Source of the DNA: Candidatus Melainabacteria bacterium
Lineage (GTDB): Bacteria > Cyanobacteriota > Vampirovibrionia > Obscuribacterales > Obscuribacteraceae
Length of the DNA stretch: 64,000 nt
NCBI GenBank assembly: GCA_003963305.1
Contig: RXJR01000009.1
Span: 372,150 to 436,149, forward strand
Direction: 5' to 3'
Part shown: positions 1-64,000 of the stretch, one piece after another
How the letters are laid out: each line of letters starts with the position of its first letter
How positions within the stretch are numbered: the stretch's first letter is position 1
Position numbers and translations under genes: made by a program
The notes under the pieces: generated by a model
What the model was told of the DNA's origin: nothing
What the model saw: the letters and a program-made list of their open reading frames with translations, nothing else
Databases searched by the model: none

Positions 1-1507
1 CTTTCGCTGCATTTTTCAGTTCGAGGGAATCGTCTGAGTGTACGATTTCGCCACTGCGCACCTCTAGTCTGCGGATTTTTGATTTCTCCTGGAAAATTAT
101 TCGTGAATTGAGAAGTCGTGTCAGAACTTTTCCGCGTAAATATGATTTGGCAATGCGTTTGAAGAGCCTGCCAAACTTCCCAGACACATCCTCGGGGGTG
201 TATTCGACCAGTGAATCGTCTGAATCTTCGTCCTCGAGATCATCGTCGTCGGGTTCGCCTGTGTCCAGGGGATTTGTAGCTTCACCATTGGACTGCTGTG
301 ACAGTCTGGCTGACTTACGGATAAATCTTATACAGAAAGCCATCAGATCTCGGGGAGTAGCAAGCAAAGTTGGATCGAGATTGTGCTCAGCGCAGAATAG
401 TTCAAAGCCACTGGAAATTAGATCTGTGGGCACTTCATCGAAAAATATCAACGGGTCATCTTCACCCGTGGTAAGCCAGGTGTGTACACGCGTGAACTGT
501 TCAAGAGCAAAGTGACCCGAAAATGGACCGATCGGGTGATCTATAGATTGTATGTAAGACATGGAGGATAAGTTTTCATCGAAAAAAGCCAGTTGCCGTT
601 GCTTCCGCTTCAAGCTGTAGTTGTAAGGTGGGTCGTGTCTTTTTATCTCGTCCGTTTCCAGTATCGCTGCCTCTAGTGCTGAGCCGCATTCGATGTGGTC
701 AATATTGTGCGTTTGAGTGAGCATCTCAAGCTTTCGTGGATCCTTATTGCGTTGTCCGCGAAAGTAGCTGTTGACTCGACTTTTCAATGATGTTGCCTTG
801 CCTACATAGAGAATTTCACCCCTGGCGTTCATCATTTTGTATACGCCAGGTTTATCTGGTAGTGAAAGGCGCTTTTCGCTTTCGAGTGGGTATTGATATT
901 TTGTGCGCTTGGTTTTTACCGGTTCCTTAAGCCAATCGCGGAGCTCCTCGACACTGTAGATGCCCTGTTTGGCGAGTTCGGCTACAAGTCCCTGCCAGAT
1001 TGAAAAAGTCATTTCGACGTGGTGAGAAGAGCGTTTCAATTCACAGTTTGATGCACCAAAGAAGCCACCAAGACCGCGTATTCCGCGTGTGGGTAGATTA
1101 GGAAACAGCCGTCTGGCAATTTGATACGTGCATATCAGATCAAGCGGAAACGGCTCGTCACCGTGCTTTTCAAAGAGTTCATGGAGAAAGGGCTTTTCAA
1201 ATGATGCATAATGCACCACTGCCGCATTTATTTGGTTTTCGGCACAATGTTTCTTCAGCGAGAAATATATTTCGCGTTCATGCACCGCATTGACCATCTC
1301 CTCATCTGATATTCCTGTAATTACCTGAATTCGAAATGGAATTTCCTTTTTGTCGGGTTGACTGACTAGTTTGCATTGAATCTTTCCCGGCTGCTGTTCG
1401 CTTGCGCTTGAGTCGCACCAGGCGATTTCAAGGATGCTGCCCAATACGGGATTTGCAGCTGTTGTCTGACAATCCAGAAACAAAAAGCGGTCACGCAATA
1501 GATTCAT
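1..1507 (-). CDS. DnaQ-like exonuclease / GIY-YIG (UvrC-N/Cho-type) nuclease fusion, C-terminus beyond the window
   Basis: Reading the minus strand from ATG at 1507 gives an open frame of about 502 codons that runs off the left edge. Residues ~8-165 resemble a DEDDh 3'-5' exonuclease (FLFLDCQTT, then VVHYASFEKPFL, then SSHHVEMTF). Residues ~218-300 form a GIY-YIG nuclease domain like the UvrC N-terminus (PGVYKMMNARGEILYVGKA, then LKSRVNSYF, then a downstream Glu before PPYNYS). This exonuclease-UvrC-like architecture is a known family implicated in DNA repair. The exonuclease acidic residues look altered: the DxE motif reads D-C-Q, the motif II Asp is Glu, and the Asp expected after the motif III His reads Thr. 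GIY-YIG residues look intact. An acidic linker (EPDDDDLEDEDSDD) precedes the part lost at the edge. The start lies 17 nt inside the upstream helicase gene, so the two are probably co-translated. Confidence 0.86.
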   Translation of the reverse strand, partial: MNLLRDRFLFLDCQTTAANPVLGSILEIAWCDSSASEQQPGKIQCKLVSQPDKKEIPFRIQVITGISDEEMVNAVHEREIYFSLKKHCAENQINAAVVHYASFEKPFLHELFEKHGDEPFPLDLICTYQIARRLFPNLPTRGIRGLGGFFGASNCELKRSSHHVEMTFSIWQGLVAELAKQGIYSVEELRDWLKEPVKTKRTKYQYPLESEKRLSLPDKPGVYKMMNARGEILYVGKATSLKSRVNSYFRGQRNKDPRKLEMLTQTHNIDHIECGSALEAAILETDEIKRHDPPYNYSLKRKQRQLAFFDENLSSMSYIQSIDHPIGPFSGHFALEQFTRVHTWLTTGEDDPLIFFDEVPTDLISSGFELFCAEHNLDPTLLATPRDLMAFCIRFIRKSARLSQQSNGEATNPLDTGEPDDDDLEDEDSDDSLVEYTPEDVSGKFGRLFKRIAKSYLRGKVLTRLLNSRIIFQEKSKIRRLEVRSGEIVHSDDSLELKNAAK

Positions 1508-3890
1508 GTGCTGGCTCAATTTGTTGCTCGCTTTCTTTCCAGAACTGTTGGATATCTGACAAAATGCTGCTCGAAACTAACTCGTTGACTGAAGTGTCGA
1601 ACCAGTCGTCTGGCATTGTGTCCACATAACTTGTTTCGACAAATCTTCTATCCATAAGCACTATCAAACCGCGATCGTTTTCTGAGCGAATTACTCTGCC
1701 TGCAGACTGGATTACCTTGGCCATTGCCGGATATGTATATGCATATTCGAAGCCAGAGCCGTAGTACTTTTCATAGTAACCGCGCAATAGTTCGCGTTCA
1801 AGATTGTAGTTCGGCAGGGCTGGTCCAACTATAATGGCGCCGATCACCGAATCTCCGGGATAGTCGACTCCTTCGGAAAAAACACCTCCCTGTACGGCGA
1901 AGATTAAAGTTGGCTCCTGTTGCGCTTTCAGCTGTTCGATGTAACGATTGACTTCGGTTGGGCGCATCTCAGGGGACTGTTTGATGAGAACAAATTTGTC
2001 AAATGTACATAGTTTTGCGACCTCATCGAGGAAACCAAAGCTAGGGAAAAAGACAAAATAGTTGCCCCGGCGAACCTCTGTAATTTTCATGATTGCTTGA
2101 GCGATCTTCTGGTAATTTTTGTCCCGATCCGAATACTTCGTCGACACTTGTGGGATTACAACAAGTTTGCGATTTAGTTTTGGAAACGGTGTCTGAAATT
2201 CCATTGTTTTTGTTTTTGCCGACTTGAAACCGGATAATTTTGCGTAGTATTCAAACGGTTTCAGGGTAGCTGAAAATGCCACCACGTTTGAGAATGCGTC
2301 ATGCGCTGCCTTCAGCTTTTCTGAAGCATCGCAGCAAGTTATTTTGATGCTAGCACCGAGTGAATTTTCGCTATAGGTGGCGAAAAAATTGTCACCTTCG
2401 AAATCCAGGGCAGCTGTGAAGTCTGCCCAATCTCCACAGAGTTTTAAAATTGGGTCTTTCTGCTCAATGTCTATTTTTGCACCAAGGTAACGCATGACGA
2501 AATCTTTCAGGCGCTCGTTATGGTCCTTGAATGAATCCGGTATTACTTCAAGTTTTGCCTGTCTCGTACCATTGGGCTTGCACGAATATATGATTTCGAT
2601 GCCTTTGTTAATGAGCGTTAGCGCTTCGGAGACGAAATTATGATTTTGTGTGGTCAAATCATTTTTTAGCAATTGCAAAGCGTATGTTGAAAGGCTGCCT
2701 GAATAATAATCAGTGGCTCGGCTCGGCAGATTGTGCGCCTCGTCGATGATCAGATTAGGTCTGTCCTTTTTCGCGGCGGTCTGATTGGTGAGACGCCCTA
2801 GCAATGAGCGCGGTGAAAAGACGTAATTGTAGTCTCCAATAACTACATCAGCACGTTCGATGCAATCGACACTAAGTTCGAATGGGCAGACTTTGTAATT
2901 CTCGCCCAGATCGCGAAAAGTCTGTGCTGAGAGATGTTTGTGTTTTGCTGCCTTGTTGACCAGGTCGTTTTCATAGACCTTTTGATAGTAATCTTTGGCA
3001 TATTCGCAATAGTGTGGATTGCAGATTTGTTCAGCTTTTGGGCACAGCCTGGCTTTGGCTGTGATAGTCAGTGAGCGTAATTTGGGCTGTTTTTTTTGCA
3101 GCCTTTTTATTGCGTCTTCAGCGACTGAATGCTGGCTGTTTTTTGGCGTTACGTAGACAACGGTTTGCCCGCGTGCAAACGCTTCCTTTATAACCGGAAA
3201 CATGACCCCGATCGTCTTTCCCAGTCCGGTTGGCGCCTGAATCAGCATCGGTTCATTATTAATCAGACCGGCCTCGACGTGATCGATGAGCTCGAGTTGA
3301 CTTTGCCGAGGCGTAGCAAAAGGAAACGTCACATTGCGGGCAATCATCTTTCTGCGTGCTGCGTCAGCTTCGCGCAGTTCTGCTTCAGCTACCAATTCAT
3401 CCAACCGTTTATCCAGCCAGGTTTCGTAGCTGGTCTGGTCGAAATGTATCGGTAGCTCTATCTCTTCGCCAGTGCGTGCCGAGACAAGTACGAAGCGACC
3501 GAGAGGCTTTACTCTCTCGGTAAGCATGAGCAGATACATATACGTTTTGAGTTGCATTGCGTAGGGATGATCGGCATTTTCCTTGAGCTTCTGCAACAAG
3601 TCCTGGATATCGAACGATGACTTGATTTCCTCGACTATAGTGACGGTGCCGTCCAGAATGCCGTCAATTTGTCCACTGACTATAAATTTGAAACCGCCAC
3701 GCTCGAAGGTGTGACTTACTTTGACTTCACAACGATAGTTGTAGAACTCGCTCTGGCGTTTCTTTTGCAAGGCGACATGTAGTTCTTGTCCATTGGTCGG
3801 TAACGAGCCGTAGCCCGAATTGACTTCTATGCTGCCAGTGCGTGGCAATGGCAGTGCGAAGTCTCGCACTCCAATGTTTATCTTTTTCAT
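1491..3890 (-). CDS. XPD/DinG-like Fe-S DNA helicase with N-terminal PD-(D/E)XK nuclease domain
   Basis: The 799-residue product has two parts. Residues ~40-190 resemble a Cas4/RecB-type PD-(D/E)XK nuclease (GQIDGI, then VEEIKSS, then a Q-x-K-T-Y-M-Y-L helix). The rest is a superfamily 2 helicase of the Rad3/XPD/DinG type: Walker A APTGLGKT at ~222, DEAH box DEAHNLP at ~381, and late motifs GVFSEGVDYPGD and QSAGRVIRSENDRG. Between Walker A and the DEAH box sit cysteines (CPKAEQIC, HYCEYAKDYY, CPFELSVDC) placed as expected for the 4Fe-4S cluster of XPD-family enzymes. It probably acts in DNA repair with the overlapping downstream exonuclease/GIY-YIG gene, whose ATG lies before this gene's stop. 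Family assignment is strong; the substrate is unknown. Confidence 0.88.
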   Translation of the reverse strand: MKKINIGVRDFALPLPRTGSIEVNSGYGSLPTNGQELHVALQKKRQSEFYNYRCEVKVSHTFERGGFKFIVSGQIDGILDGTVTIVEEIKSSFDIQDLLQKLKENADHPYAMQLKTYMYLLMLTERVKPLGRFVLVSARTGEEIELPIHFDQTSYETWLDKRLDELVAEAELREADAARRKMIARNVTFPFATPRQSQLELIDHVEAGLINNEPMLIQAPTGLGKTIGVMFPVIKEAFARGQTVVYVTPKNSQHSVAEDAIKRLQKKQPKLRSLTITAKARLCPKAEQICNPHYCEYAKDYYQKVYENDLVNKAAKHKHLSAQTFRDLGENYKVCPFELSVDCIERADVVIGDYNYVFSPRSLLGRLTNQTAAKKDRPNLIIDEAHNLPSRATDYYSGSLSTYALQLLKNDLTTQNHNFVSEALTLINKGIEIIYSCKPNGTRQAKLEVIPDSFKDHNERLKDFVMRYLGAKIDIEQKDPILKLCGDWADFTAALDFEGDNFFATYSENSLGASIKITCCDASEKLKAAHDAFSNVVAFSATLKPFEYYAKLSGFKSAKTKTMEFQTPFPKLNRKLVVIPQVSTKYSDRDKNYQKIAQAIMKITEVRRGNYFVFFPSFGFLDEVAKLCTFDKFVLIKQSPEMRPTEVNRYIEQLKAQQEPTLIFAVQGGVFSEGVDYPGDSVIGAIIVGPALPNYNLERELLRGYYEKYYGSGFEYAYTYPAMAKVIQSAGRVIRSENDRGLIVLMDRRFVETSYVDTMPDDWFDTSVNELVSSSILSDIQQFWKESEQQIEPAHESIA

Positions 3891-4214
3891 CTGTCGTCGG
3901 CACCGTATGTGGTGGGGGATTAAAACGACTTTTATACCATTGGTATGTATGGTAGTACCGGAATTAGCTTAAGTCAAGACGTTCCTGGATGAATTCGCTT
4001 GCAATTGACTTGCCAAGTGGAAAATGGTCACAGAGTTGATGCAAAAGGGGTTTTATCGGTGAAAAATTCAGCCAGTCGCGGTATTGTTAACCAAAGCCAG
4101 AAAGGCAATTCTGGTGAAGGTAGCTGAGCCGGGAACTAAGTTTTACAATGCGCGTTCTTGTTGTGTCTTATAATCGACAATCTGCAGGCTAACGTTTGCT
4201 TTGGAGAAGACGGA
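3891..4214. other. Divergent intergenic region
   Basis: This gap separates the minus-strand helicase from a plus-strand secreted protein, so it should hold both promoters. A TATAAT hexamer lies at 4169-4174, about 40 nt before the plus-strand ATG, without a clear -35 at standard spacing. An interrupted inverted repeat (TACCAT at 3935-3940, ATGGTA at 3949-3954) lies about 45 nt upstream of the helicase start and could be an operator. I see no gene here. Confidence 0.4.
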
Positions 4215-5699
4215 ATGAGTAGAAGAAAACTCGCTTTTGCTTGTGCGACAACTGTACTTGTGCAACTTGTTGTTCCTGTTTTTGCCAGTGACGCTGGTGC
4301 CTCTGGGACTTCTGGCAATTCTGCAAGTACTGCGAGTACTGCGAGTACTGCAAATGCTGCAAGTCCTCCTAATCCTGCAAATACTGTTAATACCGGTACT
4401 TCTGACAGCTCCAATGCGTCTGACCCATCGAACAGTGCGGCGATGTCCAGTTCGTCACAGGGCTCATCGCCCGCTGACCTGGTGTCGATCGAGTTAATGA
4501 GAGACGGACTGTCTGCTCCGTTGTTTTACTTGACGCCGGACATGCCGTTGAATGCTGCATATTTGCTTCCAATAGCTGATCCCGCTAATTTGTTGAAGGG
4601 CGAAGCGAAAGCATCCGAATCTAGCGATACAACTTCTGACACCACTTCCAATACCAATTCTGACGTTAAGGCTGGCGATAATTCCAATCAATCTGACAAG
4701 GCATCGGAATCACAAACAGCTGGCACTGGTGATGGTCCTGTAGTAATAGACAACGATCTCGAAAAAGAGATTCAGGTAACAGAATACGTCTGGAAAGAGA
4801 TTCCTGATAGTGAAGGAAAAATGCACATCGATGCGGGCGGCCGCTTTCCCGTCACTGTCGTTACTTCACACACGAGCAAAACAGCTAAGGTTGGAGATCC
4901 CGTTGAGGCTCGCCTGAAAGTTGATATCAAAATTGGTGGCAGATTGATCGCGCCAAAGGGTGCCAAAGTGATCGGTCACATTGCTACTTGCGAAAAGGCA
5001 AGAAAAATGATTCAGGCTGAGTTCAGCACAAAACGTTGGATGCGGCCAAGCGGTTCTTTAGGTGTGCAATTTGACGAAATACTCACTGCCAGTGGTGACC
5101 ACATACCGCTTGTGGCAACACCCGCACGACAGCCTCGAATCGTCAAAAATATGGCAGAGGGAAGAGTCCTCGGCGTCAATCACAAGGGGGAGATAGTCTC
5201 ACCTTTATCCAGTCAAGTTAAGTCGCAGGCCGCTCACCTGGGTATTCGCGCAGCCGCTTCAGCCGCGGGGCCGTTTAGTTTCGGGATCGTTCCGGTAGCA
5301 TATGGAGTCGCAGGCGCAATCAGCCCGAGTTTCGCTTTTATGCATCCGGTCGGAAAAAATGTTCGTCACCGCAGGCTGAAGGGATTTGGACTTGGTGTCG
5401 TTTCCGGTCTACCGGGTGGATTCCTGGTGGCAGACTCGATAATTCGAGGTGATGAAGCTATTATCAAGCCGGGTGATGAATTCCTGGCTGAGTTCAAGCA
5501 GAAGTTTACTGGCGAGGCTTCGACCGACGCTCAGCTGATGCCAAACGCAAAGGTCAAAGTTCATGGTGAAGTGATGCCGGGAGCGACCCCAACTGGCAAG
5601 TCAGGATCTGGTTCGTCAGGCAAGTCTGGTTCAGGTCCATCAAGCAAGGCGGGATCCAGTTCAGCGGGCAAGTCAGGTTCGAGCCCATCAGATAAATAG
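4215..5699 (+). CDS. Secreted low-complexity protein with a conserved central domain, function unknown
   Basis: The start is placed at ATG 4215 because it follows GGAGA and begins an ideal signal peptide (MSRRKLAFACATTVLVQLVVPVFA); a longer frame opens at 4158. The 494-residue product then has a Ser/Thr/Asn/Ala-rich stretch, a conserved-looking core around residues 210-300 (KVGDPVEARLKVDIKIGG, LIAPKGAKVIGHI) and a Ser/Gly/Lys-rich tail made of repeated SGKSGS-like words. The core resembles the beta-rich 'GDxVEAxLxxDxxxGGxxIxPKGxxVxGxV' pattern found in several bacterial exported proteins, but I cannot name the family. A glycine-rich hydrophobic stretch near residues 355-430 may contact a membrane. 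It precedes the M28 peptidase by 16 nt and is probably co-transcribed. Confidence 0.75.
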   Translation: MSRRKLAFACATTVLVQLVVPVFASDAGASGTSGNSASTASTASTANAASPPNPANTVNTGTSDSSNASDPSNSAAMSSSSQGSSPADLVSIELMRDGLSAPLFYLTPDMPLNAAYLLPIADPANLLKGEAKASESSDTTSDTTSNTNSDVKAGDNSNQSDKASESQTAGTGDGPVVIDNDLEKEIQVTEYVWKEIPDSEGKMHIDAGGRFPVTVVTSHTSKTAKVGDPVEARLKVDIKIGGRLIAPKGAKVIGHIATCEKARKMIQAEFSTKRWMRPSGSLGVQFDEILTASGDHIPLVATPARQPRIVKNMAEGRVLGVNHKGEIVSPLSSQVKSQAAHLGIRAAASAAGPFSFGIVPVAYGVAGAISPSFAFMHPVGKNVRHRRLKGFGLGVVSGLPGGFLVADSIIRGDEAIIKPGDEFLAEFKQKFTGEASTDAQLMPNAKVKVHGEVMPGATPTGKSGSGSSGKSGSGPSSKAGSSSAGKSGSSPSDK

Positions 5700-5715
5700 C
5701 GCAATTCGTAGTACC

Positions 5716-6771
5716 GTGATGAGCCTCAACGCCGACAGAACAAACCAGTCCAGCACGTTGATGAGCCAAAAGAGAACTTACTCGATCATTTGCGCAGCCA
5801 TCGTGCTGACAACGGCGGTAGCGTTCTATTGGCGTGTTACATGGCATTCGATGCCAGGTCAAACATTCAATGGTCCATTACCGCCACTGAGTGAGAAAGA
5901 AGTCACCATCCGTGATGCATTGGCTAAGCACGTCCATGTTCTTGCGGAAGATATTGGAGAGCGCAATTCAACTCAATTTGAGCACTTGAATAAAGCGGCT
6001 GAATACATAATTCAAGAGTTCAAGATTATTGGCTATCAGCCGAGGTTTCAGGCATATGAGCTGAATGGGAAAACCTACAAAAATATTGAGGTAGAAATTG
6101 CAGGTAAAGATCCAAATGCAGCTATTTTGATTGTGGGCGCACATTATGATTCTGCCTTGAATTCGCCAGGCGCTGATGACAATGCCTCCGGCGTCGCATC
6201 TTTGCTTGAATTGTCGCGGGCGCTGTGGGGCAAACAGTTTGACCGCAAAATCAAAATTGTCGCCTTTGCCAATGGTGAGCCGCCTTATGCAAATACTCCG
6301 GATTCAGGTAGCCATCGCTATGCTCAATTAGCAAAGGGCTACGGTGCAAAAATCAAAGGCATGATTTCACTGGACGAACTCGGCTATTACTCCGATTCGC
6401 CAGAGTCGGAGAAATTGCCGGTGAACATTTTTTCTTACTATCCAGCTGTTGGTGATTTCGTTATGGCGGTCGGAAATGCTGAGTCAGCATCGTTTTGTCG
6501 AGGCGCCGTCGAGTCATTCAGGAATAGCACAAAATTTCCGAGTGAGGGAATCATTTGTCGTGATTCGGTAAATCCTCAGGGCATGGAAGGGGTCGATCAT
6601 GTGGAGTTCTGGAAGGCTGGCTATCCGGCCGTCATGTTTACCGACACCGGGGCGGATCGGGACCCCGTTATCCATTCCGCTGAGGATGTTTCTAGCCGGG
6701 TAGATGCCGACAGGCTCTGCAGAGTCACCGGTGGGCTCGTCGCCGTGCTTATGAGTCTCGCTAGTAACTGA
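5716..6771 (+). CDS. M28-family (aminopeptidase-like) metallopeptidase, membrane-anchored or exported
   Basis: The 351-residue product has an N-terminal hydrophobic segment (YSIICAAIVLTTAVAFYW) that should anchor or export it. The metallopeptidase core shows M28 metal-ligand motifs in order: GAHYDS (~res 142), GADDNASG (~154), NGEPP (~188), LDELGYY (~222) and a late His in PVIHSAEDV. In this family the third motif normally reads EE, the first Glu being the general base and the second a zinc ligand; here it reads Gly-Glu, so the base may be missing. GTG at 5716 is followed directly by ATG at 5719, and an ATG at 5761 is also possible; none has a strong ribosome site. Confidence 0.82.
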   Translation: MMSLNADRTNQSSTLMSQKRTYSIICAAIVLTTAVAFYWRVTWHSMPGQTFNGPLPPLSEKEVTIRDALAKHVHVLAEDIGERNSTQFEHLNKAAEYIIQEFKIIGYQPRFQAYELNGKTYKNIEVEIAGKDPNAAILIVGAHYDSALNSPGADDNASGVASLLELSRALWGKQFDRKIKIVAFANGEPPYANTPDSGSHRYAQLAKGYGAKIKGMISLDELGYYSDSPESEKLPVNIFSYYPAVGDFVMAVGNAESASFCRGAVESFRNSTKFPSEGIICRDSVNPQGMEGVDHVEFWKAGYPAVMFTDTGADRDPVIHSAEDVSSRVDADRLCRVTGGLVAVLMSLASN

Positions 6772-6879
6772 AAAATATGTTCTTCTTGGAGCATTTGGCT
6801 GCCAACTACGTACAACCACGAATTTACATCAATGAAGCAGTAAGTATCATTGATCTGTTCAGAACTAAAGGGCAAAGAT

Positions 6880-7686
6880 ATGAAAGTTAGACGACTTGAG
6901 ACCCTGGTAGCTCTCGTAGCTTGTTTAACCCTGGCAAATCCGGTCTTCGCACAAAACGTCCTTCGGGGCAGTGCGCAGTACAGCGATCTCAATTCCGGCG
7001 GAGCGAATACTTCGTTGAAACGCAGCGATGTTCGTCCTTCGTCGAATGCGCCTGATTCGTTTGCTCCGCAAGGCGACGTCGGTGAGCCTGTGTTCGCGCC
7101 TGCTAGTTTCTCGGTTCCGTTGATGGCACCTCCCCCAGCACCTCCTGCGAATCCGGCTTTTGGACTAAACGCGCAGTCAGAGAGTGAGAGTGATTTTCAG
7201 GGTCAGCAAGGTGTGCCGGGTTTAGACCAGCAGCAGTATGCGCCTCACGCCTTGAGCGCTCAGCAAGATCAACAACCGCGTCAAATGTCGAATCCGAACG
7301 ACCCTGACAGCTCGCCAGAAATGAAACTGTTGTGGGATGCCTGGCATCATCGTGTGGCTGAGGCTGTATTCATTCGATACTCTACTATGGCTAACGCTGG
7401 ATTCGCGAACAGTCCGCCTATTGGCGCAATTGCGGCCTATACAGTCTCGCGTGACGGAAGGATTTCCAATGTGCATTTGAATCAGAAAAGCCCTAACGCG
7501 CTCTATAACGCCTGTGTGATTATGGCAATTCAATCTCTCAACGGAAACATGGCTATTTTGCAATTCCCACCGAACTCGCGACGTATGAGCGTTGAAAAGG
7601 TTGGTCAATTCACTCAAAATTACGGACAGCAAATCGGTTTCAAGACAGTTGTCGGAGATCAGGAAACTATCCCGGGCCGACGTTGA
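6880..7686 (+). CDS. Secreted protein with TonB-like C-terminal domain
   Basis: ATG 6880 is chosen over the in-frame start at 6850 because it follows AAAGGGCAAAG and opens a signal peptide (MKVRRLETLVALVACLTL then ANPVFAQ). Residues ~30-150 are Pro/Gln/Ser-rich and probably disordered. Residues ~160-245 have the layout of a TonB C-terminal domain: a helix with WDAWHHRVAEAVF, then AYTVSRDGRISNVHL, SPNALYNACVIMAIQSL, and LQFPPNSRRMSVE. With a cleavable signal peptide instead of a TonB anchor it is unlikely to be a true energy transducer. Similar periplasmic TonB_C-like proteins are common in bacteria with large exported proteomes, and their role is mostly unknown. Confidence 0.72.
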   Translation: MKVRRLETLVALVACLTLANPVFAQNVLRGSAQYSDLNSGGANTSLKRSDVRPSSNAPDSFAPQGDVGEPVFAPASFSVPLMAPPPAPPANPAFGLNAQSESESDFQGQQGVPGLDQQQYAPHALSAQQDQQPRQMSNPNDPDSSPEMKLLWDAWHHRVAEAVFIRYSTMANAGFANSPPIGAIAAYTVSRDGRISNVHLNQKSPNALYNACVIMAIQSLNGNMAILQFPPNSRRMSVEKVGQFTQNYGQQIGFKTVVGDQETIPGRR

Positions 7687-7700
7687 TTGGGGAAATCAGC

Positions 7701-7835
7701 TCCGTTTGAAACCGTTTGAGACTCGATTCCGTTTGAAACCGTTTGAGACTCGGTTCCGTTTGAAACCGTTTGAGACTCGGTTCCGTTTGAAACCGTCTAA
7801 GACTCAGCTCCGTTTGAAATCATTTGAGACTCAGC
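7701..7835. repeat. Five tandem copies of a 27-nt repeat between convergent genes
   Basis: The unit TCCGTTTGAAACCGTTTGAG + ACTCGAT is repeated five times without gaps. The first three copies are almost identical and the last two are diverged. It fills the space between the stop of the TonB-like gene (7686) and the stop of the MprF-like gene (7847). Because 27 is a multiple of three it stays open in one frame (RLKPFETRF repeats), but nothing suggests translation. Confidence 0.9.
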
Positions 7836-7846
7836 TCTTCTTAAGA

Positions 7847-9643
7847 CTAATCTTCCGTTGCTTTTGCAATTGCGATTGTCGTACGCACCAGACCAGGTGT
7901 ACCTCCTTCGTACACTAGATACCTGGAGACCCAGGCTGGAGCGAATTTGGCTTTATAGTTCCGCAATCCCTTATAAGAAAAGAAGCGGTTCATATGTTCA
8001 TATATCTGGTGAACAGCACGTTCTTGCAGTGTTGCATCACTTTCAGTGCCAACTCCGGAGAGGGCAGCCAGACCCAGGCTGAAGTGAGTAAATCCGGCTT
8101 GATGCAGCATCAGTAGCATTTTTGCGAACAGAAAGTCCATTGCACCGTTTGGTACTTCCACGCGATGTCGCATCAAATCAATGGTCACCTCTCCTGGCTG
8201 ATACGACCTGACCTGGTTTGCGAAGGCAATGATTTTTCCGTTTGGATCGACAAGATTGTAGGTGGTGTCATGTTGAAGTTCGGACTTATCAAATTGTCCC
8301 AGGCTGAATCCGCGTTCTCGTCTTCCGGGTAATGATAGCCATTCATCGGATACTGCCTTCAATTCAGCTAGTTCTTCCTCCGAGTGGGGCGCCAGCGATT
8401 GAACAACTTTGTAGCCGTCGCGTTCCAGTTTTTTGATAGGGCTTTTGAAGGTCTTCTTGTTAACAGTTTCGTTGCAAAAAGAAGCCAAATCAACTACACC
8501 GTCTTCGCCAATCTTCAATACGTCTAGTTTTAGCTCTTCGTATATCGGTAAGAATTCTGCCGGCACCTGCATAAATGCGCAAGACCAGCCGTTCTCGTGG
8601 CAATAATTTAGAAACTGTCTGGTCATCTCTAATATCTTTTCGGGCGGACCGACGGGATCTCCCAGGCTGATTGCGATTGCATTTTCTGTTTTATATGCGA
8701 CAAACGATTGTCTATCAGGTGAAAACAGGTACGATTTGTCGGGCAGTAATTTGTATCGATCCAGTGATGTGCGCCCATGTTTGTTGAGAATTTCTTCCGC
8801 CAGGTGGCGCTCTCGGGGATGAGTATTGAGTTGATAATTGATTGGTCTGAACAGACTGGCAATCACAAAAACTGGAACGATGTATCCGACAACTTGTAAT
8901 GACTCGATGAACCAGCGAGCATATCTGGTATGCGCTGTAAGATCAGTATTTCCGAGCTGAGTGATACCACTTATGGCACGTTCGAAACAACTTCGAAGGC
9001 TGAAACTGACTCCAAAGTCGATTTTGTCTAACAGCCAGAAACCGAGTGTGCCGTAACCAATCGCAACTACAATCAGCACAGAGCTGACTAGGACCGCAAA
9101 CCGTATGGAGTTTGATTCGCTTTTTACGCGAAAGTGATTACGCAAGATCAGAAGGAATCCACACCCTAAAATCGGTGGTACGGCAGAATAGCTTGGTAAG
9201 TCTATTTCACTGATTTTTCGTGCTAGCCAAATTGAATGTTCGCCGCCGATACGCAGAAGTTGCAATGTCGCCGACAAGCCGTTGATCAGTACGGCCATCC
9301 ACCAGGCTGTCCGCTTGCGGCGCCAAAGGTTGAACGAGAGGTAGATCAATAGAAGAGCAAAACCAAGTTCTACAGTTTTGCTCAGGTGATAAAGTTCGAA
9401 TGGAACTAGTGCGGAAAAGAGTTTCGGATGTTTTTCGAAGCGCACCAATAGCGGTTGCACTGTGCCAATCAGACCGGCGAGCAGAGTCGTGCCGGAAACA
9501 AGCCAGATTGGCCAATCTGCAAAGGTTCCGATTGGGTCAATATCTTCAGGTTTGAGAAATCGCCTGGCCGCGGCCGTCAGCCCACCGCTGGTAAATTCCG
9601 GTTCCGCTTGACTTTGTTCGGGCTGAGTTGTTTCGTCTGGCAC
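7847..9643 (-). CDS. MprF-like phosphatidylglycerol aminoacyltransferase (DUF2156-type C-terminal domain)
   Basis: The 598-residue product has about six N-terminal membrane segments (residues ~30-280) and a C-terminal soluble domain typical of the lysyl-phosphatidylglycerol synthase MprF. Recognisable pieces are YLFSPDRQSFVAYK, AISLGDPVGP, WSCAFMQVP, WLSLPGRRERGFSLG, ANQVRSYQPGEVTIDLMRH, GMDFLF-like NGAMDFLFAKML, and FFSYKGLRNYKAKF near the end. MprF enzymes transfer an amino acid from aminoacyl-tRNA to membrane lipid, reducing negative surface charge. Full MprF proteins are ~840 residues with ~14 membrane segments including a flippase, so this is a short form lacking most of the flippase. 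It begins with GTG at 9643 without an obvious ribosome site. The amino-acid donor cannot be read from the sequence. Confidence 0.82.
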   Translation of the reverse strand: MPDETTQPEQSQAEPEFTSGGLTAAARRFLKPEDIDPIGTFADWPIWLVSGTTLLAGLIGTVQPLLVRFEKHPKLFSALVPFELYHLSKTVELGFALLLIYLSFNLWRRKRTAWWMAVLINGLSATLQLLRIGGEHSIWLARKISEIDLPSYSAVPPILGCGFLLILRNHFRVKSESNSIRFAVLVSSVLIVVAIGYGTLGFWLLDKIDFGVSFSLRSCFERAISGITQLGNTDLTAHTRYARWFIESLQVVGYIVPVFVIASLFRPINYQLNTHPRERHLAEEILNKHGRTSLDRYKLLPDKSYLFSPDRQSFVAYKTENAIAISLGDPVGPPEKILEMTRQFLNYCHENGWSCAFMQVPAEFLPIYEELKLDVLKIGEDGVVDLASFCNETVNKKTFKSPIKKLERDGYKVVQSLAPHSEEELAELKAVSDEWLSLPGRRERGFSLGQFDKSELQHDTTYNLVDPNGKIIAFANQVRSYQPGEVTIDLMRHRVEVPNGAMDFLFAKMLLMLHQAGFTHFSLGLAALSGVGTESDATLQERAVHQIYEHMNRFFSYKGLRNYKAKFAPAWVSRYLVYEGGTPGLVRTTIAIAKATED

Positions 9644-9660
9644 GGTATTGGCTACTTACG

Positions 9661-9939
9661 TCAATTGCTCGATTCGCTTATTAAGGCTATTGACTCAGGA
9701 TTTTCGATTAGTCTGAGCTTAGCGGCGCGGTTCATTCGCTTAATTTTCCATTCCAACTTCATAGCATCAACTTTCGTGTCTAATTTCCATGCAAACAGAA
9801 GCTTTACGGGGCGATTGGCGCGAGTGTATTTAGCTCCTTTGCCTGAGTTATGGTTCTCAATGCGCTGCTGAACGTCATTGGTCCACCCTGTGTAGAGGGA
9901 TCCATTAGAACATTCAATTACGTATGTATAAAAAGGCAT
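9661..9939 (-). CDS. Small GIY-YIG nuclease-like protein (UPF0213/YhbQ type)
   Basis: The 92-residue protein is a single GIY-YIG domain: FYTYVIECSNGSLYTGWTND carries the two signature strands, followed by the conserved Arg (QQRIENHNSGKGAKYTR) and Glu in MKLEWKIKRM. Its length and sequence match the stand-alone UPF0213 family, whose E. coli member YhbQ is linked to DNA repair. It ends 18 nt upstream of the MprF-like start on the same strand and may share a transcript, though no functional link is expected. Confidence 0.88.
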   Translation of the reverse strand: MPFYTYVIECSNGSLYTGWTNDVQQRIENHNSGKGAKYTRANRPVKLLFAWKLDTKVDAMKLEWKIKRMNRAAKLRLIENPESIALISESSN

Positions 9940-10057
9940 ATGGCAATTCCAGTTAATGGAACTACCATAGCAGATGCAATTCGGTTTTTAGATGACCGGG
10001 CTTTATGACGCCGTTTCTATTCGGACTCAGATCGATTTGGATTCAGATCGATTCAAA

Positions 10058-11968
<1,911 letters not shown>

Positions 11969-12000
11969 CTACTCCTAATTTCCTTTACTAACTTCTACAT

Positions 12001-12017
12001 ACAACACTGAGTGTTGT
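12001..12017 (-). promoter_or_regulatory. Inverted repeat in the dnaK leader
   Basis: ACAACAC-TGA-GTGTTGT is a perfect 7-bp inverted repeat 36 nt upstream of the dnaK ATG. It could be a repressor operator or a 5' UTR hairpin. It does not match CIRCE. No other control signal was recognised near dnaK. Confidence 0.4.
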
Positions 12018-12405
12018 TTGCCGCCCAACTCAACAAATAATTAGTGAATGGGTTTGAAGCGCGGAAGCCAATTTTACCAAGCTGCTTCAGCTCGGTATAT
12101 GGCTGAGCCTGCAATCGCTACATAAGGTCTTAATTCAAACATTGATCGGATTCACGCTGTGTTGTGCTCGATAGCGCTGCTGTTATTGATAGGCGGCATT
12201 CCAGTGCTTAAGCTGCTGAACGATGGTGGGCGCATGAGCTCGCTGCTGACTGATCCAGCTTGATTGCGCTTGGTCCGCATTTATCCACTCCGGCTCAGGT
12301 GAGAGAGCGGGGGTGAGTGTTGCGCTATGCAAACGTTTACATCACGATGAGTCGTACTCGCACCACCAGTAGTGGCGAATCGACGTGGAGAGGATGGACT
12401 GTTTT
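12018..12405. other. Intergenic DNA upstream of dnaK with a LacI/CcpA-like operator motif
   Basis: No gene is supported here. One motif, TGCAAACGTTTACA at 12328-12341, fits the TGNAANCGNTNNCA pattern of LacI/CcpA-family operators. A single 14-bp match in a 64-kb window can occur by chance and no matching regulator gene is nearby. Confidence 0.25.
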
Positions 12406-12433
12406 TTGTTATCGTCGCGAGCACCTATATATA
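12406..12433 (+). promoter_or_regulatory. Possible promoter of the structured RNA
   Basis: TTGTTA at 12406-12411 and TATATA at 12428-12433 are 16 bp apart, a reasonable sigma-70 arrangement. Transcription would start near 12440, just before the run of stable hairpins that begins at 12515. Confidence 0.4.
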
Positions 12434-12439
12434 GAACCA

Positions 12440-12800
12440 GCTCCACACATTTTTTGAATTTTGTCGATTCTGCTTTTTAGTAACAACTCGGTAAGTTCTC
12501 TTGACTACTTTGTAAGCACGGTCGACACCGCAACTGTGCTGAAGGGAACGGCAGCTGAGGCAAGACCGAAATTTATGGAAAAGGGGCAGAGGGCTGGATT
12601 TCGATCCAGTCTTCTTCTTTTCCAGGCACTTTTTGATTGCGCCTTTTAAGAAGTGATGCTCTCAGAGGGGGACGACGCGCCCCGTGGACCTGTGCCCCTG
12701 GTGGGTCCAGACCCGGCGTCCCAGCACTTCAGCTCTGGACCGACTTGACTTGATCGGTCCGGCTTTAATTTGTTGGGCGGAGCTGGACATTAAAGCGCCG
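12440..12800 (+). ncRNA. Candidate structured non-coding RNA with five hairpins
   Basis: About 360 nt without a convincing gene fold into consecutive helices when read by eye. (1) AGCACGGT at 12515-12522 pairs with ACTGTGCT at 12533-12540, with one G-U. (2) GGAAAAG at 12578-12584 pairs with CTTTTCC at 12617-12623, closing a long inner stem capped by CTGGAT-TTCG-ATCCAG at 12594-12609, a UUCG tetraloop. (3) GGACGACGC at ~12670 pairs around to GCGTCC at ~12717, enclosing TGGACC/GGTCCA. (4) GGACCGA and TCGGTCC flank a 10-nt loop at ~12738-12761. (5) GCTTTAAT at 12762-12769 pairs with ATTAAAGC at 12789-12796. I found no match to RNase P RNA, tmRNA, SRP RNA or a known riboswitch core. Ends are approximate and no clear terminator follows, so it could also be the 5' leader of the small-protein gene at 12981. 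Confidence 0.6.
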
Positions 12801-12833
12801 TCGGGTGGGTTTTGAACGTGATTTTTAGTGCGT

Positions 12834-12872
12834 GGCAATGGTGAAATTCCCAATTAAGGCAAGAAATTTGTT
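12834..12872 (+). repeat. Duplicated upstream block, copy 1
   Basis: The sequence TGGCAATGGTGAAATTCCCA + ATTAAG recurs almost unchanged at 13412-13450, in both cases ~147-149 nt before a GTG-started small protein gene. Together with the shared TTGGTAA element and the similar proteins, it shows a tandem duplication of a unit of about 380 bp. Confidence 0.8.
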
Positions 12873-12883
12873 TTCGTAACGTC

Positions 12884-12912
12884 TTGGTAACTTTTGAAAA
12901 GTATTCTTCAAT
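12884..12912 (+). promoter_or_regulatory. TTGGTAA element, possible promoter, copy 1
   Basis: TTGGTAA at 12884-12890 could be a -35 with a weak -10 (TTCAAT) 17 bp after TTGGTA. The same word lies at 13464-13470 before the paralogous gene, at the same 91-nt distance from the GTG, and at 22279-22285 before the LysM gene. Conservation across paralogs supports a regulatory role. Confidence 0.45.
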
Positions 12913-12980
12913 CATGCCAAGGGGAAACGTTCCTTAAGGCTTGCCCCACCCCCAAACCCTTCCAAGCCGAGGACACTGCG

Positions 12981-13217
12981 GTGAATAATCCTTCGAATGT
13001 GCATGCTTTCTTCGCCAAATTAGCAACAGCCGCTCGCGGTAATTCAGATGTTCAACCTTCGCTGACAATGCTTCATCGCAAGCAGCCCGCATCCGTTGCG
13101 CATGTCGCGGCTCGTTCCCTCGAAGATGTTGTAACCGCTGCCCTGACGAAACCAGTGTTCGTAGCCACAGAGTTGCATGATTTCGGTGTTGGTCTCCCTC
13201 CCCTGGCACGCTGCTAA
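12981..13217 (+). CDS. Small paralogous protein A (DFGVGLPPL family), function unknown
   Basis: GTG at 12981 is chosen because GAGG lies 8 nt upstream and because it aligns with the GTG start of the paralog at 13561; a TTG start at 12894 would add residues with no match in the paralog. The 78-residue product begins VNNPSNVHAFFAKLATAARG and ends HDFGVGLPPLARC; both ends and PSLTMLH in the middle match the second copy. It has no signal peptide or membrane segment and resembles no family I know. A strong terminator follows at 13242. The conserved tail looks like a binding or recognition motif, which is an inference. Confidence 0.72.
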   Translation: MNNPSNVHAFFAKLATAARGNSDVQPSLTMLHRKQPASVAHVAARSLEDVVTAALTKPVFVATELHDFGVGLPPLARC

Positions 13218-13241
13218 AGTGATTTGACGATTTCGGTCTCG

Positions 13242-13275
13242 AAAAACCCCGGAGCGCCGCTGCCCTGGGGTTTTT
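13242..13275 (+). terminator. Rho-independent terminator after small protein A
   Basis: AAAAACCCC at 13242-13250 pairs with GGGGTTTTT at 13267-13275, a 9-bp stem whose 3' arm ends in a T-run. It lies 25 nt after the stop of the small protein gene. Confidence 0.85.
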
Positions 13276-13301
13276 CTTTGTGTGAAAACGCTTTTCAGGC
13301 T

Positions 13302-13333
13302 TTGAATTTTTTCCGATATCGGAAGAAATTCAA
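13302..13333. repeat. CCGATATCGG palindromic repeat, copy 1
   Basis: A 32-bp inverted repeat, TTGAATTTTTTCCGAT joined to its complement, with one mismatch (G at 13325). It lies between the two small paralogous genes and belongs to a family of eleven copies in this window. Confidence 0.9.
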
Positions 13334-13411
13334 TCGCAAAAGGCTCTTTTGGCAATACAGGGAAGGCTTTCAACCTGATTCTGGCGCCTGGTTGAATATC
13401 GATAGAGAATT

Positions 13412-13450
13412 TGGCAATGGTGAAATTCCCATTTAAGTCGAAAAAATTGT
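13412..13450 (+). repeat. Duplicated upstream block, copy 2
   Basis: TGGCAATGGTGAAATTCCCA + TTTAAG, matching 12834-12872. It precedes small protein gene B at the same relative position as copy 1 precedes gene A. Confidence 0.8.
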
Positions 13451-13463
13451 TGACCGTAATATA

Positions 13464-13492
13464 TTGGTAACGTTCGATTAGTAATCTCTAAG
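13464..13492 (+). promoter_or_regulatory. TTGGTAA element, possible promoter, copy 2
   Basis: TTGGTAACGTT followed by GTAATCTC, 91 nt before the GTG at 13561. The element before the LysM gene (22279) shares both halves, TTGGTAATGTT and GTAATCTC. Any -10 is weak (TCTAAG, 17 bp after TTGGTA). Confidence 0.45.
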
Positions 13493-13560
13493 CATGCCAA
13501 GAGAGGTTCCACCACTCGGCAATTGCCCAATAACTTAGACAGATTGCGAGGAGTACAGCA

Positions 13561-13800
13561 GTGTATAACCCATCGAACGTGCACGCATTTTTTGAGAAGC
13601 TCTCCTCGGCTGCCAGAAACAACGTTGAGAAGAAACCAAGCCTGGAAATGTTGCACAGCAGCATTCCTACGAGAAATGGGTATATAGAAGGGTCACTTCA
13701 AGAAGCAATGATGTCGGCAGCGGCTCAAAATCCACCATGCCTGGTATCAACTGCATTGAATGACTTCGGCGTTGGCTTGCCTCCGCTCTCCGCCTCCTAG
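13561..13800 (+). CDS. Small paralogous protein B (DFGVGLPPL family), function unknown
   Basis: The 79-residue product starts at GTG 13561, behind GCGAGGAG. It begins VYNPSNVHAFFEKLSSAARN, has KPSLEMLHSS in the middle and ends NDFGVGLPPLSAS. Start context, length, internal motif and tail match protein A, while the segment between residues ~40 and 65 has diverged, so selection seems to act on the two ends. No signal peptide is visible. It lies 148 nt upstream of the two coupled polytopic membrane protein genes on the same strand, so a functional link is possible but not shown. Confidence 0.75.
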   Translation: MYNPSNVHAFFEKLSSAARNNVEKKPSLEMLHSSIPTRNGYIEGSLQEAMMSAAAQNPPCLVSTALNDFGVGLPPLSAS

Positions 13801-13948
13801 TCGGGATTTTGCTGATTTGCATACATGTGATCATTACGCACAAATAGCATTACTACTTACGATTTCAACGACTTTGTCTGGTCCCAGACCTTACTACTCT
13901 CATTTTTAAGGAAGCTCTGGTGCCTACCGCATCGGAGCTGCATCACAG

Positions 13949-15649
13949 ATGAAAAGACGAGCAGTCGAATATTTGATGGTGGAAGTGGCAGTTCTCTGTT
14001 TTAGCATGTTGCTCGGGTCGAATTTGGCTGCGTTCGGCTTGCCCAGCAGTGCGTTTAGCACGCTTCAACCGCGAGATAGAGATTACTCTCAGACCGAACA
14101 CGGTCGCATGTACAACAAACAGAACTCTGTTGCTTCTGAAGACGACAAATTGGAGACACTGCAGAAGGACGACAAAGCAGAGACTACTTCGGTAAAGTAC
14201 GGAAACAGTTCGCAGGGTGGTGTAACACCAGGAAGCGGTAGCCGGGACATCGAAACGCAAAAGCCTGAGATACAAGCTCAGAAAGTGAAAGAGCAAAATT
14301 TTCAAGACACTTTGACGCAATGGTCCTATTGGAACATCGGTAATGGGGTAAACATAGCTAAGCCGATTCCACCTGGTGGACCAAATTGGTATTCATTTCC
14401 TCCATCGCGTCAAATTCAAGCAAAGCCACAGGCAGCCGCTGCGATGGCTGTTCTTAAATTTCTGCCGCAACTGCCAAAGACTCACGGCAGCGCCATGCCA
14501 TCCAATACAGTCATGCAGGCCAACTATATGGCGACTGCGTTTGCTGCCGGGCAGCTGCTGAACGCTCCCAAACGCCATACTGCGGCTGCTAAAGCCAACC
14601 TGGCAGGTCAGCAACAGGAAATATCGGACTCATCGGCCGGCACTGCAGAAAATGGATTTGCCACTTCTATTGATGGCAGCATGGAACCATTGATTAATGT
14701 GGCGAACGAAGCTGCAGGCACTCCCACTGATGCCGAAGCTGCCACCAAGACTTATTCTCAAGCGATATGGATGGTGCAGCAGATTTACAAGTTCGTTTAT
14801 GTGCCGCTCGCCATATTGTTGTTGCTGCCTGGAGCCATCCTTACCAATCTGAAAGGGTATCTGGCAGGCGGTATCATCGCTTCGCACAACGATGAAGACG
14901 CGGTCAGTCCGTTTAGCGGTATTTTGCGTAGTATCATTGCCATCTTTTTGATTCCGGCCACTCAACTTTTCACGAGTTGGACAATCGACGTCGGTAATTC
15001 GATGACATACGAGGTTGCACAGCACATTCAGCCCGCCGCACTGATGGAGTGGATGCAAGAGCAGAACTTCAATGCTCCCGTCAAGAATGCCAAGAACGCC
15101 TTGAGTGAAGCAACTCAGGGCAAGATGAATGGAAAAATCGATGAAGGTGGAGAAAAGAACTCCACCGTTGAACAACAGGGCTCAGGTACTCGTATGCTGC
15201 AAATGGCGTTCAATATGATGAACGCCGCAATGACTGTTGGTCTGTTGATGATGAATGCTTTTCAAACTGTGATGATTTGCTATCTCTATTTGATGGCACC
15301 AATCGCTGCAGCTTTCTTCGCCTGGCCTTCCGGAGTCGGGACCCTTTTCAAAGCCGTGTTTGCGAATTGGCTTGACGCCCTGATCAATGTTTCTCTGTGG
15401 AAATTTTGGTGGTGTGTGGTCATCCTTTGTATGCAGACACGTTTAGAGTGGCTGATGGAAGCCGGCATGTATAACCCTAATACGACATGGGAAATGGCTA
15501 CCTACACAGCTTTTATGGTGATACTGCTTTATGTTCCGTTCTCTCCGTTTGAGTACAAGCCGGGAGATATGGTGACTCAAATTATGTCCAAAGCCGAGCA
15601 ACTCAAAGATGCCGGCGCATCGAAGGGCGGAAAGAAGGCACACAAATGA
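13949..15649 (+). CDS. Polytopic membrane protein, VirB6/TrbL-like layout, paralog of the next gene
   Basis: The 566-residue product has an N-terminal hydrophobic segment (VEVAVLCFSMLLGSNLAAFG), then ~240 mostly hydrophilic residues, then a membrane region: ~284-305 (VYVPLAILLLLPGAILTNLK), ~325-350 (SIIAIFLIPATQLFTSW), ~416-500 (several segments including YLYLMAPIAAAFFAWP and WKFWWCVVILCM) and ~514-535. The same landmarks (LLLLPGAILT, IAIFLIP, a 'GPI/API..A..AWP' turn, a Trp-rich helix) recur in order in the next gene. Long periplasmic head plus clustered late segments resemble VirB6/TrbL conjugation channel subunits, but I cannot confirm homology and no other type IV secretion gene is in the window. 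The stop overlaps the next ATG (ATGA). Confidence 0.7.
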   Translation: MKRRAVEYLMVEVAVLCFSMLLGSNLAAFGLPSSAFSTLQPRDRDYSQTEHGRMYNKQNSVASEDDKLETLQKDDKAETTSVKYGNSSQGGVTPGSGSRDIETQKPEIQAQKVKEQNFQDTLTQWSYWNIGNGVNIAKPIPPGGPNWYSFPPSRQIQAKPQAAAAMAVLKFLPQLPKTHGSAMPSNTVMQANYMATAFAAGQLLNAPKRHTAAAKANLAGQQQEISDSSAGTAENGFATSIDGSMEPLINVANEAAGTPTDAEAATKTYSQAIWMVQQIYKFVYVPLAILLLLPGAILTNLKGYLAGGIIASHNDEDAVSPFSGILRSIIAIFLIPATQLFTSWTIDVGNSMTYEVAQHIQPAALMEWMQEQNFNAPVKNAKNALSEATQGKMNGKIDEGGEKNSTVEQQGSGTRMLQMAFNMMNAAMTVGLLMMNAFQTVMICYLYLMAPIAAAFFAWPSGVGTLFKAVFANWLDALINVSLWKFWWCVVILCMQTRLEWLMEAGMYNPNTTWEMATYTAFMVILLYVPFSPFEYKPGDMVTQIMSKAEQLKDAGASKGGKKAHK

Positions 15650-18600
15650 AGAATTCAGCGAATCTAGTTCTGGTATTTGTAATTTCTGCCTTGTGTGGAA
15701 TGATGCTCCCTGCCAATGCAGCCAGAACAACCGGCGATATCGGCGATACTGGCGGCGGTCCGACCAAATGGAACGGCATGATGTACCGTGGCGTAGGTGC
15801 ACCGGTTGGAGGACTTGCACCTGTTGACCAGGGCGGCGGCGCCGAGACGAAAGACCAGGCCCAACCGCTGGAAGATTCGGACCTGGCAAAAGCGAGCGCT
15901 GGAAAGTCTACAATCGGTGACGCTCAGACCGGTTTGCCTGCCTCAGCGATCAAGCTGAAGTGGCCAAAAGGTGCTGCCGAAGCCATGAAACGCAACATGG
16001 CCAACACTGATGGTCGCTTGCCGACAAACTCCGAAATGCAACTTTATCTGGCTAACTTTGCAGGCACGCTGGCTGCTGGTGCCAATGCACCAGACAAACA
16101 GATGCACTCTGCTAAAGCCAATCTTGACGCGCAAGGAACTGAGGTCGCCAACGGTATGGCTGATCTTGAGAAGCAGCAAGCTGCGTCGGCGATTGACTTC
16201 TGTTCCAGCTTTTTGAACAACTTCACCACAGACGGTGGCAACAAGTGGAACAAGCTGCGCGACAACATATTCATGCCGATGGCTGTTCTGCTCTTGCTTC
16301 CTGGCGCTATTTTGACCCAGGTGAAAGCGATTATTTCAGCCGGTACACCTGTTCTCGGGCAAGAAACCAATCCATTTGAAGGTATCCAGAGATCCCTGAT
16401 TGCTATCTTCCTGATTCCTGGCACTTATCTTGTTCTCAACTACAGTATCGATTTGAACAACTCGGTCACTTATTCGATTGCCGAGGAGTACACGCGTCTT
16501 TTTGGCTCGGATATGTATCGGGATGCAATATCCTTTCATATTCGCGCTTTCCCTTCGCGTCAACCTGGTGAAAATCGTAACGCTCTCGATCAGCAAACCG
16601 CCAAGATGACTCCGCTGCTGGGAGGAAAAACCGCTTTCGCACTGTTCGAAGGCAAGATGATCGAAAACAAGATCGAAGATCCGGTTGCCAAAATTTATCA
16701 GGCGCCAATGGATCGAGCTGATGAAGCGCTTCCTAGTTCTGCAATCATGGCGAAGACCATGTTCAATAGTACCAATGCGACATTTATGATTGCCTGGAAC
16801 ATTCTGTGCGCTTTCCAGATGGTCTATTTTTACTATCTCTGGTTTGTCGGACCGATTACTGCAGCCCTCTGGGCCTGGCCGATGAAAACTTTGCGCAACG
16901 CCTTCCCGAGCTGGTGTGAAGGTGTAATCACGCTTGGTTTCTGGTCACTTTTCTGGAATACTTCCATTTTGCTGATGGCATGTTTCAGAGGCGTCGACGA
17001 AACCGGCACTTTGATTTTGACCGCCTTGAATTTCCTTGCTACTTCGTCTGTAAAATATGCCTTCGACTTTGCTGGTCTGGCTAAAGCTGCTGGTCAAGAA
17101 GCTGCTCAGATGGCTGAGAAAGCCATGAACGCCGCCAAAGGCGGTGGCGGCGGCGGTGGCGGTGGCGGCGGTAAAGGAGGACATGCCGGTCACAAGGGTG
17201 GTCATGGTCATGGCACCGGACATCAGCCGCATCATCCTCATCATGCCGGTGAAGCCCTTCCTGGTGGGCCGAAGGTTACCGATGCTGGAGAAGGCAAGAG
17301 AGAACTTGCCGGTCTGCCACTCAATGATCGTTTAGTCGCTCTCAACAAAGATGCCGATGAACGTGGCGGTCGCATTCGGGTCGCTTCACTCGATCCTGAT
17401 GCCGGTTTCCGTGAACTTGCTGCCAAACAGCCACCACCGCCAATCGACGGTGACGACAAGGCCGTACGTCAACTGCCTGGCGATAGCTTCACCGTCGGCG
17501 ACGGCGGTTCCGGTGGTCACATGTTCACGCGTTCAATGGTCGACGGTAAGCCTGTCTTGACTGTTACAGACATGGAAGGAAATGCCGTTAAAGGAATGGA
17601 CGGCAAAGATCTTGGTCCGATCAGTTTGAGCGACATTCCGGAGAACGGCTCCAAGTCCATATCTTTCGACCCTGATCCAACTACCGGTAAGCCTCGTGGT
17701 TCCATCGACATTCAGCAGGGTAGTCACGGTGGTCAGCTTTACCACGCTTCAAGCCATGGCCATAGTGAATTGGTCTCTTACAGCGGCGGTCACCTGAGCG
17801 GACATTCCTCTGCAGCGGTCGACGCTGGTATGCATGCGTCGATGATGGATGGTAAACCGGTAGCAGAGCTGCAACCTGGGTTGTTCTACGGCACTGACGC
17901 TAACGGCAACGGTGCCCTGTACGATATCGATCATAATCAGATCAATTTTGATGCTAATGGTGATGCCACTCTTGCCGATGGCAGAAGTCTGCATATGGAA
18001 GACGGACCAGACGGTTACTCCACGCTCTCTGTCAATGGCTCCGATCTGTATGCTTTGTCAGCCAGCAATGCCGGATTGAGTGTCTCGCATGGCGATGCTA
18101 CGCACGATCCCTATCATCATCCGATCAACAGCCTCGCCCTCAGTCGCGATGCCAATGGTGCCGTACACTCGTCTCTCTTCAACGAAAATGGTCAGCGCAC
18201 AGAGTCCGCAACCATGTTCGGAGCAGATACTCAGCGAGCCTACTACAATCCTGATAGCCAGGCGTTGCTCGGTTACAGCAACACACACAATTTCGACAAC
18301 GGCGACTCCGTCACCAACTTCTATAGAGACGATAATTCGCTCGTCGGCACCAACATGTATCAAATGACCGACGACGGTTTCAGAGAAACTGTTTTCGATG
18401 CCAGTGGCAATCCAGTAAGCATGCAGCAGACATCTTACGATGATAATGGCTACTCACTGACCACAGCTAATTTCGTCGATGGAAATGTCAGCAATGCCTC
18501 CGTCAGCCAGTTCGACAATTCCGGCACGTTCCTGTCGAGTCAGCCGTTGGATTACCGACAGATGCAATCTATTGGCGGTGATGTAAGCGCACTCAGCCAG

Positions 18601-21018
18601 TACTCAAACAGCTACTCTCAGGGCGTCGTGCCTGACGGCAACGTATTCGGCTCGACTCCATCTCGGTCTGCCGATGGTTACACCGTTGGACCGCCTGCAC
18701 AGCAAGTTGAAGTTGCGAACAACTACAGCACGCCATTTACTTCGGGCAAGGTCGATGTGGTGCCGCCTCAGATGTTCGATCCAAAGACGATGGCCGAACA
18801 AAAGATCGACTATGCAACTCCTCAGGCGCCACAAACGTGGGCAAAAGTCGAGGCACCGGCACTCAACTCCGGCAGCAACGACGCACCGAAAGTGATGCCT
18901 GTCGATATAGCAGGAACACAGTTGCCATCCAGCAAAGACTTCAGTCAGATAGATGGTGCTTACGCCGCCAATCAATCCAGCCAGGGGCAGTATGCCGAAG
19001 TCGCATATAGCAATCCTGTGGTCACATCATCTGTCGATATCATGCCTCCACAGGTGCTCGATACGACGCCAATGGCTTATCAGCAAGCTGAATTGGCGGC
19101 GCCGAGTGCTTCACTTGAGAGCCAGATGGCTAACCAGGTGGGCGGTTTGAGTGTAACGGCCGATAACTCTGCCACGTCATTTACGTTCAACGACAATAAC
19201 GCACCGCCAACGGGTGGATTTGTGGCACGGGAAGCTGCGCCCGACATCCAGGCAACTGTGCCAGTTCCTGGTGCCGGGCAAAACAATACGGTGTTGCCTG
19301 TCGATATCGCCGGAACGCAGTTGAACGACAACAAGGCAGCACTCGAACTTTCGCAGAATTCACAAATTGAGGGCGCATACGCCGCCAATCAATCAAGCCA
19401 GGGTCAAACTGCCGAGGTCGCTTATAGCAGCCCAGTCACTACAAGCAGTGTCGAAGTTGCTCCTCCTATCGCGCTTGATTCCACTCCGATGTCTTACCAG
19501 CAAGCTGAATTGAATGCGCCAAAAGCATCTCTGGAAAGCCAGATGGCTCATCAAGTCGGTGGACTGAGTGTGACATCTGATACTACGGCGAATACATTCA
19601 ACTTCGGTGATGCCCAGGGACCGCCTGCCAGCAGTTTTGTGTCCAAAGATTCTGCACCAGATGTGAATCACTTCGCGGCGGTAGTTCCTCAGAACAATAC
19701 GCCTCAGACCAATACGGTATTGCCAGTTGATATTGCCGGCACTCAGGGTGCGGGCGAGAATAAGGCTGCCCTTGAGTTGGCTCAAAATGCGCAGATTCAA
19801 GGTGCATATGCCGCTAACAATTCCAGTCAGGGGCAGACAGCTGAAGTGGCTTACACCACGCCGGTGACGACCAGCAATATCGACATCGCGCCGCCGATTG
19901 TGCTTGACCAGACTCCGATTGCCAACCCCCAGTATGACTCTCTCTCGGTGCCACCATCCCTTGAGACGGTGATGTCGCACCAGGTCGGCAATGTAAGTGC
20001 CGGAACTGAAAATATTGCTCAAGCAGATGCGCCTCAAGTAGCTATGCGCGATGCTGCGCCAGCGGACCAGACTTATGTCACACATGCGCCTCAGTATGGC
20101 GACAGCACCTACACCAACCCTGTCACAACAAGCCAGGTTGATGTAGTGCCACCGGGTGTGGTGTATGACAACGATCAAACCGTCCTCAATCAGGGTTCTG
20201 TAAACGCTCAGCAACCGGAAGTGAGCCATGCCGGGACTCCAGTTTACGGTCAGCCGCGCACCGAATCAGTTGCTCAATTGGCTTCTGCTGCTGCTCTAGC
20301 TTCGAACGCGCAACAGAATCTGCTTGGAGAGCCCAAAGTCGAGCACCGAACGACTCACGGACCAGGCTCGCCTGCTATGCCGAAGCGTGGTCTGGGAACG
20401 ATCTTCTCTGATATCACTATGGGCAAGAAGACTGTAAAGCCCAACCAGAAAGATCCGAAGATGGATCCAAATGTTCAACAAAAAGGTGGTGTTGTCGCAC
20501 AACCGGGACATTTGAACGATCCTAACGCGCCAGGTAAGCCCGTAGACGCTACAAAACTGATGGGCAAGATGCGCAATACCGTAGACGCCGAAACGACCAT
20601 GCAAATGTCGACCGGACAGTCTCTGGAAAAACAGATGATCCAGGCTGGCAGTCATGTTCAGGCGGTGCCGTCCAATACTCTCAACAGCATACTTGGGAAG
20701 ACCAGCGCGGCTGTTCCGCAGAAGCCCAGCGAGCATCTGAACAATGCGCTAGTGGATTATCATACGGTTGCTGCCTTGATTCACGAAGGCAAAACAAATG
20801 AAGCTGCACTGGTCTCAGGTAATGCATTAGCTAACATCTCACGCTGTTCCGGTACTGAGCCACAACTGCTGCCACTTGTGCGCGCTTTTGTTGAGCTCTT
20901 CAACCAGAAGCATATGATCCATCAAGCGAAAGCGTTCGCTGAAAAGGAAAAAGCGCTGGATGAACTGGCTAAGACTGCCGCTGCTGCCAACAAGAACGAT
21001 AATGTTTGGGGTTCCTAA
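15646..21018 (+). CDS. Giant membrane-anchored repeat protein (1790 aa), paralog of the upstream membrane protein with long repeat tail
   Basis: Signal-like N-terminus (LVLVFVISALCGMMLPANAA). Residues ~205-475 repeat the upstream gene's membrane region: PMAVLLLLPGAILTQVK (~210), IAIFLIPGTYLVLNYSIDLN (~252), FYYLWFVGPITAALWAWP (~392), WSLFWNTSILLMACF. A poly-Gly then Gly/His-rich linker (~496-540) joins a long extracytoplasmic-looking tail. Residues ~560-1080 are Asp/Gly/Ser/Asn-rich with many short 'DANG/DGxS' turns, suggesting beta structure. Residues 1083-1500 hold three long repeats each starting V(M/L)PVDIAGTQ. Residues ~1700-1790 are helical. Start ATG overlaps the previous stop, so the two proteins are made together. 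A palindromic repeat starts 6 nt after the stop. Function unknown; an envelope-spanning export or adhesion machine is an inference. Confidence 0.75.
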   Translation: MKNSANLVLVFVISALCGMMLPANAARTTGDIGDTGGGPTKWNGMMYRGVGAPVGGLAPVDQGGGAETKDQAQPLEDSDLAKASAGKSTIGDAQTGLPASAIKLKWPKGAAEAMKRNMANTDGRLPTNSEMQLYLANFAGTLAAGANAPDKQMHSAKANLDAQGTEVANGMADLEKQQAASAIDFCSSFLNNFTTDGGNKWNKLRDNIFMPMAVLLLLPGAILTQVKAIISAGTPVLGQETNPFEGIQRSLIAIFLIPGTYLVLNYSIDLNNSVTYSIAEEYTRLFGSDMYRDAISFHIRAFPSRQPGENRNALDQQTAKMTPLLGGKTAFALFEGKMIENKIEDPVAKIYQAPMDRADEALPSSAIMAKTMFNSTNATFMIAWNILCAFQMVYFYYLWFVGPITAALWAWPMKTLRNAFPSWCEGVITLGFWSLFWNTSILLMACFRGVDETGTLILTALNFLATSSVKYAFDFAGLAKAAGQEAAQMAEKAMNAAKGGGGGGGGGGGKGGHAGHKGGHGHGTGHQPHHPHHAGEALPGGPKVTDAGEGKRELAGLPLNDRLVALNKDADERGGRIRVASLDPDAGFRELAAKQPPPPIDGDDKAVRQLPGDSFTVGDGGSGGHMFTRSMVDGKPVLTVTDMEGNAVKGMDGKDLGPISLSDIPENGSKSISFDPDPTTGKPRGSIDIQQGSHGGQLYHASSHGHSELVSYSGGHLSGHSSAAVDAGMHASMMDGKPVAELQPGLFYGTDANGNGALYDIDHNQINFDANGDATLADGRSLHMEDGPDGYSTLSVNGSDLYALSASNAGLSVSHGDATHDPYHHPINSLALSRDANGAVHSSLFNENGQRTESATMFGADTQRAYYNPDSQALLGYSNTHNFDNGDSVTNFYRDDNSLVGTNMYQMTDDGFRETVFDASGNPVSMQQTSYDDNGYSLTTANFVDGNVSNASVSQFDNSGTFLSSQPLDYRQMQSIGGDVSALSQYSNSYSQGVVPDGNVFGSTPSRSADGYTVGPPAQQVEVANNYSTPFTSGKVDVVPPQMFDPKTMAEQKIDYATPQAPQTWAKVEAPALNSGSNDAPKVMPVDIAGTQLPSSKDFSQIDGAYAANQSSQGQYAEVAYSNPVVTSSVDIMPPQVLDTTPMAYQQAELAAPSASLESQMANQVGGLSVTADNSATSFTFNDNNAPPTGGFVAREAAPDIQATVPVPGAGQNNTVLPVDIAGTQLNDNKAALELSQNSQIEGAYAANQSSQGQTAEVAYSSPVTTSSVEVAPPIALDSTPMSYQQAELNAPKASLESQMAHQVGGLSVTSDTTANTFNFGDAQGPPASSFVSKDSAPDVNHFAAVVPQNNTPQTNTVLPVDIAGTQGAGENKAALELAQNAQIQGAYAANNSSQGQTAEVAYTTPVTTSNIDIAPPIVLDQTPIANPQYDSLSVPPSLETVMSHQVGNVSAGTENIAQADAPQVAMRDAAPADQTYVTHAPQYGDSTYTNPVTTSQVDVVPPGVVYDNDQTVLNQGSVNAQQPEVSHAGTPVYGQPRTESVAQLASAAALASNAQQNLLGEPKVEHRTTHGPGSPAMPKRGLGTIFSDITMGKKTVKPNQKDPKMDPNVQQKGGVVAQPGHLNDPNAPGKPVDATKLMGKMRNTVDAETTMQMSTGQSLEKQMIQAGSHVQAVPSNTLNSILGKTSAAVPQKPSEHLNNALVDYHTVAALIHEGKTNEAALVSGNALANISRCSGTEPQLLPLVRAFVELFNQKHMIHQAKAFAEKEKALDELAKTAAAANKNDNVWGS
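17141..17260 (+). repeat. Glycine/histidine-rich linker-coding repeat
   Basis: A run of GGC/GGT codons encodes eleven consecutive glycines, followed by a stretch rich in Gly-His pairs (HAGHKGGHGHGTGHQPHHPHH). It separates the membrane domain from the large tail of the 1790-residue protein. The His cluster could bind metal, which is only an inference. Confidence 0.85.
18892..20160 (+). repeat. Three long in-frame repeats (~133-142 residues each)
   Basis: Units start at 18892, 19291 and 19717 with the word V(M/L)PVDIAGTQ. Each continues through (I)xGAYAANxSSQGQxAEVAY, PVxTSxxxxxPPxxLDxTP, LESQMAxQVGG-like and ends in a Pro/Ala-rich spacer. Unit lengths are 399 and 426 nt. A degenerate half unit lies just upstream (~18700). 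Silent differences between copies show they are not recent duplicates. Confidence 0.85.
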
Positions 21019-21023
21019 AAGTC

Positions 21024-21051
21024 GAATTTTTTCCGATATCGGAAAAAATTT
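21024..21051. repeat. CCGATATCGG palindromic repeat, copy 2
   Basis: A 28-bp near-perfect palindrome beginning six bases after the stop of the 1790-residue gene. As RNA it would form a hairpin with an A/U-rich base, so it could end transcripts from both sides. Confidence 0.9.
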
Positions 21052-21173
21052 GTACGGTCGAACCTGAAACGCATAAGGGGTGGCTGTCTGCGTGCCATGC
21101 TCGCAGTAAGATGGGCTTGCCATCAGGGTTCCTGAATTTCAGTGGCATTATCTGGCGCCGACTCTACGGCGAT

Positions 21174-21872
21174 CTAAGATGTAGCAGCCGGAGGGTTGCC
21201 AAAGAGATCGATCTGATAACCAATTCTGTGGACTGTGCGAATTATAGAAGGTTGATCTGGTACGTCGATTTTGTTTCGTAATCTGGTTATGCAAACGCGC
21301 ACCGTATCTGGTGAGGCATCTGAGTCTGAACTCCATATACGAGACAACAGCGATTCTACGCTAAAGGCATCGTTAGGATTGCGCAATAGAAACTCAAGCA
21401 GGGAAAATTCTTTGGGCTGCAGTTTTATTTCCTTTCCATCTCTGGAGACGCGGTGTTTTGGTATATCGACCTCTAATCCGCGAATTTTGAAAATCTGTTC
21501 GTACACCTTGTTTTGTCTGCGCATCAGGGCTTTGACACGCGCTGACAGCTCACGGACATTGCAGGGTTTGGTCAAATAGTCGTCGGCGCCGGCATTCAGT
21601 CCCGTTTCAATTTCAGCTACACCATCACGCCCCGTCAGGAGGAGAATCGGCGTCATGCCACCTCGGTCTCGGAATTCTTTGAGAATCTCGATACCTGTAA
21701 CTTCAGGTAGATTCCAGTCCAGGATCACCACATCAAACTCAAAGAACTTCAATCGTTCGAGCGCGTCGTTGCCGCGTTCGCAGTATTCGACGTTATGGTG
21801 CTCAAGCTCTAGCCAATCTATTAAGCTTCGAGCCAGCTCGGTATCGTCTTCGACTAGTAAGATCTTCGCCAT
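21174..21872 (-). CDS. OmpR/PhoB-family response regulator
   Basis: ATG 21872 gives MAKILLVEDDTELARSL, the normal start of a receiver domain; the frame extends to 21920 but those residues are atypical. The 232-residue product has the acidic pair at residues 9-10, phospho-acceptor D52 in VVILDWNLP, Thr in ILLLTGRDG and Lys in DDYLTKPCN. Residues ~130-225 form a winged-helix DNA-binding domain (IKLQPKEFSLLEFLLRNP, TVRVCITRLRNKID, IRTVHRIGYQ). No histidine kinase gene is adjacent, so it is an orphan here and its signal is unknown. Confidence 0.95.
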   Translation of the reverse strand: MAKILLVEDDTELARSLIDWLELEHHNVEYCERGNDALERLKFFEFDVVILDWNLPEVTGIEILKEFRDRGGMTPILLLTGRDGVAEIETGLNAGADDYLTKPCNVRELSARVKALMRRQNKVYEQIFKIRGLEVDIPKHRVSRDGKEIKLQPKEFSLLEFLLRNPNDAFSVESLLSRIWSSDSDASPDTVRVCITRLRNKIDVPDQPSIIRTVHRIGYQIDLFGNPPAATS

Positions 21873-22124
21873 TGAGACCGTTTTGGACAGGATTCGGGGA
21901 GCAACCAGTTCACCGGGCATTTGGACCGAGGTTGTGGGATCGAGGCTATAGGCTTAAATCCGGGCTTGGCCACGAACGGTATAAACCAATAGCAGCATCA
22001 TCAGTTTACCCTCTTAACTGCCTAAACATGCAGGACCAGGAAAAATCTGTTAAAGCCCTTTTCATCGTATAGGCTAGAGTTTGGAAACCCTCGGCGGCTC
22101 CATGATTCACAGCCAGGTTTTTTG

Positions 22125-22160
22125 TCTTGAATTTTTTCCGATATCGGAAAAAATTCAAGA
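22125..22160. repeat. CCGATATCGG palindromic repeat, copy 3 (36 bp, perfect)
   Basis: Each half is TCTTGAATTTTTTCCGAT and its exact complement, so the whole 36 bp is a perfect palindrome. It lies between two divergent genes, where it cannot be the terminator of either. Confidence 0.95.
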
Positions 22161-22278
22161 CCAGGAGCGAGCATTCAAGAACTCAAACCCAATGGATTTA
22201 CTACTGACAAGGCGTCTGTAATCAGACCGAATAAGGTTTTCGCTAGTCCAGCAACATGGAATTTTGAATTGAACTGAC

Positions 22279-22304
22279 TTGGTAATGTTTCGGTAATCTC
22301 GTTT
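22279..22304 (+). promoter_or_regulatory. TTGGTAA element, copy 3
   Basis: TTGGTAATGTTTCGGTAATC + TC closely matches TTGGTAACGTT...GTAATCTC at 13464. The 22279 copy lies 42 nt before a 37-codon frame and 179 nt before the LysM gene. It suggests common control of this gene with the small DFGVGLPPL proteins. Confidence 0.4.
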
Positions 22305-22326
22305 CCATAATCTGTGAAATGCGGAC

Positions 22327-22440
22327 ATGTCTCAAAATCGACTGTTCGACCCCACGAAAACTCCAGTTGGCTCTGGTCGAGCTGACTTGCTCAAACTCGC
22401 CGTAACAGTCTCAACTTACCAGATCCCCCTTCCTTCCTGA
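22327..22440 (+). CDS. Possible 37-residue peptide upstream of the LysM gene
   Basis: ATG 22327 opens MSQNRLFDPTKTPVGSGRAD and ends in QIPLPS at TGA 22440, 23 nt before the LysM ATG. It sits behind the TTGGTAA element shared with the two small paralogous genes. The ending faintly recalls GLPPL. There is no strong ribosome site, so translation is uncertain. Confidence 0.3.
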   Translation: MSQNRLFDPTKTPVGSGRADLLKLAVTVSTYQIPLPS

Positions 22441-22463
22441 CAATTCGATTTTCGGTTATCCCC

Positions 22464-23975
22464 ATGAGCACTCGCGATTGTACCCCTCAAAGATCTGAAC
22501 GCATCGACCATCGGGACGGTGGAGAACGCTCGGCTTCAATGCAGTCGACCGATCGGGTGGCTTTGCTGAAAGAAGGCGCTTCCATTAATCGCTATATTTC
22601 TCCGACGGCGGAGCGTTACTTGCCTAATGTGACTATCGATCAGAGGCTCGGGTCAGCTTATGGTCGTTGCGATAATGGTACCGAAGTTAACAATCGCAAT
22701 TTCGATCCTCGCAATCTACAGAATCAGTTTGACCCTAGATATGGTGCAGATCGGCGAAGTTTCGATCCGCGCAACGGCGACCCGAGGTTTGACCCGCGCA
22801 ACGGCGGTGATCCCAGACTTGATCCGCGCAACGGGGGTGACCCGAGGTTTGACCCGCGCAACGGCGGTGATCCCAGACTTGATCCGCGCAACGGGGGTGA
22901 CCCGCGATTGGATCCGCGTAACGGGCGCGACCCAAGATTGGATTCCCAGAGTTTTGCACCAGATGGTCAGATGCGCGATCATACCGTGCAAAGGGGCGAC
23001 AGCCTCTGGAAGATAGCCCGTAATGCTTTAAGAGAGTCCGGTCAACCGGCCAGTGCCCGCGATATCATGAATGCCATTCGCAGTATTGTTGAGGCGAACA
23101 AAGCCGAGCATCCGTCGCTGGCGAATAATCCCAATTTGATTATCGATGGATGGCACTTAAAGATTCCTGTCGGTGGACAGGATGCCTCAAGAGCAGATGG
23201 AACTCGCGACCTCTATCAGTTCGGCGGAGATAGGCGTCAGCAACGCACCAGATACGATGGCGGAGACGCATACTTTGATCAGCGTGATGGTGCATATCAA
23301 AGACCCTACGGTGAGGGACCAGGTGAGTTCAGAGGACGCAGGCACAGTCGGGGAGACTGGTCTGGCCGCGAGTACGGTACGGATCCTTACGGGCGACGAA
23401 TTCCTTACGACAGAAACGGTGAGCCATATCCGTATGAGCGGAGTCCGAACCCATATGGGCGCAATCCTTATGAGAGAAATCCATACGAGCAAAATCCTTA
23501 TAGGCGGGGGCCATACGACTCCAATCCATATGCTCGTCCGCCTGGTTACGGGCAGGATGCAGCCAACCAACCTATGAATCCGCTCTCGATGGCTTTACGC
23601 GAAGCCGCTCTTCTGGCGGCTCGCGGTATGCAAACTATTGGTCGTTGTGCCGCGGGAGTGCAAGTGGCATTGGCGCGAATTGGACATGGTCAATTCATGG
23701 GATCAGGCAACGCCTGGGATATGGGTGCGAAAATGGCGCGCAGTGGAAAGTTCGACGTACTTCCTCTCTCCGAGGCGCGTGAGGGCGACGTCATCGTGCG
23801 GAGTTGGAATCGAAATGTAATCGCTCAAAACCGTGGACGGAATTGGGGTGATATTGTCGTGGTCACTTCTCGCGACAGTCGTGGTAACCTCATGGGCGCA
23901 AACGATCATCACGGAAGAATTCCTCCAGATGGTGGACGCTACACTAACAGTTACGTTTTGCGTTGCCGAACTTGA
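22464..23975 (+). CDS. LysM protein with DPRNGG repeats and C-terminal CHAP/NlpC-like domain
   Basis: The 503-residue product has four parts. Residues ~80-160 are tandem ten-residue units DPRNGGDPR(L/F). Residues ~172-238 are a LysM peptidoglycan-binding domain (HTVQRGDSLWKIARN to DGWHLKIPVGG), with an unusually long insert. Residues ~250-370 are Tyr/Arg/Pro/Gly-rich (repeated NPYERNPYE words). Residues ~375-503 look like a papain-fold cell-wall peptidase or amidase: Cys395 at a helix start (GRCAAGVQVALARIG), AREGDVIV, then WGDIVVVTS and ANDHHGRIP. In CHAP and NlpC/P60 enzymes a His usually stands where this has Asp (GHVAIV versus GDIVVV), so the catalytic His may be one of the later pair or absent. 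No signal peptide is evident. Confidence 0.78.
   Translation: MSTRDCTPQRSERIDHRDGGERSASMQSTDRVALLKEGASINRYISPTAERYLPNVTIDQRLGSAYGRCDNGTEVNNRNFDPRNLQNQFDPRYGADRRSFDPRNGDPRFDPRNGGDPRLDPRNGGDPRFDPRNGGDPRLDPRNGGDPRLDPRNGRDPRLDSQSFAPDGQMRDHTVQRGDSLWKIARNALRESGQPASARDIMNAIRSIVEANKAEHPSLANNPNLIIDGWHLKIPVGGQDASRADGTRDLYQFGGDRRQQRTRYDGGDAYFDQRDGAYQRPYGEGPGEFRGRRHSRGDWSGREYGTDPYGRRIPYDRNGEPYPYERSPNPYGRNPYERNPYEQNPYRRGPYDSNPYARPPGYGQDAANQPMNPLSMALREAALLAARGMQTIGRCAAGVQVALARIGHGQFMGSGNAWDMGAKMARSGKFDVLPLSEAREGDVIVRSWNRNVIAQNRGRNWGDIVVVTSRDSRGNLMGANDHHGRIPPDGGRYTNSYVLRCRT
22765..22947 (+). repeat. 30-nt tandem coding repeats (DPRNGG)
   Basis: Six 30-nt units of the type GATCCGCGCAACGGCGGTGA + CCCGAGGCTT lie in tandem, also visible as a 60-nt higher-order unit with two nearly identical copies. 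The near-identity suggests recent expansion by slippage. Confidence 0.85.
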
Positions 23976-24092
23976 TTGGAACGGAACTACGAAGTTAGTG
24001 GGGTGTGACGCAACGGAATTACTAGCTCAAAGAATTGCTCAAAGCTATTGCTTGAGTCGGAAGGCTCAATATGTTGTTAGGACCGTGAGCGA

Positions 24093-24503
24093 CTAGTGGA
24101 TGTTGCGCATGATTTCGTACATAAGTAACGCAAACGTTGCACCAAGCATGAACGTTGCACTTATGATGGACATTATCAGATGTGTTTGCCGATGAGTCAG
24201 CGCACGTAAAATTCCGATGCGTGCACCAATAAAGTAGAGAAGCGCCAGTGCAAAGGCTGTGACAAGGAACGGTCGGACGGCGAGTCCTCCCGGAATTGCC
24301 GAACAAATTGCCAGCATCACAGACGCTATCGGTACCATAAAAACGGAGATGTAGTCAGAACCGCGAAGTTTCTTGCCTTCCGAGTTGATGGCGTCTTGAA
24401 TGTGCTTCATGGAGTGGCTAACGTTTTCTATGTAAGAAGCACGCAGAGCCTTAGGATCCGCAGCGGTTTCTACGGACATGTCTTCACCATCTCCAGCGCT
24501 CAT
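24093..24503 (-). CDS. Small membrane protein with three predicted helices, function unknown
   Basis: The 136-residue product has a hydrophilic N-terminus (~1-48) and three hydrophobic segments: ~50-72 (YISVFMVPIASVMLAICSAI), ~76-99 (FLVTAFALALLYFIGARIG) and ~107-131 (IMSIISATFMLGATFALLMY). ATG 24503 is preceded by AGGTCC on its own strand, a plausible ribosome site. It resembles no family I recognise. It is convergent with the LysM gene and followed on the same strand by nothing close. Confidence 0.6.
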   Translation of the reverse strand: MSAGDGEDMSVETAADPKALRASYIENVSHSMKHIQDAINSEGKKLRGSDYISVFMVPIASVMLAICSAIPGGLAVRPFLVTAFALALLYFIGARIGILRALTHRQTHLIMSIISATFMLGATFALLMYEIMRNIH

Positions 24504-24605
24504 AAAAGGACCTCATTAAGTAAGTTGCTTTATGAAATTTTCCCGAGGCGGCACTGTGCTAAACGTGACGCAAAAACATAATAATCCGTTTTGCAACGAG
24601 GAAGC

Positions 24606-25517
24606 CTATTCGTCGAGTTTTGTTGCGACGGGTGTGCGCGTCAGAGTCTGTTTATCGGCTTTAAAGGACTGCCAGTCAAAATTAACAGGATCAGATCTGT
24701 CGCTTGGTTGGATCTGCCCATGTCCAAAAATATGATTATCTGTCACTTTAAACCGGTCTTGTAAGTATCGCACCAGGCAGACAACCGACGCTAGTTGAGC
24801 TTGAGAATATTCCTGAGAGCCGGTGCGCACTATTTCAATGCCAATAGAATTATCGTTATTAACTCCCTGACGAGTTCGTCTATTGTCGACATGAGTCGTG
24901 CCATATTGCGGATCTGCTGTGCAGTAAATGGTGCCGTCTCGGTCAACTACAAATTGTGCTCCGGCGTGACGAAGCCCTTTGTTATTCCAGCTTGTGATTA
25001 CTCTCTGGGCATCAGCCTCTCGGGCTGTTTCTGTGGAGTGCAGAATAATGTTTTTAACGCTGTTACGTCTTTGGAAGACACCACCATGAAGTGGGCAATA
25101 TGCAAAAACACCTGACTGGATTAAGCTCGAGGGTGAATAAGCTTCTGAGTTGCCGTTACGAAATTGTTGACTAATTGCAGCTCTGGATTCTTCGTCCAGA
25201 AATGAATCATCATCGTCAGGCTGAGAGGGCGCATTCCATAAATAAGAAGGACTGTGGATGCTGATTTTGCCGCTTTTGCCATGTTTGCGTTTGTGCTTGA
25301 GAGAAACTAGTCTCAGTCCTGTGCCATGATTTTTACGCGCGGTTCTCTGGCTATGTCGATGAGTACGGGACAACCTCAACGAGCTCTGCTGCATGCGACG
25401 TATCGCACCAATTGAGTGACTGCCCAGACGCCCGACAATGGCATGGGCGGGAGTCATAGCACTGGCGGCGATTGTAATCAGGCTTAGCGCCGCAATGACG
25501 CTGCGATTGAACAGCAT
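24606..25517 (-). CDS. Exported N-acetylmuramoyl-L-alanine amidase (Amidase_2/PGRP type)
   Basis: The 303-residue product starts with a signal peptide (MLFNRSVIAALSLITIAASA), behind GAGG five bases before ATG. A basic region (~30-90) precedes the catalytic domain at ~145-295: IILHSTETAREADAQ supplies the first zinc His, HAGAQFVVDRDGTIYCTAD is the core sheet, GTTHVDNRR and SIGIEIVRTG follow, and IFGHGQIQPSDRSDPVNFDW carries the second His and the Asp-Pro ligand region. Such enzymes cut the amide bond between muramic acid and the stem peptide. With the LysM protein nearby it suggests a cell-wall cluster, though the two are on opposite strands. Confidence 0.9.
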   Translation of the reverse strand: MLFNRSVIAALSLITIAASAMTPAHAIVGRLGSHSIGAIRRMQQSSLRLSRTHRHSQRTARKNHGTGLRLVSLKHKRKHGKSGKISIHSPSYLWNAPSQPDDDDSFLDEESRAAISQQFRNGNSEAYSPSSLIQSGVFAYCPLHGGVFQRRNSVKNIILHSTETAREADAQRVITSWNNKGLRHAGAQFVVDRDGTIYCTADPQYGTTHVDNRRTRQGVNNDNSIGIEIVRTGSQEYSQAQLASVVCLVRYLQDRFKVTDNHIFGHGQIQPSDRSDPVNFDWQSFKADKQTLTRTPVATKLDE

Positions 25518-25898
25518 GGCAACCTCAGTTGAGAACGGTTAGGTTTAACGCCCCGTGGCGCCAAACTGGGATTCTTTCGTTTGTTAGCGGTCTGTTAAGT
25601 GTACGTAAAAAACATTGAAACACAATCTGGAAAACCCTGCCAGGTGTGCATGGATTGTGTAAGAATCACGTTAAAGCCGCGACGGTTGGCGGTTTTGGGA
25701 TTTTTGGGGTGCCTGGCACTGCATTGGGTCGCTGTATTTTTTACAGTCAAAGGCACGATTTAATCTTGCAGCAAGCGGCGTTTGTAAGTTGCAGTCGAAC
25801 TCCCCGGCATCTGAATTTTTTCCGATATCGGAAAAAATTCAATAGTTAAACGGTCTCTCGCCTGATTAGAAGACCGCCATTTCAGTCGGGACCTGATC
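25518..25898. other. Intergenic region with one palindromic repeat
   Basis: Apart from the palindrome at 25812-25841 and the unidentified promoter of the amidase gene, I see nothing here. A 67-codon plus-strand frame ends inside the palindrome and has no coding signs. Confidence 0.5.
25812..25841. repeat. CCGATATCGG palindromic repeat, copy 4
   Basis: A 30-bp perfect palindrome (TGAATTTTTTCCGAT and its complement) 58 bp beyond the stop of the VOC-domain gene and upstream of the amidase gene on the same strand. Confidence 0.92.
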
Positions 25899-26624
25899 TC
25901 AGTCGAGCCGGATCGCCTCTGTGTTGTTTCTATCTTGGTAGGCGCGCTCGAGACTATTCCCAGTGCCGTTTTGCAAAATAGAGTAGCTATTTCCGCTCAT
26001 ATCTTTGAAGGTGTAGGTACGTCCTAGTGGAGTTTCGACTGGTCCAGCGATTTCTTCAATGCCCCGTTCCCTGAGCTCCTTTACAGCCAATTCCAAATTA
26101 GTGACTGAGTAGACCTGTTCACAGGCGCTTGCTCCTTTCTTATCGGAAAGCACAATCGCAGGACCGTAAGCCATCTTGAACGCCGCCAGCTTCGTTCCTG
26201 CTTTATTGAATGCCCATAGCAGTTCGGATTTAAGTGTGTCTCGATAGAATCTGACGTCACCGTCGAAATTGTTGCTTTCAAGAATTAGATAATCGAGACT
26301 TTGGAAAGTGGGGGCAGGCTTCGCTACAGCAAGCACCGGTGCAGGTTTGCCTTTGTGTCTCTCAGCCATGCTGATTTTCAACATGCTTTCGCAAGTACGT
26401 TGTTTAAATGTCAATGAGTCTTCTGTGTTTCTTGAGGCTTCAATACACTTCGATAAGCGTTGCAGTTCAGAGGCAACATCGCGTTGATTGTTATTGAATG
26501 CCTTTTGAACTTTCAGGACGATCTGATTGTAGGCTTCTTCCGATGTGCTGGGATCGCTTGTGCTCAGTGCCTCTAGAGCCATCGAAATAATGTCGCTGTC
26601 ATCATATTTAGCCGAGTCCGTCAT
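25899..26624 (-). CDS. VOC/glyoxalase-like domain protein
   Basis: The 241-residue product has a helical N-terminal part (~1-125) and a C-terminal VOC domain (~128-225): SLDYLILESNNFDGDVRFYR, LAAFKMAYGPAIVLSD, YSVTNLELAVKELRERGIEE and GRTYTFKDMSGNSYSILQN. VOC proteins include glyoxalases and antibiotic-resistance or dioxygenase enzymes; the metal ligands cannot be set confidently, so no reaction is assigned. Its ATG overlaps the recQ stop by 4 nt (ATGA), so it is translated with recQ, an unusual pairing. Confidence 0.75.
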   Translation of the reverse strand: MTDSAKYDDSDIISMALEALSTSDPSTSEEAYNQIVLKVQKAFNNNQRDVASELQRLSKCIEASRNTEDSLTFKQRTCESMLKISMAERHKGKPAPVLAVAKPAPTFQSLDYLILESNNFDGDVRFYRDTLKSELLWAFNKAGTKLAAFKMAYGPAIVLSDKKGASACEQVYSVTNLELAVKELRERGIEEIAGPVETPLGRTYTFKDMSGNSYSILQNGTGNSLERAYQDRNNTEAIRLD

Positions 26625-28426
26625 CGCAGGTCCACCACTGATGATGAGATGACTGCCTTGGCGTTACCCAATTTTTGAGCACCGTTTGCGGTGATGACTA
26701 CTTTGGGATACATGCCAGGTATCGACTGTAAGTCACCTTTTCCAATTAATTCGTCAATAGATGCTAACAGTTGATCTTGCTTGAACACACTGAACCTGCC
26801 AAACAATGGCACGCGATCCAGACCTTTCTCCTTAAGCTTTTTGTTGCCGCTGCCAGACAAAATTTGAGCGATAGTGGTGCGACCAACGGTTCCATTCAGA
26901 TCAGTTACGATCTGCAGAATGGCCTCGGCAAGATTGCTTGTTTTCCCATCTTCCAAAACGCTCTGGCCAGTCTGTCTGTGTTTTTCGAGGTGAGTGCGCT
27001 CTTGCGGGTCACAGACATCGCAGCCACTGCATGCTTCTGTGACTTGTCCGAAGTACCCGAGAATTTGCCGACGTCTGCAAATGGCATCCTGTGCATAGCG
27101 AATCATTTGATCTAAGCGCTGTGAGTGCCGCAGTTTGCGCTGATTGAGTGAGTTCATCTCGATTGTGCCGTCAGAGACCCTGGCCAAAAATGAACCGTCA
27201 GGAGTGGTATCAATCAGCTGCAGCTGCTTCAGTAGATCAAGCGCGCTGTTTAGAGCAGAATCAGCAATGTCCATGTCATCGAGGAGCGTGCTGATTCGCA
27301 TCGGCTGCAAGCCCGATGACACTATAAGTTTGTAAGCGATTTCAACTTGATGTGCAGTCGGAAAGTTCCGATCCATCAACCAACGTTGCGTATGCACATC
27401 TTTGGATTGGTAGAGCAGTGTACATGTGGCGGACTCTCCATCACGTCCTGCTCTTCCCGCTTCCTGATAGTAACTCTCCAGTGAGCCTGGCAGATTGTAG
27501 TGAATCACTCTGCGAATGTTTGCTTTGTCGACGCCCATGCCGAATGCGACAGTGGAAACAATTGTCGATACCTTGTCGCCTTCGAAAAGTTTCTGGGCTC
27601 TCTGGCGTTGTTCACTCGACAGCCCGGCGTGGTAGCAAGCTGCTGTCAGACCTGATTGCCTCATGCGTTCGCTCAGCGCTTCTGCTTCTTTACGGCTGCT
27701 CGTATAAACGATTGCCGGTGCGTTTGTGCTCTTTAACGCCGAAAAAACAAAATTGTCTTTGCTGACTGCGTTGGTGACAGGTTCAACTTCGAAGCGAATA
27801 TTGGGACGGTCGAACGACCCGGTTACAACATTCATGTTGGACAAGTTTAGTGACTGAATAATATCTCGCTGCACCTGCGGTGTGGCGGTTGCCGTTAATG
27901 CCAGTACTGAAGCTGCTTTTAAATGACTTAGAATATAGCTGCTCAAATTTCTGTATTGGGGACGGAAATCATGCCCCCACTGGCTAATGCAATGCGCTTC
28001 ATCAATAACTAGCAGCGAAACATCGATTTGTTCAAGCAGATTTCTGAAACGAGGTGATTCGAATCGTTCGGGAGCCACAAAAACCAGTTTGAAGACACCG
28101 GCTTTGATACCGCCAAAACGAATATCCAGTTCATCTGGTGAGACGCTACTGTTGAGCAACGTAGCGTTTGTTATTCCGCGGCGCATCAGACCGTTAAGCT
28201 GATCTTGCATTAATGCGATGAGTGGCGACACAACTATAGTCGCACCTGGAAGTATCTGGCTGGGCACCTGGTAGCACAGTGATTTACCGTAACCAGTCGG
28301 CAACAAAGCCAGCGTGTGCCGCCCGTTCATGACATGGTCGATGACTTCACGTTGTTTCGGTCGAAATTCCTTCAGACCGAACCTTTCGTGTAAAACCGAG
28401 TCGAGTAAAAAATCTGAAACAGCCAT
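26621..28426 (-). CDS. recQ: ATP-dependent DNA helicase RecQ
   Basis: The 601-residue product has all RecQ helicase motifs: motif 0 FGLKEFRPKQREVIDHV, Walker A LLPTGYGKSLCYQVP, DEAHCISQWGHDFRP, TATATPQVQRDI, and YYQEAGRAGRDGE. A zinc module follows (CRRRQILGYFGQ, then CSGCDVCDP), then a winged-helix RQC domain (~490-585). No HRDC domain is present; the protein ends soon after RQC. RecQ unwinds DNA 3'-5' in recombination and replication repair. The start is ATG 28426, 152 bp from the divergent OmpA-type gene. Confidence 0.95.
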   Translation of the reverse strand: MAVSDFLLDSVLHERFGLKEFRPKQREVIDHVMNGRHTLALLPTGYGKSLCYQVPSQILPGATIVVSPLIALMQDQLNGLMRRGITNATLLNSSVSPDELDIRFGGIKAGVFKLVFVAPERFESPRFRNLLEQIDVSLLVIDEAHCISQWGHDFRPQYRNLSSYILSHLKAASVLALTATATPQVQRDIIQSLNLSNMNVVTGSFDRPNIRFEVEPVTNAVSKDNFVFSALKSTNAPAIVYTSSRKEAEALSERMRQSGLTAACYHAGLSSEQRQRAQKLFEGDKVSTIVSTVAFGMGVDKANIRRVIHYNLPGSLESYYQEAGRAGRDGESATCTLLYQSKDVHTQRWLMDRNFPTAHQVEIAYKLIVSSGLQPMRISTLLDDMDIADSALNSALDLLKQLQLIDTTPDGSFLARVSDGTIEMNSLNQRKLRHSQRLDQMIRYAQDAICRRRQILGYFGQVTEACSGCDVCDPQERTHLEKHRQTGQSVLEDGKTSNLAEAILQIVTDLNGTVGRTTIAQILSGSGNKKLKEKGLDRVPLFGRFSVFKQDQLLASIDELIGKGDLQSIPGMYPKVVITANGAQKLGNAKAVISSSVVDLR

Positions 28427-28578
28427 GAGTCAAATGATACAAAGCCACAAGGGACTTTTTCACTCATTGAAAGATGTTTATTATCCAGTCATGCCGCGCT
28501 TCAGCGCCGTTGGTAAGCTTCTGGCATAATTTAGGCGAGCAAAGTGGTTCAAATGTATATACGTTAGATGGTGTCCCT

Positions 28579-29685
28579 GTGAGAAAGCTTTTCATTCAAT
28601 TGTTACTGTCGCTGATAAGTTTGGCGGCTATGCCGTCTTACGGACAGGATCCGCCACCTTCCGGTGCTCCGGTTCCAGGACCGGCGCCGAAAGCAGTTCC
28701 GAAACCTGCAAACGGTCTTCAAGATTACACAGACAAGCTCAAGATGGTTCCTGGCGTTGTCATAACTTTTCCAATTGTCGACGGCATTGACACTCGCAGA
28801 AATAAGATTGGTAACTACGACTTTACTGCCACGATTCACGATAACAATGCCGAGGGCTTCGGATACAAGTGGACTATGTCGAAACCGGCAGAAGCCCAGG
28901 GATTCAGGGCTGTAGCCCCTGAAGACGAGAAAGGTGCGCTTCTAGTCAGTCTCTTTTATCAAGATGGTCAGAGCTTCACTATGAGCGGGTATACGAACAC
29001 GGTAAGAATCTCAGATGCTCTTTTTAAGGGCTTGAAGTCCGGGCGCTCCTTGCCATTTCAGATTGATTTGGAAGATCCGAAGGATGTGCCGAGCAAAATT
29101 CGGATGATTGGTCGCGAATACGTCGGTATTTTCGTCAACGGTAAAAAGGCACGAGTGCGTGCAATCAAGACCGAAACCGACAATCAATGGCACTACTGGA
29201 TTATGGACAAGTCCTCGTTCCCGATTATCGTGCAGGGCGATGGTCCTTTTAAGTGGAGTGAGCCTCGATTTCAAATAGGCGGTGGTGCGGGCAGTGGCAT
29301 CAATCCCGATGCCGAGTCACAACGATTGATCAAGGACCTTGAGAAAAATGGTGTTGCCACGTCACACGCAATTCTATTTGCTTTCAATTCAGCCAAATTG
29401 CAGAGTAGCTCGAAGCAAATACTTAACGGCATTGCGACTTACCTCACAAAGAGCGTAGACGTGAAATTGGCAGTGGAAGGGCATTGCGATATTGTCGGTT
29501 CGGCTCAATACAATAAGGTCCTTTCCCAGAAACGAGCTAATGCCGTGCGTGATTATCTCGTTTTGAAAGGTGTTGCAGCAGCGAGATTAAGGCCCGAAGG
29601 GTATGGTTTTAGCAAGCCAATCGCTGATAACAAAACTGCGCAGGGGCGTGCTCAAAACAGGCAAGTGGTGTTCAGGAAAATCTAG
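28579..29685 (+). CDS. OmpA-family peptidoglycan-binding protein
   Basis: GTG 28579 is chosen because it begins a signal peptide (RKLFIQLLLSLISLAAMPSYG); the frame is open from 28474. The 368-residue product has a Pro-rich start, an unassigned beta-rich middle (~50-250), and a C-terminal OmpA domain (~260-368): AILFAFNSAKLQSSSKQILN, KLAVEGHCDIVGSAQYNKVL, SQKRANAVRDYLVLKGVA and GYGFSKPIADNK. The usual 'EGHTD' reads EGHCD. The conserved Asp and Arg that contact diaminopimelate are present, so it should tether the outer membrane or a surface complex to the wall. The next gene starts directly at its stop codon. Confidence 0.88.
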   Translation: MRKLFIQLLLSLISLAAMPSYGQDPPPSGAPVPGPAPKAVPKPANGLQDYTDKLKMVPGVVITFPIVDGIDTRRNKIGNYDFTATIHDNNAEGFGYKWTMSKPAEAQGFRAVAPEDEKGALLVSLFYQDGQSFTMSGYTNTVRISDALFKGLKSGRSLPFQIDLEDPKDVPSKIRMIGREYVGIFVNGKKARVRAIKTETDNQWHYWIMDKSSFPIIVQGDGPFKWSEPRFQIGGGAGSGINPDAESQRLIKDLEKNGVATSHAILFAFNSAKLQSSSKQILNGIATYLTKSVDVKLAVEGHCDIVGSAQYNKVLSQKRANAVRDYLVLKGVAAARLRPEGYGFSKPIADNKTAQGRAQNRQVVFRKI

Positions 29686-30567
29686 TTGAAGCGAATTATT
29701 CGATTCTCTTTTTTGTATGATTGGACTTCCCACTGCGCTGGTCTGCTTATTCTGCTGACTTTTGCACCTGGCTGTTTTCCCCAACCCGCTTTCAGTCAAC
29801 AGAGAATTGCGCCTTCCGGTTGGATAGAAGATAGTCAGCCGGCATCGAATTTGGTGCCTAAAGGTTCTGCAACGGGAGCACGGGCTCCGTTGCAAGGTGG
29901 TGTGCAACATTCTGACGAGTTGCGTCCTTTGCCGTCCAATCTGCAATCAGGAGCCATTTTTGATGAAAAATCCATACCGAAAACTGCCGACGATGTTGGT
30001 TGGTATCAGATTCCTGACTGGTTAGCGGGCAAGTGGTTGCGAGAGGAGGAAACCATTCTCTCGACTTATTTTTTTGAGAGTAAAGTCCAGCAGAATGAGC
30101 CGCGCACTATCGCAGAAAGAGAGATAGCTGAGTTTGGTTTTCAGCGAGACAAACAAGGAAAGATTTGGCACTACAGGCTCGCTTCGAAAGGTGTCTCAGA
30201 CTGTGGCAGCTATCTGGCTGTTGCCTTCGTTCAATCGCAAGAGCCCCTCCACGTCGCAGAAGACCTGGTCGTAATTCGTGATGTTTTCGTTGAGGTGCAG
30301 GTGAATAAGGAAACGAACGTGATTATGCACTCATCGCAGGCGGAATCGATTACTAAATACCGACCGTTGCATGATGGACTGATTAAAACTTCAATGTCCG
30401 TAAAGGTCTTCAATGAAGACGGCACACCATATACGGTTCAGAGGAATATTGCTGCAGATAAACGTATAGAAGCTTTCAAATCTACAGACACCTTCAAGGA
30501 GCATAATTTGCGAAAAAGTTTTGCTGATTTTCTCCATGTAACAGGACGAGACGACTTGATTCCCTGA
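29686..30567 (+). CDS. Exported protein of unknown function
   Basis: The 293-residue product starts with TTG immediately after the upstream TAG, so it is translationally linked to the OmpA-type gene. The N-terminus has a hydrophobic stretch (CAGLLILLTFAPGCFPQPAF) that could be a signal peptide; LLTFAPGC loosely resembles a lipobox. The mature part contains VGWYQIPDWLAGKWLREEE and a repeated 'VEVQVNKETNVIMHSSQAE' strand pattern that suggests a beta-rich fold such as a lipocalin-like barrel, but I cannot assign a family. Confidence 0.65.
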   Translation: MKRIIRFSFLYDWTSHCAGLLILLTFAPGCFPQPAFSQQRIAPSGWIEDSQPASNLVPKGSATGARAPLQGGVQHSDELRPLPSNLQSGAIFDEKSIPKTADDVGWYQIPDWLAGKWLREEETILSTYFFESKVQQNEPRTIAEREIAEFGFQRDKQGKIWHYRLASKGVSDCGSYLAVAFVQSQEPLHVAEDLVVIRDVFVEVQVNKETNVIMHSSQAESITKYRPLHDGLIKTSMSVKVFNEDGTPYTVQRNIAADKRIEAFKSTDTFKEHNLRKSFADFLHVTGRDDLIP

Positions 30568-30610
30568 TCTACTGCTGATCCGTGTGCGAACTATCATGTA
30601 GTACGGCAGC

Positions 30611-31621
30611 TCAATGTGTGACTACGCCATCCAGACTGGCAACTGCTGTTTCATCAACTCCACGTTCTAACCATGCTGTAATCGAGTTGACGACGGCGGG
30701 CTTGAGGCGATTGGTTCCGAGCAGAATGTGACCGCATTTTGCAATATTGACGATGCGCTTATCTGCAGATGGTATGTTTGCCAGTACTTTCTGCGCCGAC
30801 TGAGGTTTCAAAACTTTGTCGTCACAACCTTGTACAACTAACACGGAGGTCTCAGGCGAAATGCGGCGAGCGAACTTCGCATTCTTCTTCATGAATTTTG
30901 CGGCTCTGAACATCTCTCTGGCGCTCATTGTCGGTCTCTGCCAACTATCCTTGAGACTTTCTTCCAGAGCTGGCAGGTCATCGGTTCCGTATCTCTTTTG
31001 GTATCGCACCACGTTGATTTGATGATCAAGTCTATAGAAGTTGCTGAGCAGATCTCCAAGGAACCAGGTGAGTTTTACATGACCGGTTTTGCAACCCGTT
31101 CCGGCCAGAACCAAGCCCCGGACTAACTCTGGCATATCGCCTGCGGACCGGATTGCCACACCTGCTCCCGCACTTTCCCCGATCAAGAAGATTGGCTGAT
31201 CTGGATTGGTCTGTTTCAGGACTGGGAGCAGTAGATCCACATCTTTGACAGTCCGTTTGAAATTACATTTGTAGCCGGCATGCTCTTTCGTGGACTGAAA
31301 GTGCCACCGCCCGTGCCCTCTCTGGTCGATCCCGTATACAGTGAAACCATCCTCGGCCAGCTTTTTGGCCAGACAGTTTAGACTGTAGGCGCGCTGGGTG
31401 ATACCGTGGATCAGGAGCACAGTGCCACGGTTAGAAAATGCTCTGGACTGCGATGTGTCTCCGGTAGCCGTGTCTTCCCATTTGCAGACCGGCAGATTTA
31501 GCTCTTTGCCTTCCATGCACTCTTCGGTAAATTGCACCGCTGCTAGTGATGGAACTGCATACAGCGCGATGAGGAAGTAGCTGATTATGCTTATAATTAG
31601 TTGGCAGAAGTTTTTATGCAT
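30611..31621 (-). CDS. Exported alpha/beta hydrolase (monoacylglycerol-lipase-like)
   Basis: The 336-residue product has an N-terminal hydrophobic segment (LIISIISYFLIALYAVPSLA). The hydrolase core shows the oxyanion HG motif (VLLIHGITQRAYS), YGIDQRGHGRWHF, the nucleophile elbow GESAGAGVAIRS, the acid loop VLVVQGCDDKVLKPQS and the catalytic His in AKCGHILLGTN. This order and the GHGxS-like wording resemble monoacylglycerol lipases and lysophospholipases. The natural substrate is unknown, but export suggests a lipid or ester outside the cytoplasm. Confidence 0.85.
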   Translation of the reverse strand: MHKNFCQLIISIISYFLIALYAVPSLAAVQFTEECMEGKELNLPVCKWEDTATGDTSQSRAFSNRGTVLLIHGITQRAYSLNCLAKKLAEDGFTVYGIDQRGHGRWHFQSTKEHAGYKCNFKRTVKDVDLLLPVLKQTNPDQPIFLIGESAGAGVAIRSAGDMPELVRGLVLAGTGCKTGHVKLTWFLGDLLSNFYRLDHQINVVRYQKRYGTDDLPALEESLKDSWQRPTMSAREMFRAAKFMKKNAKFARRISPETSVLVVQGCDDKVLKPQSAQKVLANIPSADKRIVNIAKCGHILLGTNRLKPAVVNSITAWLERGVDETAVASLDGVVTH

Positions 31622-31813
31622 GCTCGTTTCCGCAGGACAGCGAAGCCAGCTGTTAGCTGTCTTCGTGCGTCTTATCTGGCGACGCTTCTCTTGACTGCCC
31701 GTATAGGCGGAAAACTCTGCAAATAGTTCCCGGTGCTTTCCAGTCCAGTTTGCACAGCTGCCGACTTAACACAATGCATTGTTGATGCCGATCTCTGTGT
31801 CACTGACCCAAGG

Positions 31814-32263
31814 TCAAGTATGCAGCACTGCTACAGCGAAGCTATCCTGCATAGCATCTTCGGATGCCGTAAATAGTGCCTCGAATACTTCGCCATGACT
31901 ATAGACACTATCAATGGTGTCGCGTGTATCTGGTGGCAGCGATTCAAATAGCGCGAACATTTCCTGTACCTGAGCTGGGCTGAAGTAGCCCATAAATGGA
32001 CAGTCGCCGTTGCTGCCGAGAACATTGTACGGTGAGTTGTTGAACGCGTTGTTGGGCAGGAATCGGCTTCCCCCGATGTGATTGTCGATACTCTCCAGGG
32101 CATCGATGAAATCATCGGCTGTTAATTCGATTGAAGTGCACAGCACCCCATCTGATTCGATGGCGCGCACCAGCTGGTCGTAGACCTCCTGGTCGGTGTG
32201 CCCGGTGAATTCGCTGGGCAGTTTCTCTTCGTCGATGATATAGAGCGAAAATGTTTCGGTCAT
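31814..32263 (-). CDS. Hypothetical protein, 149 aa
   Basis: An acidic soluble protein beginning MTETFSLYIIDEEKLPSEF, with no signal peptide, membrane segment or recognised domain. Motifs such as FLPNNAFNNSPYNVLG and GYFSPAQVQEMFALFESLPP resemble DUF1877-like small proteins that bind in loops around Asn and Pro, but this is tentative. It lies alone between an alpha/beta hydrolase and a tandem-repeat block. Confidence 0.6.
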   Translation of the reverse strand: MTETFSLYIIDEEKLPSEFTGHTDQEVYDQLVRAIESDGVLCTSIELTADDFIDALESIDNHIGGSRFLPNNAFNNSPYNVLGSNGDCPFMGYFSPAQVQEMFALFESLPPDTRDTIDSVYSHGEVFEALFTASEDAMQDSFAVAVLHT

Positions 32264-32639
32264 GGAATCCAGTAAGCGTTGCGGTGACGAGTAGATATAA
32301 ACCCCGATTCTAATCTTCTAAAACTCCCTTTCAGCAACCTTATTTTTCGCCTTCCGTCTTCAGAAGAGATTGTACGCAGCCCAGTGCTGTATACAGTTGA
32401 GTGGGATTATTATCAGAAGCATTCGAGTTGCGTTTGCCAAAGTCGGCTCGCCCAAGTGGCGAACACGGAGTTGTACTTGCCCAAATGGCGAATACGGAGT
32501 TGTGCTCGTCCAATTAGCGAACACGGAGTTGTGCTCGCCCAATTAGCGAACACGGAGTTGTGCTTGCCCAAGTGGCGATCACGAAGTCGTGCTAAGAGAA
32601 GTTGCACTTACCGAAGTTGAATTTACCGAGTTCAAAACC
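32264..32639. other. Intergenic region carrying 29-nt tandem repeats
   Basis: Apart from the five tandem repeats at 32450-32593 nothing was recognised. The repeats cross all frames with few stops, which explains two overlapping spurious open frames. Confidence 0.5.
32450..32593. repeat. Five tandem copies of a 29-nt repeat
   Basis: Unit GCCCAAGTGGCGAACACGGA + GTTGTACTT, five adjacent copies with a few substitutions each. There are no spacers, so it is not a CRISPR array. It lies between two same-strand genes, after the stop of neither directly. Like the 27-nt block at 7701 it has five units and sits between genes, but the unit sequences are unrelated. Confidence 0.9.
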
Positions 32640-33623
32640 TTACCGGAATTGAGACTCCTGCCTCAGCTTTGTTTTTCCCTGTTCAATGATCGACTGCAAT
32701 TTCGTGCGTCCGATTTCATCGACAGACGGCGCACGTTCTATTGGCTCCATGATGGATGCGAACCAGTCTGGATTTTCGACCACGTCTGTCCAATCATCCA
32801 TCTTGTCCCATTCACCATCGTTTAGACCAAGTAAAAACCTTGCTCTAAAAGGATTTACTCCTTCCATCTCGTAAACAGGGACGCGCAGGTCGCGACCCAA
32901 CCCGGTGTCGAATCGGGCTGTGCCTGTTGAGTCTACGTCAACGTCGCAAAAAATATCGTAGCGGCGTATCAGGTCCTGTGCTTCCGCCATGATTGCATCA
33001 TGTTTGGCTTTACCTTTGGGCGTGGAGCGATAGGATGCTTGTTTGACGTCCACTTCCACTAGTCCCTCTTTTTCAGCATGCTTTAGAGTCTGATCAAGTT
33101 CGATGTGGTCTTTAGTTACATCGAGCTGCCGTCCAACGCAGATTTGATGCAAGAAAAAGGCGTCGCTGAAATCTTTTGCGTCTAAGCCCCCAGATGCTGC
33201 ACTTCCGCCCTGTCCGAGACCGCCGGCGCTTACATCTCTGGAGGTGCTGGAACTTCCAGTTTTTAAACCACCCGAAACGATGATGTCGGTGCGGAAATAT
33301 TTGACGCCGTCTCTCATGGCAGGAATGAAGGCTTGCATCAATGGAGCATCCGGGTTTAACTCATCATTGTTGGCTGCGAACGATACAGTTTCTCTTATAA
33401 AGATGCCCTGCTCGTCTTTGTCGAAGATGATGCGTTGCAGCGCCTGCAAGTCGTCGATGTAACCTGGTGCCAGTAAGTTCTTGCTCACTAGTTCGTCGAT
33501 GTTTTCGTCGCCTATCACATCAATAACTACGTCGATGGCGTTATGGCGCACGATGTTTTCCGGCAAAGTGAAGATGACCATGTGTTTGTGGGCATCGTCA
33601 CTCAGGCTGAGTAGGTATTCCAT
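32640..33623 (-). CDS. Conserved-looking hypothetical protein paired with a lipoprotein
   Basis: The 327-residue protein has no signal peptide. It begins MEYLLSLSDDAHKHMVIFTL, has a Gly/Ser-rich linker at ~120-150, and ends in charged helices. The C-terminal half contains YRSTPKGKAKHDAIMAEAQD, DVDSTGTARFDTGLGRDLRVPVYEME and LLGLNDGEWDKMDDW. I cannot assign a family. The start lies 3 nt after the stop of the upstream lipoprotein gene, so the pair is almost certainly one operon. Confidence 0.7.
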   Translation of the reverse strand: MEYLLSLSDDAHKHMVIFTLPENIVRHNAIDVVIDVIGDENIDELVSKNLLAPGYIDDLQALQRIIFDKDEQGIFIRETVSFAANNDELNPDAPLMQAFIPAMRDGVKYFRTDIIVSGGLKTGSSSTSRDVSAGGLGQGGSAASGGLDAKDFSDAFFLHQICVGRQLDVTKDHIELDQTLKHAEKEGLVEVDVKQASYRSTPKGKAKHDAIMAEAQDLIRRYDIFCDVDVDSTGTARFDTGLGRDLRVPVYEMEGVNPFRARFLLGLNDGEWDKMDDWTDVVENPDWFASIMEPIERAPSVDEIGRTKLQSIIEQGKTKLRQESQFR

Positions 33624-33626
33624 GTA

Positions 33627-34481
33627 CTAGCGCCTCCGTCCGCCCCAACCGCCCCGGGATCTGAATCCGCCTGATGAACTTCCGAAAATGCCGCCGGACG
33701 ACCTGCGACCGCCCCAGGCCGATGAACTGGAACTCTCTGTCGAGCTCGTGCCGAATCCAAACGATCGGCGCTTGGAAGTGTCAGATGAAAAGCTTCCGCC
33801 ACCGAATCCGGTTTTACTGGCGAATCCTCCGCCCAGAGATTTCTGCTTGAAGCGCGACATGAAATCGTTGTTGCTGGCTCTTTGACTGCTGTAAGTTGGA
33901 GAGCTCCGGAACGTGTCGCGGTATCCACCAAGCACTGTGATGCGAGGGTACGGCGTGTAATAGCGACCACCCCAACCGCCCATCATGTGCGAGAGGAGCA
34001 TGTACTGGACGATCGGGCTGTCAAGCAAACTGTGATGCCCGACGTAGTATGGAGTGCCATAGCCTGTGTTGACCGTGTATGGCACTTCGTTGTTAACCGG
34101 GTCTCCGGTTTGTTCGATTGAGAAGAGTTTTTCGTCGCCCGGCTTATAGCCTTCCTGTTTCAGCTTGTCGATGTATCCGGTCACTACCAGCTTACCGTTT
34201 TCGCGTGTAGCGTCTATCGAGACCACATCGTTTCCGTCATATATCTCGTTTACGCGCTTTTCGAAATTTTGCATCCAGCCGTCGAAATCTTTACTGTCTT
34301 TGCCTTTCGACTCCCAGAATGCTTTTTGTACTTCGTCTAAGTTGATTTTGGCCGATTCGCCTTCTACTTGCGCCGATCTAGATCTGTAGTGCTCGACTCG
34401 GTTGCTATGGCTTGAGCAGCCACCCAGGCTAATGCTTATGGCCAATAACGCAACCATTAAGCCTGCTTGCACCTGTTTCAT
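33627..34481 (-). CDS. Lipoprotein with Gly/Ser/Arg-rich C-terminus
   Basis: The 284-residue product follows a strong ribosome site (GGAGG six bases before ATG). Its N-terminus is a lipoprotein signal (LMVALLAISISLGGC, lipobox LGGC). The middle (~50-130) includes GWMQNFEKRVNEIYDG and KLVVTGYIDKLKQEGYKPGD, then a YVGHHSLLDSPIVQYMLLSH motif. From ~200 on it is Gly/Ser/Phe/Arg-rich, ending RSRGGWGGRRR, as in membrane-associated proteins with an RG-rich cytoplasmic or surface tail. Similar 'GG-rich tail after a short fold' lipoproteins are common and uncharacterised. Confidence 0.75.
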   Translation of the reverse strand: MKQVQAGLMVALLAISISLGGCSSHSNRVEHYRSRSAQVEGESAKINLDEVQKAFWESKGKDSKDFDGWMQNFEKRVNEIYDGNDVVSIDATRENGKLVVTGYIDKLKQEGYKPGDEKLFSIEQTGDPVNNEVPYTVNTGYGTPYYVGHHSLLDSPIVQYMLLSHMMGGWGGRYYTPYPRITVLGGYRDTFRSSPTYSSQRASNNDFMSRFKQKSLGGGFASKTGFGGGSFSSDTSKRRSFGFGTSSTESSSSSAWGGRRSSGGIFGSSSGGFRSRGGWGGRRR

Positions 34482-34760
34482 TGTTCCTCCGTTCCTTTCG
34501 GAATCAATAAGTCGAATAGCTCACCGCTGTGATTATCCATATAATCCAAGCAATCTCATCATAACGACTCGGCAAATTAAAAGGTGCTATAAACCGAATT
34601 TCTTTATGGTCCGAGGCATTTTTCTACGCGTCTGGAGCGACGCATTGACGTTAAATTGTTGTGTTTAAAGCTTGCTGAAAGTTTTTGTTGGATATGGTTC
34701 CTGTCGCCGATTTGCCCGGGCGTTGTCCAGCTTCTCGAAAGACACTGAATGTGGTGCTCT

Positions 34761-36248
34761 CTACAGACCGAACGGCATGCCGTAACCGTATCCGCCGCCG
34801 CCCATGCCGCTCATCATCATGGAACCTGCCGCCATAGATCCGACTGTACCGAGAACGTGTTCTAAGCCATGAATAAATGAGTGTTTGTGGTTTTGCGAGG
34901 GGGCTTGCGTTGCTTGTGTGCCTGAAAGTCCGCCGCTTGACTGATTGTATTGGGAGGAATAGTTTGGCGCTGCACCGTACTGTTCCTGCGGATATTGGCT
35001 GAACGGTGGTGGAGAATACTGAGTTGACTGTCCGTAGTTTGGTGCTTGAGCCATTGTCGGTGCTAACGCCGGTGCCATCTGCGGTGCTCCCCGTCTCGGA
35101 TTCAATTCAATAGAACCAATCATGCTGTTGACTTGATCGGCAAGTGACTGCGAACGTTGTGGTGAATCAGCCGGAAAGATGTTGCTAGCAAGCTTGTTAA
35201 CCCGATCCAACAAAGGTTGCGTTGGATAGGTGGCACCGAAAACTTGCTGTTCCAACCATGTCACTTTCTGGTCCAGGGTAGAATTCGGTGGTAGCAAATT
35301 TGCGTTTTGAGTCGCTTGAGGATAGCCATATCCTGGTTGCTGAGGGTATTGAGGCGCGACTGCCGGATAGTTGTTACTTTGATAACCGCCGCCTGGGTAG
35401 CCACTATATGCGGTGTCGGCATAATTTTGCTGCTGTTGCGGAAAGTGCTTGTCCGCGTAATCTTCTAATTTCTCGGTGCGATCGCTCAAGTCGGCTCTGG
35501 TATTGGCCTTTCCAAAAGCTTTGAGCTCCAGTTGTTCTAAACGATTTTGAATTGGCTCGTTGGTGAATGTTTTGCCAAGAATCTCCTGTTCGAGTTGGGT
35601 TATGCGTGGATAGTCGCCAACATCTCCAGAATCAATCCCAGATGCGGTGTTGTCTGTGCTGTTTTGATCGCTGCCAGATGGATTCTGCTGAGCTGCCTGG
35701 CTGTCAGGGGTACTTGCCCGGGGTATTCCGGTACCGTTTTGCGAGGTTTGAGTTGTACTGGCGGCAGGCTCAGCCGGCACGGCCAACAACAGCGCCGTCA
35801 GGCGTGACTGGTCGGAACCTGTCTTCTGTTCCCCAAACACCATGCGCTCAAGTCGGTCTAATCTAGTAGCCATTGGCTCGTCGGGATACGTGTGGTCGAA
35901 AAATCTGGTCTCCAGCGAGGCTATGTCTGGATTAAGAGTTGGAACAGTGAGTGCAGACGAAGCCGAATCAGCAGTTGTCGCCATCGGTGCGTCTGCATTT
36001 GCGCCTGCACTGTTGTCGGCGCTAGTGTTTGAACCATTGTTTGTACTGGGGTTTGCACTGGAATCTGTGCTGAAGTTCGCATTCGCACTGGGGTCTGTGC
36101 TGGAGTTCGCACTGGCGTCTGTACCGGTGTTCGGGCTGCTTCCACCACCACCCTGTGAGTCGTCTTGCGCCGATGCCGAGAACGTTGCGAAGAGGCTGAC
36201 GAGCACTGCGACAATGAAAACAAAAGTAAGTCTGCTTTGCGGTTGCAT
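34761..36248 (-). CDS. Secreted repeat protein with three LExxxFGxTYPxxP units
   Basis: The 495-residue product starts with a signal peptide (LTFVFIVAVLVSLFATFSASA), followed by a Ser/Thr/Asn/Ala-rich stretch (~28-100). Three related units of ~50 residues follow: one with ASLETRFFDHTYPDEPMATR, one with TQLEQEILGKTFTNEPIQNR, one with TWLEQQVFGATYPTQPLLDR, each continuing LxxLExxxFGxx. Pro/Gln/Tyr-rich spacers separate them, and the C-terminus is Gly/Met-rich (MMMSGMGGGGYGYGM). This repeat is not one I can name; its helix-turn-helix wording suggests a protein-binding scaffold in the envelope. Confidence 0.72.
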   Translation of the reverse strand: MQPQSRLTFVFIVAVLVSLFATFSASAQDDSQGGGGSSPNTGTDASANSSTDPSANANFSTDSSANPSTNNGSNTSADNSAGANADAPMATTADSASSALTVPTLNPDIASLETRFFDHTYPDEPMATRLDRLERMVFGEQKTGSDQSRLTALLLAVPAEPAASTTQTSQNGTGIPRASTPDSQAAQQNPSGSDQNSTDNTASGIDSGDVGDYPRITQLEQEILGKTFTNEPIQNRLEQLELKAFGKANTRADLSDRTEKLEDYADKHFPQQQQNYADTAYSGYPGGGYQSNNYPAVAPQYPQQPGYGYPQATQNANLLPPNSTLDQKVTWLEQQVFGATYPTQPLLDRVNKLASNIFPADSPQRSQSLADQVNSMIGSIELNPRRGAPQMAPALAPTMAQAPNYGQSTQYSPPPFSQYPQEQYGAAPNYSSQYNQSSGGLSGTQATQAPSQNHKHSFIHGLEHVLGTVGSMAAGSMMMSGMGGGGYGYGMPFGL

Positions 36249-36510
36249 TTAGGACGTCTCTGATTCGTAGACAGTGATTATATCAGGCTGTCAACAGACG
36301 GCGCTGGCTATACTGGGGTTTATGAATAACATTGTCTTATCCATTTCTAAACTGCTAAAGTTTGCTATCGGAGTGTGACCACGGCATTCAGATGGTTTGC
36401 TGTGGATGTCGCATGCAGTCATGGTACTAAATACAATGGCGGTTATGCTGCAATTTCTCAAGTGAACTACTGGCTATAAAATTCGAGATTTCCATAATTT
36501 TGGAGAAGAG

Positions 36511-37947
36511 ATGATGCATTCATTGGAAACAAGACGAAATTTCTTGAAAGCTTTTGGAACTGGATTGGTAATTCCCTGGATGCCGAGCAGTTTTCATCTC
36601 ACTTCAAAGAGCCAGATTCTGCGTGACGACGGTCCCATTAAAATGTGGAGTACACATGATGAACTCAGATTTGCGCTTGAGGCTTCTTCCGTCAGCTGGA
36701 ATGCCTCTCCGAGTTCTATAAACATTGTCGTGGATGTGCAGTCTGTCTATCAAGAAATATTGGGATTCGGAGCGGCTTTTACCGATGCTGCCTGTTATAC
36801 GATGCAACGAATGCCTCAAGCGCTACGGTCGAAATTGTTGACCGAGTTTTTCTCGCCAACTGAAATGAATTTGAGTATGTGTAGAACCTGCATTGGCTCA
36901 AGTGATTATTCAACCAGTGCTTACACATACGACGAGGGCGAGCCGGATCCAGAATTGAAGCGCTTCTCCATCAGTCACGATCAGGAATACATAATTCCGA
37001 TTTTGCAACAGAGTTTGAAAGTCAATCCTGATCTCTTTCTTTTTTCGAGCCCGTGGACACCTCCTGGATGGATGAAGTCAAATAATTCCATGTTGGGTGG
37101 AAACATGCAAAGGCGGGCTATGGCGTCATACGCGCAGTACTTCGCCAAGTTTTTGCAGTCTTACTCAGATAGTGGTGTTCCGATTCGGGCGGTGACGATT
37201 CAAAATGAAGTAGACACTGATCAAGATGGAAAGATGCCGGCTTGTATCTGGCCTCAGGAGTATGAAGCCGATTTTGTTCAGGGATTTCTGGGCCCGACGC
37301 TTGAAAAGGCCGGCCTCAAAACAAAAATCTGGATCATTGATCACAATTACAATTTGTGGGGAAGAGCTCTATCCGAAATGGATTTGCCCGGCGTGCGCAA
37401 ATACGTAGATGGAATAGCCTGGCACGGATACGTTGGTCAACCTGAGATGATGACTCGTGTTCACGATGCGTATCCATCTTTGAATATGTATTGGACGGAG
37501 GGTGGACCAGAATACACGGCCAAAGATTACAGTACTGATTATGTTGTTTGGGCTAGGAATTTTATCGGTATTTTGCGAAATTGGAGCCGCTCAATTACAG
37601 CCTGGAACCTGGCGCTTGATGAAGCTGGTAAGCCTAACATCGGACCCTTCTCATGTGGCGGCATGGTTACCGTCGATTCCAAAACAAATGCTGTTACAAG
37701 GAGTGGTCAGTATTGGGCTCTTGCACACCTGTCCAAATTCATCAAACGAGGAGCAAGAAGAATCGGTTCGGATGCAAAGGCTACTGTCGCTGAGTTGAAT
37801 CACGTCTGTTTTCAAAATCCGGACGGCGAAAAGATTCTTGTTATCGCCAATGCTCTGACAGAGCGTAAGGTGACAATCCAGCAAGGGGCCAGAGTGGCAG
37901 AGGTTTTACTCCCCAGAGATTCGGTGAGTACTTTAGTGTGGTCGTAG
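36511..37947 (+). CDS. Tat-exported glycoside hydrolase family 30 (glucosylceramidase-like)
   Basis: The N-terminus carries a twin-arginine signal (ETRRNFLKAFGTGLVIPW) behind GGAGAAG. The 478-residue enzyme matches GH30: QEILGFGAAFTDAACYTMQR, LSMCRTCIGSSDYSTSAYTY, LFSSPWTPPGWMKSN, the acid/base Glu233 in TIQNEVD, AWHGYVGQPEMM, nucleophile Glu330 in MYWTEGG, and the C-terminal beta domain around SGQYWALAHLSKFIKRGARR. GH30 usually reads NEP at the acid/base; here it is NEV. GH30 enzymes act on glucosylceramides, beta-1,6-glucans or xylans; the substrate cannot be told from sequence. It stands alone with a likely TATAAA -10 at ~36474. Confidence 0.9.
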   Translation: MMHSLETRRNFLKAFGTGLVIPWMPSSFHLTSKSQILRDDGPIKMWSTHDELRFALEASSVSWNASPSSINIVVDVQSVYQEILGFGAAFTDAACYTMQRMPQALRSKLLTEFFSPTEMNLSMCRTCIGSSDYSTSAYTYDEGEPDPELKRFSISHDQEYIIPILQQSLKVNPDLFLFSSPWTPPGWMKSNNSMLGGNMQRRAMASYAQYFAKFLQSYSDSGVPIRAVTIQNEVDTDQDGKMPACIWPQEYEADFVQGFLGPTLEKAGLKTKIWIIDHNYNLWGRALSEMDLPGVRKYVDGIAWHGYVGQPEMMTRVHDAYPSLNMYWTEGGPEYTAKDYSTDYVVWARNFIGILRNWSRSITAWNLALDEAGKPNIGPFSCGGMVTVDSKTNAVTRSGQYWALAHLSKFIKRGARRIGSDAKATVAELNHVCFQNPDGEKILVIANALTERKVTIQQGARVAEVLLPRDSVSTLVWS

Positions 37948-38010
37948 CTTGAAAATTGCTCCTAAGTCAATTGTCGATTAGCAATTAGTGAGTAAAACTG
38001 GTCCGAGTTG

Positions 38011-38556
38011 TTACATCGCCCGCCTGTATCCACGCGAGAGTAGTTGGCCAGAAACCGATTCGTTGGCAAAACCATCTTGTTGGTGGTGCTTTGCTCTGGG
38101 CACTAAGCGTCCGCGCGTTTCGTAATCTGCATATGTCGCAACGCGAGGGGGCTGTGCAACCATCGCCTGGACACGCTGTTCAGGCAAAAGCTGACCAGCC
38201 AACAGATTGTCGCGGCGAGCTGTGTCGGGACTGCTTACGTGATTTGCAAGGGGTTGAGATTCCTTTGTTTTTGGAACGTAGGCATCAGGAGAAATGTGAA
38301 TTGGTTTGGTATAAACAGAACCTTGAGGGCGTTGTGGACTTCTGATGTGCAGATATCCCTGGTCGTATCCTCCTTGTGGAGTCCAGTGGTAGTGAGCGAG
38401 GTTCGGGTTTCCATCCACAAGCGGCTTTTCCCAACCTGATACTTGATGATAACCAGTCGTCACTCTAACGAGACGATCAGGTTGGGCAGCGCTCTGAGCA
38501 TTGCAGGCAGGAGCGAAAAACGTCATGGCTATTAGTAAGAGAATTGTTTTGTTCAT
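38011..38556 (-). CDS. Secreted hypothetical protein, 181 aa
   Basis: Signal peptide MNKTILLLIAMTFFAPACNA, then a mature part rich in Gln, Pro, His and Tyr (TTGYHQVSGWEKPLVDGNPN, HYHWTPQGGYDQGYLHIRSP). It looks mostly unstructured. No domain is recognised. It is convergent with the GH30 gene, 63 bp away. Confidence 0.6.
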   Translation of the reverse strand: MNKTILLLIAMTFFAPACNAQSAAQPDRLVRVTTGYHQVSGWEKPLVDGNPNLAHYHWTPQGGYDQGYLHIRSPQRPQGSVYTKPIHISPDAYVPKTKESQPLANHVSSPDTARRDNLLAGQLLPEQRVQAMVAQPPRVATYADYETRGRLVPRAKHHQQDGFANESVSGQLLSRGYRRAM

Positions 38557-38975
38557 CTTAGTAAAATCCGTATGCCTCGCGAAATGTTTAAGTCCGAGTC
38601 TCTGCAGCTAGTTACTGCTGGACGGCAAACATATGCTCTGGCGTTTATTAATATGGGGCTACGACCTATTATGCATAAAAAGTTGCATTTGTGTGAATTG
38701 AGTTTATAAAATTTTGGCGGGCAGGTGTACAGGAAGGTCGTCTTCAGGTTCGGGGCGACCGAAAATGCTTTTACTGCAAGGGTTTTTAGGTTTTGAATTT
38801 TTTCCGATATCGGAAAAAATTTCTAAGTCCGGACTTGAATTTTTTCCGATATCGGAAAAAATTCAGGTTCTCGAAGGAGATTTTGGCAATGCGAACGCCA
38901 GTAAGCTCGCTCCACATTAAAAGTGAAGAGCTTTGACTTTGATCGGTCTGCTCAGTAATCCTGGTTGCGCACAAA
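38557..38975. other. Intergenic region with two palindromic repeats
   Basis: Two copies of the palindrome lie at 38795 and 38837. A 42-codon frame from ATG 38584 lacks a ribosome site and coding features. Nothing else was recognised. Confidence 0.5.
38795..38864. repeat. Two CCGATATCGG palindromic repeats 42 bp apart (copies 5 and 6)
   Basis: Copy 5 is 38795-38822 and copy 6 is 38837-38864; their centres are 42 bp apart. The 14-nt spacer contains AAGTCCGGACTT, itself a perfect 12-bp palindrome. The pair lies downstream of no gene and upstream of the 38011 gene on the minus strand. Confidence 0.92.
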
Positions 38976-39962
38976 TCACTTTGTTGACAGAGTCAGCTCG
39001 TGTTTGCGGAACCATTGCACAAATTCATTGATCCCCTCCTCAAAAGATGTGGCAGGGGTATAGTTGAGCATTTTGCGTGCCTTCTCGATGTCTGCGTACG
39101 TGTATGGCACATCCCCGTTTTGCATCGGTTTTCTGACTATTTGAGCCTTTTTGCCAAGTGCAGACTGAATCGTATCAATCATCTCAAGTAAGGTAACTGG
39201 GTTGGAGCGCCCGAGGTTCACGATTTCGAATCCGGCGGGCTGAATTTCAATAGCACTGTCAATGCCTGCGACTATATCCAGAACAAATGTATAGTCGCGT
39301 TTTGTCGTGCCGTCACCGTAAAGTTCTATCGGCTCGCCCTTTTCAATACGCTGGCTAAATTTATGAATAGCCAGATCTGGTCGCTGTCTTGGACCGAATA
39401 CCGTGAACGGTCTCACGCAGATCACATTGAGACCTTTTGTTTTATGAGCGGCAAAGCAGGCAACCTCGCCGGCAATTTTTGATGCCGCATATGGTGACAA
39501 TGGTCTGTCAGTCAAATCGGTTTCCGAAAACTTTTCGGTAGAACGCTCTCCATAAACAGAACTGGACGAGCAAAATACCATGTAAGGAAGAGTTTCTTGA
39601 GCTGTTGCTGCATCTAAGATTCGTTGAGTTCCGAGTACGTTTACATCCATGTACAGCGATGGATTTTGGAGTGAAGGTAGAACGCCCGCCATGGCCGCCA
39701 GGTGTACGACGACATCGAACGGACCTTTTGAAAAGGCTCTGGCAACGTCATCAACATTTCGCAGATCACCTTCGATCAGTTCGTAGGATGGATTGCCCAG
39801 ATGGGCGGAGACGTTCTCTCGCTTTCTATCTGGCGAATAGAACGAATTGAAATTGTCTATAACTGTGACTCGTTTCCCTTCTCGCAAAAGTCGATCGACG
39901 AGATGGCTGCCGATGAATCCGGCCCCGCCGGTAACTAAAATCGAATTTGCTTTATTCGTCAC
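38976..39962 (-). CDS. NAD-dependent nucleotide-sugar epimerase/dehydratase (UDP-glucuronate 4-epimerase-like)
   Basis: The 328-residue protein is an extended short-chain dehydrogenase: Rossmann GxxGxxG (ILVTGGAGFIGSHLVDRL), DLR (EGDLRNVDDVARAF), VVHLAAMAGVLPSLQNP, the catalytic Ser in CSSSSVYGE and YxxxK in YAASKIAGE. RPFTVFGPRQRPDLAIHKF and YGDGTTKRDYTFVLDI are typical of the UDP-glucuronate/UDP-galactose 4-epimerase group. The start overlaps the stop of the upstream ArnT-like gene by 11 nt, placing it in a three-gene glycan operon with a GT2. Confidence 0.92.
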   Translation of the reverse strand: MTNKANSILVTGGAGFIGSHLVDRLLREGKRVTVIDNFNSFYSPDRKRENVSAHLGNPSYELIEGDLRNVDDVARAFSKGPFDVVVHLAAMAGVLPSLQNPSLYMDVNVLGTQRILDAATAQETLPYMVFCSSSSVYGERSTEKFSETDLTDRPLSPYAASKIAGEVACFAAHKTKGLNVICVRPFTVFGPRQRPDLAIHKFSQRIEKGEPIELYGDGTTKRDYTFVLDIVAGIDSAIEIQPAGFEIVNLGRSNPVTLLEMIDTIQSALGKKAQIVRKPMQNGDVPYTYADIEKARKMLNYTPATSFEEGINEFVQWFRKHELTLSTK

Positions 39963-41775
39963 TGTGAAGCTGTTCCCTGTCGTCTAAACGTGGACTCTCC
40001 AGCTCGGATCTGCTTGACTGCAAGGCGACTGGACTGATGTAGGAGCTCAGAACGTACTGTCCCATCTGGCAAAGATGTTTGATTCCAGGCAGGGCTTTAA
40101 AGTCTGACTCGCTGCGCGAACGCGAAATTATATAAGCTCTTTCGGTTTTGCTCAAGATGTAAGTAAGTTCTTTCGGATTTTTTGGCAGCAGGAACCTTCT
40201 TTTGGCGTAGAAGGTTACCGATGGCTTGCGCATTTGATAAACAATGATGGTTGCTTTTGTGGGCCCGGCATATTCAGCGAAGCTCTGAATCGGTATCTCC
40301 CATTGATTTGAGACTGCCTCCATTCCCTGGTTTCCAATTGTCAGCAATGCTACGTATGTGGCCAACATGAAGGTGATCAGCGACGCACCAAATTTTCGTT
40401 TTAGCCATAATATCGCTGCAACTGCTGCTCCGGCCGCGTGCACAATGAGGATGGCAGTAGCTGCGCTGAGAAGAGATGGCGGGCAATCATGCAGTCTGGC
40501 GCCTATTATCGGAACGGCAGCCAGTGCTCCGCCGTAAACAATTGCCAGTACCGCGAAAATCACAGCTCCCGTTTTGTTGCGTCCTTCGGTCCACAGGTGA
40601 TCGAGGTATCCGCCGACCAGCACCGCTAATAGCGGAAAAGCCGGCAGCGTGTAAGGGATCAGTTTTGACACCCCGGCGCTGAAAAATGCCAGAATAATGG
40701 CACTACCTATAGTGGCGAAGAGCATCGTTGATTGACGTGTTGAAAGATCTCTCAGGCGAGTAATCGGGTTTGTGCTTTTCGTGTCAGCGCCTGCTGCATC
40801 GCCTGGTTTGAGAACGGTTAGAACGGCACCCGGTAGAAAAAGTGTCCAGGGGAAAAAGCCTCCGAACATGGCAGCAATGTGGTACCACCAGGCGGCTTTA
40901 TGATCGACTACGCCGGTGAAGCGCTGAAAGTTTTCGCGCAGGATAAATTCGCGATAGTAGGCTCCTTTCGTGACACTGATTTCGATAGCAAACCAGGGTA
41001 TCGAAATCAGTGCTACCAGCGGCAGTCCAAACCATGGTTTGTAGAAGCGCAAAGCGGCACGAACATCCCACTTGAGCAGGTGGTAGACTCCCAGAATCGC
41101 GACCGGCAGGATTATACCTATCGGTCCTTTGGTCATCACGGCTAATCCGATCGACGTGTAGGCAGCGAAGAGCGCCAGTAAATTGCCTTGCTTTTTGCCA
41201 CTTTGTCTGTGCTGTTCGTAGCTGTGGAACACGCACATCATGCTCCCTGTCACAAACAGTGAAAGAGGTATATCTGTAATAGCCTCTCTTGAAACTCCAA
41301 GAAAAAGTGGTGCGGTCAAAAGTGCAAAAGCCGCTATCAGTGCTGCTCTGCCGTTGATCTGGGCCCTTGTGAAAAGGTAAGTAACGGCAACGAGGATGGC
41401 ACCGCAAGCTGCTCCGAAATAGCGCGCTGCGAATTCGGTCACTCCAAAAATGCTGTAACCTGCAGCCATTGCCCAAATCACAAGGGGTGGCTTGGTAAAT
41501 CGCACAGCGTAGTTCAAAAAGGTCGTTATATATTCGCCCGTCTCAAGCATTTCACGTGCTGGTTCTGCGTAAAGTGCCTCGTCGGGATTGAACAGCGGAA
41601 AGCTGCCCAGGTTGCTGAAAATCAGTAAAGAAGCGCAGGCAAAAACGAATCCGAAGGTTGCCAGGAAAAGCCACTGGTTTTCGCTGATCTTGCTATTTCC
41701 ATCTGTTAATCGGTCCGAATGCAATTCGGTGGCATTTTCTTTCGATGGAATCTGGAGCGCCATTGATCGGTTCAA
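39952..41775 (-). CDS. ArnT/PMT-family GT-C glycosyltransferase 1
   Basis: The 607-residue product has about 12 hydrophobic segments from residue ~35 on. After the first, LFNPDEALYAEPAREMLETG carries the Asp-Glu pair of the GT-C active site, followed by RFTKPPLVIWAMAAGYSIFG and a second-loop EAITDIPLSLF. These match ArnT-like enzymes that move a sugar from an undecaprenyl- or dolichyl-phosphate carrier to an acceptor outside the membrane. Gene order GT2 - ArnT-like - epimerase supports synthesis and use of a polyprenyl-phosphate sugar. The acceptor is unknown. Confidence 0.9.
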   Translation of the reverse strand: MNRSMALQIPSKENATELHSDRLTDGNSKISENQWLFLATFGFVFACASLLIFSNLGSFPLFNPDEALYAEPAREMLETGEYITTFLNYAVRFTKPPLVIWAMAAGYSIFGVTEFAARYFGAACGAILVAVTYLFTRAQINGRAALIAAFALLTAPLFLGVSREAITDIPLSLFVTGSMMCVFHSYEQHRQSGKKQGNLLALFAAYTSIGLAVMTKGPIGIILPVAILGVYHLLKWDVRAALRFYKPWFGLPLVALISIPWFAIEISVTKGAYYREFILRENFQRFTGVVDHKAAWWYHIAAMFGGFFPWTLFLPGAVLTVLKPGDAAGADTKSTNPITRLRDLSTRQSTMLFATIGSAIILAFFSAGVSKLIPYTLPAFPLLAVLVGGYLDHLWTEGRNKTGAVIFAVLAIVYGGALAAVPIIGARLHDCPPSLLSAATAILIVHAAGAAVAAILWLKRKFGASLITFMLATYVALLTIGNQGMEAVSNQWEIPIQSFAEYAGPTKATIIVYQMRKPSVTFYAKRRFLLPKNPKELTYILSKTERAYIISRSRSESDFKALPGIKHLCQMGQYVLSSYISPVALQSSRSELESPRLDDREQLHSDE

Positions 41776-41794
41776 TTATTCCGGAGCTGTTGTA

Positions 41795-42859
41795 TTAGTC
41801 CGTCGCGTCATCTGCAAGTGTATTCAGGCGTTCTTCGACGATGTAGATGCGCTTGCCTTGCGACTCATGGTATGTGCGCATGAGAATTTCCGCCAGCAAG
41901 CCCATCATGATGAACTGGATTCCCACCATGAAGAACATAGCAATCAGCACAGGCAGCGGCGTTTCGATGAAAGTATGTGTGTGGAAAACATACTTGAGAG
42001 CGACCATCCAGATGAATGCCGCAAATGAGATGCCCAGCGCGACGATGCCAGCTGTTCCAAACACATAAATTGGCTTGGTGAAGTATGACGACATGAACTT
42101 GACTGTGATTAAGTCCAGAACCACTTTGAAGGTTCTCGAAATTCCGTATTTTGACTGGCCGATCTGGCGCGCATAATGATTTACAGGGATTTCAGTAACG
42201 CGGGCACCTTGCCAGCTGGCGTAAATCGGTACGAATCTGTGCATCTCGCCGTAGAGGCGGATGTTCTTGATCACTTCTCGCCGATAAGCCTTCAAGGAGC
42301 AACCATAATCGTGCAGGCGAACTCCACTGATAACAGAAATGATTTTGTTGGCGATCCAGGATGGGATGAGTCGATTCAGGAGTGCGTCCTGGCGGTCTTT
42401 GCGCCATCCGCTGACTACGTCGTAACCCTCTTCCATCTTTGCTAAAAGCAGTTTGATGTCGGCTGGATCGTTTTGCAGATCAGCGTCCATCGGAATGATG
42501 ATTTTTCCGCTGGCGTGGTCGATTCCTGCTGCCAGAGCAGCGGTTTGACCGAAGTTTCGTACGAACTTTACGACTTTGATCCGCTTATCTTCTCTCGAGA
42601 CAGATTCCAGTTCTTCGTAGGATTTGTCGATGGAACCGTCATCTACAAAAATTACTTCCCAGGTCAGACCGGTCCCGGTCAGAGCGACGATCAGTTTGTC
42701 GTAGAGCAGTTCGATGTTGCCCGATTCGTTATAGACAGGTATCACTACCGACAGTTCTGGTTTGGGCGTCGTGCGATGGTTTCGTCCGAATTTTTCGTCG
42801 TCTAACCAGTCTGTCGAGTCGAGATCGATTGGTTTGGTTTTATGGCGAATGCTGCGCAT
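41795..42859 (-). CDS. GT2 polyprenyl-phosphate glycosyltransferase (ArnC/DPM1-like)
   Basis: The 354-residue product has a GT-A domain: ELSVVIPVYNESGNIELLYD, VIFVDDGSIDKSYE, the metal DxD in IIPMDADLQNDP, and later DYGCSLKAYRREVIK and GQSKYGISRTFKV. Two C-terminal membrane segments (~265-290, ~300-330) follow, as in ArnC, GtrB and DPM1-like enzymes, which transfer a sugar from a nucleotide donor to a polyprenyl phosphate. It is the first gene of the operon feeding the ArnT-like enzyme. Confidence 0.93.
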   Translation of the reverse strand: MRSIRHKTKPIDLDSTDWLDDEKFGRNHRTTPKPELSVVIPVYNESGNIELLYDKLIVALTGTGLTWEVIFVDDGSIDKSYEELESVSREDKRIKVVKFVRNFGQTAALAAGIDHASGKIIIPMDADLQNDPADIKLLLAKMEEGYDVVSGWRKDRQDALLNRLIPSWIANKIISVISGVRLHDYGCSLKAYRREVIKNIRLYGEMHRFVPIYASWQGARVTEIPVNHYARQIGQSKYGISRTFKVVLDLITVKFMSSYFTKPIYVFGTAGIVALGISFAAFIWMVALKYVFHTHTFIETPLPVLIAMFFMVGIQFIMMGLLAEILMRTYHESQGKRIYIVEERLNTLADDATD

Positions 42860-43407
42860 AAGTTTGAGCTGTCTCCGGAGGAATTTTCACCAGCTGTGAT
42901 GGCAATTTGCGTTGGCGAGAAAAAGCCTGTTAACGCACGTGCCTAGTCTACCTCGGAGTAGTCATGAATTACCGGGAGCACGGGTGAATGCTTTTTAAGT
43001 TGCGGTCTGTTTATAGTGCCGGAGCCTGATTGAGCTGGTTCATCGAAAGAAACTTAATTCAGATACCGCGCCCTCTGGCAGTTTGCTTAATGAAGACTCT
43101 TTTCGACATGGTTTCGAGTGGATTAGTTTACACAGCCGAAAGTGGCATCTGGTAGGCGTTTGTTATAGATACTGCATATATTTCGGGACTCTTTTGGTAA
43201 TTCGTCTGGTATTTCAGTTGTTGATTAATTGCTTAATAATCGACACAATCGCTGCTTGAAGGGAGAGTTGCGCTTAACTAAACCGCATTGATAGAGCCGC
43301 TCCTGAGCTGATAAGTTATAGCGGAGCCGCTTCTGATTTCCGTGTAAGCGTGTCTGGGACCGGCTAGCCTTGTATGAGGCGTTGTTCATAACTCTGGGGA
43401 TGAGCCT
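42860..43407. other. Divergent intergenic region, 548 bp
   Basis: It lies between the GT2 gene and asnB and should hold promoters for both. I found no small gene with a convincing start, no repeat of the palindrome family and no clear terminator. A minus-strand frame running from here into asnB is a shadow of asnB. Confidence 0.5.
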
Positions 43408-45330
43408 GTGTGTGGAATAGTCGGATATCTGAACCTGAACGGCAAACCGCTTGATCCTGACCAAAGTCTGATCAAGAGCATGTGTAAGAGCATTACGCAT
43501 CGAGGACCGGACGAAGAAGGGATGATGATTATCGGCCCGGCGGCGCTCGGAATGACGCGTCTGGCGATCATCGATCTGGTCAGTGGCCAGCAACCGATTC
43601 CCAACGAGGACAAGACGATTTGGATCGTCTTCAACGGCGAAATCTACAACTACCAGGATAATCAGAAGCATCTGCTTGAGCGAGGTCATAGACTCGCTAC
43701 ACAAAGCGACACAGAAACTATTGTTCATCTTTATGAAGAGTACGGCGTAGACTGCCTGAATTTTCTTGAAGGAATGTTCTCTTTTGCCATCTGGGATACC
43801 ACGAAGGAACGACTCTTTATCGCTCGCGATCGTATGGGCGAGAAGCCTCTGCATTGGGGCATTTTCGATGGACAACTACTATTTGCCTCCGAGCTGAAAG
43901 GCATTCTCAGGCACCCGAATTCCAGGCGAGAGCTTGAGCCAGCAGCACTGCAGAAGTATCTGGCTCTGGAATATGTGCCAGCTCCGAATTCTATTTTCAA
44001 AGGCATCAACAAGTTAATGCCAGGGCACTTCATGCTCGTCGAGCGCGGCGAAGTGAAGATTGCGCCTTACTGGCAGCCAGAAATAAGTGTGACCACTCTC
44101 TCTGAAGGTGATGCCAAAGACAAACTGATAACGCTTTTGGACGATTCGATTAAGAGACGATTGATTGCCGATGTTCCACTTGGGATTTTTCTTTCTGGCG
44201 GCATCGATTCATCCACCATTGCAGCTCTTGCCTCTCGTCATTCCAGCAAACCGCTGCGTACATTCTCGGTTGGGTTCGCGGATGCCTCGTTTGACGAAAG
44301 TGCACATGCACAGGCTGTAGCAACATATCTCGGCACTGAGCACGAAGTGATCACATTTCAGCCTGATCTTGCTTTGCAGACGATGCAAGAGCTCTGGGAA
44401 GTCCTCGATGAGCCCATGGCCGATGCTTCGATTATTCCGACATTTTACCTGTCGAAAATGACCAAGCGTTCCGTCACCGTCGCACTGGCTGGAGAAGGCG
44501 GCGATGAGCTCTTCGGAGGTTATCCTACTTATCAGGCTCACAAGTTGGCCGGCATATGGAATACGCTTCCGGCGGTGTTGCGTCAACATGTTCTCGAACC
44601 TACATTAAACAGCTTGCCTGTATCTCACAATAACCTGAGCTTCGACTATAAAGTTAAGCGCTTCATCTCTGCCGCTTCGGAATCACCGAGAAGTCGCCAC
44701 CTTCAATGGATGGGAGCTTTCCCTGTTAAGGAACACGAGCAACTCATAAATGCTCGGATTCGGTCAGGTATTGGAAAAGACTGGAAAACCGGAGAGGATT
44801 TGCTTAACGATCTCCAGGTTCGTTCTTTTGGAGAAGTTCGCCGCAAGAGTGATTTACTCGATTCGATTATGCGACTCGATCTCGGGACATACCTGCCCGA
44901 CGATCTTCTCGTCAAGTCTGATCGAGCTTCCATGGCTGCTTCCCTGGAGGTTCGCCTGCCGTTTCTAGCTTATCCACTGGTTGAATTTGCGCTTTCATTA
45001 CCGTCGAATTTCAAAGTCAAAGGCGCGACCACCAAGTATCTGCTCAAGAAGGCGGCAGCCCCGTACTTGCCAGCGCGCACAATAAATCGACCGAAGAAGG
45101 GCTTCGGTATTCCGGTGGCTAAATGGCTGAATAACGACTTCAAGCCGCTCCTGGATGAATTGCTTTGCCAATCTTTTGTGGATAAGCAAGATATTTTCCA
45201 GTGGCGCTATATAAGTCAATTGCGCACAGAACATGAGCGTGGACAGAAGGATAGGCGGAAGGAGTTGTGGACCTTGCTCATGTTCCAGTGGTGGTACAAC
45301 AAATTCTTTGTCGAAAAAGTTGGCAGCTAG
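43408..45330 (+). CDS. asnB: Asparagine synthetase B-type glutamine-hydrolysing amidotransferase
   Basis: GTG 43408, behind GGGGAT, places the catalytic Cys at residue 2 (MCGIVGYLNLNGKPLDPDQS) after Met removal. The N-terminal glutaminase domain (~1-190) shows ITHRGPDEEG, RLAIIDLVSGQQP, NGEIYNYQ and QSDTETIVHLYE; the synthetase domain shows the PP-loop IFLSGGIDSSTIAAL, YGG-like AGEGGDELFGGYPTY and RMG-like motifs. It forms asparagine from aspartate or amidates a sugar or peptide; in polysaccharide clusters AsnB relatives often have the second role. The next gene starts one base after its stop. Confidence 0.93.
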   Translation: MCGIVGYLNLNGKPLDPDQSLIKSMCKSITHRGPDEEGMMIIGPAALGMTRLAIIDLVSGQQPIPNEDKTIWIVFNGEIYNYQDNQKHLLERGHRLATQSDTETIVHLYEEYGVDCLNFLEGMFSFAIWDTTKERLFIARDRMGEKPLHWGIFDGQLLFASELKGILRHPNSRRELEPAALQKYLALEYVPAPNSIFKGINKLMPGHFMLVERGEVKIAPYWQPEISVTTLSEGDAKDKLITLLDDSIKRRLIADVPLGIFLSGGIDSSTIAALASRHSSKPLRTFSVGFADASFDESAHAQAVATYLGTEHEVITFQPDLALQTMQELWEVLDEPMADASIIPTFYLSKMTKRSVTVALAGEGGDELFGGYPTYQAHKLAGIWNTLPAVLRQHVLEPTLNSLPVSHNNLSFDYKVKRFISAASESPRSRHLQWMGAFPVKEHEQLINARIRSGIGKDWKTGEDLLNDLQVRSFGEVRRKSDLLDSIMRLDLGTYLPDDLLVKSDRASMAASLEVRLPFLAYPLVEFALSLPSNFKVKGATTKYLLKKAAAPYLPARTINRPKKGFGIPVAKWLNNDFKPLLDELLCQSFVDKQDIFQWRYISQLRTEHERGQKDRRKELWTLLMFQWWYNKFFVEKVGS

Positions 45331-45331
45331 A

Positions 45332-47446
45332 ATGAGTTCCTCTGGAACTACTGAAACTACATATGGTGGCACTGCTACGAATGGTCAGGGCTCTGCCGTA
45401 GAACCATTCTGTGCTAAAGATTGGCAACTGATTGGGCTTCTGGCGTTGATTGCCTCGTTAATGTTTCTGCCTTACTTAGGCGCTGCCGGATTGTTCGATC
45501 CCACAGACAGCTTCTTCATAGAATCTGGGCGGGAGATGTTCGAGACTAACAATCTGATCGTACCTCTGATGAACTATGAGCCCTGGCTTGATAAACCGGC
45601 CCTGGCCTTCTGGTTTATAGTGCAGAGTTTCAAGACGTTTGGTGTGAATGAGTTCGCCGGAAGATTTCCATCGGCGTTGAGCGGAATTTTGATTGTCCTG
45701 TCTACTTTCGTTTTGACAAGGCAGCTTCTTGGACGCAGACAGGCTTTTCTCGGTGCCCTCACTTTAGCGGCGTCACCTTTGTTCTTGATTGTCGGTCATG
45801 TCGCTTTGACTGACGAGCCTCTGGCTCTGTTTTTGACAATTTCGCTGCTCTCAATCATCAACTTCATTGTGCGCAAGAAAACGCTGTTTCTGCTGATCGG
45901 CTATTTTTCTCTGGCTATGGCTGCTCTTTGTAAGGGACCTCTGGCCCTCGTTATTGTCGGTCTGATCACTCTTGGTTATCTAGTGCTTACGGCGCCGCGG
46001 AAAATTTTGTCTTCCATATTGTCGCTGCAACCCTTATTGGCACTCGCCTTTTTGCTGGTAGTAACTGTTCCATATTATGTTTGGGCACATATCGGAACAG
46101 ACGGTCAGTTTACGAATGCGTTCTTCTTGCGTCAAAACTTAGGACGCATGGTCGGTGTGGTCAATCACGTCAATCCATTCTGGTGGTACATTCCTGTTGT
46201 TTTAGGCGGATTTTTTCCGTGGTCTCTTATCTTGTTGAGCTCGAAATCATTTTTGATCAAGTGCTTTAAGCTTCGTGGAAAGCTATTTACGCCTCGTCAG
46301 AAGTTGGCATTTTTCTGTATCTGCTGGGCGACAATCGGTTTCCTCTTCTTCAGTGCAATTCCAACCAAGCTGCAAACTTACATAGTGCCGATTTTTCCTG
46401 CGCTTGCCATTGTCACGGGAATTTACCTCGATGTTTTGCTGAGATTGAGGCGAACAACTGCATTTATCGTTTCCGCGATTTCGCTGCTGATAATTAGTTG
46501 CGGCGCTCCATTCTTTGTGTATTTCCTCAACGATCATACAGACGTAGTGCGTCAGCCTGTGCACGGTTCGTCTTACGTCTCTCATGTCGGTTCAACTCAA
46601 GCCGCACTCGAGACACTGGGAAATCAGTTCCATTCTGCATTTCCTGTTCCTTCAGCCAATCCGCAGTCAACCGATCCCCAGGCAAAGAATCCGCAGTCAG
46701 CCAATTCGCAGTCAACTGATCCCCAGGCAAAGAATCCGCAGTCAGCCAATTCGCAGTCAACTGATCCCCAGGCAAAGAATCCGCAGTCAGCTAATTCGCA
46801 GTCAACTAATCCCCGGGCAACCGATCCTCAGTCAACGAATCCTCAGTCAACGAATCCTCAGACAACCATGAAAGCACCTCAAGGTCCTGGTTTTATGAGT
46901 CTGCTCGGCTACGGCACTGCCGTTGTGCTGGTTTTGGGATTGATAGTCTCGGTCATCGCCAATCGCGGAAACTCCTGTCGTCTGCTCAGTACTATATATA
47001 GTGGCACAATGATTGGCTGTGGAGTCTTTCTGCCCTTGCTGTTCTGTTTATATCACGACAAGTATCAAGCTAATATCGATAATGCTGTTACCTACTGTCT
47101 GTCTTCTGGCGCGCATTTAGCGGCTGTGCAGTTCGAGTATCCGTCACTCATGTATCGATATCACCAAAAGATCCCACTTCTGAAAAATCAGGAGGATCTG
47201 CAGGCGTATTCCGATCAACCAGGTAAGCGCTGGATCTTCATTCCAGAGGAAGTCCTGAGTTTGCTGAGCTGGACCAAGCGATCGCCGAGAGTGGTTGGTT
47301 ATTCCGGCAAGTACTGGATTTTCGCTATCGGTAAAGATGCTTTGACGGAAGACACAATAGAATGGAATGGTTTGCTTCCCCAGTTTCATTATCCAACCAT
47401 TGGCGAGTTGAAATTGAAGGCTCAGAATAATTCCGCAGCACCCTGA
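45332..47446 (+). CDS. ArnT/PMT-family GT-C glycosyltransferase 2 with internal coding repeats
   Basis: ATG 45332 is one base past the asnB stop; the frame opens earlier but inside asnB. The 704-residue product has a hydrophobic N-terminus and the GT-C loop LFDPTDSFFIESGREMFETN, then DKPALAFWFIVQSFKTFGVN, VALTDEPLALF and a series of membrane segments. In the loop the usual active-site 'DE' (as in PDEALYAE of the 39952 gene) reads 'TD', with Asp one position late. Between two late membrane segments, ~residues 443-512 are a tandem repeat of NPQSTDPQAKNPQSANSQ-like words, an unusual long polar insertion. Polyprenyl-linked sugar transfer outside the membrane is expected. Confidence 0.85.
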   Translation: MSSSGTTETTYGGTATNGQGSAVEPFCAKDWQLIGLLALIASLMFLPYLGAAGLFDPTDSFFIESGREMFETNNLIVPLMNYEPWLDKPALAFWFIVQSFKTFGVNEFAGRFPSALSGILIVLSTFVLTRQLLGRRQAFLGALTLAASPLFLIVGHVALTDEPLALFLTISLLSIINFIVRKKTLFLLIGYFSLAMAALCKGPLALVIVGLITLGYLVLTAPRKILSSILSLQPLLALAFLLVVTVPYYVWAHIGTDGQFTNAFFLRQNLGRMVGVVNHVNPFWWYIPVVLGGFFPWSLILLSSKSFLIKCFKLRGKLFTPRQKLAFFCICWATIGFLFFSAIPTKLQTYIVPIFPALAIVTGIYLDVLLRLRRTTAFIVSAISLLIISCGAPFFVYFLNDHTDVVRQPVHGSSYVSHVGSTQAALETLGNQFHSAFPVPSANPQSTDPQAKNPQSANSQSTDPQAKNPQSANSQSTDPQAKNPQSANSQSTNPRATDPQSTNPQSTNPQTTMKAPQGPGFMSLLGYGTAVVLVLGLIVSVIANRGNSCRLLSTIYSGTMIGCGVFLPLLFCLYHDKYQANIDNAVTYCLSSGAHLAAVQFEYPSLMYRYHQKIPLLKNQEDLQAYSDQPGKRWIFIPEEVLSLLSWTKRSPRVVGYSGKYWIFAIGKDALTEDTIEWNGLLPQFHYPTIGELKLKAQNNSAAP
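46658..46867 (+). repeat. 45-nt tandem repeats inside the second GT-C gene
   Basis: Copies begin at 46688, 46733 and 46778, each 45 nt (AATCCGCAGTCAGCCAATTC + GCAGTCAACTGATCCCCAGGCAAAG); partial units flank them. The reading frame is kept and encodes a Gln/Ser/Asn/Pro-rich loop. Copies are nearly identical, suggesting recent expansion. Confidence 0.9.
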
Positions 47447-47458
47447 GGGCGGCTGTAT

Positions 47459-48571
47459 TTACTGGTATAGCTGGCAAAGAGCTGGGCGCCAGCGAGAATC
47501 AGACAAAAGGTCTGTATTATCGCTCCACTGGTCAATGCTTCCAATTGGGCGTTTTTTCGCAATTTCTTGTACCGCAGCTGTTTCGATCTGCGCGAATAGT
47601 GCCTGGGAGAATTCACCTGTGCTAATGACGAGGAATGGTCGATCGTGAAAGAGACGAACCGATGTCGGCAAAGGTGCAGTTATTCCCAGATTATTATGTA
47701 GCTCCGAGACGATTTTGTAAGCCGCAGACAGGTGTGATTGTCGTTCCTCCCAGGTTGAAGACTGCAGAGACTGCTGCAATGATGGTGTTATATGTGGTGC
47801 GCATTCGAGTTGTGAAAAAGCGCTGCCGAACCATTTTGCATAAGGCGCGTATTCTTTCTCCATGAGAAAACAGAGACGCATCAGATCGCGCACCAGGCGG
47901 GCTGCAATTATTGCTGAACCGATTTCATCACCGACATAGCCTGCCCGTCCCATTAGATGACCTTCTTGTTCTATGCGTGTCCACTGACAGGCAAGTAGAT
48001 AGAGCCAAATATCTTTTGGATAGTAGCTGAACCGGTCGCGCGCCGCTTGTAAGCCTACTTCGTCGTCAAATATGCGACCACGGACTATAGTGGCCAGCTT
48101 CTGCTCCGAGAAGGTAAGCCAGTCCGACGGTTCGATGTTTTGAGCAAGAGAGAAGTTTAGCTGTCGCAGGAAGAATTTTTGAATCGTCAGGAGTTCGACT
48201 GTGTGGCTGATCTCTGTTCCTTCTGCATTCGTTTTATCTGCGGCGGTGCGAGCCTCAGCTACCTGATTTGGTGTGGTGAATTTGGTTGGCAATCCCATAA
48301 ACTCAACAGGCAAATCGCTTTGCAGAGTCGCATTTATTTGTCCCGCCAGATCTGTGTAGTCCGATTCGCGCAAAAAGATCAGCACGCGGGGACCCCAATC
48401 ATGGTCCTGCGACATGACCGTGTCAAAGCCTAGCACTTCCGAACCGTCGCCTAACAGGGCGGCCGAAAGTGGCATCCCGGGAAAGCGGTTTTGAAACAGC
48501 GGTTTCACTACTTCCTGGTAGTAGTGCATGCTCAGATCCAATCCGTTCATTGAGCAATGTTCAGTCATCAC
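47459..48571 (-). CDS. DUF4037-like protein (nucleotidyltransferase-fold relative)
   Basis: The 370-residue protein contains PLSAALLGDGSEVLGFDTVM, SQDHDWGPRVLIFLRESD, a combination typical of DUF4037 proteins, with a D-x-D-like pair in DHDWGPR that recalls nucleotidyltransferases. SYYPKDIWLYLLACQWTRIEQ and MGRAGYVGDEIGSAIIAARL further support the family. Function is unknown. It is convergent with the GT-C gene, 12 bp apart, and followed upstream by another GT-C gene on its own strand. Confidence 0.75.
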   Translation of the reverse strand: MMTEHCSMNGLDLSMHYYQEVVKPLFQNRFPGMPLSAALLGDGSEVLGFDTVMSQDHDWGPRVLIFLRESDYTDLAGQINATLQSDLPVEFMGLPTKFTTPNQVAEARTAADKTNAEGTEISHTVELLTIQKFFLRQLNFSLAQNIEPSDWLTFSEQKLATIVRGRIFDDEVGLQAARDRFSYYPKDIWLYLLACQWTRIEQEGHLMGRAGYVGDEIGSAIIAARLVRDLMRLCFLMEKEYAPYAKWFGSAFSQLECAPHITPSLQQSLQSSTWEERQSHLSAAYKIVSELHNNLGITAPLPTSVRLFHDRPFLVISTGEFSQALFAQIETAAVQEIAKKRPIGSIDQWSDNTDLLSDSRWRPALCQLYQ

Positions 48572-48602
48572 AAGTGCTCGAATGTTCCGTGGAGAATGTT
48601 CT

Positions 48603-50495
48603 TTATCGACTGGCGGTCTTGTCGGACTGCTCTTTAGACATGTTCGTCACCAGCAAGAGGTGCACTTTGCCCATCAGGTGTCCTTTGCGTCTGAACAGGA
48701 AGCCAACATCGTTTTTCTCATACATGTAAGGTTTGTTCGCAATGACTGTTACCTTTTGGCGAACGGCGTCTGGCAATTCGTCAAATCGGTTTTCTGGAAC
48801 GATAACGTAGACCGGGTCTTTTTGTAGCAAGAACTCTGTCATTTGTTCACCGTTATCTAACTGAGTGGGCACTCGGTCTGTATGGAAAAGAGTGACGTCG
48901 AACCAATCAACAGTAGTGCCAAAATCTTTGTGCAGGGCAATTTTGGTGTCTGGATGCTCTTTGATCGTCTGGATGTACTGTAGACCCGGAGCTTGCAATG
49001 CCATGGCTGGATGCACTTGAATGGCAAAAGAGAGAAGCGTCACTGCTATGCCGGCGCTGCAGAGTACATATGGCGCGAAGTAGTGTTTTCGCTTCAGTGC
49101 CACAATGGCAGCACCGCCCGTAAGCAGCAAGCCGATTGGCATCATGCACCAGGCTGAAAAGTCTTCGTTGTTTGTCACCCCTGGTAGTAGATAACCGGCT
49201 ACAAAGCCACCAAGAATAAGAGTGATTGAGAATAACCAGGCGTAGCCTTTAGCGATCGCATTGCTCTCGTTAATCCAGCGATTCAAGTGCAGTCCGACTA
49301 TGCCGGCTGCTGCAGGAAAGGCCGGAAGGTCGTAATAGTTCATCTTTCCGCGAGAAAGGGTGAAAAAGGCAGTCGTGAGTAGTAGCCATATCCACAAATA
49401 GAGTTCTGTTTTTGATTCCTCCGGGTCGGATTTTTTCAGCCATCGTCTGACTGAATCAGCGAAAGCTATTGGCACAAGAGCACACCAGGGTGCGAATCCA
49501 TTGAAAAATGCACCGACCATATAGAAGGGATCGTTATGACATTCATAGGCAGAGCCAAAGAACCGCTCCACATTGTGGTGCCATAGCCAGGCACCGATGT
49601 TTGATGAGGTGTCTACTGCCGCAGCGGCAGCGACATACCAGGGACCGGCGACGGCAAAGAATATGACCACGCAGGCAATCACCTGTCCAATTTTCAAGAT
49701 TTTGAGATTGCCAGTCAGAACCAGATAGACGAAGAATGCAAATGCGGGCAAGATCAATCCGACCGGACCCTTAGTCAGCACAGCCAACCCCATGCTCACC
49801 GCGGCCAAAGCAAAAGAGGCAAATCGTTTGCTTTCGCTTTTCAGTCCGACGTACATAGCTATGAGCGCGACCATGTCGAAAAGTGTTAAAAACATGTCGG
49901 TCATGCAAAGCGTCGAAAACTCCCAGTACCTGGAAGTGGTTGCCAAAACCAGGGTCGAGAGAAGGCTCACATCAGCGCCCCAGATGCGACGGATGGCAAG
50001 CGCAAAGATTGCGAGGCAACTCAAAGAAGCCAGCAATGCGGGAATTCGAGCTGAAAAATCGTTGACGCCGAAGACCTTGAATGAAGGAATGATTGCCCAG
50101 TAGTTGAGCACGGGCTTATCGATACAGGCTGTATTGCGATAAAGCGGAACAATGAAGCTGTTGGCCGCAAGCATCTCCTTGGATATTTCTGCGTAAGCTA
50201 TTTCTGACCTGGCAAATTTGAATCTTGTGTATGAAATGCTGGCATAGGCGGTTCCCGCGACCAGAAGGAGAACCAGGAGAAACTTGAAAAAGTGTCTTTC
50301 AGCCACGGTTTTAGTAGAACTGGTGTGTGTGGATAACGCAGGTTCAGCCGCTCTTTCCGGCGATTGAGCTGATAATTGCATGCGAGACGACTCCCAGAGA
50401 CGGCTTATATCTTGGCAGGTCTGTTTAGCAGGCACTTTAGTGCGGTCTAAGGGTGGCGATATCCTCTGCGTGATCCCTGTGAGTTTTGTTCGCAA
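48603..50495 (-). CDS. ArnT/PMT-family GT-C glycosyltransferase 3
   Basis: The 630-residue frame may really start at ATG 50381 (MQLSAQSPERAAEPAL), since the first 38 residues look non-conserved. It has about 11-12 membrane segments. The first loop reads FKFARSEIAYAEISKEMLAAN: this aligns with DE-x-x-YAE of ArnT with Ser in place of the active-site Asp. VPLYRNTACIDKPVLNYWAI and CMTDMFLTLF follow as in relatives. The substitution suggests altered or no transferase activity, which is an inference. It stands 31 nt upstream of the DUF4037 gene on the same strand. Confidence 0.85.
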   Translation of the reverse strand: MRTKLTGITQRISPPLDRTKVPAKQTCQDISRLWESSRMQLSAQSPERAAEPALSTHTSSTKTVAERHFFKFLLVLLLVAGTAYASISYTRFKFARSEIAYAEISKEMLAANSFIVPLYRNTACIDKPVLNYWAIIPSFKVFGVNDFSARIPALLASLSCLAIFALAIRRIWGADVSLLSTLVLATTSRYWEFSTLCMTDMFLTLFDMVALIAMYVGLKSESKRFASFALAAVSMGLAVLTKGPVGLILPAFAFFVYLVLTGNLKILKIGQVIACVVIFFAVAGPWYVAAAAAVDTSSNIGAWLWHHNVERFFGSAYECHNDPFYMVGAFFNGFAPWCALVPIAFADSVRRWLKKSDPEESKTELYLWIWLLLTTAFFTLSRGKMNYYDLPAFPAAAGIVGLHLNRWINESNAIAKGYAWLFSITLILGGFVAGYLLPGVTNNEDFSAWCMMPIGLLLTGGAAIVALKRKHYFAPYVLCSAGIAVTLLSFAIQVHPAMALQAPGLQYIQTIKEHPDTKIALHKDFGTTVDWFDVTLFHTDRVPTQLDNGEQMTEFLLQKDPVYVIVPENRFDELPDAVRQKVTVIANKPYMYEKNDVGFLFRRKGHLMGKVHLLLVTNMSKEQSDKTASR

Positions 50496-50610
50496 TGGTT
50501 ATCTAATGAGGTATTGGTGAAGTGTGAAGAGATATCTGTGACCCCTGGCTGGACGATTCAAATTTTGTAAGTCTGCCGACGGTATGAGCGAAATGGGTGG
50601 TTTGAGGCTG

Positions 50611-50765
50611 TTTTTTTTCCGATATCGGCAAAAATTCAGTTCAAAAGGCGTGAATTTCTTCCGATATCGGCAAAAATTCGATTTCTTAGGCACAAATTTC
50701 TTCCGATATCGGGAAAAAATCCTGTTCCGGAGGCATAAATTTCTTCCGATATCGGAAAAAATTCA
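50611..50765. repeat. Array of four CCGATATCGG palindromic repeats at 42-43 bp spacing (copies 7-10)
   Basis: Copies lie at 50611-50637, 50652-50679, 50694-50721 and 50737-50765. Centres at 50623.5, 50665.5, 50707.5 and 50750.5 give spacings of 42, 42 and 43 bp. The core TTCCGATATCGG is invariant while the outer arms differ by one or two bases, so the copies are imperfect palindromes. Each 14-16 nt spacer includes GGC followed by a purine-rich tail. Confidence 0.95.
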
Positions 50766-50804
50766 AGTGTCGAAAGGTCTTTTCGACAAAAGAGTTTAAC
50801 GAAA

Positions 50805-50824
50805 AGGCGCCCCCTTAGGGGCGC
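50805..50824 (-). terminator. Terminator of the TPR gene
   Basis: GGCGCCCC-CTTA-GGGGCGCC, an 8-bp perfect GC stem with a 4-nt loop, followed on the minus strand by TTTTCG. It lies 33 nt after the stop of the TPR gene. Confidence 0.85.
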
Positions 50825-50856
50825 CAGTGCGGTGTGTGTTCGGGCGTCAAAAGACT

Positions 50857-51198
50857 TCAGGCGGTTTCAGCCACTTTCTTAATGGGCTGCATCTGTTTAC
50901 GTGGCTTCAAATCGTTGAGGAAGCCTCGAATTTCTTCACAGTCTTCGTGTGACTCACCATATTCGCGGACGAGAATTGTCAGCAGTCTAGTCAGTAAGCG
51001 TTGTGCGTCAATCTCATTTTCCAGGGCACACTGAATCAGACCTAGATTGTAGAGATAAGGAATCAACTCGGCATCCTCTGCGCCTACGCTTCGTTCCTGG
51101 ATTGAGAATGCTTTCTCGTACATGCGTCGAGCCCTGGTGTAATCACCTCTTTCTTCGAGAAGTTCGCCCTTTGCAAGTAGTTCGGTAGCAGTAATCAT
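50857..51198 (-). CDS. TPR-repeat protein, 113 aa
   Basis: ATG 51198 follows GGAGGTCATT, a strong ribosome site; the longer frame to 51357 has none. The 113-residue protein holds two to three TPR-like helices (LLAKGELLEERGDYTRARRM, YEKAFSIQERSVGAEDAEL, PYLYNLGLIQCALENEIDAQ). TPRs mediate protein contacts. There is no signal peptide. A perfect 12-bp palindrome 34 bp upstream of the start may be its operator. Confidence 0.82.
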   Translation of the reverse strand: MITATELLAKGELLEERGDYTRARRMYEKAFSIQERSVGAEDAELIPYLYNLGLIQCALENEIDAQRLLTRLLTILVREYGESHEDCEEIRGFLNDLKPRKQMQPIKKVAETA

Positions 51199-51641
51199 AA
51201 TGACCTCCATACGAATGTATACGGCAGCGCCACCACATGTGGTATCGCATCGGTTCTGTCTGTTGTTTTGTTTAACGTTTAGTATCAAATTCGATCGCCG
51301 GGAATGCTCCGTCCTTTGCGATCCGGTCAGACAGCACATCGCCATGCATTCTTGCATCGGGGAGGTGGTGGTGAACCGTTTAACTTGATTTCGATGAGAA
51401 CATCATAAACCCGGTCTCACATAGTTAGCAATACGGCTTACTGCATTGTTCTTGGATAGAGGAAAAATATATCCAATTATGAGATCGGCACAGGTACACG
51501 ATTTCGTGCAAGTAACAAATGTATGTCTATGCTCATTGAATATAAATTCGAACGTTAAACGTCAAAGTTTTCGAATTCAGCACTTGTTAAATCGGGCTTG
51601 TCATGCGCTCCTCAGGCGCACCCTGCTTGATTTTACGAAAG
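51199..51641. other. Intergenic region with a palindromic operator-like site
   Basis: It holds the promoter region of the TPR gene. Apart from ACCACATGTGGT at 51232-51243 and ATACGAATGTAT next to the start I recognise nothing. A plus-strand frame over 51446-51877 is a shadow of the coiled-coil gene. Confidence 0.5.
51232..51243 (-). promoter_or_regulatory. Perfect 12-bp palindrome upstream of the TPR gene
   Basis: ACCACATGTGGT reads the same on both strands and lies 34 bp upstream of the ATG at 51198. The position suits an operator, but no related site was seen elsewhere in the window. Confidence 0.3.
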
Positions 51642-52352
51642 TTACAAGTTTTCTTTCGCTACGTTTGCGTAGTAGGCTTTGTACTTGTGAATCTCTGATT
51701 CCCGCTCACAGTGCGATTTCTCCTTACTATCGCTTGCAGCATAAGCCCGATCTTCCCATCGGCGCATCTCCGATACGTGATAGTCGACTTCTTTCTGAAG
51801 GTCCATTTTTCGCTGCTTTCGGCGCATTTCATGCAATCGGAGTTGTTCGATGTCTACTGCATACTTTCGTAGCGTAATTCTATCTTTCTCCGGATCTCGC
51901 GACTCTGACTCAGTTTGCGCGATTAACCTGTTTCTCTCTCCTGTATAAAATTCGTCGTCAAAGTATTCCTTTGAGCCCGCCGCATAGCTCAGTTTCAACG
52001 AATTGAGGTAGGCTGCTTCCACGCCTGCATCTTCGGCCAGGCGTTGTTCTTGTGCTGCACGGGCGTTGGCGTCATTTTTATCGGACCACTCCTTGTTAAG
52101 GCGTTCACGTTCTAACTCTTCCGGACTTTTGATCCTGTTCAGGTGTGGAAATATCGCCTCGACTATAAACTGAATGCTCAGTAAGAACGCTGCCATGCTT
52201 TTGCCCATGATAAAAACGATTTCGCCCAGGGCATGCAAGTGTTCTTGTATGTTTTCAATCAGTTTGTGTTTCGGCACAACTAGCGCACTGCAGCACTGTT
52301 CGCACAAGACTCCGCTATGAAAGTGATTAAGTTCGATTGTTGCTGTTCTCAT
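51642..52352 (-). CDS. Membrane-associated coiled-coil protein, function unknown
   Basis: ATG 52352 has GAGG seven bases upstream. The 236-residue product begins with a short Cys-containing stretch (LCEQCCSALVVPKHKLI), then one hydrophobic helix (~43-68, ALGEIVFIMGKSMAAFLLSI), then a long highly charged helical region (~75-236) likely to form a coiled coil (ERERLNKEWSDKNDANARAA, RKMDLQKEVDYHVSEMRRWE). No family is recognised. Confidence 0.6.
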   Translation of the reverse strand: MRTATIELNHFHSGVLCEQCCSALVVPKHKLIENIQEHLHALGEIVFIMGKSMAAFLLSIQFIVEAIFPHLNRIKSPEELERERLNKEWSDKNDANARAAQEQRLAEDAGVEAAYLNSLKLSYAAGSKEYFDDEFYTGERNRLIAQTESESRDPEKDRITLRKYAVDIEQLRLHEMRRKQRKMDLQKEVDYHVSEMRRWEDRAYAASDSKEKSHCERESEIHKYKAYYANVAKENL

Positions 52353-52615
52353 TTGTTGACCTCAAAATCAGCACGCAAGCTCGCGCGAGATGAACTCGCG
52401 CTTGACCATATAAGTAGATCTGAGCTAATGCGTGTACGAAGGTGTCGGGTTTCGACTGGGGTGCGGTTTTTATCCGCACGTGCAAAATATAGCGATCAGT
52501 TTTGGCATGCTCTTGGCATCGAAACATGAATTGATGCGGTTTTTACGAAGCTCGAAACACAACATTGTGCGTATCTGCTAGATTGTTAGCGACTTTTGCA
52601 GCCCGAAAGGTTCTC

Positions 52616-53875
52616 ATGAAGATCAAATGGCCTAGTTTAACTACCCAAATATTTATTGGTTTGTTCGCCGGTATTGCCATAGGTTGGCTTTACCCGCAGG
52701 TGGGCCTGGCCATAGAGCCTGGTGCTGAAGTTTTCTTGCGAATGGTCAAAACCATTATCGCGCCTTTGATTTTTGCCACTCTCGTAGTTGGTATCGCAGG
52801 TGGTGGTCATGTCAGCTCTGTAGGCAGGCTCGGACTGAAATGCATGATTTATTTTGAAGTAGTAACTACTTTTGCGCTTGCGATTGGACTGCTGCTCGTC
52901 AACACTGTGCATCCTGGTTTTGGTGTTAATCTGACTTCCGGAAGCGAAGCTGAATTGGCTACACTGGCGGCAAAACAGCCGAATATCTCGGATATAGTGA
53001 CACACATTTTCCCCAGTAGCGTGATCGACTCGATGGCGCGCGGCGATGTTCTACAGATAGTTGTGTTCACGATGTTGTTTGCAGTTGCGGTTTCCGCCAC
53101 CAAAGCAACGATGATCGTTCAGTTCTGTGAACAGCTATCTTCGGTTATGTTCAAATACACCGGCTACGTTATGAAATTCGCTCCTGTCGGTGTTGCTTGT
53201 GCCATGGCTGCGACGGTTGGACATCATGGCGTAAGTGTCCTGGTTTCGCTCGGCAAGCTGGTTGGCACGCTGTACCTTGCTCTTTTCGTTTTTATCGCAG
53301 TTGTTCTTTTGCCAATTGCTTTGTTTGCCCGAATTCCTTTGAAGAAGTTTGCACAAGCAGTGAAAGAGCCTATGCTAATAGCCTTTTCGACCACCAGCAG
53401 TGAAGCAGCTTTTCCGAAGGCGATGCTCAATATGGAGAGCATCGGAGTGCCTCGTGGCGTAGTCAGTTTCGTTTTGCCGCTCGGCTATACCTTCAATTTA
53501 GACGGGACAACTCTGTATCTGTCTCTTGCTTCAGTATTTGTTGCTCAAGCGGCAGGCGTCAATTTGTCTATACAGCAGCAGGTCTTGATGATGCTGACTC
53601 TGATGTTGACCAGTAAAGGCGTCGCTGCAGTGCCGCGGGCGTCGCTGGTAATTTTGGCGGGCACGCTTGCATCGTTCAATCTGCCACTGTCAGGCATCGC
53701 GTTGATACTTGGAGTTGACACCGTCATGGATATGGCGAGAACTTCCGTGAATGTGCTCGGCAATTGCCTTGCATCAGCAGTAGTGGCGCGTTGGGAAGGC
53801 ATCTTCGTGGATGCACCGCTCCCTGTTGTAGAAACGCCAACTGAGTCTGAAGTTGGCGTTGCGACGCACGGTTAG
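52616..53875 (+). CDS. Dicarboxylate/amino-acid:cation symporter (DAACS, GltP/DctA-like)
   Basis: ATG 52616 follows AAGG and fits the family start (MKIKWPSLTTQIFIGLFAGI); the frame opens at 52565. The 419-residue protein has the eight-helix DAACS layout with the signature hairpin TTSSEAAFPKAMLNMESIGV, TFNLDGTTLYLSLASVFVAQ, and KGVAAVPRASLVILAGTL, DTVMDMARTSVNVLGNCLA. Members import glutamate, aspartate or C4-dicarboxylates with Na+ or H+. Which substrate is used cannot be read. The stop lies in the first of three 15-nt repeats. Confidence 0.95.
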   Translation: MKIKWPSLTTQIFIGLFAGIAIGWLYPQVGLAIEPGAEVFLRMVKTIIAPLIFATLVVGIAGGGHVSSVGRLGLKCMIYFEVVTTFALAIGLLLVNTVHPGFGVNLTSGSEAELATLAAKQPNISDIVTHIFPSSVIDSMARGDVLQIVVFTMLFAVAVSATKATMIVQFCEQLSSVMFKYTGYVMKFAPVGVACAMAATVGHHGVSVLVSLGKLVGTLYLALFVFIAVVLLPIALFARIPLKKFAQAVKEPMLIAFSTTSSEAAFPKAMLNMESIGVPRGVVSFVLPLGYTFNLDGTTLYLSLASVFVAQAAGVNLSIQQQVLMMLTLMLTSKGVAAVPRASLVILAGTLASFNLPLSGIALILGVDTVMDMARTSVNVLGNCLASAVVARWEGIFVDAPLPVVETPTESEVGVATHG

Positions 53876-53907
53876 ACGACGCACGGTTAGACGACGCGCG
53901 GTTTGAC
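53863..53907. repeat. Three 15-nt tandem repeats spanning the symporter stop
   Basis: Unit GACGCACGGTTAGAC at 53863-53877 and 53878-53892, then GACGCGCGGTTTGAC at 53893-53907. The symporter's TAG is in the first unit and is repeated in frame in the second. Confidence 0.8.
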
Positions 53908-54042
53908 GGTGCACGCAGACGACACGGTTAGAACCCATGGTGAGCGCATTTAGCCGGAGATCTAGCAACCTTCCAACAGTGTTCTGAACATGTATTCGGT
54001 GACACGATCCGTGGACTTGCCGCTTTGATTTACTGCTTGGAT

Positions 54043-55263
54043 TTATTGATTGATTTGCTTCAGGACATTGAGATAAGCTGTCGCTGCGGCGCCTGCTCGA
54101 CCATCCGTGGGTGGCTGCCAGTATCCATTCATTTTATTGAATTCACGCACTGCCGGATCGAACTTGCCTAGCTGATATCCACCTTCGTCTGTCATGAATA
54201 CGTGCGCTGCCTTTACTGCATTGAATTCTTCCGGTTTGAAAACGAAGGCTCTGTGCTGCGCCATGCCCCGATAGGCGGGATCCTCGAAGTCGATGATGTT
54301 GTATTTGATGTTCGTATTCGGAGCGTCAAGCCTGTCGTAAAACTTGGAGCGCCTCACTCTTATTGCCAGTTCTTCCGGACTGATTCCTGGTTCGTGTGGA
54401 TGTTCCATCTCAAGGGTCATTGCGACTAGATCGGGGCGTTCTGTTTTAATCGACTCGGCGACTCTCTGAAGATGCAATGATCCAATTCCCTGAGACCTGT
54501 TTGCCTGGTTCGTAGCGACGAAGTCTAATCCAGCAAATTTGGTCGCTGATTCATCGTGCATGGAGGTGAACGAGAATGCACCTAGATTGCCGTCTGGGTC
54601 TCGAGTTGCGTGCACCAGAATTCTGCCTCGGGCAACGAGGTCTGCTACTTCATCTACGGGTTGTCGTTCAGCTTTGGGAAATGATGATTCATACAATGCG
54701 ATAACATCTGAATCAAGTTGCTTTTCTCTGGTTGTTTTGAATGATTCAGGTTTATCTAAGGCTCTTGGAACTTCATTGAGCTTGAGCGAAGGTCTTGGCT
54801 CGAAGGACGGTGCTTTTGGCATCAACTCCGGTGTGAACTTGAACGCTGTGTAACCGCCGGCGATACCAGCTATGCCCATTGCAGTGTAGTCTACCAGTCC
54901 GGCCCCAACGTTTCCAGCTAGAACAGTCTTGTTGTGCGCTAGATTTCCGGGATCGTTCCATACGTCGTAGGCCGGCGCGCCTAGTTTCACGGCCCAGTCG
55001 GCTGTTGCTAATCCGACCCCAACTTTTGTCGCGAATGGCACAGCCGCTTTCATCACGGGGGCTAGTGACTCGCCTAACAAAGCGGGATTCTTAGTCATGG
55101 CTGCAATTCCGGCACCGGTAACGGCAGCAATCGCTGCTTCGGTAAATATTTCTGACTTGTGATTCTGAATATGGTCCTTTACGGAATTCCACAGGTTCTC
55201 TTTCAGACTGCCGAAAAGTTCGGCTTCGTTTGCTACATTAGTGCGAAAGTCAGTCTTATCCAT
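54043..55263 (-). CDS. GNAT-like acetyltransferase with hydrophobic glycine-rich N-terminal half
   Basis: The 406-residue product has two halves. Residues ~30-170 are Ala/Gly-rich and partly hydrophobic (FTEAAIAAVTGAGIAAMTKN, AGLVDYTAMGIAGIAGGYTA), like membrane-inserting glycine-zipper regions. Residues ~190-370 resemble a GNAT N-acetyltransferase: ILVHATRDPDGNLGAFSFTS, FVATNQANRSQGIGSLHLQR (acetyl-CoA loop), and VAMTLEMEHPHEPG. There is no classical signal peptide. The pairing suggests a membrane-targeted or delivered enzyme; this is inference only. Confidence 0.65.
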   Translation of the reverse strand: MDKTDFRTNVANEAELFGSLKENLWNSVKDHIQNHKSEIFTEAAIAAVTGAGIAAMTKNPALLGESLAPVMKAAVPFATKVGVGLATADWAVKLGAPAYDVWNDPGNLAHNKTVLAGNVGAGLVDYTAMGIAGIAGGYTAFKFTPELMPKAPSFEPRPSLKLNEVPRALDKPESFKTTREKQLDSDVIALYESSFPKAERQPVDEVADLVARGRILVHATRDPDGNLGAFSFTSMHDESATKFAGLDFVATNQANRSQGIGSLHLQRVAESIKTERPDLVAMTLEMEHPHEPGISPEELAIRVRRSKFYDRLDAPNTNIKYNIIDFEDPAYRGMAQHRAFVFKPEEFNAVKAAHVFMTDEGGYQLGKFDPAVREFNKMNGYWQPPTDGRAGAAATAYLNVLKQINQ

Positions 55264-55570
55264 GCCCTCTCCCGTGTATCGTTGAATTTAGTGTTCCGGT
55301 GCCACTTAGATTCTGTTCAATTTTGTGTCGGAGATGTGACGGGATTGTTTCATCGTGCGTATTTACCGCACGGTTTATGACCAATTATGGTTTATGCCGG
55401 AGCAGATGGTTGGCCCACACTTAATCGCTTCTTACGACAATACTGCGGTCGTGTCGGTGAGAGCGATAATTGGAGTTGTTACAGTTCTGTTCAGATACTT
55501 CTGTAGATTATGATACTGGCTGCGGCCCCAGAGCTCCAGGGCACTGAATACAGTGCGAATCTGGTGTCAT
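55264..55570. other. Intergenic region
   Basis: Promoter region of the GNAT-like gene. No repeat, RNA or open frame with coding signs is seen. Confidence 0.5.
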
Positions 55571-55834
55571 CTATTTTTTCTTCGCTCTTTCAGAGTCGGC
55601 AAGAAGTTTTAAGGCGAAATCGTGACTATCTTTCATCTCGAGCATCTGCATCGTCATTCCGCTGACTTGATTCTCCAGATCGGCAATCTTAGCCTTTAGC
55701 TCTTCTATTTGCTGTTTGTCAGCTGGTTGTAATCTGTGCGTTATGAAAGCCTGAGTAATATCGTTTATAGGGCGTTTCAGAACCAGAGCCAAAATAACTG
55801 CCCAGAAACCTGCTACTGCGATTATGCCTTCCAA
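55571..55834 (-). CDS. Small membrane-anchored coiled-coil protein sharing an anchor with its divergent neighbour
   Basis: TTG at 55834 is the start, supported by GGAGGAG six bases upstream. The 87-residue protein is one N-terminal membrane segment (LEGIIAVAGFWAVILALVLK) followed by a coiled coil (DKQQIEELKAKIADLENQVS). The anchor matches that of the divergently transcribed gene at 55917 (VEGSLAIIGFWLFMIALVMK), including the following basic residues and Pro. The pair probably arose by duplication and inversion. Confidence 0.72.
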   Translation of the reverse strand: MEGIIAVAGFWAVILALVLKRPINDITQAFITHRLQPADKQQIEELKAKIADLENQVSGMTMQMLEMKDSHDFALKLLADSERAKKK

Positions 55835-55916
55835 GATTTACTCCTCCACGAACGCCGATATTACACGTTTCTCTTGAATTTGGGAATATGACTAAAGCCC
55901 CTGTTCCGAGGTTTAG

Positions 55917-57035
55917 GTGGAAGGTTCTTTAGCGATTATTGGCTTCTGGCTTTTCATGATCGCTCTGGTTATGAAAAAGCCATTGATGACTTTTATCGAA
56001 AGGTCGAAAGAGGTCAGCACTACCAATCAGCAGGTGCTTCAGAGATTGCAGCAACTGGAAACAGTTTCCCAGTCAATGGCTAGGGATCTCGCCGAAATCC
56101 GCACATTGATTCAATCTCAAAGCGCGGATGGTGAATTGCTGAAATTAAAAGAGACTCTGGATGTTGATCAGGATCCGGCAGCGTCTGCCGTCGTTCAATC
56201 GTCACTTCTTGTGAATCAGCCAGAACGAGAACGCGGATTAGAACATTTGTTGGAACGTTCATCGACTTCTGAAATTCTGGGAACCGTTGAAGATTCGACC
56301 ACAATTCGCTTCGAGCGTGTTCTTCCAGCCGAGGTTGAAACAGTTTGGCGCTATTTGACCGATCCTGATCTGGTCTGCAAGTGGCTTGGCAAATCTAGTA
56401 TGCAGCCTCGAGGCGGCGGGCGCATTGAGATCAATTTCGACAGTGAGATGCAAGTCGATGGTGTTGCACGAATTCGCGGTTTGATCGACCGTTTCGATGC
56501 ACCGAAATCGATTGCATACTCCTGGATAGATACTCAGTCGGCTCTGCCCTCACACGTTTCTTTCGAACTCAGCGAGCATGAGGAGAGTGAGACTAACCTC
56601 GTTCTTGTTCACTCTGGACTGCCTGAAGACAAGCTGGCTGAGTTTCTTGCCTTATGGCACACTCGACTCGATGCGTTAATCGCACATCTAAAGGGGCTGG
56701 TCCCACCTGACTTCGTTTCAAACTTCAGAAAGCTTCTGCCCATATATACCGCGGTGGCACTGTCGATGGCGACAAGTGTGGAGACAGCGGAAGCAGCTGT
56801 TAGTGATCAGGGGTATCAAACTATCCGTATTGAGCGTTCGCATCTGCTTACAAAGTATGACAATCACTGGCACGATGCAGACGAATTAGAAAAAGAGATT
56901 GTACGCTTGAAGCATGAAAATACAGCGGCTGCCGATCAAATCATCGACCAACTCGATAAAAAACTCAAAGACGAATATCGTGACTTGCGTCAAATTGAGT
57001 TGGATATCCGTGCGCTGGACAAAGCCTTGCTTTAG
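55917..57035 (+). CDS. Membrane-anchored SRPBCC (AHSA1-like) domain protein
   Basis: GTG 55917 follows CCGAGG. The 372-residue protein has the shared N-terminal membrane anchor (~1-22), a coiled-coil stretch (~35-70), then a START/SRPBCC domain (~125-262): IRFERVLPAEVETVWRYLTD, PDLVCKWLGKSSMQPRGGGR, IEINFDSEMQVDG and a C-terminal helix LAEFLALWHTRLDALIAHLK. A second hydrophobic patch (~275-290) and a terminal coiled coil follow. AHSA1-like proteins bind small hydrophobic ligands or act as co-chaperones. A membrane-anchored form is unusual. Confidence 0.82.
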   Translation: MEGSLAIIGFWLFMIALVMKKPLMTFIERSKEVSTTNQQVLQRLQQLETVSQSMARDLAEIRTLIQSQSADGELLKLKETLDVDQDPAASAVVQSSLLVNQPERERGLEHLLERSSTSEILGTVEDSTTIRFERVLPAEVETVWRYLTDPDLVCKWLGKSSMQPRGGGRIEINFDSEMQVDGVARIRGLIDRFDAPKSIAYSWIDTQSALPSHVSFELSEHEESETNLVLVHSGLPEDKLAEFLALWHTRLDALIAHLKGLVPPDFVSNFRKLLPIYTAVALSMATSVETAEAAVSDQGYQTIRIERSHLLTKYDNHWHDADELEKEIVRLKHENTAAADQIIDQLDKKLKDEYRDLRQIELDIRALDKALL

Positions 57036-57107
57036 TGTGGTTGACCGAACTCTTACTGATATCGAATGCTCGACTGACATTTCGTGTCCGGATGGTTTTA
57101 TGTACTG

Positions 57108-58415
57108 ATGGTTGAGTGGATTCGTGATACTGTCTGGTGGCATGTTTATCCGCTCGGTTTCTTTGGTGCGGAGAAACTTGCACTTCCGCCTGATGCCATG
57201 CCTAATCCGCGATTGCGCTCGTTCGAGGCGTGGTTCGATTATGTTTGCCATTTGGGTTGCAACGGAATTCTTCTAGCGCCTCTTTTCTCGTCTGAGAGTC
57301 ATGGTTATGACACGACCGATTTCTACAATCTGGACTCTCGCCTCGGCACAAATGCTGACCTTATCTGGTTTATTGAGAGTTGCCGCGAGCGCAACATAAG
57401 GGTTGTATTCGACGGTGTTTTCAATCATGTGGGGCGATCTTTCGGTCCGTTCCAGGACGTCAGGCAGCACAGGCAACAATCTCGTTTCGCGTCCTGGTTT
57501 CTGATTGATTGGAACAATGGTGCTAACGAAGACGGTTTCTCATATGTCAATTTTGAGGGGCATCACCGCCTTGTTAAGCTCAATCACAATAACCCTGAGG
57601 TGGTCGAATATGTGGTCAACGTGATCAATCACTGGTTGGGGTTTGGAATCGATGGTTGGCGTCTTGATGCTGCCTACGCCGTGGCTCCCCATTTTTGGCA
57701 GCAAGTTCTGGATAGGGTGAGGCAGAAGTTTCCCGACGCCTGGTTTTTAGGAGAAGTAATTCACGGGGATTACGTCAACAGCGTTCGTCAGGGGCATCTT
57801 GAATCGGTTACACAGTATGAGCTGTGGAAAGCTATTTGGAGTGCTCTAAACGACCGAAACTTCTTTGAACTGTCACATGCGCTCAATCGGAATAATGACT
57901 TTAGCAAAGTCTTCTTGCCAAACACTTTTGTCGGCAATCATGATGTTACGCGCATCGCTACAGAACTAAAGGATGTACGAGACGTCGAATTGGCTCTGGC
58001 TGTTCTTTGCACTGTTCCTGGAACGCCGTCGATATATTATGGTGACGAGCAGTTGTGGATGGCCAGGAAAGAAAAGAGAGCTGGTGGCGATGACGCAATC
58101 CGTCCGTGTTTCCCATCTCACCCACAGTTGCTGAGCGGAAATAGTTCAGCATTCGACACATACCGAGACTTGATCTGGTTGCGTAGAAACAATCCCTGGA
58201 TAGCTTCATCGCAGATCAAAATGATTACTCTGACAAATCAGACATCTGTGTATGAAACCAAATGTGGTGCTAATAGGTTTTTTGTTGCGTTGAATGTGAG
58301 CGATTCTGAGTTCAAAATACATTCATCGGCTGAATGGAATCTGGTAAATGGTCGAGCCCAAGCTGGCGCTGCCGGATGGCTTGTCCCCTCTCATGGGTGG
58401 GCGATATTTAACTAG
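57108..58415 (+). CDS. Alpha-amylase family (GH13) enzyme
   Basis: ATG 57108 is chosen because family proteins start near WIRDTVWWHVYPLGF; GTG 57084 is also possible. The 435-residue protein shows the GH13 regions in order: DYVCHLGCNGILLAPLFSS, VVFDGVFNHVGRSF (region I), GIDGWRLDAAYAV with nucleophile Asp187 (II), FLGEVIHGDY with Glu216 (III), and FVGNHDVTRIA with Asp279 (IV). It cuts or transfers alpha-glucosidic bonds in the cytoplasm, as no signal peptide is seen. Which alpha-glucan it uses is not known. Confidence 0.9.
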   Translation: MVEWIRDTVWWHVYPLGFFGAEKLALPPDAMPNPRLRSFEAWFDYVCHLGCNGILLAPLFSSESHGYDTTDFYNLDSRLGTNADLIWFIESCRERNIRVVFDGVFNHVGRSFGPFQDVRQHRQQSRFASWFLIDWNNGANEDGFSYVNFEGHHRLVKLNHNNPEVVEYVVNVINHWLGFGIDGWRLDAAYAVAPHFWQQVLDRVRQKFPDAWFLGEVIHGDYVNSVRQGHLESVTQYELWKAIWSALNDRNFFELSHALNRNNDFSKVFLPNTFVGNHDVTRIATELKDVRDVELALAVLCTVPGTPSIYYGDEQLWMARKEKRAGGDDAIRPCFPSHPQLLSGNSSAFDTYRDLIWLRRNNPWIASSQIKMITLTNQTSVYETKCGANRFFVALNVSDSEFKIHSSAEWNLVNGRAQAGAAGWLVPSHGWAIFN

Positions 58416-58428
58416 TGGGTCTGGTGGG

Positions 58429-59634
58429 CTACAGTTTTATAGGCACTGTCCATCCCAGCAACTTGATGGCATCGACGACCTTCATGCCTCCCCGCAGGCA
58501 ATAGCTCATTATGATCATTGACTGATCCAGGTTTAAATGTCCTTCTTTGATTGCCTGCCGCAGTGTCTCTGCTGTTTGTGTAACTTGCTTTTCCTCGGCT
58601 GCATCGAATACTTCTAAATCTTCAGTCAGGCGTTCGTGCTCCGGCAGATGCGGTCGATCTGCAGTTGATACCAGCTGTGATACCGGTACGCCTGTCAGTG
58701 CTCCTGCCAAACGGAGGAATTCATCCTGACTGATGTCTCGTTGATACTTCGTCTCAGGACTAGTTTCGCGTGCAACGCACTTATCCAGTGATTCGTTAGT
58801 CTTATGCATGTGATTTAGAGCTCTAATAGCTGCTTCTTTTGACAGCACTTTGCAGGAGACGAGCTTTTGTAATTCCAAACCGGCATTGAGTTTGTCTTCT
58901 GTAATCCATTCAAGGTCAAGAAGAGTCTCTCCTACACGCTGGTCGCCCTGCACGGACATTTCAAGGGCGGTGAGTAAATCGCTGGTAGAAATTATGCCTG
59001 ACTCGACCAGCAACTCACCGATACGCAGATCTGGACCGCGTTTCTGGGTAGAGGCTCGATTGGAGAGATTGTGTTCGACATGCTTTATTCTCTCTCTCAA
59101 GGAGCAGAGTTGCGAAATTGCCATGTCTCGATTTAGCTGCCCGTTGCGAATTTTGGTTTGGATGTCTAGCGTGCTCAACAAAAGTGGTCGGGAAAGGGCG
59201 TTCGTGAGGACAAGTACCCTGCCCAGTGGCAACATGCTTGACTGACTGGTGGCAAGCGCTTTAGTCAATTTCAGTTGATCTACCAGTTTGGATGCGGAGA
59301 GCAATTCACCCAGAGTACTGCTTTTAACGTCGTTATCTCTCGACCATCGCATTTCTTTTAGGGCTGCATTGAGTGTCAGTCCTCGTTTCTTGACGATCTG
59401 GATAGCATGAACGACCTGATCTTCGGTAGCCAGACCGTCTTTCAGCATCGATTGTGCCTGGACCGCCGTTCGCAAAATGCGGTCTGAAATCTCTCCGGAC
59501 ATGACAAGAACGCTGCCGACCGGTAAATCTGTGGTTCTATTCAGTTGCAGGAGGTCCTCAAGCTGGTCACCCTTGAGTAGTTCCATTTTCTTTAAGAGCG
59601 GACCAATTCTTAGGTCGGTCTGGACCTGTTCCAT
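58429..59634 (-). CDS. Protein of three MshE-N/GspE-N-like repeats
   Basis: ATG 59634 is used since MEQVQTDLRIGPLLKKMELL starts the first repeat; the frame opens at 59667. The 401-residue soluble protein consists of three ~90-residue repeats, each with 'xxGxLLxxxxxxxxxxLxxAL..Q....lGxxLxxxxxxxxxxLxxAL..Q': starts near residues 8, 112 and 210 (RIGPLLKK, TLGELLSAS, RIGELLVESG). The pattern resembles the N-terminal domain of GspE/MshE ATPases, which binds c-di-GMP in MshE. A signalling or adaptor role is inferred only. The conserved Gly and Leu of each unit are kept; the Arg residues that bind c-di-GMP are not clear. Confidence 0.7.
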   Translation of the reverse strand: MEQVQTDLRIGPLLKKMELLKGDQLEDLLQLNRTTDLPVGSVLVMSGEISDRILRTAVQAQSMLKDGLATEDQVVHAIQIVKKRGLTLNAALKEMRWSRDNDVKSSTLGELLSASKLVDQLKLTKALATSQSSMLPLGRVLVLTNALSRPLLLSTLDIQTKIRNGQLNRDMAISQLCSLRERIKHVEHNLSNRASTQKRGPDLRIGELLVESGIISTSDLLTALEMSVQGDQRVGETLLDLEWITEDKLNAGLELQKLVSCKVLSKEAAIRALNHMHKTNESLDKCVARETSPETKYQRDISQDEFLRLAGALTGVPVSQLVSTADRPHLPEHERLTEDLEVFDAAEEKQVTQTAETLRQAIKEGHLNLDQSMIIMSYCLRGGMKVVDAIKLLGWTVPIKL

Positions 59635-59741
59635 GAGATACCTGCGGTCGCGATTTAAGCCACACACATTTCATACCACACGACTATGGCATGTCTCACC
59701 TTTACTTAACGGCTTTTCCTTATCGTGGAGTAGGTTTTGGG

Positions 59742-59775
59742 CTTGAATTTTTTCCGATATCGGAAAAAATTCAAG
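59742..59775. repeat. CCGATATCGG palindromic repeat, copy 11
   Basis: A 34-bp perfect palindrome (CTTGAATTTTTTCCGAT and complement). It lies 90 bp before the leuA leader promoter and upstream of the repeat-protein gene on the other strand. Confidence 0.93.
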
Positions 59776-59864
59776 ATCCAGCTCGTTCCTTATGTATAGT
59801 AGACCGCCGGTTCTGTCCCCAGACCCCGGCATGTAGCAGTCTACATAGAGTTCTTTACTTTTCA

Positions 59865-59893
59865 TTGACAATGTTCTGAGGCTGCCATATAAC
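59865..59893 (+). promoter_or_regulatory. Promoter of the leuA leader
   Basis: TTGACA at 59865-59870 and TATAAC at 59888-59893 are separated by exactly 17 bp, an excellent sigma-70-type promoter. The expected start site, about seven bases after the -10, falls at ~59900, the A of the leader ATG. Confidence 0.85.
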
Positions 59894-59899
59894 ACTCAT

Positions 59900-59986
59900 A
59901 TGTCAACCAAGCGCTCTGAAATTCCTGCGACCTCCAGCCTTACGCTAACGCTACTAGGCGGACTACTACTGCGCGGAATTTTTTAG
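59900..59986 (+). CDS. leuL: leuA leader peptide (28 aa, Leu-rich)
   Basis: ATG 59900 to TAG 59984-59986 encodes a 28-residue peptide, MSTKRSEIPATSSLTLTLLG followed by GLLLRGIF with one more Gly between. Seven Leu codons lie in the window 59939-59971, five of them CTA. The stop codon directly precedes the antiterminator strand (59987-59993) of a terminator before leuA. This matches leu operon attenuator leaders, where a ribosome stalled for Leu-tRNA prevents termination. It is too short to be found by length-based gene prediction. No Shine-Dalgarno site can exist if transcription starts at the predicted point, so translation would be leaderless. Confidence 0.85.
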   Translation: MSTKRSEIPATSSLTLTLLGGLLLRGIF

Positions 59987-60046
59987 ACAGAGCAACTAAC
60001 TTAAGACATCAATTCTCAAGGCTCTGTTTTCTACAGAGCCTTTTTT
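59987..60046 (+). terminator. leuA attenuator: antiterminator strand and terminator
   Basis: Terminator: AAGGCTCTGT (60018-60027) pairs with ACAGAGCCTT (60033-60042), a 10-bp stem, loop TTTCT, with T-run 60041-60046. Alternative: ACAGAGC (59987-59993) pairs exactly with GCTCTGT (60021-60027), which removes the terminator's left arm. The two structures exclude each other. A ribosome at the leader stop (59984-59986) would cover 59987-59993 and allow termination, whereas one stalled on Leu codons would leave it free. Confidence 0.87.
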
Positions 60047-60071
60047 GTCACTCAAATCAAGGAACCAGCAA

Positions 60072-61736
60072 ATGAACGCCGAACAAACTAAGGATCGTCA
60101 TATCAAAATTTTCGATACGACCTTGAGAGATGGTCAGCAATGCCCAGGAGCGGGCATGGATTTCGAGCACAATCTCGAATATGCCAGGCTGGCTTGTGCC
60201 CTTCGCGTCGATGTATTAGAAGCTGGTTTCCCCTCAGCCAGCAAGATGGACTTTGACATTGTTCGCACTATTTGCGAAGAAGTGGCAACAATGGACTATA
60301 AGCCGACCATAGCTGGTTTGTGCCAGTTGCGTGAAGAGCAAGTAATTCGCACAATCGAGTCGTTGCAGCCGCTGGTCCCATTCGGCAAAGCTCGTTTGCA
60401 TACTTATGTTCCAGTTGACCCTGAATTGATGCCGGCCTCTCTCGGTAAGCTTGCCGATGACAAAGAGAGAATCATCGCCGACCTTTATCGACTGACACGC
60501 ATGGCTGTAGAAGCCGGCATGGAAGTTCAGTTCAGCCCTGAAGGTTACTCACGCATGCGGGGGAACTTCGATTTCACAACCGATTTGATTCGCGCCGCCA
60601 TACAGGCTGGCGCCACTGTCATCAACTGTCCTGACACAATAGGCGGCGCCTCGGTATTTGAAGGTGAAGACTATTTTGTGAGGAAGATGGTCAGACATGC
60701 TGAAATCATGCGTCGAGAGTTTCCGGCGCAAAACATCATCTGGTCAGTACACTGCCACAATGATTTCGGATTGGCGGTCCAGAACTCCTTGAACGGGGTA
60801 ATTGATGGACCGGCCTCACAAATTGAAGGATGTATCAACGGTATTGGTGAGCGGGCTGGAAACGCTGCGCTTGAACAGTGCATCATGATCGTCAAACATT
60901 TCAGTGAAGCTTCCGGCAACGAAAATCCCTATTACACGACTGTGGCGACTGAGAAGTTGCAGGAGATTTCTGATTTTGTCAGTCAGCACATGTTGCCCCG
61001 CCAGCCGCACTGGCCCGTTAGTGGAGACAACGCCGCCAAGCATTCTTCCGGCGGTCATACAAATGCTATTTTGAAGAACCCCATGGCCTATCAGCCGTTT
61101 GACCCGAAAGAGATCGGTAAGAAAATTTCTTTCTTGTTTGGTCCTTTGAGCGGTGGCAATCATGCCAAATCAATCATCGAAGACTTTGGCTATATCTGTG
61201 AAGAGTCGGAAAAGGCAGAAGTCGCCCAGTTCATAAAAAATCAGTTCCCGCTGCGTCGTAAGGGCATTACTGACGATGAGTTGTTCGGTGCTTATGTGAA
61301 GTATCGTCAACCAATTCATATCGAATCGATTGAATACTCCAAACAGGCTGACAGAGCGCAAGTTAAGCTGCTGGGAAGATTCTTTGACGAAGTCGGTCTG
61401 GTAGAAGAAGACAACGCCGGACGCGATTCAGCCCTTGCAGCAGTAAAAAATGCCATTGAAAAACGTTTCGGCAAGTTCCAGATTCTCAGCCACAGAAGCC
61501 ATTCTGATGGCGCAGGTATCGATGCTTGCAGTATTTCAGAGATCTACATAAGCACAGAAAGCGGAATGCAATTTAAAGGCAACGGTCAGGATCACGACAT
61601 CGAGATCTCTGCTATCAAGGCATTAATTGATGCTGTTAACAGAGCTTATGTTCACAGGCATTTCGCTGTAAACTCTGAATCTGTCGCCGTTATGGGTGGC
61701 AAAGAAGAGAAGTCGAAACAAGTTTCGGTGGCGTAA
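60072..61736 (+). CDS. leuA: 2-isopropylmalate synthase
   Basis: ATG 60072 follows AAGGA and fits the family; the frame opens at 60045 inside the terminator tail. The 554-residue enzyme condenses acetyl-CoA and 2-oxoisovalerate in the first step of leucine synthesis. Visible motifs: KIFDTTLRDGQQCPGAGM (metal-binding Asp), LEAGFPSAS, FSPEGYSRM, CHNDFGLAVQNSLNGVIDG (metal His), and GIGERAGNAALEQC. The C-terminal ~140 residues match the allosteric domain for leucine feedback. Expression is controlled by the upstream leader-peptide attenuator. Confidence 0.97.
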   Translation: MNAEQTKDRHIKIFDTTLRDGQQCPGAGMDFEHNLEYARLACALRVDVLEAGFPSASKMDFDIVRTICEEVATMDYKPTIAGLCQLREEQVIRTIESLQPLVPFGKARLHTYVPVDPELMPASLGKLADDKERIIADLYRLTRMAVEAGMEVQFSPEGYSRMRGNFDFTTDLIRAAIQAGATVINCPDTIGGASVFEGEDYFVRKMVRHAEIMRREFPAQNIIWSVHCHNDFGLAVQNSLNGVIDGPASQIEGCINGIGERAGNAALEQCIMIVKHFSEASGNENPYYTTVATEKLQEISDFVSQHMLPRQPHWPVSGDNAAKHSSGGHTNAILKNPMAYQPFDPKEIGKKISFLFGPLSGGNHAKSIIEDFGYICEESEKAEVAQFIKNQFPLRRKGITDDELFGAYVKYRQPIHIESIEYSKQADRAQVKLLGRFFDEVGLVEEDNAGRDSALAAVKNAIEKRFGKFQILSHRSHSDGAGIDACSISEIYISTESGMQFKGNGQDHDIEISAIKALIDAVNRAYVHRHFAVNSESVAVMGGKEEKSKQVSVA

Positions 61737-61771
61737 GTGTAACGACCTTTCAGCTAATTTGAAGGCGGGGG

Positions 61772-61799
61772 TTGACGCATTCTGGAGGTCAGCTATGCT
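61772..61799 (+). promoter_or_regulatory. Promoter of the ilvD leader
   Basis: TTGACG at 61772-61777 and TATGCT at 61794-61799 are 16 bp apart. Transcription would start near 61806, giving a ~48-nt untranslated region before the leader peptide's GTG. Confidence 0.65.
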
Positions 61800-61853
61800 T
61801 AAGAAATCGCAGGGCGTGAAATCGCCTCGTCTTCTTCCTATATTTTGGATGTC

Positions 61854-61934
61854 GTGAACAACAACTCTATTCTAGTAGTCGGTATTAACGTCCTAGTGCT
61901 AATTATGCGCTATCGGTGCGGGCCGCCTGCTTAA
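61854..61934 (+). CDS. ilvD leader peptide (26 aa, Ile/Leu/Val-rich)
   Basis: GTG 61854, behind GGAT, to TAA 61932-61934 encodes VNNNSILVVGINVLVLIMRY then RCGPPA. In the run ILVVGINVLVLI (61869-61904) ten of twelve codons are Ile, Leu or Val, exactly the products of the pathway containing ilvD and ilvC. The peptide's C-terminal codons overlap the antiterminator strand at 61915-61922. This is the expected design of an ilv attenuator leader. The start codon is the least certain element; an ATG two codons upstream is out of frame and stops at once. Confidence 0.85.
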   Translation: MNNNSILVVGINVLVLIMRYRCGPPA

Positions 61935-61985
61935 GCAAGCAATGAACAATGCCCCGCACCTTATCCAGGTAGCGGGGCTTTTTTT
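61915..61985 (+). terminator. ilvD attenuator: antiterminator strand and terminator
   Basis: Terminator: GCCCCGC (61951-61957) pairs with GCGGGGC (61972-61978), extended by ACCT/AGGT, with T-run 61979-61985. Alternative: GGTGCGGG (61915-61922) pairs perfectly with CCCGCACC (61953-61960), destroying the terminator. The upstream strand lies inside the leader peptide's last codons, so a ribosome finishing the peptide masks it and lets the terminator form. Confidence 0.87.
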
Positions 61986-62092
61986 CAGGCAATTTTTCGA
62001 GCAACTTTTCGAGCAATTTAAGTCCATCGATCTTTCAGTATTCATCCAACATTCAGGTCAGTCCTACTCGCCAGTCCTACTCGGAGACAACA

Positions 62093-63769
62093 ATGCATAG
62101 CGACGCAATTAAGAAGGGAATCAGTCGAGCGCCGGCTCGAGCTATGTTGAAGGCAACTGGTTTGACCGACGAAGATTTGAGCAAGCCGCTTGTCGCCATT
62201 GCCAACACCTGGACCGAAGCGGGTCCGTGTAACTATGGATTGCGCGATCTTTCAGAAAAGGTCAAGGAAGGTGTTCGTAAAGCTGGTGGTACTCCGATTG
62301 AATTCAACACAATCGTTGTATCAGACGGCATCTCGATGGGGACAGAGGGAATGAAAGCCTCTCTCGTCTCGCGTGAAGTAATTGCTGATTCAATCGAGTT
62401 GGCTGTGCGTGGTCATATGTTTGACGCTGTTGTGGCTCTGACTGGATGCGACAAAACTACTCCGGCTGCTGTTATGGCTCTGGCCAGATTAGACCTTCCT
62501 TCTCTGGTTATGTACGGCGGCTCGATCATGCCCGGTCATTTCCGTGGACGCGATGTCACTATCCAGGAAGTATTCGAGGGTGTGGGCTCTTGTGCAGCGG
62601 GTCTGATGAGTGAAGCTGATCTGGCAGAACTGGAGAATCAAGCCTGTCCAGGGGCGGGTTCATGCGGCGGACAGTTCACGGCCAACACTATGTCTACGGC
62701 AATAACGTTCCTTGGAATGTCGCCGATGGGAGCCAATGATATTCCTGCGCTGGACCCGCGCAAGCTTGAGGCCGCTAAGCGTTGCGGCGAGATCGTCATG
62801 GACATCTACAAGCAAGGATTGAAGCCCAGTCAGATCATCACCAGGAAGGCGCTCGAGAACGCCATAGCGTCAGTTATGGCGACAGGCGGATCCACGAACG
62901 CTGTCTTGCATCTGCTTGCCATTGCCCGTGAAGCTAATGTGCCTTTGACTCTCGACGAGTTCGACGCCATCTCGCGCAAGACACCTACTGTCGTCGATCT
63001 GAAGCCGGGCGGAAAGTTTGTCGCTCCGGATATGGAGGCAGCCGGCGGTATGAGACTCCTGGCTAAGCGCTTGATGGATGCAGGACATTTGCGTGATGCG
63101 TTGACCGTGACAGGACGAAATCTTTTCGAAGAAGCTGCAGAAGCTGTGGAGACGCCAGGGCAGCAGGTAATCCGGGCGGTTGATAATCCTGTTAAAGCAA
63201 CAGGCGGAATCGTTATATTGCGTGGATCGCTTTCGCCTGACGGTTGCGTGATGAAGATCTCCGGTCATGAAACGAAATATTTCCAGGGACCGGCAAAAGT
63301 TTTCGATTCTGAAGAAGAAACTTTCGAAGGTTTGATGCGCGGTGACATAAAGGCTGGAGACGTTGTGGTAATCCGCTATGTCGGACCTAAGGGTGCTCCG
63401 GGCATGCCTGAGATGTTGCAGGTCACAGGAGCCATCGTCGGAGCCGGTCTGGGGGCAAGCGTCGCCCTGATCACTGACGGGCGCTTCAGCGGAGCCTCCC
63501 ACGGTCTGGTTGTCGGGCATGTCGCCCCCGAGGCAGCCGTCGGTGGACCGATTGCATTAATTCAGAACGGTGATGTTATTACGATTGACGTTGTCAATAG
63601 AAGCCTTAATGTAGAGGGCGACATCAAGTCGCGCGCCAGCGACTGGAAGGCCCCTGAGCCTAAATATAAGACTGGCGTATTTGCTAAATACTGGCAGACA
63701 GTTTCATCTGCGGCTCATGGAGCCGTGACTGGCAGCTTCCCGGACGAGCTTGCCGTAAGCGTTCACTAG
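62093..63769 (+). CDS. ilvD: Dihydroxy-acid dehydratase
   Basis: ATG 62093 is preceded by GGAG at a seven-base spacing. The 558-residue protein has the Fe-S cysteines and signatures of Ilv[81 protein letters not shown], and [20 protein letters not shown]. It dehydrates dihydroxyisovalerate and dihydroxymethylvalerate, the third common step of valine and isoleucine synthesis. It is controlled by the leader-peptide attenuator 108 bp upstream and is co-transcribed with ilvC, 15 bp downstream. Confidence 0.97.
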
Positions 63770-63784
63770 AAAGAGGAGAAGATA

Positions 63785-64000
63785 ATGACCAAGATGTATT
63801 GGGAAGCCGATGCCAACGCAGACGCACTGAAAGGAAAGACCATCGCCGTGCTCGGCTACGGCAGCCAGGGCCGTGCTCATGCCATGAACCTGCGCGACAG
63901 CGGTTGCGATGTGGTCTTGGGACTTCGCAAAGGCGGCAAGACCTGGCAGCAGGCTGAAGAAGATGGATGGACTCCCAAAGAGCCTAAAGCTGCTGTCGCA
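63785..64000 (+). CDS. ilvC: Ketol-acid reductoisomerase, C-terminus beyond the window
   Basis: ATG 63785 follows AGGAG. The visible 72 codons give [20 protein letters not shown], the NADPH-binding Rossmann motif of IlvC, and [20 protein letters not shown]. The enzyme makes the dihydroxy acids used by IlvD. It is cut by the right edge. It is presumably part of the ilvDC transcription unit. Confidence 0.95.

Follow-up and report, generated by a model that had tools for sequence, protein, structure and literature searches.

The DNA that separates dnaK, a heat-shock gene, from a small-protein gene cluster in the 7.48-Mb genome of an uncultured, non-photosynthetic relative of the Cyanobacteria, raises the question of whether an RNA is encoded there, how far it extends and how it might act. 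The window referred to below is the whole 64,000-nt stretch of DNA that was analysed. An original prediction had placed a 360-nt unassigned RNA with five consecutive hairpins at 12440–12800. Conservation, synteny, a promoter and a terminator together give good support to an RNA gene at this place, and 12480–12622 is best read as a stand-alone small RNA gene.

Extent and conservation of the RNA locus

The two congeners (G001 and G002) align with just three islands of the DNA from dnaK to the first small-protein gene. These are the dnaK leader, the RNA with its promoter, and the promoter region of the next gene. The RNA and its promoter are syntenic in all three genomes of the genus, and the RNA is 90–93% identical in all three species pairs. 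Identity is 35–40% in the 85 nt directly upstream of the RNA. At the fourfold-degenerate sites of the adjacent dnaK, identity is 38–43%, and the contrast with the RNA points to strong purifying selection. This contrast with neutral sites is the strongest sequence evidence for a gene. The predicted span of 12440–12800 was too long, as the RNA itself is about 105 nt (Table 1) and positions 12626–12800 align with neither congener.

At the sequence level, the short unit is bounded by its own promoter and its own terminator and is conserved without coding capacity, as in independently transcribed small RNAs. The promoter and terminator together suggest that the RNA is transcribed, and a functional RNA gene at the locus is very probable.

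Clear homologues occur in only two of the 98 other genomes searched, both from the same genus. The two matches cover query positions 76–222 at 89% identity and 78–222 at 85% identity, corresponding to about 12475–12621 of the window. No further credible homologue was found in a 23-mer search allowing up to three mismatches, in a covariance-model search (with a model that included noisy flanks) or in an exact-pattern scan of one genome per species across 84,980 species. Phage, plasmid and viral collections contain no match to the locus, and an origin from these sources was rejected on this ground. Weak covariance matches in G004, G034 and G044 (E 0.01–0.4) were judged by inspection to be chance. 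A match in G013, from the same family (L012, the same sequence as L056), sits in an open reading frame resembling an efflux outer-membrane protein and was rejected, as were database matches L054, L055 and L059, which have nothing further in common with the window. On these searches the RNA appears to be genus-specific; the genus is known from three genomes, and all of them carry it.

Table 1. Features of the RNA locus and its surroundings (window coordinates)
Feature	Position	Strand	Description or basis
RNA promoter	12480–12511	+	GTAAC-N5-GGTAAG direct repeat (11-bp period), 10-nt spacer, TACTTT -10-like box; same place in three congeners
Putative small RNA, about 105 nt	12517–12622	+	Start inferred from -10-like box, end from terminator
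5' domain	12519–12568	+	Closing helix CGGUC/GACCG, hairpin GCUG-AAGGGAACGG-CAGC; RNAalifold consensus
Invariant core GUGCUGAAGGGAACGGCAGCUGAGGC	12536–12561	+	26 nt identical in three genomes; candidate interaction region
Intrinsic terminator	12588–12622	+	12-bp stem, UUCG loop, U-rich tail; terminator scan
Motif copy ahead of first small-protein gene	12876–12907	+	
Small protein 1, about 72 aa	12999–13214	+	Genus-restricted; likely co-regulated
Motif copy ahead of second small-protein gene	13456–13487	+	
Small protein 2, 79 aa	13561–13797	+	Paralogue of small protein 1; likely co-regulated
First predicted membrane protein	13949–15649		
OmpR-family response regulator	21174–21920	-	Candidate regulator of motif; 97% identical in G001, same place

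Predicted fold and relation to known RNAs

The original prediction of more structure than in random DNA is borne out by comparison with shuffled sequences, both for 12440–12810 (z -2.07) and, most strongly, for 12517–12625 (z -4.25). The promoter-containing stretch at 12440–12516 shows no excess structure (z +0.9), and 12626–12800 has a z of -1.2 on the + strand. In place of five consecutive hairpins in one RNA there are two structural parts, and the last 175 bases are unconserved. A hairpin at about 12736–12761 is individually strong (z -3.2 for 12725–12765) but unconserved, and the nested GC-rich helix that had been described folds no better than shuffles (12664–12730, z +0.65). The long stem capped by UUCG was recovered by the terminator scan, with 12 pairs at 12588–12615.

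The terminator half has a z of -3.8 to -4.5 in the three species and is the source of the excess structure of the RNA. Taken by itself, the 5' domain does not stand out from the shuffles (z -0.8 to -1.4). All nine pairs of the 5' domain are invariant in the three genomes, with no covariation for or against. In the terminator, three pairs vary on one side only and all remain standard pairs. In the three helices counted, the three sequences contain neither two-sided (compensatory) changes nor broken pairs. Both the observation that was to support the original prediction, two or more stems with covarying pairs, and one that was to refute it, substitutions that break pairs, are thus absent. With three sequences, the 5' fold is neither proved nor refuted.

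As predicted, the RNA matches no common family. Rfam returns no match at the gathering score in the window and none over the RNA at E values up to 10, so any Rfam family or riboswitch identity was rejected. The window contains no tRNA or tmRNA. The core loosely resembles cobalamin-riboswitch letters; this resemblance was dropped, as there is no match. 6S RNA is likewise a stand-alone bacterial RNA, but it differs from the RNA at this locus in that RF00013 has no match in the window. The window's genome carries a 6S-like RNA on a different contig (G000:C33:101302–101518, L016; 40 bits, below the Rfam cut-off), with a similar match in G002, and 6S identity was rejected for the present locus. Hfq was found in none of the three genomes in searches whose controls work, and an Hfq-dependent small RNA was rejected on this ground.

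Promoter motif, neighbouring genes and putative regulon

The promoter expected in front of the RNA is present as a direct repeat with a -10-like box, but a scan with the sigma-70 consensus gives no match there. In general form, the motif ahead of the RNA in the three genomes is GTAAY-N5-GGTAAN, 10 nt, TANNNT. Genome-wide, it occurs at 12, 10 and 9 sites in the three genomes, whereas the reversed control gives 1, 1 and 3; a stricter form occurs at 10, 8 and 9 sites and its control at 1, 0 and 0. The motif is nearly absent from other genera of the family (three sites in G005, one each in G013 and G021). The frames directly behind it include those for the two small proteins, for large low-complexity proteins, one of which has a chitosanase-family domain, and for a GHMP kinase.

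The geometry of the motif resembles that of OmpR/PhoB-family boxes such as those of WalR. The WalR/VicR-type box is TGTWAH-N5-TGTWAH (PMC4168254). Like it, the motif at this locus (NGTAAY-N5-GGTAAN) has two hexamers of similar letters and a 5-nt spacer, but its second half-site starts with GG rather than TG. A repeat with a period of about 11 bp upstream of the -10 box and a regulator encoded nearby are consistent with an OmpR/PhoB-type regulon in which binding is predicted. The OmpR-family regulator gene lies 8.6 kb from the RNA and adjoins a gene carrying the motif. Its product, which falls short of each of the NCBIfam equivalog cut-offs shown, may bind the motif.

The small-protein family (72–79 aa) is genus-restricted, has conserved ends (NPSNVHAFF...DFGVGLPPL) and matches no Pfam or NCBIfam entry. 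Further members are present at G000:C20:64184–64405, G001:C16:805–1026 and G002:C80:17416–17607. Every copy at the RNA locus stands behind the common promoter motif. Both G001 and G002 carry a histidine-kinase-like gene in the interval from dnaK to the RNA, in the same orientation (L009:5804–7489, +; L010:8273–9883, -). The window lacks the gene at that place, and the closest homologues that its genome has to offer are only 31–43% identical. Two paralogous predicted membrane proteins of 566 and 1790 aa, the latter with a long repetitive tail, are encoded at 13949–21018 of the window and have no Pfam match. Large low-complexity proteins stand behind the motif on several contigs (L068, L070, L071 and L073; window 22464–23975). 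These putative regulon members have weak LysM, weak annexin and GH75 chitosanase matches. Downstream of 33107 on G000:C8 (L025, L069), a motif site is followed by a 1668-base stretch that reads N, which masks the gene behind the site.

Possible modes of action

The favoured reading, by analogy with PsrR1, is that of a trans-acting base-pairing small RNA in a response-regulator regulon. PsrR1 is a small RNA in the RpaB regulon of Synechocystis, in which the HLR1 box (KTTACAWW-N2-KTTACAWW) mediates activation or repression depending on its position (PMC13421787). The likeness is one of working: PsrR1 acts in trans and is controlled by an OmpR-family response regulator whose recognition site is a direct-repeat box, as is proposed here. 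The box at this locus differs from HLR1 in having an 11-bp period and lying close to the -10 box, and no sequence relation between PsrR1 and the present RNA was found (no Rfam match).

In the proposed mechanism, an OmpR/PhoB-family response regulator would bind the 11-bp direct repeat, and transcription would start at about 12517. The transcript of roughly 105 nt would stop at the UUCG-capped terminator. The RNA would then act in trans. The most likely means would be base-pairing, independent of Hfq, with the core as the likely interaction region. The RNA would form the post-transcriptional arm of a regulon whose other members include the neighbouring small proteins and the large low-complexity proteins. 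Base-pairing independent of Hfq is common. The identity of the regulator and the action by base-pairing in trans are inferred, and the reading as a whole, with regulator and mechanism as proposed, is given slightly better than even odds (about 0.55).

Against nine start regions of neighbouring or co-regulated genes, the complementarity of the RNA is limited to exact runs of at most 7 nt, which are unconserved. A genome search with the core returns a single notable site ahead of a start codon, a 13-bp pairing in the leader of a gene for a 288-aa protein (L090). This leader was rejected as a target because its orthologues retain the leader and lose the pairing. A leader upstream of a 288-aa Q/Y/R-rich protein (L094, L095 and L096) is strongly conserved in the three species and contains TTGACA and TATAAG-like boxes.

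Among the alternatives, the RNA could sequester a protein in the manner of CsrB or 6S RNA, through the AAGGGAA loop and the AUGGAAAAGGGG linker. In favour are two ANGGA-like sites and the invariance of the purine-rich segments that remain unpaired. However, CsrA was found in none of the three genomes in searches whose controls work, on which ground a CsrA sponge of the CsrB/RsmZ type was rejected; the 6S-like locus sits on another contig; and the RNA has no known RNA-binding partner. Sequestration is considered unlikely.

A cis-acting leader or attenuator, in which the 5' domain senses a signal and the terminator sets read-through into the downstream small-protein gene, is less likely again. 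A closed 5' domain and then a terminator, with a gene further downstream in the same orientation, is an order of elements that would suit it. However, past the terminator the small-protein gene is preceded by a promoter copy of its own, which makes a leader role unlikely. About 200 nt of unconserved sequence also separate the terminator from the gene, and inspection revealed no alternative pairing of the 5' domain with the terminator arm that would act as an antiterminator.

It is quite improbable that the locus is a DNA-level element, an array of regulator-binding sites with a transcription barrier, rather than an RNA gene. Such an element would fit a regulator-type motif at one end and a terminator at the other. 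It would not account for the 70 nt between promoter and terminator, which are 90–95% identical and thus as well conserved as the terminator, and a conserved terminator placed 105 nt after a promoter implies that the transcript is short. There is also a slim chance that the invariant core works without a known mechanistic counterpart, for example through a structural partnership with the co-regulated small proteins or neighbouring membrane proteins, instead of by ordinary antisense pairing. A short peptide encoded by the conserved stretch can be largely set aside, since within the otherwise identical sequence indels of 1 and 2 nt shift the reading frame of the core and of the purine-rich stretch from one genome to another, identity runs of at least 25 nt lack third-position changes, and the available frames (62 codons from a TTG at 12461–12649 in the window's genome and 85 codons in G002) continue through the terminator.

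Literature searches returned no paper dealing with small regulatory RNAs in these organisms. On the sequence evidence, the RNA would be a narrowly distributed, new example of a bacterial small RNA, with a mechanism much less certain than its status as a gene. Its setting is a group of non-photosynthetic cyanobacterial relatives in which Hfq and CsrA were not detected. As a well-bounded candidate with a shared motif, it makes a whole putative regulon testable, comprising the small RNA, the small proteins, the large low-complexity proteins and the response regulator.

What the first reader, a model, noticed from the sequence alone, without database searches (positions are those of the whole stretch)
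59900..60071. Leader-peptide attenuator of leuA with a perfect mutually exclusive fold
A 28-codon frame with seven Leu codons (five CTA) ends immediately before a strand that pairs exactly with the left arm of a terminator, just upstream of leuA. Stalling at Leu codons leaves 59987-59993 free, while a ribosome at the stop covers it. Ribosome-mediated leu attenuation is classic in enterics and known in a few other phyla; in a Cyanobacteria-related lineage it would be new to my knowledge.
Basis: partly seen in the sequence, partly recalled or inferred. Interest (0 to 1): 0.86.

Follow-up and report, generated by a model that had tools for sequence, protein, structure and literature searches.

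The report
Leucine attenuator in non-photosynthetic cyanobacterial relatives
A short leucine-rich test gene in front of the leucine-synthesis operon probably lets the ribosome decide whether transcription continues; the mechanism is a textbook one from other bacteria, but here it is conserved across a whole family of cyanobacterial relatives for which I found no published report of it.

Summary
A leader frame (59900-59986, 7 Leu, 5 CTA) ends where strand 59987-59993 begins; that strand pairs perfectly with the 5' arm of an intrinsic terminator (60018-60046) before leuA. In Obscuribacterales, 22 of 24 LeuA loci, plus one from a further genome (SZUA-149), keep all parts: Leu run, antiterminator strand at the stop codon, terminator. 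Both helices show compensatory changes. The distance from the last Leu-Leu codon to the antiterminator is 17-19 nt in 22 of 23, even where the stop codon moved. A protector helix is possible in the window but not conserved. CTA is rare here, but its use is confined to this genus. The same family has an Ile/Val/Leu leader before ilvD and leaders with Trp and His runs before trpE and hisG. None of 59 leuA loci from other Vampirovibrionia families and other Cyanobacteriota had the arrangement. Best reading: classical ribosome-mediated attenuation of the leucine/branched-chain operon. Mechanism known, lineage apparently new, not tested in vivo.

The parts
59865..59893 (+). Promoter: TTGACA (59865-59870), 17-nt spacer, TATAAC (59888-59893); predicted start of transcription at about 59900, the A of the leader ATG
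   Evidence: Sequence. TTGAC at 35 nt before the leader ATG in 20 of 23 loci and 36-37 nt in 3, with a -10-like hexamer usually ending 6 nt before the ATG (L023 read because the script's window was cut short). Start site inferred, not mapped.
59900..59986 (+). Leader peptide frame, 28 codons, 7 Leu (5 CTA), no Shine-Dalgarno sequence
   Evidence: Leu-rich counterpart in 22 of 24 leuA loci of the order and in L038.
59913..59918 (+). Possible protector strand 1 (GCTCTG) pairing with strand 2
   Evidence: MFE fold; perfect counterpart only in L016, so not conserved.
59987..59993 (+). Strand 2, antiterminator 5' arm (ACAGAGC), directly after the stop codon
   Evidence: pairs with strand 3 in 23 of 23 loci, compensatory changes present.
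60018..60027 (+). Strand 3, terminator 5' arm / antiterminator 3' arm (AAGGCTCTGT)
60033..60046 (+). Strand 4, terminator 3' arm (ACAGAGCCTT) and U tract
60072..61736 (+). leuA, 2-isopropylmalate synthase (divergent branch)
   Evidence: Best NCBIfam matches are 2-isopropylmalate synthases but below their cut-offs (303.7 bits vs 532); ilvD follows in the window.
61854..61934 (+). Second leader frame before ilvD (start GTG 61854 or TTG 61845), Ile/Val/Leu-rich: NNNSILVVGINVLVLIMRYRCGPPA
   Evidence: similar frame between leuA and ilvD in most relatives with this gene order.
61915..61922 (+). ilv antiterminator 5' strand GGTGCGGG, inside the last codons
   Evidence: Exact complement of CCCGCACC 61953-61960 (sequence).
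61951..61985 (+). ilv terminator GCCCCGCACC...GGTAGCGGGGC and T tract
   Evidence: counterpart in relatives.
62093..63769 (+). ilvD, next structural gene; ilvC, ilvB, a second LeuA-like (citramalate-synthase-like) gene, leuC, leuD, leuB and ilvE-like genes follow (contig continued as L043)
   Evidence: ilvD by NCBIfam; genes past 63769 named by my reading of the translations, not by a family search.

Best explanation
This is a ribosome-mediated transcription attenuator of the leuA operon. RNA polymerase starts at or next to the leader ATG (inferred), and a ribosome initiates on the 5' end of the RNA without a Shine-Dalgarno sequence (inferred). When charged tRNA-Leu is scarce the ribosome pauses in the Leu run; its front edge then lies about 5 nt short of strand 2, so strand 2 pairs with strand 3 as soon as strand 3 is made and the terminator cannot form in time (geometry computed, kinetics inferred). 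When leucine is plentiful the ribosome reaches the stop codon and covers strand 2, strand 3 pairs with strand 4, and transcription ends before leuA (inferred). A second leader of the same logic, reading Ile/Val/Leu, follows between leuA and ilvD.
For: Leu-rich leader in 22 of 24 LeuA loci of the order plus L038. Strand 2 begins 2-6 nt after the first base of the stop codon in 23 of 23; exactly 4 residues follow the last Leu-Leu in 20; the distance from that Leu codon to strand 2 is 17-19 nt in 22 of 23, kept in L018 and L021 where the stop moved by one codon. Strand 2:3 pairs in 99.3% of cells and 3:4 in 98.1%, with 6 and 5 double-sided changes, above all 500 shuffles, against 15-59% paired when slid. 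Ribosome-edge model: stalled at the last Leu-Leu codon, strand 2 is free and 2:3 forms in the nascent RNA with P 0.85-1.0; with strand 2 masked the terminator forms with P 0.87-1.0. A covariance model finds 22 genomes of the family at 55-91 bits and nothing else above 31.3 bits among genomes sampled from class and phylum. The same family has Trp-run frames at trpE (13 of 14 loci), His-run frames at hisG (14 of 14) and Ile/Val/Leu leaders at ilvD, but none at pheA or homoserine dehydrogenase by the same kind of scan (0 of 28).
Against: No transcript, start-site or leucine-response data. In the window the terminator is about 5 kcal/mol more stable than the antiterminator and P(2:3) at equilibrium is near 0, so antitermination has to be kinetic. 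The protector helix that gives termination without translation in the enteric model is not conserved. Strand sequences are so conserved that compensatory changes are few (two pairs per helix). Two loci of one small-genome genus (L013, L022) lack the leader; 29 of 53 genomes of the order have no LeuA of this type at the threshold used.
Confidence: 0.9

Rival explanations
1. The short frame is incidental or encodes a small functional peptide; the hairpin is just a terminator upstream of leuA.
For: A terminator-like hairpin alone is common (1.6 expected by shuffling in 2 kb); Leu enrichment in the window alone is modest.
Against: The N-terminal half of the peptide is not conserved, while the Leu codons, the Leu-to-strand-2 distance and the strand 2:3 pairing are, in loci with LeuA down to 61% identical. 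A lone terminator needs no strand 2.
Confidence: 0.04
2. Strand 2:3 is a switch worked by something other than the ribosome (a regulatory protein, a small-molecule aptamer or an uncharged tRNA as in a T-box).
For: The switch strands would serve any such sensor; in Actinobacteria the leuA leader (LEU element) was proposed to bind a protein (PMC1262725).
Against: No Rfam family matches at gathering level; only chance-level matches appear at relaxed E-value. There is little room for an aptamer: the frame fills the predicted RNA from its 5' end to strand 2, and the amino acid of the run tracks the operon (Leu, Ile/Val/Leu, Trp, His).
Confidence: 0.04
3. The element works through translation but does not respond to leucine in particular, e.g. 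it senses general translation speed or initiation on leaderless RNA.
For: Leaderless start and lack of a conserved protector mean that the untranslated nascent RNA would favour the antiterminator in many species, so the element also reports initiation.
Against: Leu codons, not any codons, are conserved next to strand 2; trp and his leaders in the same genomes carry other, cognate codons.
Confidence: 0.08

Closest known systems
Enteric leu operon attenuator (leuL; Rfam Leu leader), from general knowledge
   Same: Leader peptide with a Leu run, antiterminator against terminator, just upstream of leuA.
   Different: No Rfam match even at E 10; here predicted leaderless, and the 1:2 protector helix is not conserved.
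Leaderless leuL1 of Streptomyces lividans leuA and other actinobacterial leuA leaders (PMC8079986; LEU element, PMC1262725)
   Same: Leaderless leader peptide with a Leu run before leuA (MRFGLLLLSCRGEGL).
   Different: The Streptomyces leuA leader is reported to lack a typical intrinsic terminator and LEU elements form a pseudoknot; here a plain terminator and a simple antiterminator are conserved.
Sinorhizobium meliloti trpL (PMC7298713)
   Same: Leaderless RNA starting with the ATG of the leader peptide, ribosome-mediated attenuation with a terminator.
   Different: Trp instead of Leu; a different phylum.
Corynebacterium ilvBNC attenuator (PMC11857589, PMC10272879; abstracts only)
   Same: Branched-chain leader, attenuation of ilv genes.
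   Different: Other genes and lineage; not compared in sequence here.

Membership tests
Ribosome-mediated (leader-peptide) transcription attenuator | Short translated frame with a run of codons for the amino acid made by the operon | tested here: met
   7 Leu of 28 codons in the window; 5-11 Leu in 23 leaders. Translation itself not shown.
Ribosome-mediated (leader-peptide) transcription attenuator | Intrinsic terminator between leader frame and first structural gene | tested here: met
   60018-60046; terminator found in 23 of 23 loci.
Ribosome-mediated (leader-peptide) transcription attenuator | Antiterminator that shares a strand with the terminator, conserved with compensatory changes | tested here: met
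Ribosome-mediated (leader-peptide) transcription attenuator | Spacing such that a stalled ribosome frees, and a terminating ribosome covers, the antiterminator strand | tested here: met
   17-19 nt in 22 of 23; strand 2 within 2-6 nt of the stop's first base; footprint size assumed.
Ribosome-mediated (leader-peptide) transcription attenuator | Read-through rises when the cognate charged tRNA is scarce | not testable with these tools
   Needs RNA or reporter data.
Enteric four-strand type (1:2, 2:3, 3:4) | Protector helix 1:2 that allows termination without translation | tested here: inconclusive
   Possible in the window and L016, not conserved; untranslated nascent RNA keeps strand 2:3 in most loci. 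Not filed under this subtype.
Rfam families (Leu leader, T-box, riboswitches) | Match to a family covariance model | tested here: not met
   No gathering-level match in the window; only chance matches at E up to 10.
Actinobacterial LEU element | Pseudoknot and base stem pairing Leu codons with the leuA Shine-Dalgarno sequence | not tested
   Known only from PMC1262725; not modelled here.

The most novel reading that the evidence does not exclude
Obscuribacterales use ribosome-mediated attenuation as a general control of amino-acid synthesis (leu, ilv, trp, his). In the leu case it is a three-strand, promoter-locked leaderless switch without a conserved protector helix, so that it senses both leucine and leaderless initiation. 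It arose within this lineage, apart from Proteobacteria, Actinobacteria and Firmicutes.
Probability: 0.45. Interest if true: 0.7.

Novelty: new member of a known kind. Interest (0 to 1): 0.6.

Why it matters
A 2010 survey knew leader-peptide attenuation only in Proteobacteria and Actinobacteria and added Firmicutes (PMC2965389); a 2016 paper states that there is no reliable data for it in cyanobacteria (PMC4833913). A family-wide set of leu, ilv, trp and his attenuators in non-photosynthetic relatives of Cyanobacteria gives a deep new branch in which to ask whether this regulation arose repeatedly. It gives strong, testable predictions for mostly uncultured bacteria, and a natural series of 23 leaders showing how tightly the distance from the sensing codons to the antiterminator is held.

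Tried and rejected
Promoter scan reported none because it demands T at the sixth base of the -10; the TTGACA-17-TATAAC site was read by eye and checked in relatives. Rare-codon sensing through CTA as a general feature: rejected, relatives use mostly CTG (93 of 200 Leu codons in all leaders). A conserved strand 1: rejected. Rfam search: nothing. The per-locus shuffle test for strand 2 was weak for some loci (p up to 0.47) because the shuffled segment is short and G-U pairs were allowed; the alignment-level counts are the better test. Covariance-model matches at 20-31 bits in other members of class and phylum were judged terminator-like, since most of the best of them cover only the 3' half of the model; they were not each inspected. 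Leu-rich frames upstream of leuA in other orders (e.g. L108) failed the strict test (0 of 29). pheA and homoserine-dehydrogenase genes showed no leaders.

Full report
What is there. The window lies in a 7.5-Mb genome of the Obscuribacterales (nearest named relatives: Cyanobacteria bacterium SZAS-4 and Melainabacteria isolates). On the + strand, TTGACA (59865) and TATAAC (59888) are followed six bases later by ATG (59900), a 28-codon frame with seven Leu codons, TAG (59984-59986), strand 2 ACAGAGC (59987-59993), a 24-nt spacer, a ten-pair terminator hairpin with a U tract (60018-60046), a Shine-Dalgarno sequence and leuA (60072). A strict pattern (Leu-rich short frame, post-stop 7-mer, matching terminator) occurs once in the window and never in 20 shuffled windows.

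Conservation. A LeuA search of 53 genomes of the order gave 24 loci in 24 genomes. In 22 of them, and in a further genome (SZUA-149, L038, placement not determined), the upstream region carries a 25-40-residue leader with 5-11 Leu, then strand 2, then a terminator. The exceptions, L013 and L022, belong to one genus with small genomes. Strand 2 starts 2-6 nt after the first base of the stop codon in all 23. Exactly four residues follow the last Leu-Leu in 20 of 23; in the other three it is three residues, and in two of these strand 2 lies 3 nt further downstream, so the distance from Leu codon to strand 2 stays 18 nt. This is what a ribosome footprint would demand: with the last Leu-Leu codon in the A site the front edge is 4-6 nt short of strand 2 in 22 of 23 (2 nt in L020), and with the stop codon in the A site strand 2 is covered (with an assumed edge about 12 nt past the first base of the A-site codon). 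Both helices are kept almost without exception (99.3% and 98.1% of cells), with changes on both sides in two pairs each, e.g. GACGAAGCC/GGCTTCGTC in L006 and L010 against GACAGAGCC/GGCTCTGTC elsewhere.

How it most likely works. Ribosome-mediated attenuation, as stated under best explanation. Shown here: the parts, their order, pairing and spacing, and their conservation. Inferred: transcription start, translation, kinetics and response to leucine. Two features differ from the enteric picture. First, TTGAC lies 35 nt before the leader ATG in 20 of 23 loci (36-37 in three), and the -10 hexamer usually ends six bases before it; a Shine-Dalgarno-like 4-mer occurs in only two. The leader RNA should therefore begin at or within a base or two of the AUG (for L023 the spacing is read). 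Leaderless leader peptides are known from Streptomyces leuA, trpE and ilvB and from Sinorhizobium trpL. Second, there is no conserved protector helix. The window has one candidate (GCTCTG 59913-59918), matched perfectly only in L016, and in most species the untranslated nascent RNA would keep strand 2:3, so failure to initiate would favour read-through. In the window and in most other loci the finished terminator is favoured at equilibrium, so the antiterminator must act kinetically.

Other operons. Between leuA and ilvD the window holds a second leader (SILVVGINVLVLIMRYRCGPPA) whose last codons contain GGTGCGGG, the exact complement of CCCGCACC in the arm of the following terminator; similar leaders lie between leuA and ilvD in most relatives with this gene order. 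trpE is preceded by frames with tandem Trp codons in 13 of 14 loci examined (two of them without an ATG that I could assign); in the own genome CAGGTAAGCTT in the frame is the exact complement of AAGCTTACCTG in the terminator region. hisG is preceded by frames with His runs in 14 of 14 loci, with terminator-like sequence after them. pheA and homoserine dehydrogenase show none (0 of 28). A full genome scan was not possible.

Distribution. The leu covariance model separates cleanly: 22 family genomes at 55-91 bits, everything else at 31.3 bits or less. Applying the strict test to leuA loci gave 17 of 20 in the family, 0 of 29 in other families of the class and 0 of 30 in the rest of the phylum. 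Frames with His clusters upstream of hisG: 14 of 14, 0 of 30 and 1 of 25, the one being a frame without a His run. These samples are the best-scoring loci, not random ones; the family loci missed by the strict test (one of them, L024, does have the leader) show that it is conservative.

Novelty. The mechanism is classical. Naville and Gautheret (2010) knew leader-peptide systems only in Proteobacteria and Actinobacteria and added Firmicutes (PMC2965389); a 2016 paper from the Seliverstov and Lyubetsky group states that no reliable data exist for attenuation in cyanobacteria (PMC4833913). Searches for Melainabacteria or Obscuribacter with leader peptide or attenuation found nothing relevant, within an open-access library only. 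I therefore file it as a new member of a known kind in a lineage where it seems not to have been reported.

Noticed in passing
61845-61985: Second attenuator-like element between leuA and ilvD: Ile/Val/Leu-rich leader whose last codons pair with the 5' arm of a terminator; conserved in relatives with the same gene order, including L013, which lacks the leu leader.
   Followed up: partly
L096 (own genome G000:C24), L085-L098: trpE preceded by Trp-run leader frames with terminators in 13 of 14 family loci.
   Followed up: partly
L162 (own genome G000:C9:455119), L159-L172: hisG preceded by His-run leader frames in 14 of 14 family loci.
   Followed up: partly
60072-61736: The LeuA of this family is divergent: best NCBIfam match 304 bits against a cut-off of 532, unlike the canonical LeuA of several other families of the class and of the rest of the phylum.
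   Followed up: no
59742-59775: Perfect inverted repeat CTTGAATTTTTTCCGATATCGGAAAAAATTCAAG between the divergent gene 58429-59667 and the leu promoter; possibly a terminator or an operator.
   Followed up: no
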